Part shown: one piece after another, positions 1-20,864 of the stretch
Layout of the letters: each line of letters begins with the position of its first letter
Numbering within the stretch: the first letter of the stretch is position 1
Origin: a virus
DNA length: 20,864 bases
IMG/VR virus record: IMGVR_UViG_3300031659_000123
Location: 1-20,864 of that record
Reading direction: 5' to 3' (one strand)
Made by a program: the position numbers and the translations under genes
The notes under the pieces: model-generated
What the model saw: only the letters and a program-made list of their open reading frames with translations
What the model was told of the DNA's origin: nothing
Database searches by the model: none

Positions 1-174
1 GATGATGAAACAATGTTAACACTTAGATCGAAACAGTATTACGAAAAGCCTTCAATGAGACGGACTAGAGAGCTAGACGCTGCAAAGAGAGCACAGTGGA
101 CAGAGGACAGAAAAGCTGAAAGAGCCAATAAAGGGCATGTTTGGACAGCAATTGTGAACGGAAAAGCTTCATAG
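1..174 (+). CDS. rpsU: bS21-like ribosomal protein, C-terminal part (5' end outside window)
   Basis: The window opens inside a reading frame (frame 1) that ends at TAG 172-174 and codes for 57 residues. The stretch LRSKQYYEKPSMRRTREL followed by an Ala/Lys/Arg-rich helix matches the C-terminal half of small-subunit ribosomal protein S21, whose usual core is an (R/K)-x-(Y/F)-x-KPS/KPT box followed by basic helices; the KPS form resembles Bacteroidota S21. The last ~25 residues (from WTEDRK to the end) look like an extra tail. bS21 sits by the anti-Shine-Dalgarno end of 16S rRNA and affects translation initiation. Phage-encoded S21 is known from marine and very large phages, and is thought to join host ribosomes. 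The gene is closed by a strong terminator, so it ends its own transcription unit. The call rests on a short stretch; an unrelated basic protein is the alternative. Confidence 0.6.
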   Translation, partial: DDETMLTLRSKQYYEKPSMRRTRELDAAKRAQWTEDRKAERANKGHVWTAIVNGKAS

Positions 175-203
175 CACAACATTATTTAACATTTTTTTAA
201 ATT

Positions 204-229
204 AGGGAACATTTTATGTTCCCTTTTTT
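204..229 (+). terminator. Rho-independent terminator after the bS21-like gene
   Basis: A perfect 9-bp stem, AGGGAACAT (204-212) with ATGTTCCCT (216-224), encloses a TTT loop and runs into six T (224-229). It lies 30 bases after the TAG of the S21-like frame and separates that gene from the capsid module. Confidence 0.9.
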
Positions 230-249
230 ACTTTTTATATATTAGTATA

Positions 250-257
250 TATTTATA
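250..257 (+). promoter_or_regulatory. TATTTATA intergenic motif, copy 1 (before the scaffold gene)
   Basis: TATTTATA in the context TATATATTTATATCTGA lies just after the terminator and 115 bases before the scaffold start. It is one of seven identical intergenic 8-mers, each before a gene or unit start, so it is read as a probable phage promoter element (late-type). A T-rich tract (CTTTTTATAT) lies just upstream. The function is inferred from position only. Confidence 0.55.
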
Positions 258-321
258 TCTGACTATGACTCAAAAATACACCATCTCAATATGGTTGTAA
301 CGGGTTCAATTAAAATTCTAT

Positions 322-341
322 TAAGGTTCTAAATAACCTTA
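322..341 (+). other. Hairpin in the long leader of the scaffold gene
   Basis: TAAGGTT (322-328) pairs perfectly with AACCTTA (335-341) around a six-base loop, about 20 bases before the AGGAGA ribosome binding site at 360-365. No T-run follows, so it is not a terminator. It lies inside the 115-base gap between the promoter-like motif and the start codon, the longest such gap in the window, and could stabilise the mRNA or tune translation. The rest of this 198-base gap holds the terminator and the TATTTATA motif; I see no gene in it. Confidence 0.35.
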
Positions 342-372
342 TTTCCAAATTAAAATATTAAGGAGAAAAACT

Positions 373-1344
373 ATGGCTGAAAGCAAATTGCTTAAGGAAG
401 CTATTGCCGATGCGAAAGCTGTTAGAGAAACTGCTATTGCAAACGCGAAGCTAGCCCTTGAAGAAGCCTTTACACCAAAGCTACAATCTATGCTATCTAG
501 AAAGATAGAAGAGGAAGCTGAACTAGAAGACGATGAAGAATTAGAAGAACAAACTGATTCATCCGGACTAGGTAAAGGAGACAACAAGGTAGATCAAGCT
601 GATGGAGACGACGAAGAAAAAGCTGAAACTGAAACTATTTCATCTGCTCCTGGGACTGAAGATGGCAACTTAACGGTTGTTAACAAACTTACTGAAACTG
701 AAAGTGAGGACGAAGACCTAGAAGACGTGATGGAAATGGAAGACGATGAAGACTTTGATCTTGAAGAAATCATTAGAGAACTTGAAGGAGAGGACGACGA
801 AGAAAATACTGAAGTTTATGAAGAAGAAGAAGAAGAGCTCGAAGAGCCTGTTTCTGAATCTGAAGCTGAAGTAGAAGAAGACGACGTTGAATTAGATTTA
901 GACGAAATCATTAAGTCACTTACAGAAGAAGACGAAGATGAAGACGAAACAGTTGCAGAAGGTGATGAAGACGAAATGGCACAGAAAGAAGAAGAGCTTG
1001 AAGAAGCTTACTCTACTATCCGTTCATTGAAGGCTACAATCAATGAAGTTAATTTATTGAATGCAAAATTATTGTTCTCAAACAAACTGTTTAAATCTCA
1101 CAACTTGACTGAAGGACAAAAGATGAAAATCATCGAAACGCTTGATAGAGCACAAAACCCAAGAGAAGTTAAATTAGTATATTCTACTTTAGCTGAATCA
1201 TTAGGTTCTGGCGCAACAAAGAAAGCAACAATTAAAGAGGGAATTGCATCTAGACCAACAAAATCAACTGCTCCTAAAAGAGCCGTTATTGTTGAAACTG
1301 ATCAATTTTCTAGTAGAATGAAAAAATTAGCAGGATTGCTATAA
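373..1344 (+). CDS. 22: Prohead core / scaffold protein, T4 gp22-like
   Basis: This 323-residue protein directly precedes the major capsid gene, the place of the T4 scaffold gene 22. It has three parts: an Ala-rich helix (residues 1-45, ending in an EEAFTPKLQSML segment that I associate with marine T4-like scaffold proteins), an extremely acidic low-complexity region (about 46-205, almost entirely Glu and Asp with few basic residues), and a helical coiled-coil C-terminus (about 205-275) followed by a short basic tail. Scaffold proteins of this type form the inner core on which the capsid shell assembles and are later cut to peptides by the prohead protease; several L/I-x-E sites fit that protease's preference. 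The start at 373 has a strong AGGAGA at 360-365. Identification rests on position and composition rather than on a sharp motif. Confidence 0.7.
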   Translation: MAESKLLKEAIADAKAVRETAIANAKLALEEAFTPKLQSMLSRKIEEEAELEDDEELEEQTDSSGLGKGDNKVDQADGDDEEKAETETISSAPGTEDGNLTVVNKLTETESEDEDLEDVMEMEDDEDFDLEEIIRELEGEDDEENTEVYEEEEEELEEPVSESEAEVEEDDVELDLDEIIKSLTEEDEDEDETVAEGDEDEMAQKEEELEEAYSTIRSLKATINEVNLLNAKLLFSNKLFKSHNLTEGQKMKIIETLDRAQNPREVKLVYSTLAESLGSGATKKATIKEGIASRPTKSTAPKRAVIVETDQFSSRMKKLAGLL

Positions 1345-1367
1345 CTAAAAAAATTAGGAGAAAATAA

Positions 1368-3044
1368 ATGTCAAACAACATTTCAAACTTATTAGACAAT
1401 GCTGGTGCGGCTCACGCAACACAATTACAGCAAACACGTGGTCTAGTTGGTAAGTGGGAAAAGACTGGACTTCTTGAAGGAATAGGCACTGAATACGACA
1501 AAAGTGGTATGGCCGTTCTTTTAGAAAACCAAGCACGTCAATTAATTGATGAGTCTTCAAGCACTTCTAACGGTACCGCAAACAGAGAACAATGGTCAGG
1601 AGTTGCTCTTCCTTTAGTACGTAGAGTATTTGGTGAAATTGCTGCAAAAGATTTTGTATCAGTACAACCAATGAATTTACCTTCAGGACTAGTATTCTTT
1701 TTAGACTTTAAATACGGTGATAACGGACCTGGTGGAACAGCTACTGAAACTGCAACAAATAACCATAGATTCAACGCTGGCGCAGATCTTATGGGTAACA
1801 CTTCAGCTTCAAACGCTGATCCTTCTGGCGGTCTTTATGGCTCTGGGAAATTTGGTTACTCATTAAAGGTTGATTCAGTTGCTAATCCAACAATCGCACA
1901 AGCTACAGCTTCTTGGGCTGAAGTTGGATTTGATTCAGATTTATCTGCATCTGTTGCATCTGGAAATATCAAAAAATTAACTATCGCTTTATCAGCGTTT
2001 GTTGGCGCAACAACTGGTTTAGGTGTAGATACAACTTCACTTGGAGCAATTCAAGCAACAGGATCTACATCTGGTGGTACTGACTTTAACCAACAAACAT
2101 TTGGTGAATACGCTTCATCTGATGCTACTAACGCAATCATATTTGTTTCTGCTTCTGTTAGTGCAACAGGAGTTCCTACTGTTGATTATATCGCAGGTAC
2201 AGATTTATTATTCCCAGTATTAACTACTGCTGATGATAGAGCTGACTATGAAATGGTTGGTGACGTTGATGGTACATTAGCTGCTCAAGATTTAGCTATA
2301 CCTCAAATCGATGTTCAGATGAAGTCAGAAGCAATTGTTGCTAAGACTAGAAAACTGAAAGCTGCATGGTCTCCTGAGTTCGCTCAAGACTTAAATGCAT
2401 ATCACTCAATCGATGCTGAAGCTGAATTAACTTCTATGTTATCTGAATACATCTCAATGGAGATTGACTTAGAGATATTAGATATGTTAATTACTAGCGC
2501 TAATACTACTGACTACTGGTCAGCTGCTCTTGGTGAAGTATATGACGGTTCAAGTGCATTCTTAAGCCCAACTGCTGCAGAAGCTTACACGCAATTCTCA
2601 TGGTTCCAAACTTTAGGTACTAAAATACAAAAAGTTTCTAACCAAATCCATGCAAAAACTTTAAGAGGTGGAGCTAACTTTATCGTTACTTCTCCAGAAA
2701 TCGCAACTATTTTAGAGTCTATCCCAGGATATTCTGTAGATACAGATGGTAGCGCAAATAATTTTGCAATGGGTGTACAGAAAGTTGGTGCATTAAACAG
2801 TAGATTTACGGTTTACAAAAACCCTTACATGACTGGAAATACTCTTTTATTAGGTTTCCGTGGCCAACAATTCTTGGAAACTGGAGCGGTTTACGCGCCA
2901 TATATTCCATTAATTATGACTCCATTGGTTTACGATCCTACGAACTTTACACCACGTAAAGGAGTAATGACTCGTTATGCTAAGAAAATGGTAAGACCAG
3001 AATTCTATGGTAAAATCATGATCAAAGGTTTAAACAGAATCTAA
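1368..3044 (+). CDS. 23: Major capsid protein, T4 gp23-like
   Basis: The 558-residue product forms the hexamers of the head shell. Family landmarks are clear: an N-terminal GLVGKWEKTGLLEG segment (about 25-39), RRVFGEIAAKDFVSVQPMNL (about 85-104) with PSGLVFFLDFKYG after it, the KTRKLKAAWSPEFAQDL and IDAEAEL boxes in the middle, FIVTSPEIATILE, and near the C-terminus KGVMTRYAKKMVRPEFYGK. T4 gp23 is 521 residues, so this one is slightly longer. A protease site of the L/I-x-E type (I60-D61-E62, before SSSTSN) lies where T4 gp23 is cut (Glu65), so a propeptide of about 62 residues is likely. The ribosome binding site AGGAGA is at 1356-1361, 23 bases separate it from the scaffold gene, and the two are probably co-transcribed. 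A terminator follows. Confidence 0.95.
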   Translation: MSNNISNLLDNAGAAHATQLQQTRGLVGKWEKTGLLEGIGTEYDKSGMAVLLENQARQLIDESSSTSNGTANREQWSGVALPLVRRVFGEIAAKDFVSVQPMNLPSGLVFFLDFKYGDNGPGGTATETATNNHRFNAGADLMGNTSASNADPSGGLYGSGKFGYSLKVDSVANPTIAQATASWAEVGFDSDLSASVASGNIKKLTIALSAFVGATTGLGVDTTSLGAIQATGSTSGGTDFNQQTFGEYASSDATNAIIFVSASVSATGVPTVDYIAGTDLLFPVLTTADDRADYEMVGDVDGTLAAQDLAIPQIDVQMKSEAIVAKTRKLKAAWSPEFAQDLNAYHSIDAEAELTSMLSEYISMEIDLEILDMLITSANTTDYWSAALGEVYDGSSAFLSPTAAEAYTQFSWFQTLGTKIQKVSNQIHAKTLRGGANFIVTSPEIATILESIPGYSVDTDGSANNFAMGVQKVGALNSRFTVYKNPYMTGNTLLLGFRGQQFLETGAVYAPYIPLIMTPLVYDPTNFTPRKGVMTRYAKKMVRPEFYGKIMIKGLNRI

Positions 3045-3076
3045 TCTACGATTAACATAGTATTATTTTAATAAAG

Positions 3077-3105
3077 AGAGGCTAAGAAATTAGCCTCTTT
3101 TTTTT
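3077..3105 (+). terminator. Rho-independent terminator after the capsid gene
   Basis: AGAGGCTAA (3077-3085) pairs perfectly with TTAGCCTCT (3090-3098) around a GAAA tetraloop and runs into eight T (3098-3105). A strong terminator here fits the need to end the highly expressed capsid transcript before phoH. Confidence 0.92.
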
Positions 3106-3114
3106 ATGCCCTGA

Positions 3115-3122
3115 TATTTATA
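3115..3122 (+). promoter_or_regulatory. TATTTATA intergenic motif, copy 2 (before phoH)
   Basis: The context is CTGATATTTATACTAAAT. The motif lies between the capsid terminator and the phoH start, 19 bases before ATG 3142. Because a terminator sits just upstream, phoH needs its own start signal, and this is the only candidate in the gap. A run of eight T ends 9 bases upstream. Confidence 0.6.
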
Positions 3123-3141
3123 CTAAATAGAAGAGGTTATT

Positions 3142-3804
3142 ATGTCAAAACAAAACATAGAAAAGAATGTCCCAAAGGGAAACGTCAAATTTGAAATAAC
3201 ATTATCAGAAGAACAAAAGCTCGCAAAGCTTGCAATGTTGCACCACCCTTATAATTTCATAGTAGGTAAGGCTGGCTCAGGTAAAACATTGCTTGCATGT
3301 CAAGTAGCACTAGATATGTTTTTTAAGCGAATGATAAACAAGATTGTTATAACAAGACCAACCATATCAACAGAGGATAATGGGTTTTTACCAGGGTCAG
3401 AAAAAGAAAAGATGGAACCATGGCTAGTTCCAATCAGATCTAATATGCGTAAGGTTTATAATAAGCCTTTAATATTGGAAAAGATGGAAAACAATGAAGA
3501 TATAGAGCTAGTTTCTCTAGCCCACTTTAGAGGTAGAACGTTTGAAAATTCAGTAGTAATAGTTGATGAGTTTCAAAACTTAACTAGGTCTCAATTAAGG
3601 ATGGCACTTGGTAGATTAGGGAAAGGTTCAACTATGATATTCTGTGGTGACAATCAACAGATAGATTTAAAGGATACGAACTATTCAGCCATCGTTGATA
3701 TATCTAAGATAACTGAATCAAGATTTGTATACAAAAGAATACTACTTGATAACCACAGACACGAAGCAATTGATAATGTGTTTGAAATGTTGATGGGCAT
3801 GTAA
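3142..3804 (+). CDS. phoH: PhoH-like P-loop ATPase
   Basis: The 220-residue protein is a compact PhoH-family NTPase. Walker A is GKAGSGKT (42-49), followed by the PhoH-typical TRPTIS...GFLPGSEKEKMEPW stretch (71-94), an FRGRTF segment (129-134), Walker B VVIVDEFQN (138-146), a GDNQQIDL box (169-176) and a late NHRH (204-207). It has no extra N-terminal PIN domain, which some longer PhoH-like proteins carry. PhoH belongs to the host phosphate-starvation regulon and is common in marine phages; its role in infection is not settled, with RNA handling or phosphate stress suggested. It sits alone between a terminator with promoter-like motif upstream and another such motif downstream, so it looks like a single-gene unit inserted between capsid and fibre genes. 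An AAGAGG binding site precedes the start. Confidence 0.92.
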   Translation: MSKQNIEKNVPKGNVKFEITLSEEQKLAKLAMLHHPYNFIVGKAGSGKTLLACQVALDMFFKRMINKIVITRPTISTEDNGFLPGSEKEKMEPWLVPIRSNMRKVYNKPLILEKMENNEDIELVSLAHFRGRTFENSVVIVDEFQNLTRSQLRMALGRLGKGSTMIFCGDNQQIDLKDTNYSAIVDISKITESRFVYKRILLDNHRHEAIDNVFEMLMGM

Positions 3805-3824
3805 TCAAATACAATATTTTTTGA

Positions 3825-3832
3825 TATTTATA
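3825..3832 (+). promoter_or_regulatory. TATTTATA intergenic motif, copy 3 (before the 127-residue gene)
   Basis: The context TGATATTTATATCA (3822-3835) is an inverted repeat apart from its two central bases (TGATAT-TT-ATATCA). It lies 30 bases before ATG 3863 and is preceded by a T6 run. No terminator is seen between phoH and this motif. Confidence 0.55.
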
Positions 3833-3862
3833 TCAGTAATATAAGAAATACGGGGAAAAAGA

Positions 3863-4246
3863 ATGGCCGCAGGAAAATATACGTTTATAATAGAGCAAGG
3901 TGCAACTACTGATTTTGAAATAAAATGGACAGATTCAAATGGTGCTCCAGTAGATTTAACTTATTATTCTGCTAGAATGCACATACGTTCAAATTACGGT
4001 AGTGGTGGAACATTATATGCCTCATTATCCAGTACATTGGATTCAGATGGTACTGGATTGAATAGGTCTGGTTCCTCTGGTATACTTCCACTCCAGTCCG
4101 GAAGCATAGGCCTCTATATATCAGCTGCCTCATCTTCTAATTTTACATTTAACGAGGCCAAATACGATTTAGAGCTAGTTTCTGGTAGTTATGTACATAG
4201 ATTATTGGAAGGAAAGGTTAAACTAAGCAAAGAAGTAACTGTGTAA
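3863..4246 (+). CDS. Small virion-associated protein of unknown function
   Basis: This 127-residue protein begins with a KYTFIIEQGATTDFEIKW segment and goes on with VDLTYYSARMHIR (about 31-43) and, near the end, YDLELVSG and RLLEGKVKLS. This pattern (EQGAT, D-L-T-x-Y-x-A-R-M-x-I-R, YDLEL, LLEG-x-V) recurs in many phages next to tail-fibre or baseplate genes, and is predicted by me to be a small beta-sandwich; no function is established that I know of. The binding site is a GGGGAAA at 3852-3858. Its stop lies one base before the start of the fibre-like gene, so the two are almost certainly translated together and may act together, for example as a fibre-attachment or adaptor protein. Confidence 0.65.
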   Translation: MAAGKYTFIIEQGATTDFEIKWTDSNGAPVDLTYYSARMHIRSNYGSGGTLYASLSSTLDSDGTGLNRSGSSGILPLQSGSIGLYISAASSSNFTFNEAKYDLELVSGSYVHRLLEGKVKLSKEVTV

Positions 4247-4247
4247 T

Positions 4248-6467
4248 ATGTCTGTAACTATAAATAATTCTCAAAATACTGTATCGCTTACTGAAAACAA
4301 AGGCAGTTTAGAGATAATAGACAATAACACATCTATAACTGTAAATATACCTGTAGAAATATCTACCATTGCCACAATAGCGTCACAAGGACCAAAGGGA
4401 GACGCCGGAATTCCTGGCGAATATATTTCAGGATCTTCTCCAATATTTTCAGATACAATAGTAGATGGTCTTTTAACTGTAGATAATTTTGTTATTAGTG
4501 AATCAAAAACTTCTGGTGTAAAGGTTTCTATTGGAGAATTTCACATTGGCCACTTTGCCCTAAAAGGTGATGCTTACCCTTTCCTTCAAGTTACTGGTTC
4601 TGGGCTAATCATTTCTGGAGCGCGAAATAGCGACGGTTTTGCCAATATGCTAAAGATAGGGGATGTTGAAATATCAGATAATAACAACCCTAACACATGG
4701 GGGTTCACGGGACCATATAGAGGAGGTCTACATATTAACGCCCCAAAGGGCATATTCATAACATCTGCATCTGGCGTACCTTCAATCCCCCACTCCATGC
4801 TTTATAGAGCAATGGATGGAAAACACCAGTTCTATGGATCACAGTCTCTTGGCCAAGACGGAGGAGGATACAACGCCCAGGCCTCAGTTAATGTCCAAGA
4901 TGGAAAAGCGGTTGCTCAATTTTCCAACGACTATATATATCTTGGATACGATCCCTTGGACAGCAACTCAACAGTTACCCACGTACGTTCGTCAACTGAT
5001 ATAAGAAACTATTTTGAAGCAGGAGTAACCTCATTTGGAATTAGCAGCAGGGTAGATGATGCATCCTCAGAAGCGAGGTACTTTACTAGTGAGTCATTTG
5101 GTTTTAGGGTTGGCGGATATTATGAAGAATTAGTATATACGGGACAAAGAACTCCCCAGATAGGTGTAGCCTATAGAGGTGAAGTAATGTTGGCACATGG
5201 AACAAATAATAGAAGTAGTTATAGGCTCAGAACAACAGGCAAAGGAACAAATCTATTCGGCGATACAACTATAAATGCATCAATACCGGGCCAAGCTGGC
5301 TCTGAAGGTATCATTGAAACCCCTGGTAATCTTAATGTAGTGGGTAATATAAGCTCATCAGGACACATAACAGCATCAGGCAATATAAGCTCAAGTGGTA
5401 ATTTAATAGCAAGCGAAAGCATAACATTAAATGCTGCTGAATCTAGAATTAATTTTACAAATAATCTAACTATAGGAAACCCTACCGAAAATGAGTACAT
5501 ACAGTTAATAGATGAACAGATCAGGTTAAAGGTAAACGGCGGTGAAGCTATAACTATAAATGGAAATTCAGCAAAAGTAATTATAGGTTACTCAGGTATA
5601 AATGAAACCACGATCGGATCATCTGGCAACATATTAGCACAATTTGATTCACAGACTGGTAAAACATTACTCCATAGTAGTACAGAAGGAGTATGTATAG
5701 GCGCTGGCTCTTTGACTGAGATAAGTGGTATATCAGACTTAGCAGTTTCAGGTAGTTCGTATTTCAAAGGGAGTATAACAGCCTCAGGAACTATAAGTTC
5801 AAGCGGCAATATAATCACAGAAGGCAACATCATATCATCCGGCGACATAAGTGCAAGTGGAAATGTATATGCTGGTAATATAATATTACCCCCCGAAGGA
5901 TCAATAACTCCATCTATTAGCCATAACTCTATATATTTTAGAAATAAATTACCGGGTACAGGAACAGGAACACAAGAATGGATGGAAGTTGGCCCTGATA
6001 AGATTAGATTAAATGTTAATGGTAATCCTTATTTTTCTGTAGGCCCAGGATCAATTGCATTTAATGTTGCACATGATGATGTACAATATTCGTATGAAAA
6101 TGTTAATGGAGTAGATATACAGTCTCAAAAACTAAAAGGTGATAAAAACATTGGTTATTTTAGAGACCATATTGCAATAGGTAGTGGTTCTAATATGTGG
6201 CCAACAACGAATGGATTACAAAACTCATCACCAGATGGAACTCTAAAAGTTTGGGGTAGTCTAAATGTAGCTGATGGTACTACTACAGGCGGATTAAAAG
6301 GCGACATAACAGCCTCAGGAGATATAAGTTCAAGCGGCCTAATAACGTCGAATACCCTTATAGTTGATGGCTCGCAAGTAGACTTTACAAATTTACCAAC
6401 ATCAGATCCATCTGTTGCAGGAAGATTATGGAATGATAGTAATACTGTAAAAATATCTGCAGGATAG
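4248..6467 (+). CDS. Tail-fibre-like / virion surface protein with SSG-TASG repeats
   Basis: The 739-residue protein has a short N-terminal beta-rich part (about 1-45), a four-triplet collagen-like segment GPKGDAGIPGEY (about 47-58), and then long Ser/Gly/Asn-rich beta-repeat sequence. Motifs of the kind ITASGNISSSGN and ITASGTISSSGN occur around DNA positions 5345-5410, 5774-5870 and 6303-6345, spaced by longer unique segments. It ends with DPSVAGRLWNDSNTVKISAG, a C-terminal motif I recall from many marine phage virion proteins. Such proteins are trimeric, fibrous and usually at the virion surface; host recognition or head decoration are both possible. No intramolecular chaperone or peptidase end domain is evident. 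The start has no clear ribosome binding site, and translation probably depends on coupling to the upstream gene, whose stop lies one base before. Confidence 0.7.
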   Translation: MSVTINNSQNTVSLTENKGSLEIIDNNTSITVNIPVEISTIATIASQGPKGDAGIPGEYISGSSPIFSDTIVDGLLTVDNFVISESKTSGVKVSIGEFHIGHFALKGDAYPFLQVTGSGLIISGARNSDGFANMLKIGDVEISDNNNPNTWGFTGPYRGGLHINAPKGIFITSASGVPSIPHSMLYRAMDGKHQFYGSQSLGQDGGGYNAQASVNVQDGKAVAQFSNDYIYLGYDPLDSNSTVTHVRSSTDIRNYFEAGVTSFGISSRVDDASSEARYFTSESFGFRVGGYYEELVYTGQRTPQIGVAYRGEVMLAHGTNNRSSYRLRTTGKGTNLFGDTTINASIPGQAGSEGIIETPGNLNVVGNISSSGHITASGNISSSGNLIASESITLNAAESRINFTNNLTIGNPTENEYIQLIDEQIRLKVNGGEAITINGNSAKVIIGYSGINETTIGSSGNILAQFDSQTGKTLLHSSTEGVCIGAGSLTEISGISDLAVSGSSYFKGSITASGTISSSGNIITEGNIISSGDISASGNVYAGNIILPPEGSITPSISHNSIYFRNKLPGTGTGTQEWMEVGPDKIRLNVNGNPYFSVGPGSIAFNVAHDDVQYSYENVNGVDIQSQKLKGDKNIGYFRDHIAIGSGSNMWPTTNGLQNSSPDGTLKVWGSLNVADGTTTGGLKGDITASGDISSSGLITSNTLIVDGSQVDFTNLPTSDPSVAGRLWNDSNTVKISAG
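5364..6340 (+). repeat. Dispersed DNA repeats within the fibre-like gene
   Basis: Three near-identical ~33-base segments of the form ATAACAGC(A/C)TCAGG..TATAAG(C/T)TCAAG(C/T)GG lie at about 5366-5398, 5775-5807 and 6305-6337. Each codes for ITASG-x-ISSSG. They are conserved at the DNA level, including third codon positions, and could serve as sites of recombination within the gene or between related fibre genes. Confidence 0.6.
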
Positions 6468-6512
6468 GTATCGTATTAGACAAATCTATACACTTTTTAT
6501 GCATTAAACTGA

Positions 6513-6520
6513 TATTTATA
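6513..6520 (+). promoter_or_regulatory. TATTTATA intergenic motif, copy 4 (before the gp13-like gene)
   Basis: The context is CTGATATTTATATATAA, 21 bases before ATG 6542, with a T5 run about 13 bases upstream. It marks the start of the neck-gene unit. Confidence 0.58.
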
Positions 6521-6541
6521 TATAATTAATAAGGGATAACT

Positions 6542-7705
6542 ATGGCAACAAAAATACCAATATGGCCAGGCTCATCATCATTCTTTCCTGGAGACACTCC
6601 GTTTGGATTATATGATACCGACCCAACATTTCAAACCGATATTGAAAGAGTAGCAGACTGGTGCGCAAAAAGACTAGGCTACCCAATAGTAGATATAGAA
6701 TTACAGGATATAAATTTCTATACTTGCTTTGAAGAATCCGTTTCTGAATATAGCTCTCAAGTTAACTATTTTAATATAAAGGAAAATCTTTTATCAATTA
6801 AAGGAAATCCCACAGGCAGTAATCTTACTCATAAAGAGATAACCCCAAATCATGACAGATTACTAACAATAGCCAATAGTTATGGTATGGAAGCTGCCGC
6901 CGGTGGAGACGTTACGTACTATAGTGCATCAATATCCGTCACTCAATCCCAACAAGTATATAATCTAACAGACCCAGCAGTTGTATCACTAGAATCAGGA
7001 ATTGCCGGCATAGATAATATAGAAGTTAGAAAGGTATTTTATCAGGGTACTCCAGCAATGTCAAGATATTTCGATCCATACGTTGGAACAGGATATGGAA
7101 GCGATCACTTATTGGATGGATTTGGAATGGGCAGCTATAGCCCAGCCGTAAACTTTTTAATGATGCCAATGTACGACGATTTATTAAGGGTACAGGCAAT
7201 AGAATTTAATGATACAATTAGAAAATCTGCATACAGTTTCGAACTTAGAAACGATAGAATAAGAATATTTCCTAGACCCAAAGCCAATTTTAAAATGTGG
7301 ATAGAATACATTAAAACGGCCGATAGAAATAATGCACTTAAAAACGGAACAGCAGCGTCAACCATGACAGATTTTTCTAATGCCGAATATGACAATATGT
7401 TATATAGAAACATTAATGACCCTGGAAAACAATGGATTAGAAAGTACGCTTTATCATTAACAAAGGAACTACTAGGTAACGTTAGAAGTAAATACAGTTC
7501 AATACCTATTCCGGGATCAGAGACTAATCTTGATGGTGAGACACTTAGAAGCGAAGCTTCCATTGAAAAAGAAAACTTGATAACACAGTTAAGAGAAGAT
7601 TTAGAGGCAGCGTCTAGAAGAAATCTTTTGGAAAGACAACAAGAAGAATCTGAGTTTATGAACCAGACGATGAATAAAATTCCATACGGAATATACATAG
7701 GGTAA
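6542..7705 (+). CDS. 13: Neck protein, T4 gp13-like
   Basis: The 387-residue protein is longer than T4 gp13 (309). The segment RVADWCAKRLGYPIVDIEL followed by FYTCFEESVSEYSSQ (about 36-76) matches the gp13 pattern of a helix with RLG-P-I-x-x-V-E-L, then a helix with Y-x-C-x-x-x-A/S-x-x-x-Y. A beta-rich middle (FELRNDRIRIFPRPK, about 232-246, and MWIEYIK) and a helical, charged C-terminus (about 330-375) follow. gp13 forms part of the ring that closes the filled head and accepts the tail. The next two genes look like the 14 and 15 equivalents, which strengthens the call. The binding site is AAGGGA at 6531-6536. A general structural protein of another kind is the alternative. Confidence 0.7.
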   Translation: MATKIPIWPGSSSFFPGDTPFGLYDTDPTFQTDIERVADWCAKRLGYPIVDIELQDINFYTCFEESVSEYSSQVNYFNIKENLLSIKGNPTGSNLTHKEITPNHDRLLTIANSYGMEAAAGGDVTYYSASISVTQSQQVYNLTDPAVVSLESGIAGIDNIEVRKVFYQGTPAMSRYFDPYVGTGYGSDHLLDGFGMGSYSPAVNFLMMPMYDDLLRVQAIEFNDTIRKSAYSFELRNDRIRIFPRPKANFKMWIEYIKTADRNNALKNGTAASTMTDFSNAEYDNMLYRNINDPGKQWIRKYALSLTKELLGNVRSKYSSIPIPGSETNLDGETLRSEASIEKENLITQLREDLEAASRRNLLERQQEESEFMNQTMNKIPYGIYIG

Positions 7706-7708
7706 TTT

Positions 7709-8263
7709 ATGGCACTATTTGGATCATCAAGAGACGTTAGCCTTTTTAGAACTCTTAGCCGAGAGTTGGTTAATAAAATTATAGATACTGAAGTAGATAT
7801 TCTAAAAACTTCTATTTACGATGTTGATGAAAATCTCTATGGCGAGTCTATTGATAAGATATTTAAACCTGGAGTTAGGGTCAACTGTATAATAGATGTT
7901 GAAGATCAGGTTTGGGATGATTCAGAACTTGGTTCAGACGTTAACCAAGCTTCTAAGTTTAGTTTTTTAAGAGATGACCTTTTACCAGCTGGAAGTATTG
8001 GTACACCAGCTGCAAATATAGTTTTAGAAGTAGGTGATATAATATACTGGAACAATATCTATTGGGAAATTGATGGCGTTGTTCAAAACCAATTAGTGGT
8101 TGGTAAAGACCCAGCAAAAGACAAAGGTTTTGTTTCTGGTGATAGGTCTGAATTTGGATCTAATTTTTCTATTATATGTCAAACGCATCAAACTAGAAAA
8201 AGTAGAACACAATTGGATGATATTAGAGTAGGATACAATAATTATGGATTATATGGAGAATAA
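7709..8263 (+). CDS. Probable neck / head-completion protein, T4 gp14-like
   Basis: The 184-residue protein follows the gp13-like gene by three bases and precedes the gp15-like gene by two. It has an N-terminal helix (about 10-35), then YDVDENLYGES and KPGVRVNCIID, a segment with FLRDDLL, and a beta region VGDIIYWNNIYWEIDGVVQNQLVVGKDP (about 105-135 region). T4 gp14 (256 residues) has a similar run, with a GDLIYF ... LFEI ... box followed by a Gln-containing strand. Position between 13 and 15 is the main argument; sequence likeness is weak. gp14 with gp13 makes the neck collar beneath the portal. The binding site is poor (an AGGG overlapping the upstream stop), suggesting coupled translation. 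Confidence 0.5.
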   Translation: MALFGSSRDVSLFRTLSRELVNKIIDTEVDILKTSIYDVDENLYGESIDKIFKPGVRVNCIIDVEDQVWDDSELGSDVNQASKFSFLRDDLLPAGSIGTPAANIVLEVGDIIYWNNIYWEIDGVVQNQLVVGKDPAKDKGFVSGDRSEFGSNFSIICQTHQTRKSRTQLDDIRVGYNNYGLYGE

Positions 8264-8265
8264 CA

Positions 8266-9129
8266 ATGGCAAATAGCGCACCAAGACCAACACCTAAATC
8301 CTCCCACGATTCTGCAGGTAATAAAATATCTAACCAAAGATCTGCTCAAATCAACAGAACAAACGATATAAAGGATGTAAAGGTAGGATTATATGACGTA
8401 GATGAGGCAATTTATTATTATTTTGAAAACGTAATAAAGCCTCGCGTGACTGAAGGCGAAAGAGAAATAAAGGTACCTGTTGTATATGGTTCTCCTGAAA
8501 GGTGGAAAAGTGTACAAAAATCTGGAGTTTATAGGGATGACACTGGCAAAATACAATACCCAATATTAATATATAAGAGAACTGGCATAGAAAGGCTAGA
8601 TGGATATACTAAGCTTGATGCCAATAATCCAAATCTTTTTTACTCTGTCTCCAGTAATTACAACGAAAGAAATAGATACGACCAATTCGACATTCTTGTA
8701 GGTAGAACCCAAAGTAAAAAAACACACAACGTTGTTATTCCAGATTATGTAAAATTATCATATGATTGTATACTATTGACTGACTTTATAAAACACCAAA
8801 ACAAGGTAATAGAGGATATAAATTACGCATCCAACGCATATTGGGGAAAAGATAATTATTATAAATTTCTTGCAAATATGTCATCCTTTAACCTAACAAA
8901 CGAAGCTAACCAGGGAGAAGAACGAACTTCTAGAGCAGAATTTACCCTGGAGATGAGCGGTTATATTATTCCAGATAATTTACAAAAAGATATGACTCAG
9001 GTCAATAAATTAGATTATGGCGTTGCAAAGGTTCAAATAGGAGCCGCGACAACGTCCAACATTGAAAATAACGGTGGAACTAATCCACAACGAGGATTGG
9101 CTGGAAAAACCAGCTATCACTCAATTTAA
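8266..9129 (+). CDS. 15: Tail-completion / proximal sheath-stabilising protein, T4 gp15-like
   Basis: The 287-residue protein has a disordered basic start (1-35), then VGLYDVDEAIYYYFENVIKP (about 40-59), EIKVPVVYGSPERW (about 67-80), a D-x-x-GKIQYPILIYKR segment, YDCILLTDFIKHQNKVIEDINY (about 166-187) and TSRAEFTLEMSGYIIPD (about 225-241). T4 gp15 (272 residues) shows the same order: IRVPITYAS-x-E, then FTRYEDDMFQIVEQI, then a WSLTFEVNGWMYP box. gp15 caps the tail at its top, stabilising the last tube and sheath rings and joining them to the neck. A GGAGA at 8255-8259 precedes the start. About 45 C-terminal residues are low-complexity. Confidence 0.75.
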   Translation: MANSAPRPTPKSSHDSAGNKISNQRSAQINRTNDIKDVKVGLYDVDEAIYYYFENVIKPRVTEGEREIKVPVVYGSPERWKSVQKSGVYRDDTGKIQYPILIYKRTGIERLDGYTKLDANNPNLFYSVSSNYNERNRYDQFDILVGRTQSKKTHNVVIPDYVKLSYDCILLTDFIKHQNKVIEDINYASNAYWGKDNYYKFLANMSSFNLTNEANQGEERTSRAEFTLEMSGYIIPDNLQKDMTQVNKLDYGVAKVQIGAATTSNIENNGGTNPQRGLAGKTSYHSI

Positions 9130-9153
9130 TAATTAAAGTTACAGAGGTTACAA

Positions 9154-9480
9154 ATGGTATTACAAAACGACATTAAAGACAAACTAAACAAGCACAGGTC
9201 AGAAAAAGCTAGTCAAGCTCAAGAAAAACCAGCAGAAAAAAAGTTTTCAACTGAAGAATTAGATATGATTTCAGACATAAAATCTAACTATGATTCAATA
9301 ACTTTGCGAATGGGACAATTACATTTTGAGCTAAGTTCGTTAAGCGAAGAAAAATTAAATCTAGAGACAGATTTTAACAAAAATAGAGAGCAAGAGGTGG
9401 ATTTTGCAAAACAATTAACTGATAAATATGGAAAAGGATCTTTAGACATTTCTACTGGAATTTTTACTCCAGCAGAATAG
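9154..9480 (+). CDS. Small coiled-coil protein of unknown function
   Basis: This 108-residue, highly charged protein is almost entirely helical by composition; residues about 33-90 form a probable coiled coil with Leu/Ile/Phe spacing. It ends in LTDKYGKGSLDISTGIFTPAE, a tail I recall from small conserved proteins near tail genes in T4-like marine phages. No enzymatic motif is visible. It sits between the tail-completion gene and the sheath gene, and an AGAGG at 9143-9147 provides the binding site. A role in tail assembly is inferred from position only. Confidence 0.7.
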   Translation: MVLQNDIKDKLNKHRSEKASQAQEKPAEKKFSTEELDMISDIKSNYDSITLRMGQLHFELSSLSEEKLNLETDFNKNREQEVDFAKQLTDKYGKGSLDISTGIFTPAE

Positions 9481-9499
9481 TTTTTGGACATTGGTTCTA

Positions 9500-9507
9500 T
9501 ATTTATA
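9500..9507 (+). promoter_or_regulatory. TATTTATA intergenic motif, copy 5 (before the sheath gene)
   Basis: The context is TCTATATTTATATATGAA, 68 bases before ATG 9576 and 19 bases after the preceding stop, with a T5 run upstream. It would drive the sheath-tube unit, two of the most abundant tail proteins. The TGA before the core in most copies is TCTA here. No terminator is visible in this 95-base gap. Confidence 0.55.
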
Positions 9508-9575
9508 TATGAATATCTGTATCCACTTTTATCAACAGAATAGATAAAAAATAGTTAAATTAGAGGAGAATATAA

Positions 9576-12131
9576 ATGGCCGAAAGAATAGTTAGCCCAG
9601 GTGTTTTTACACAGGAAAACGACTTATCTTTTTTACCAGTGGGAATTGGTGAAATAGGAGCAGTAATAATTGGTAGAACCCAAACAGGACCAGCATTTAA
9701 ACCTGTACAAGTTAGATCAATGAACGAATTTGAACTTAGATTTGGTAGTAGTACATCAGGTACATACGTACCATTCACAGTGAAAGAATATATTAAAAGT
9801 GCCGGTGTTGTTACGATCGTTAGAGTCTTAGGACTAAACGGTTTTGATGCGTCAGACCAAGTATTTTTAATAGCGTCAGGATCTACAACTGGTCCTTCAG
9901 GATCAACAGTAGCCGCGTCTACCCCATTCTTATTGGGAGTCTTACACGCATCAGCCAACGGCGACAACGCAACAAAGGATGGTTTATTAGCTGAGACAAA
10001 TATTAACTTTGGTTATTCTCAATCTAAAGCTTGGTCAGACGCTAGTGGAGACATCATAGGAAATGACGCAGGCCCATTTGGAGGAGCACTTACTGGAAAC
10101 GGACAGTTATCTCTTACTAAATTCTTTGGTCATTTAGCATCAGTACACCAAACAGCGTCGTTTGATAAAACAAATGATTACTATATTCCTAAATTAGTAG
10201 GTAAAGGACCAGGAATACATGTTCCATCGGCAGCTTATAATGTAAACCAACCTGCATCGTATGTTTACTCAATATTTAACTCTCAATCATATGGTGCAGA
10301 CAGCAACAATAAAGGAGGTGGATATAGCTTTAATAACGCATCTGCATCCCTTGGATCCATTACATTTAACGCAGCAGCTGCATCTGTAACTGGTACTAAT
10401 TCATTAACATCAGGTAAAGAATACGTAAACGCAAGTACTCCTTGGGTAATTTCGCAAACTGTAAACGCTAAAAACTTCCCGTTGGTTAAATTCCATACTG
10501 TATCTGATGGTTCAGATTCAAATAGAAAATATAAAATAAGCATAATGTCTATAAAATATGCAGGAAGTATAGGCGGACAAGACTATGGAAGCTTTTCTGT
10601 TATTGTTAGACCTATCGGTGATACAGATAATAAAGTACTTGCTTTAGAATCATACTCAAACTGTAACTTGGATCCTAGCTCACCAAACTATATCGCTAGA
10701 ATAATAGGTGATAGGCATACTTCTTATGATGGTAACGGTAAATTAGTTACTAGTGGAGACTACCCTAATATATCTAAATTTATACGTGTAGAATGCCACG
10801 CAAACGTAGGAAATGCAGTATATGATGAATCTTTAATTCCGTTTGGAAATGAAGCTTATATATCCCCATTGGCGGTAACTAACTTGTCTAGTTCTTTAGT
10901 AGCATCTTACCCTGCAGCTGCTCTAGTAACATCTAGAAGTTTAGCTACAGATACAACTACATATTTCGGATTCAACTTTAACGAAACTATATTGAAGAAC
11001 GGTGGATACAATTATTTAGCTCCACTTTCTGATAACGCGGTAATTGGTAATAATTCAAACTTCTTACTAGAAAACAGTACTGATGGTATGGCAACTGCCG
11101 CTGCTGATCCATTAATTAAAGTTTCTGGAAGTACAGCCCTAAATGCTAAAAGATTTACAATTGCTTTCCAAGGAGGATTTGATGGAGTTAACCCTGCTAA
11201 ACAAGTTGCTATTGGAAAAGATATGTTATCAACCAATACGTTTGGATTTAGTTTTGCAAGTACAACTGCAGACGGATACGTTGCGTATAAGAAAGCTCTT
11301 GATACTGTAACTAATCCTGATGAAATAGATATTAATCTTATTGTTACTCCAGGAATACTTACTCAGAATGCAGCTAATTTTGCAACAAAAGTAATGGATG
11401 TCTGCGAATCAAGAGGTGATTGCTTCTACGTTATAGACGGTGTTAACTCTCTTAATGGAGACAGTGTAACAGCCGCAACAACACAAGCCGCTAATTATGA
11501 TACAAATTATGCAGCAATGTATTACCCATGGGTTAGAGTATTCGACGCAACAATAAATAGATTCTTATTTGTTCCCCCGTCAGTAGTAATTCCTGGTGTA
11601 TACTCCTTCAATGATAAGGTTGCCTTCCCATGGTTTGCTCCAGCTGGTCTTAATCGTGGTAGTTTAACAACAGTTACTGAACCATACACTAGACTAACTC
11701 ATGCAGAAAGAGATGATTTATACGAAGGTAAAGTTAATCCAATTGCAATATTCCCGAATACAGGAGTTTGCGTATGGGGCCAAAAGACTTTACAAACTAA
11801 ACCATCAGCGCTTGATAGAATTAATGTTAGAAGATTGCTAATTAAACTTAAGAAATTTATTGCATCTTCTACTAGATACTTGGTATTTGAAAATAACACA
11901 ACAGCAACGAGAAATAGATTCTTAAATATTGTTAATCCATATCTTGAAACAGTTCAACAACAACAAGGTTTATATGCTTTTAAAGTTATTATGGATGAAT
12001 CAAATAATACTCCTGATGTTATAGATAGAAATCAAATGAAAGGTGAAATATTCCTACAGCCTGCAAAAGCTGCGGAATTTATCATTGTAGACTTTAACAT
12101 CATGAGAACAGGTGCATCTTTTGAAGAATAA
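9576..12131 (+). CDS. 18: Contractile tail sheath protein, T4 gp18-like
   Basis: The 851-residue protein starts with the sheath signature SPGVFTQENDLSF (about 6-18) followed by GAVIIGRTQTGPAF and FELRFG, and ends with the conserved domain: YPWVRVFDA, PPSVVIPGVYSFND, FPWFAPAGLNRG (about 687-698), a TRYLVFENN segment, and MKGEIFLQPAKAAEFIIVDFN near the C-terminus. Sheath subunits stack around the tube and contract at injection. T4 gp18 is 659 residues, so this one carries close to 190 extra, in a Ser/Asn/Gly-rich middle (roughly residues 110-560) likely to be surface domains. The binding site GAGGAGA (9563-9569) is one of the strongest in the window. It is followed after 43 bases by the tube gene, with no terminator between. 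Confidence 0.95.
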   Translation: MAERIVSPGVFTQENDLSFLPVGIGEIGAVIIGRTQTGPAFKPVQVRSMNEFELRFGSSTSGTYVPFTVKEYIKSAGVVTIVRVLGLNGFDASDQVFLIASGSTTGPSGSTVAASTPFLLGVLHASANGDNATKDGLLAETNINFGYSQSKAWSDASGDIIGNDAGPFGGALTGNGQLSLTKFFGHLASVHQTASFDKTNDYYIPKLVGKGPGIHVPSAAYNVNQPASYVYSIFNSQSYGADSNNKGGGYSFNNASASLGSITFNAAAASVTGTNSLTSGKEYVNASTPWVISQTVNAKNFPLVKFHTVSDGSDSNRKYKISIMSIKYAGSIGGQDYGSFSVIVRPIGDTDNKVLALESYSNCNLDPSSPNYIARIIGDRHTSYDGNGKLVTSGDYPNISKFIRVECHANVGNAVYDESLIPFGNEAYISPLAVTNLSSSLVASYPAAALVTSRSLATDTTTYFGFNFNETILKNGGYNYLAPLSDNAVIGNNSNFLLENSTDGMATAAADPLIKVSGSTALNAKRFTIAFQGGFDGVNPAKQVAIGKDMLSTNTFGFSFASTTADGYVAYKKALDTVTNPDEIDINLIVTPGILTQNAANFATKVMDVCESRGDCFYVIDGVNSLNGDSVTAATTQAANYDTNYAAMYYPWVRVFDATINRFLFVPPSVVIPGVYSFNDKVAFPWFAPAGLNRGSLTTVTEPYTRLTHAERDDLYEGKVNPIAIFPNTGVCVWGQKTLQTKPSALDRINVRRLLIKLKKFIASSTRYLVFENNTTATRNRFLNIVNPYLETVQQQQGLYAFKVIMDESNNTPDVIDRNQMKGEIFLQPAKAAEFIIVDFNIMRTGASFEE

Positions 12132-12174
12132 AAAACAGTATAAGACAGTACTTATATATAGAGGAGAAAAATAA

Positions 12175-12666
12175 ATGGCAAATCTAGTCGATCCAAATGA
12201 AATAATGTTCACGGCCTTTGAGCCCAAACAGCAAAATAGATTTATATTTTATGTTGATGGAATACCTGCATATCTTATAAAAACAGCTGCAAGGCCAGTC
12301 ATAACGACTGAAACCGTTGAATTACAACATATAAATGTTTCAAGATACGTTAAAGGTAAAAGTACTTGGGGCGCAATAAGTCTAACACTTTATGACCCAA
12401 TTGTACCATCAGGTGCTCAAGCAGTTATGGAATGGGTACGTTTACACCATGAGTCTGTGACAGGTAGAGATGGTTATGCAGATTTCTATAAGAAAGATGT
12501 AACGATCAATGTACTTGGACCAGTAGGTGATAAAGTAGAAGAATGGACTGGTAAAGGTGCATATATTACAAGTGCAGACTTCGGTGCAATCGATTGGACA
12601 GCAACAAATGCAGTAAACGAAATCACTATGGAAATTCAATGTGATTACTGGATACTACAATTTTAA
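12175..12666 (+). CDS. 19: Tail tube protein, T4 gp19-like
   Basis: The 163-residue product has exactly the length of T4 gp19 and lies directly after the sheath gene, as in T4. It shows tube-protein features: an N-terminal FTAFEPKQQNRFIFYVDGIPAY segment (about 12-33), a helix-strand region VELQHINVSRYVKGK, a LTLYDPIVPSGAQAVMEWV strand-helix (about 71-89) and a C-terminal TMEIQCDYWILQF strand. The tube subunits form stacked hexameric rings around the tape measure and conduct the DNA. A strong GAGGAGA (12161-12167) precedes the start, and a terminator follows 22 bases after the stop. Confidence 0.92.
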   Translation: MANLVDPNEIMFTAFEPKQQNRFIFYVDGIPAYLIKTAARPVITTETVELQHINVSRYVKGKSTWGAISLTLYDPIVPSGAQAVMEWVRLHHESVTGRDGYADFYKKDVTINVLGPVGDKVEEWTGKGAYITSADFGAIDWTATNAVNEITMEIQCDYWILQF

Positions 12667-12688
12667 TATAATATTACATACTTTAAAA

Positions 12689-12715
12689 AGACCCTACAAG
12701 TTAGGGTCTCTTTTT
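12689..12715 (+). terminator. Rho-independent terminator after the tail tube gene
   Basis: AGACCCTA (12689-12696) pairs perfectly with TAGGGTCT (12702-12709) around a five-base loop, followed by CTTTTT (12710-12715). It ends the sheath-tube transcript. Confidence 0.9.
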
Positions 12716-12737
12716 GTTTATTTTTTGCGGAAATATA

Positions 12738-12745
12738 TATTTATA
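12738..12745 (+). promoter_or_regulatory. TATTTATA intergenic motif, copy 6 (before the gp26-like gene)
   Basis: The context is ATATATATTTATATATGT, 31 bases before ATG 12777 and just downstream of the tube terminator; a T6 run lies about 12 bases upstream. With a terminator before it, the following unit needs a start signal here. Confidence 0.58.
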
Positions 12746-12776
12746 TATGTTATATTAAAAACAAAGGAGAAGAGTT

Positions 12777-13649
12777 ATGACTAAAGTAGTAGACCAAGAT
12801 TACCCAGGGCAAGACAGATTATCAGACCAAGATATTAAAAATTTAGCTATTCAACAGGCTAGCCCAGCCGTAAATGAATCAGTGAAAAATTATGCGTTTC
12901 CAACTGAAACTATAGATTTACCCAGTAGAGGTTTGTTGTATCAAGAAAACAGCCCCTTATCATCGGGAACTATTGAGATTAAGTATATGACCGCAAAAGA
13001 AGAAGATATTCTTACTTCTCAAAACTTAATTAAAAATGGAACAGTTATTGACGTATTACTGCGATCCCTTATAGTTAGCCCTATAAATTACAATGAATTG
13101 CTTGTTGGTGATAAAAACGCAATAATGATTGCAGCAAGAGTTTTAGCGTATGGTAAAAATTATGAGGTTGAATTAACCAATCCATCTACTGGAGCAAAGC
13201 AAACTGAAAACATAGACCTTACGTTATTTTCCAATAAAAACTTTGATGAAGATAACTTTGAAAAAGGCCAAAATAAATTTTCGTTTCAATTGCCTGCATC
13301 TAAAAGAATGCTTGAGTTCAAGCTTTTAACACACGGTGATGATAAACAGATAGCAGATTCAATAAAGGCCGCTAAAAAGGCTTCAAACAGAATATCCGGT
13401 GTGTCACCTGAGTTAAGCACTCGATTAAAGCATATGATTGTTTCTGTTGACGGAGAAATGGATAGAATCAAAATATCTAAATTTGTGGATACGGAATTCT
13501 TATCTAGAGACTCAATTGAATTTAGAGAATACATTAAACAAGTATCGCCTGATATAGACCTTACATATGTATATTATGGCGAAGATGATGGCGAAGAATA
13601 CTCAGTAACCATGCCAATGTCCGTTAAGTTTTTTTGGCCTAGGTCCTAA
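12777..13649 (+). CDS. T4 gp26-like protein (T4_baseplate family), probable tail assembly chaperone
   Basis: The 290-residue protein shows the features of the T4_baseplate family, to which T4 gp26 belongs: IDLPSRGLLY (about 47-56), IEIKYMTAKEEDILTSQNLIKNG (about 66-88), a VLLRSLI helix, and an acidic C-terminus ending in KFFWPRS. T4 gp26 (208 residues) is needed for hub assembly but is not seen in the finished baseplate, as for a chaperone. Here the gene lies between tail tube and tape measure, exactly where tail-assembly chaperones sit in most long-tailed phages. Its last codons cross a run of seven T followed by a hairpin, and the +1 frame is open there into a 72-codon extension (see separate entries), giving a predicted second product of about 358 residues. 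The binding site is AAGGAGA at 12764-12770. Confidence 0.78.
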   Translation: MTKVVDQDYPGQDRLSDQDIKNLAIQQASPAVNESVKNYAFPTETIDLPSRGLLYQENSPLSSGTIEIKYMTAKEEDILTSQNLIKNGTVIDVLLRSLIVSPINYNELLVGDKNAIMIAARVLAYGKNYEVELTNPSTGAKQTENIDLTLFSNKNFDEDNFEKGQNKFSFQLPASKRMLEFKLLTHGDDKQIADSIKAAKKASNRISGVSPELSTRLKHMIVSVDGEMDRIKISKFVDTEFLSRDSIEFREYIKQVSPDIDLTYVYYGEDDGEEYSVTMPMSVKFFWPRS

Positions 13650-13659
13650 CTATAGGGCC
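13629..13659 (+). other. Candidate programmed frameshift site (T7 run plus hairpin)
   Basis: In the gp26-like frame the codons are AAG TTT TTT TGG CCT AGG TCC TAA. The seven T (13629-13635) let Phe-tRNA on 13632-13634 re-pair perfectly as UUU one base forward (13633-13635) or two bases back (13630-13632); both lead into the same open downstream frame. Six bases after the run, GGTCCTA (13642-13648) can pair with TAGGGCC (13653-13659) around an ACTA loop: seven pairs, one of them T-G, with the zero-frame stop (13647-13649) inside the hairpin. A slippery run, a spacer of about six bases and a stem-loop is the standard layout of programmed frameshift signals. A sequencing error in the T run is the main alternative. 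Confidence 0.6.
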
Positions 13660-13854
13660 ATCCTGCACACCTTGCTATTTGATATGGCATATTATTCGCA
13701 AGGGGGCTTCACTTGGACGGATTTATACACAATGCCAATACACCTCAGACGATTCTATCTTGATAAACTTCAAAAGGTTAAAAAGAGTGAAAAAGAAGAG
13801 GCTGAAAAACATAATAAAAAATCTCCATCGCCAAGACCACCCCGAAATAGATAA
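13636..13854 (+). CDS. Frameshift extension of the gp26-like protein (GpT-like chaperone domain)
   Basis: After the slip the frame reads GLGPNYRAILHTLLFDMAYY, then SQGGFTWTDLYTMPIHLRRF and a Lys/Glu-rich tail, 72 residues in total. The bases between the T run and the first possible start codon (TTG 13672 or ATG 13684) already code for plausible protein, and neither start has a purine-rich ribosome binding site in front (the upstream bases are CCTGCACACC and CTTGCTATTT), in contrast to most genes here. The Y-x-MP-x-x-L-R-x-x-Y-L-x-x-L pattern recalls the short downstream domains of tail chaperones that bind the tape measure. By analogy with lambda G/GT, a minority fusion product of the upstream protein would carry this domain. 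If it is an independent gene, the most likely start is ATG 13684 (56 residues). Confidence 0.62.
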   Translation, partial: GLGPNYRAILHTLLFDMAYYSQGGFTWTDLYTMPIHLRRFYLDKLQKVKKSEKEEAEKHNKKSPSPRPPRNR

Positions 13855-13870
13855 AACTCTAACTTTCTGA

Positions 13871-13878
13871 TATTTATA
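13871..13878 (+). promoter_or_regulatory. TATTTATA intergenic motif, copy 7 (before the tape-measure unit)
   Basis: The context TCTGATATTTATATACGA lies 32 bases before ATG 13911 and 16 bases after the stop of the chaperone extension. It would start the unit holding the tape measure and baseplate genes. No terminator is seen upstream of it. Confidence 0.58.
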
Positions 13879-13910
13879 TACGATAAACTACGAACATCAG
13901 GAGAAAAAAC

Positions 13911-14138
13911 ATGACAGAAAAAGAATTACGCAAACAACTTAGATCAGAGGTTAAGGGCATTATATCAGAAGAGAATGCAATAACTAATCTTTTAGGTAAA
14001 ATTTTAAATGGTATGTCGTCTGCTGCCAAGAAAAGGGCATTGAAAAAGATGATAAATACACCTGAACTAGTTGCCCTTATGAAGTCTTCAGACAATCCTA
14101 GAACAAACGATTATATAGACAGAATAAACAACTTATAA
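13911..14138 (+). CDS. Small basic helical protein of unknown function
   Basis: This 75-residue protein is Lys-rich and helical: an N-terminal helix (MTEKELRKQLRSEVKGII), a second helix with AAKKRALKKMI (about 38-48), and a polar end with YIDRINNL. I recognise no family. It has a good AGGAGA site (13899-13904), its own promoter-like motif upstream, and sits eight bases before the tape measure. Because the tape measure has no binding site of its own, translation of this gene may open the tape-measure start. A role as a small tail-assembly or tape-measure-associated protein is inferred from place only. Confidence 0.68.
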   Translation: MTEKELRKQLRSEVKGIISEENAITNLLGKILNGMSSAAKKRALKKMINTPELVALMKSSDNPRTNDYIDRINNL

Positions 14139-14146
14139 TATAAATC

Positions 14147-16975
14147 ATGGCAAACTTCGAAGACATAAAAAAAGCTAATGATGAGCAAAAAAGGCTCAAT
14201 AAAAGTCTTGACGACGCTGCGACAAGGGTTGGCACAATGTACTCGAAGTACAGTGAGTTTTCAGATAAACGATCAAAGGCAGCCAAAAAATATAAGAAGC
14301 ATCTTGAAGCACAAGAAAAATCATTAGATACTATAAGTATAAAGATAGAAGAACAAGCGGTAAAGGTAAAGGAAATAGCCACCGAATATAAAGCTAAATT
14401 AGCTACTTCTGCCAAATTGAAATCCATTGAAAAAGAAATAACAGACTTTCAAAAGGAACAAACTTTGTATGCTGCTAGTATTGAAGGATATGATCAGTCG
14501 TCATTACTAACAGCAAAGGCTCAAGAAGCATTAGATAGTGGAAAGGTTGGAAAATCAAAAGCCATATTAGATGTTGCATCGCTTGAACGAGACTTAATGA
14601 AGGAAGTACTTGCTGGAAATCTTGATTTGGAAGATGTACAAGGAAGACAGGCAACTATAGTTTCAGATTTAGCAACCCAATACGATCTAACAGGAGAAGA
14701 AGTTGATAGTATAACTGGTGTTCTAGACGGACAATTTAATTCTGTAGCAGCCCTAAATGAAGAATTAAACGAATCAAATGCTCTTGGAATATCTAGGAGA
14801 GATATACTGCAATCCCAACAAACAGCGCTATCTGAACAAGATGATATGCTGAAAAAACTAAAGAAAGGCGCAACAAAGTATATTGGCGTATTTAGTAACG
14901 GATTTCTTGCCTTTGGAGCTATATCAAAATTCCTAGCGAGTCAAGTGTTAAGTACCAGAGATTTAGCAAAGAATCTAGGCGTAAGTCAAGGAAAAGCTTT
15001 CAGCTTAGGAAAGCAAACGAAACTTTTAAAGATGGAATTTGCAGGAATGGGAATGGACTTTACAGCCTCCCAAGCTCAAATGGTGGCAAATGCATCTGAT
15101 CTTTCTGAAGTAACATATGGAAATGTAAAAGCCGTAGGTATCATGTCAGAGCGATATGGTATGGGCGCTTCTGAAGCTGCAAAGTTAAGAAAAATACAAT
15201 TAGATATAACCGGTGGTAGTGAAGAGTCAGCTGACGCCCTTACAGCCGGCGCAATAGCATTAGCCGAGGCAAATAACGTAGCTCCAGGAGAAATACTTGC
15301 TGATATGGCTTCAAACAGTGAAGAATTTGCTAGATATGGAGCAGAAGGAGCAAAAAGAATGGCCCTTACTGCCGTGGCCACCAAAAAAATAGGCATAGAA
15401 ATGTCGTCATTAGTTTCTGCTAGTAGAGGCTTATTAGATATAGAAAATTCACTCAACGCAGAAATGGAAGCAGAAGTAATGTTGGGTAGAGAGCTTAATC
15501 TTGAAACAGCCAGATCTGCTGCATTACGAGGTGATCATTTAACCGTCGTAAAAGAATTAGCAAAAGAGTTCGGTTCTGTAGAAGACTTTCAAAATTTATC
15601 TGTACTACAACAAGAAGCCGCCGCTGCCGCCGCCGGATTAACTGTTGAAGAAATGACTAAAATGCTAGCCAATCAGCACAAGATAACAAGTCTTAAGGGT
15701 GAAGAACTAGAACATTTTAAAAAGACTGGTGAATTAGCTGCTGAGGCAATTCCATATAGTGAAAGAGCAGCCGGATTTGCAGCTGAACATGTGAATTCAA
15801 TCATTGCTGGAGTCGGTGCATATTCATCTATGAAATCTGGTATTAAAGATATTGCCTCCGCTGCAAAAAGTGGTATGGGTGTACTTGCTAAATTTGTAGG
15901 CTTAGGCAAAGATAAAGGACCAGTAACAGATTTAACTGATAAAGTATCAGGACAAGCAAAAGCCAAAGGTAAAGACTTAGTTTCAAAGATTGCAGATAAA
16001 GCCAAAGGTAAAGACTTAGTTTCAAAGGTCGCAGATAAAGCCAAATCAAAAGGTAAAGACCTAGTTTCAGCAGGTACAGATAAAATAAAATCAGCAATAC
16101 CAAGCCCAAGTAAAGCATCAGATGCAGCAGCCGGTACTTCAGGCAAAGGCTCAACAGGATTTATGAAGAGTCTGGGAAAAATTGATATGAAAAAAGTTCT
16201 TATGGGAGCAGCCGCAATGCTTATAGTAGCAGCTGCTGTATACGTATTCGGTAAGGCAGTTCAGGAATTCTCAGAGGTTAGTTGGGGAGATATTGGAAAA
16301 GCCGTTGTCGGTATGTTGGCTCTTGTTGGAGCAGTTGCCATACTTGGTATGATTATGTCTTCCGGTGTAGGAGCAGTAGCTATAATAGCTGGTGCGGCCG
16401 CAATGCTAATAGTTGCCGTGGCAGTTTACGTTTTAGGGAAAGCAATACAAGAAATGGCTAAAGGATTTTCAATGATGGGAGAAATAGGTGAAACGATATC
16501 GGAACTGGCAGGTTTAGGACCGGCATTCTTCATGATCGCCGCTGGATTCGCAGCGATGGGCTTAGGATTACTTCCCTTTGCCTTTGGCCTAGCAGCAATT
16601 ACGCCATTCCTTCCAACACTAATGGCTTTAGCAGCTATGGGAGCCGTACTAGGAACAGTATTTGGTGTATTTAGCGGAGGAGGTGAAGATGAATCTGAAG
16701 AAGTTGCCGTAACCCAACCAGGCAAAGAATCATCTGTTGATTCTGATGATACGGAAGAAACCTCTAACAACCTAACCTCAAAATCAACTGGCAAATCTGA
16801 ACCAGATGAATCAAAAACGGAAGATACAACTGAAAAAGATAATGGTGGAAATATTCAATTATTGGCTAAAATAGATGAATTAATAGGCGTAATTAAACAA
16901 GGTGGTGACGTTAAATTAGATGGTAGAAAAGTTGGCGAAACCATGTTCTTAGGCAGAACCCCAGCAGGAGCATAA
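14147..16975 (+). CDS. Tail tape measure protein (T4 gp29-position)
   Basis: The 942-residue protein is the tape measure: a long helical N-terminus rich in Lys, Glu and Ala with heptad-like spacing (about 1-130), a hydrophobic patch (GFLAFGAISKFLASQVL, about 252-268), a long Ala/Met/Glu-rich helical middle (about 270-560), a 13-residue Lys-rich tandem repeat (about 606-646), strongly hydrophobic segments (about 684-845) containing a duplicated 20-residue stretch, an acidic Ser/Thr-rich linker and a short C-terminal domain ending in GRTPAGA. Tape measures stretch along the tube, set tail length and are ejected with the DNA; the hydrophobic part may enter the host membrane. At the usual ~1.5 Angstrom per residue this would give a tail near 140 nm. 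T4 gp29 is 590 residues. The start lacks a Shine-Dalgarno sequence (upstream TATAATATAAATC). Confidence 0.85.
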   Translation: MANFEDIKKANDEQKRLNKSLDDAATRVGTMYSKYSEFSDKRSKAAKKYKKHLEAQEKSLDTISIKIEEQAVKVKEIATEYKAKLATSAKLKSIEKEITDFQKEQTLYAASIEGYDQSSLLTAKAQEALDSGKVGKSKAILDVASLERDLMKEVLAGNLDLEDVQGRQATIVSDLATQYDLTGEEVDSITGVLDGQFNSVAALNEELNESNALGISRRDILQSQQTALSEQDDMLKKLKKGATKYIGVFSNGFLAFGAISKFLASQVLSTRDLAKNLGVSQGKAFSLGKQTKLLKMEFAGMGMDFTASQAQMVANASDLSEVTYGNVKAVGIMSERYGMGASEAAKLRKIQLDITGGSEESADALTAGAIALAEANNVAPGEILADMASNSEEFARYGAEGAKRMALTAVATKKIGIEMSSLVSASRGLLDIENSLNAEMEAEVMLGRELNLETARSAALRGDHLTVVKELAKEFGSVEDFQNLSVLQQEAAAAAAGLTVEEMTKMLANQHKITSLKGEELEHFKKTGELAAEAIPYSERAAGFAAEHVNSIIAGVGAYSSMKSGIKDIASAAKSGMGVLAKFVGLGKDKGPVTDLTDKVSGQAKAKGKDLVSKIADKAKGKDLVSKVADKAKSKGKDLVSAGTDKIKSAIPSPSKASDAAAGTSGKGSTGFMKSLGKIDMKKVLMGAAAMLIVAAAVYVFGKAVQEFSEVSWGDIGKAVVGMLALVGAVAILGMIMSSGVGAVAIIAGAAAMLIVAVAVYVLGKAIQEMAKGFSMMGEIGETISELAGLGPAFFMIAAGFAAMGLGLLPFAFGLAAITPFLPTLMALAAMGAVLGTVFGVFSGGGEDESEEVAVTQPGKESSVDSDDTEETSNNLTSKSTGKSEPDESKTEDTTEKDNGGNIQLLAKIDELIGVIKQGGDVKLDGRKVGETMFLGRTPAGA
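15962..16087 (+). repeat. 39-base tandem repeat in the tape-measure gene
   Basis: Three head-to-tail copies start at 15962, 16001 and 16040 (period 39 bases, 13 codons). They code for AKGKDLVSKIADK, AKGKDLVSKVADK and AKSKGKDLVSAGTDK; the third has a two-codon insertion and a diverged end. The first two copies differ at very few bases. Confidence 0.85.
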
Positions 16976-16976
16976 C

Positions 16977-19900
16977 ATGGCAGATGGACCACATATAAAT
17001 AAGTTTGAAACTGTAGACTTAGCTTCCTTTTATAAAAGTAATGGAAGCCAGTTTGCAGGAATACAAACCGGCCCAGGACAATCGACTAGATTGGGACCAC
17101 AAGTAAACACAAATACAAATAAAACTCCATTAACAGCCTTAGCTAAAACCTCCCCGTCTATCGGTGCTTTTTCACCAGGCCCAATAACATCGAATGTTGA
17201 AGTTTTCAATTTACCTTCAACACCCCAAAAAATAGGTATAGATGCTGCAGGATTCTTATTTAGTCCAGCGTTTACAACACCAAACGTTTCAAATAATATG
17301 TCTTCCCCAGGACAATCAGCCCCACAACTTTCAGCCTTTGGTTTTACCCCAGCATTCACAACCCCTGAACTAAAGATAGTGAACGGTATACCTGATATAG
17401 ATGCATCTGGCTTTACCAAAAATATGTCGTATCCCAACAGTACATTTAAAGGTATAAGTAAAAGTAGTCCATTGACATTCACAAGTGCCAAACTTTCAAC
17501 TCAACTAAAGGTACATAACGGTTTAGCAGATATAGACATGAACGGTTTTATTACTGGAAAAAAACACCTAGGACCAAGTGATTTCACCGGAGTTGTTGGC
17601 AAAATGCCAAATTTACAATTTAAAATGTCAACAAACAACCCAGGAACAACTTCTACTTGGACCAGACAGCAATATAACGAAAAAGTAGGTGGTGGATACA
17701 ACTCAATAGCAGACATAAAACAAACAGGCTTCAATTTAAAAACCCTAGGGCAATATAGAGGAGCCAGTGATTTTCTTGGAATATCTGGAAACACGTATGA
17801 CTATCCAAAGTCGCCTGGAACCAATAGATCATACGGTTTTGGTGTTGAGCGATATGACAGCGTTTTATCCAAGGTTATTCCTTCATCAGCACCAGGAAAA
17901 ATAGATAGTATCGGGCAACGGTTCAAACTATTAGGTGGTACTAGCCCATATGGAGATACCTCAATATCTGCTAGAAAATCTCAACTTGGTAACGATTCTT
18001 TTGACAGTAAGATACAAAAGCAATATTTAGAAATTCCCGGAATAGGCCCAACAGATTTAAGGCGAGAATCTACTAATGTTCACTCCTTTGGAAGAGCAAC
18101 GGATCAGCCATTTGTACAGAGAGATATTGGAAGCAACTGGAGCCTATTTAGTGATTCTCCTTCTGCCAAGGGAGGTAAAGGTTCCCTACTCAGTATAGAT
18201 TTAATTAGAGGAGGAGTTGGAACAGCAATAAACAGATCTTTATTTGATGCACTTAGAATAGGTAAATTTTTAATAAGTCCAAAGGGATTACTATTTATAG
18301 CTAAAAACGTTGGAATGCAGCTTACAAATCCAAAAATGCAAGTAGACAAACTTTTAGGAATTGGTGCAAACAGGATTTATGCTTTAGGTTTACCAACTGT
18401 TGCTCAAACGTTAACAAATGCCGTTGGGATTCATTTAGTAAGACACGGATTAGGACCGCTAAACGGCCAACTAGGAGGAAGCGCAAGATATGAAAATAAT
18501 ATTTATCAAAGCGAATCTCCACTTGCTCAAGGTGGAGCAGGCCAAGGCGCAAAAAGCGCTCTAAAAAAGGCAGGGTTTGATTCACCCGATACAAGCGACT
18601 TAACAGACAAGGCTGATGTTAGTCTTGACTCTTCAACTGGAGAGGCAACAACCCTTGGAAAGGGAAGCCCTAGAACAAAATCTAGATTAGCATTCCTACA
18701 AACCGATATGAAGTCGGGCCTATTAGCAGTATCAGATGCTGGAGGTAAAGGCGCTGGAAAACCTGATGGATTTGGTGATCTAGCTGGCGCAATAAAATCA
18801 AAAATTCCTGGCTTCACTAGAGGTATGGGAAAAACAAAAATTACCAGACTATCGGATAAAGGTTTTCTAGGCCCTGGATCAGTATATGGAATAGGTGGAA
18901 CATCAATATTTAGATCCAATGCCGGAATAGGTATCAGCCAACATGAACAAACAGGCGGAACCTACGCTGATTCTAAATTTTTTAGTGGAAAACAAGCCTT
19001 TGGTGAAAATCCTAGTTTTGCCAGAGTAATAGATACACCTGATGAAGGTAACAGATATAGTGATAAAAATGGTACGAATACATACGATGAAATGTTCACA
19101 GAAGGTTCAAATACATCCCAACAGGCATTAATACTCGATAATATACTAGCTATTGACGGAATAGACGCAGCTCCAGACGATAGTAGTGGCGATTCAACAT
19201 CAGGAGGACATCAACCATTCCCAGATTTATCAGCTGGAAATTTGTATGTTTCAAACAATCAAAACCTAAGACGATATAATACGTTAGCATACGGAGCAAT
19301 ACCTAGAAGTGCAGATAGACTTGGAAACCCGTTGATGGACTTTAGAGAGTTGATGGATAATGTTAACCTAAACTTCCAACAACCAAACGGTGGAGACTCT
19401 GTAGCGTTACCATGGGAAGGCTTAGATAGAATGACTCGTTTTGGTGGAAACTATGGTAGAATAAACTCGCTTGGTGGTGGCTCAACAAATATGGATAGGA
19501 GTGATAGAAAGGTAGATCTAGGCTTGGATGATACTGTTGTCGATCCCACATCAATAGTTCCAGGTACAAGCGGCGAAAAATCGGCCGAATATGCCGATGT
19601 ATTTGACGATTTCATAAACTTTAAATTCAGCAGTAAACGCCCAAACACGGCCGAAGAAACCTTACAGTTCAGAGCATATTTAGACGGTATAAGCGATTCA
19701 TTCAATTACGGATGGCAAGATGTTAGTTATGTTGGTAGAACAACACCCACTTATCTTTTCCAAAGTATAGAAAGAGCTGCTAGCTTCAACTTCAAAGTAT
19801 ATAGTTTTACTAGAGCAGAAATGGAGGCAAATTATAAACGACTAAATAGGTTTATTCAGATGACTTCTCCTGAAATCCAAAGCGGATTACCGGTCGGCCC

Positions 19901-20153
19901 TCTTTTAAAATTAACGATTGGAGATTGGTGGAAAGAAAATCCATTTGTTCTTGATAGTTTTACGATGACACCTGTCGATAACGCTCCATGGGACATAGAC
20001 GAAGGAAGACAACTTCCATTTTATATTAATTGTGCTGTTTCGGGTAAAATATTATTTAGTAAGGCAAATATTGGTGGAGATGTTACTGATAGAGTACATA
20101 GTAGTACAACTGATGCTTTTGCAGCAATAACAAATGATTCTTGGAGACAATAA
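16977..20153 (+). CDS. Baseplate tail-tube-cap-like protein (T4 gp48/gp54-like C-terminus) with a very long N-terminal region
   Basis: The 1058-residue protein has its recognisable domain at the C-terminus (about 875-1058): FINFKFSSKRP, LQFRAYLDGISDSFNYGWQ, VSYVGRTTPTYLFQSIERA, FNFKVYSFTRAEME, LLKLTIGDWW and PWDIDEGRQLPFYI. This pattern (F-R-A-x-x-x-x-I-S-D, Y-x-GR, then L-T-I-G and W-(E/D)-I-D-E) is what I associate with the tube-initiator/tube-cap proteins of T4-like baseplates. The first ~870 residues are Ser/Gly/Asn-rich and include imperfect repeats (residues 136-146, 181-191, 242-252), a partly hydrophobic stretch (about 415-510, with MQLTNPKMQ and HLVRHG) and low-complexity linkers. 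T4 gp48 and gp54 are only 364 and 320 residues. An AGGAG (16966-16970) inside the tape-measure end precedes the start, one base after that gene's stop. Confidence 0.68.
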   Translation: MADGPHINKFETVDLASFYKSNGSQFAGIQTGPGQSTRLGPQVNTNTNKTPLTALAKTSPSIGAFSPGPITSNVEVFNLPSTPQKIGIDAAGFLFSPAFTTPNVSNNMSSPGQSAPQLSAFGFTPAFTTPELKIVNGIPDIDASGFTKNMSYPNSTFKGISKSSPLTFTSAKLSTQLKVHNGLADIDMNGFITGKKHLGPSDFTGVVGKMPNLQFKMSTNNPGTTSTWTRQQYNEKVGGGYNSIADIKQTGFNLKTLGQYRGASDFLGISGNTYDYPKSPGTNRSYGFGVERYDSVLSKVIPSSAPGKIDSIGQRFKLLGGTSPYGDTSISARKSQLGNDSFDSKIQKQYLEIPGIGPTDLRRESTNVHSFGRATDQPFVQRDIGSNWSLFSDSPSAKGGKGSLLSIDLIRGGVGTAINRSLFDALRIGKFLISPKGLLFIAKNVGMQLTNPKMQVDKLLGIGANRIYALGLPTVAQTLTNAVGIHLVRHGLGPLNGQLGGSARYENNIYQSESPLAQGGAGQGAKSALKKAGFDSPDTSDLTDKADVSLDSSTGEATTLGKGSPRTKSRLAFLQTDMKSGLLAVSDAGGKGAGKPDGFGDLAGAIKSKIPGFTRGMGKTKITRLSDKGFLGPGSVYGIGGTSIFRSNAGIGISQHEQTGGTYADSKFFSGKQAFGENPSFARVIDTPDEGNRYSDKNGTNTYDEMFTEGSNTSQQALILDNILAIDGIDAAPDDSSGDSTSGGHQPFPDLSAGNLYVSNNQNLRRYNTLAYGAIPRSADRLGNPLMDFRELMDNVNLNFQQPNGGDSVALPWEGLDRMTRFGGNYGRINSLGGGSTNMDRSDRKVDLGLDDTVVDPTSIVPGTSGEKSAEYADVFDDFINFKFSSKRPNTAEETLQFRAYLDGISDSFNYGWQDVSYVGRTTPTYLFQSIERAASFNFKVYSFTRAEMEANYKRLNRFIQMTSPEIQSGLPVGPLLKLTIGDWWKENPFVLDSFTMTPVDNAPWDIDEGRQLPFYINCAVSGKILFSKANIGGDVTDRVHSSTTDAFAAITNDSWRQ

Positions 20154-20467
20154 TGAATAGATATGATAGCAGCAAAAAGCGCAAAGATAAAGAAACAGGC
20201 AGAAACTTCTATGCAACAATAATTTATCCAAAAATAGAAAGATCTACAGAGGATATTTACATCCGTGCACGAATAGGTGATAGATTGGACCATTTGGCAT
20301 TTGAATACTATAATGACGTTTCACTTTGGTGGATAATAGCCCAAGCAAATGGATTGGGTAAAGGATCAATGGCCATTATCGCTGGAACCCAAATTCGTAT
20401 TCCTATGTCAACTGATATAATAATAAATAATTTTAATGATATGGTACAACAACGAAGGGTTATATAA
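20153..20467 (+). CDS. LysM-like baseplate protein, T4 gp53-like
   Basis: The 104-residue protein has a LysM-type core: YIRARIGDRLDHLAFEYYND, then SLWWIIAQANGLGKG and AGTQIRIP (about 36-85). T4 gp53 has the same elements (a strand, then ELANAIYGNPQLYWVLLMCND) and joins the baseplate wedges; the small LysM protein of P2-like phages (gpX) is the alternative. The chosen start is ATG 20153, which overlaps the previous stop (TAATG) and has GGAGA at 20143-20147; an in-frame TTG at 20141 lies upstream of that binding site and is not preferred. Its own stop overlaps the next start in the same TAATG way, so three baseplate genes are translationally coupled. Confidence 0.72.
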   Translation: MNRYDSSKKRKDKETGRNFYATIIYPKIERSTEDIYIRARIGDRLDHLAFEYYNDVSLWWIIAQANGLGKGSMAIIAGTQIRIPMSTDIIINNFNDMVQQRRVI

Positions 20468-20864
20468 TGGGCAGTTTCTTATCAAGACCATGGCCAAAAG
20501 AGCTAAAAAAGGCCCTAGGTAAAAGAATAGCGGTAATACCAAACAGCTATCAAGAATGGACACACGGTAGACAGCCATTCATTAGGGTAACTTCTAACGT
20601 AAAAATAAACGGTAACACACAGTATAGAAAACAATTCCAGCTATTTAGTGGAAACCTCAAGGGATTACATACTTCGTATGACCTAAACAATAGAAATGAA
20701 CCAAGGCCTGGAATAACTTCACTATCCATAAAGGATACTGGAAGTACAGGTTCACTTAGAAAAATTAACTACGAGTTCAAGTGCTGGTCGCTAGAACAAC
20801 TCAAGGCCATGGAAGCTTTATATATGACTCTTGGAACGTTTCAATGCGTTGAATGGGGTTGGAC
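20467..20864 (+). CDS. Baseplate/virion structural protein, N-terminal part (3' end outside window)
   Basis: An open frame starts at ATG 20467, overlapping the previous stop (TAATG), and runs to the window edge (132 full codons). It begins MGSFLSRPWPKELKKALGKR and contains RPGITSLSIKDTGSTGSLRK (about 79-98), followed by a helix with SLEQLKAMEALYMTLG and ending in VEWGW. The pattern P-G-I-x-S-x-S-(I/V)-K, G-(S/A)-x-G-S-L-R, C-x-S-L-E-Q-L, LYMT-x-G and E-W-G-W recurs in large virion proteins of T4-like and jumbo phages, usually coded beside baseplate genes; I know of no settled function. The full protein is probably much longer than what is seen. Confidence 0.7.
   Translation, partial: MGSFLSRPWPKELKKALGKRIAVIPNSYQEWTHGRQPFIRVTSNVKINGNTQYRKQFQLFSGNLKGLHTSYDLNNRNEPRPGITSLSIKDTGSTGSLRKINYEFKCWSLEQLKAMEALYMTLGTFQCVEWGW

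Follow-up and report, generated by a model that had tools for sequence, protein, structure and literature searches.

Gene content and reading frames of the locus

The region described here belongs to a 20,864-base IMG/VR virus record, analysed over its whole length (hereafter the window), which carries a tail module of the T4-like type. Sheath, tube, gp26-like gene, extension and tape measure follow one another in an order that is common to phages immuto and SP-15, where the tape measure is annotated. The features relevant to the analysis are as follows:

9576-12131, tail sheath, 851 aa
12175-12666, plus strand, tail tube protein (gp19-like), 5' neighbour of the gp26-like gene (PF06841, E 1.4e-6; PHROG 4542, E 8.7e-25)
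12777-13649, plus strand, putative gp26-like short chaperone (TAC-N, lambda gpG-like), an ORF of 290 aa with the C-terminus FFWPRS-stop
13629-13637, plus strand, predicted slip site TTT_TTT_TGG (sequence register; comparison of 81 loci)
13636-13854, plus strand, +1-frame C-terminal extension (TAC-C, gpT-like) of 72 aa (open frame, conserved protein, third-position bias, hhalign)
13642-13659, plus strand, 7-bp hairpin GGTCCTA/TAGGGCC with an ACTA loop, overlapping the 0-frame stop; a possible, lineage-specific stimulator
13647-13649, plus strand, 0-frame stop TAA soon 3' of the slip site (sequence; an early 0-frame stop in all relatives)
13911-14138, plus strand, small ORF of 75 aa that has a ribosome-binding site of its own and separates the chaperone gene from the tape measure
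14147-16975, plus strand, tape-measure protein candidate of 942 aa, 3' neighbour (PHROG 4372 tape measure, E 1.4e-4)

The gp26-like gene thus sits between tail tube and tape measure, which is the position of tail-assembly chaperones of the gpG/gpGT type. In the sheath, Pfam sheath domains cover residues 575-842 only, and much of the N-terminal or inserted part has no Pfam assignment.

The gp26-like ORF ends in the codons AAG TTT TTT TGG CCT AGG TCC TAA, in which TTTTTTTGGCC underlies F-F-W-P-R-S-stop and the run of seven T's (13629-13635) opens the 0-frame register TTT TTT TGG. From 13636 the +1 frame is free of stops up to 13854, beginning GLGPNYRAIL..., and the 0-frame TAA overlaps its P-N-Y codons. 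The T run and the frame left open behind it had been pointed out in a first-pass annotation of this DNA, and both are borne out. The codons at the slip site are UUU (13632-13634) in the P site and UGG (13635-13637) in the A site; after a +1 slip the P-site tRNA would lie on 13633-13635, the next codon being GGC (13636-13638). A canonical -1 heptamer of the form X_XXY_YYZ was considered for the window and ruled out, since the codons fall as TTT_TTT_TGG and it is the +1 frame that is open.

Conservation of the slip site and the extension

A first set of 81 loci was compiled, made up of the window plus 80 related loci on viral contigs (45-84% identity). In all 81, TTTTTTTGG, TTTTTTTAC or TTTCTTTGG occurs at the same codon, so that the pattern TTT[T/C]TTT(GG/AC) is invariant, and in all 81 the 0 frame closes no more than about 9 codons further on while the +1 frame stays open; two of these contigs break off inside the extension. 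The extension is also conserved as a protein (G-L-x-P-x-Y-R...GGF...VYNMP..LR.FY). A further scan that started from a distant member added 76 more readable loci, some of them on contigs of the first set, and every one (76/76) showed the same arrangement of site, early 0-frame stop and open +1 frame. Both scans combined gave 123 distinct extensions. Isolates with open +1 extensions are Mel-JY01 (TTTTTTTGG), immuto (TTTCTTTGG), SP-15 (TTTTTTCAC) and GXN1 (TTCTTTCGT). Scans for gp26 seeded with RAS14 returned no matches, and those seeded with SP-15 and IC12 returned essentially self-matches only.

At the Phe-Phe sites TTTTTT was found in 72 of 72 cases (76 distinct genes), while the other Phe codons of these genes are TTT in 77.5% and TTC in 22%. 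Among moderately related pairs, which share ancestry so that the counts do not represent independent events, differences in the extension were distributed as 782, 438 and 2052 over the first, second and third codon positions of the +1 frame, and codon differences comprised 1496 synonymous and 933 non-synonymous ones. This is the pattern of sequence that codes for protein in the +1 frame.

Alignment with relatives, proposed in the first-pass annotation as a check, therefore upheld the T-rich site and the open +1 frame, whereas the covarying hairpin that it also anticipated is confined to a subset (see below). Among the relatives examined neither a run of six T's nor an in-frame fusion was seen, nor a stop between the frames or a miscounted run, observations that the annotation had listed as telling against a frameshift. 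In the deposited records of Flavobacterium phage immuto (L095:3983-4946) and Microcystis phage Mel-JY01 (L094:3914-4994) no frameshift is annotated, and the extension appears as a truncated or overlapping hypothetical ORF.

Direction and mechanism of the proposed shift

The site with seven T's allows both a +1 and a -2 movement, and natural variants of the site help to separate the two. These include TTCTTTTGG and TTCTTTTAC at loci L204 (GAC TTC TTT TGG) and L200 (GGC TTC TTT TAC), the site of Streptococcus phage GXN1 (GAA TTC TTT CGT) and that of LR756508 (AAC TTT CTA). In all four a +1 move re-pairs on UUU or UUC, whereas a -2 move would bring the Phe-tRNA onto UCU in L204, L200 and GXN1, and onto ACU in LR756508. 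More generally, all members of the +1 clade have a P-site codon able to re-pair at +1 (UUU_U, CUU_U or UUU_C), and the 0-frame A-site codon in the main clade is UGG or UAC.

Ribosomal slippage by -2, in the style of phage Mu, would yield the same fusion with one extra Phe (KFFFG). Re-pairing on UUU at -2 is perfect in the seven-T sites, and Listeria phage LIS04 (TTTTTTAGT) fits such a movement, although a +1 slip one codon earlier would fit it too. The reading is nevertheless unlikely: in TTCTTTTGG, TTCTTTTAC and TTCTTTCGT the Phe-tRNA would meet UCU with a mismatch at the middle base, and TTT_CTA at L096 offers no good -2 partner. The first-pass annotation had left the direction as +1 or -2; since TTC_TTT_TGG, TTC_TTT_TAC and TTC_TTT_CGT, the variants that carry TTC_TTT_T or TTC_TTT_C, cannot slip by -2, the former direction is favoured over the latter. 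Slippage of the polymerase on the T run, producing mRNAs with altered U counts that are decoded normally, would find its homopolymer of seven T's in most members. The variants TTTCTTT, TTCTTTT and TTCTTTC, however, interrupt the run and keep the frame arrangement, and because they do so we regard transcriptional slippage as quite improbable. The best reading of these sites is a probable +1 ribosomal slippage at UUU_Y (CUU_U); for the members with seven T's we infer both the +1 direction and that it is the ribosome which slips.

Relationship to gp26 and gp51 of T4

The gp26-like protein of the window matches PF12322 (E 1.9e-10) and PHROG 150 (E 6.3e-13), and the N-domain match to PF12322 recurs in 39 of 47 relatives. 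T4 gp26 and T4 gp51 match these same families. On the PHROG 150 profile T4 gp51 spans nearly the full length and T4 gp26 ends short, therefore gp51 can be described as a paralogue of gp26 plus an extension. Using hhalign, the window fusion aligned with the cyanophage gp26+gp51 fusion (E 8.5e-13), the alignment continuing through the extension, and the extension of the window family on its own aligned with the cyanophage gp51 extension (E 2.1e-7). The cyanophage fusion in turn aligned with T4 gp51 (E 4.7e-21) and cyanophage gp51 with the T4 gp51 C-terminus (E 2.9e-13); reversed controls gave 0.15-0.66, with one exception at 0.024, those for the fusion alignments lying near 0.5 and those for the extension alignments at 0.28-0.66. 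Compared directly, the profiles of the window family and T4 gp51 match weakly (E 0.0035), so that their connection depends on the cyanophage bridge. Judged from these profile alignments, the window extension appears to be the same domain as cyanophage gp51 and the T4 gp51 C-terminus.

Pfam and PHROG scans with the extension alone gave nothing significant, and a sequence search of the PDB with the family profile gave no match. The AlphaFold model of the 0-frame protein (pLDDT 84.9) retrieved through Foldseek the 'baseplate hub subunit' of SP-15 (E 1.3e-19) and T4-like baseplate-hub proteins in BFVD, and its best fold match in the PDB was the HK97 tail assembly chaperone 2ob9, at a non-significant E of 0.55. 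Some gp26-like relatives also have CxxC zinc-ribbon-like motifs, seen as weak Pfam zinc-ribbon matches in up to 12 of 47; the window member gives no match of this kind.

A probable tail-assembly chaperone in two lengths

Taken together, the site, the open frame, its conservation and coding constraint, synteny and the homology to T4 gp26/gp51 support a programmed frameshift that yields short and long chaperones. We consider it highly probable that a T4-like myophage makes its tail-assembly chaperone from this locus as both a short and a long protein, the long one arising through a +1 slip; conserved site, open frame and coding bias are the sequence-level marks of a short product and its frameshift-extended counterpart of the gpG/gpGT type. 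Most ribosomes would terminate after FFWPRS and release the short form, equivalent to gpG/TAC-N, which may coat the tape-measure protein. While the P-site Phe-tRNA sits on UUU and the A site presents UGG, a fraction of ribosomes would slip by +1, from UUU_UGG to U_UUU_GGC, and decode 72 more codons to give the long form, equivalent to gpGT/TAC-NC, whose extra domain may recruit tail-tube subunits. Both the efficiency of the slip and the roles of the two products are presumed in this scheme. The first-pass annotation proposed that a programmed frameshift fuses the gp26-like protein to the extension; conservation and codon-position bias uphold this, as do gene order and homology.

A small gene that is never fused, and is translated either from a separate start or through reinitiation, would be in keeping with a conserved ATG near the stop in cyanophage gp51, with the overlapping TAATG of Pseudomonas phage Cygsa01 and with the annotation of Mel-JY01 as two overlapping genes. 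In the window clade, however, the first 20 codons lack a start in 53 of the 76 extensions, protein conservation starts right at the slip site, and T4 gp51 holds both parts in one protein. In the window itself the candidate start tested, TTG at 13672, has a weak anti-SD score (-2.6), against -8.7 for gp26 and -7.4 for the ORF at 13911, as expected from the earlier remark that starts in the extension have no ribosome-binding site. We therefore judge a separate gene to be very unlikely. That a fused gene was misread in sequencing or assembly, or that the gene has decayed, has virtually no probability left even though homopolymers are error-prone in some technologies, because the same frame relation recurs in the relatives, which amount to some 120 distinct sequences from metagenomes and several genomes of isolates, some without a homopolymer.

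The first-pass annotation had also recast gp26 as a tail-assembly chaperone. Gene order and homology support this, but the idea is not new. T4 genes 26 and 51 are reportedly named in the abstract of a study by Vladimirov and colleagues. According to papers that cite it (PMC10885494, PMC12846349), that study identified the chaperones of T4-like phages (Vladimirov, Gautam and Davidson 2022, Virology 566:9-15), and on this indirect account the chaperone identity of the gp26 family can be regarded as already published. The further suggestion, that T4 baseplates lack gp26, is in doubt: PMC3004832 states that gp51 is not in the final T4 particle, yet refers to genetic work that assigns gp26 to the hub.

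Possible stimulatory elements

The window hairpin begins six bases 3' of the T run, as had been described, and as a piece of evidence it fared unevenly. On its own it is weak, since 11 of 100 codon shuffles gave an equally good one, so that it is ordinary for its composition, and it is present in only roughly a third of the relatives, many of which have no hairpin at all. Among 30 sequences with the same spacing it does covary: 81.8% of the cells were paired, against 69.2% when shuffled and at most 49.8% when slid, and six of the seven pairs changed on both sides. The hairpin is best read as a possible stimulator, or a relic of one, in part of the clade. A role as general stimulator was rejected, as it is missing from most relatives. 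Shine-Dalgarno-like pairing 5' of the slip site exceeds that in the rest of the genes only mildly (-3.02 vs -1.55). Across the clade there seems to be no obligatory stimulator, a point that counts against a programmed shift.

Comparison with known systems and possible evolution of the shift

+1 shifts at UUU or CUU followed by a pyrimidine have well-known counterparts in prfB (CUU_UGA) and influenza PA-X (UUU_CGU), and GXN1 itself has UUU_CGU. In prfB a stop codon occupies the A site, whereas the window clade has a sense codon, UGG or UAC, and a weak SD-like signal. Sense-codon +1 frameshifts are uncommon in bacterial systems, and the present one is retained in over a hundred lineages, whose natural variants distinguish +1 from -2, and versions that depend on structure from those that do not.

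The literature describes the G-T frameshift as a conserved feature of long-tailed phages 'except T4', and gives -1 and -2 (Mu) versions as well as a version that is very likely +1 (HSTV-2) (PMC5009743). Lambda gpG/gpGT, P2, Mu and HSTV-2 share with the window clade the position before the tape measure and the production of short and long forms by frameshift, but they use other slip sites, lambda shifting by -1, Mu by -2 and HSTV-2 very likely by +1 like the window clade (PMC5009743). No sequence homology of the window family to the chaperones of these four was found in the family searches made.

Closer to hand, T4 gp26 and gp51 share the homologous N-domain (PF12322, PHROG 150), the homologous C-terminal extension and the short and long chaperone, however in T4 the two forms come from two genes. 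Some T4-like phages have one short gene and one long fusion gene (PMC10885494, reporting Vladimirov et al. 2022), and poly-T signals in T4-like TAC-N genes are given as -1 in a paper citing that work (PMC12846349, reporting Vladimirov et al. 2022), whereas the frame relation in the window clade is +1. A two-length chaperone in T4-like phages, produced either from two genes or by slipping backwards, was hence already known. A +1 shift that takes place at a sense codon throughout a clade and has no obligatory hairpin was not found described in the accessible literature and appears to be new.

The cyanophages (Synechococcus phage Sf-FS3 and relatives) have the same gene pair and a shifted-frame extension at the end of gp26, but every one of the 80 loci carries T_TTT_TTC, a canonical -1 heptamer, at the junction, in contrast to +1 at UUU_U in the window clade. 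Their gp51 ('baseplate hub assembly catalyst'; L109:2974-3890, L114-L193) carries the annotation of a separate gene and lies in the -1 frame immediately 3' of gp26. The -1 design was also found in Aeromonas phage phiAS5 and in Rhizobium phages IC12 and RL38J1.

A tree was built from 63 N-domains. One change accounts in it for the +1 members, on a branch with a support of only 66 where long branches meet, and one for the T4 two-gene members, with a support of 97; -1 members are scattered over several branches. A -1 ancestor with a single switch to +1 fits this tree, without being proven. We offer tentatively, at somewhat less than even chances, a fuller scenario in which a large, mostly uncultivated T4-like clade would have switched once, from an ancestral -1 shift to +1 at a sense codon (UUU_UGG or UUU_UAC) that works without a stop codon, an obligatory hairpin or a strong Shine-Dalgarno element, the slip being driven by slow decoding of UGG/UAC or by the FFWP/FFYP context, which is conserved.

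Within the gp26 family the same two-length chaperone thus arises in four ways, by a shift of -1 or of +1, by duplication of the gene (T4) or from overlapping stop and start codons, and with this variety the evolution of recoding becomes testable. Routine annotation should be corrected accordingly, as these phages have one gene where a 'baseplate hub' gp26 and a small ORF, 'hypothetical' or 'gp51', are listed. Two further genomes deserve mention. In Stenotrophomonas phage RAS14 (320 kb genome; L100:4800-5050) the gp26-like gene passes through AG_T_TTT_TTT and has an open -1 extension. In Pseudomonas phage Cygsa01 (L112:3300-3482), which has no clear slip site, the gp26 stop and gp51 start overlap, an arrangement that suggests that its gp51 may be made by reinitiation instead of frameshifting.
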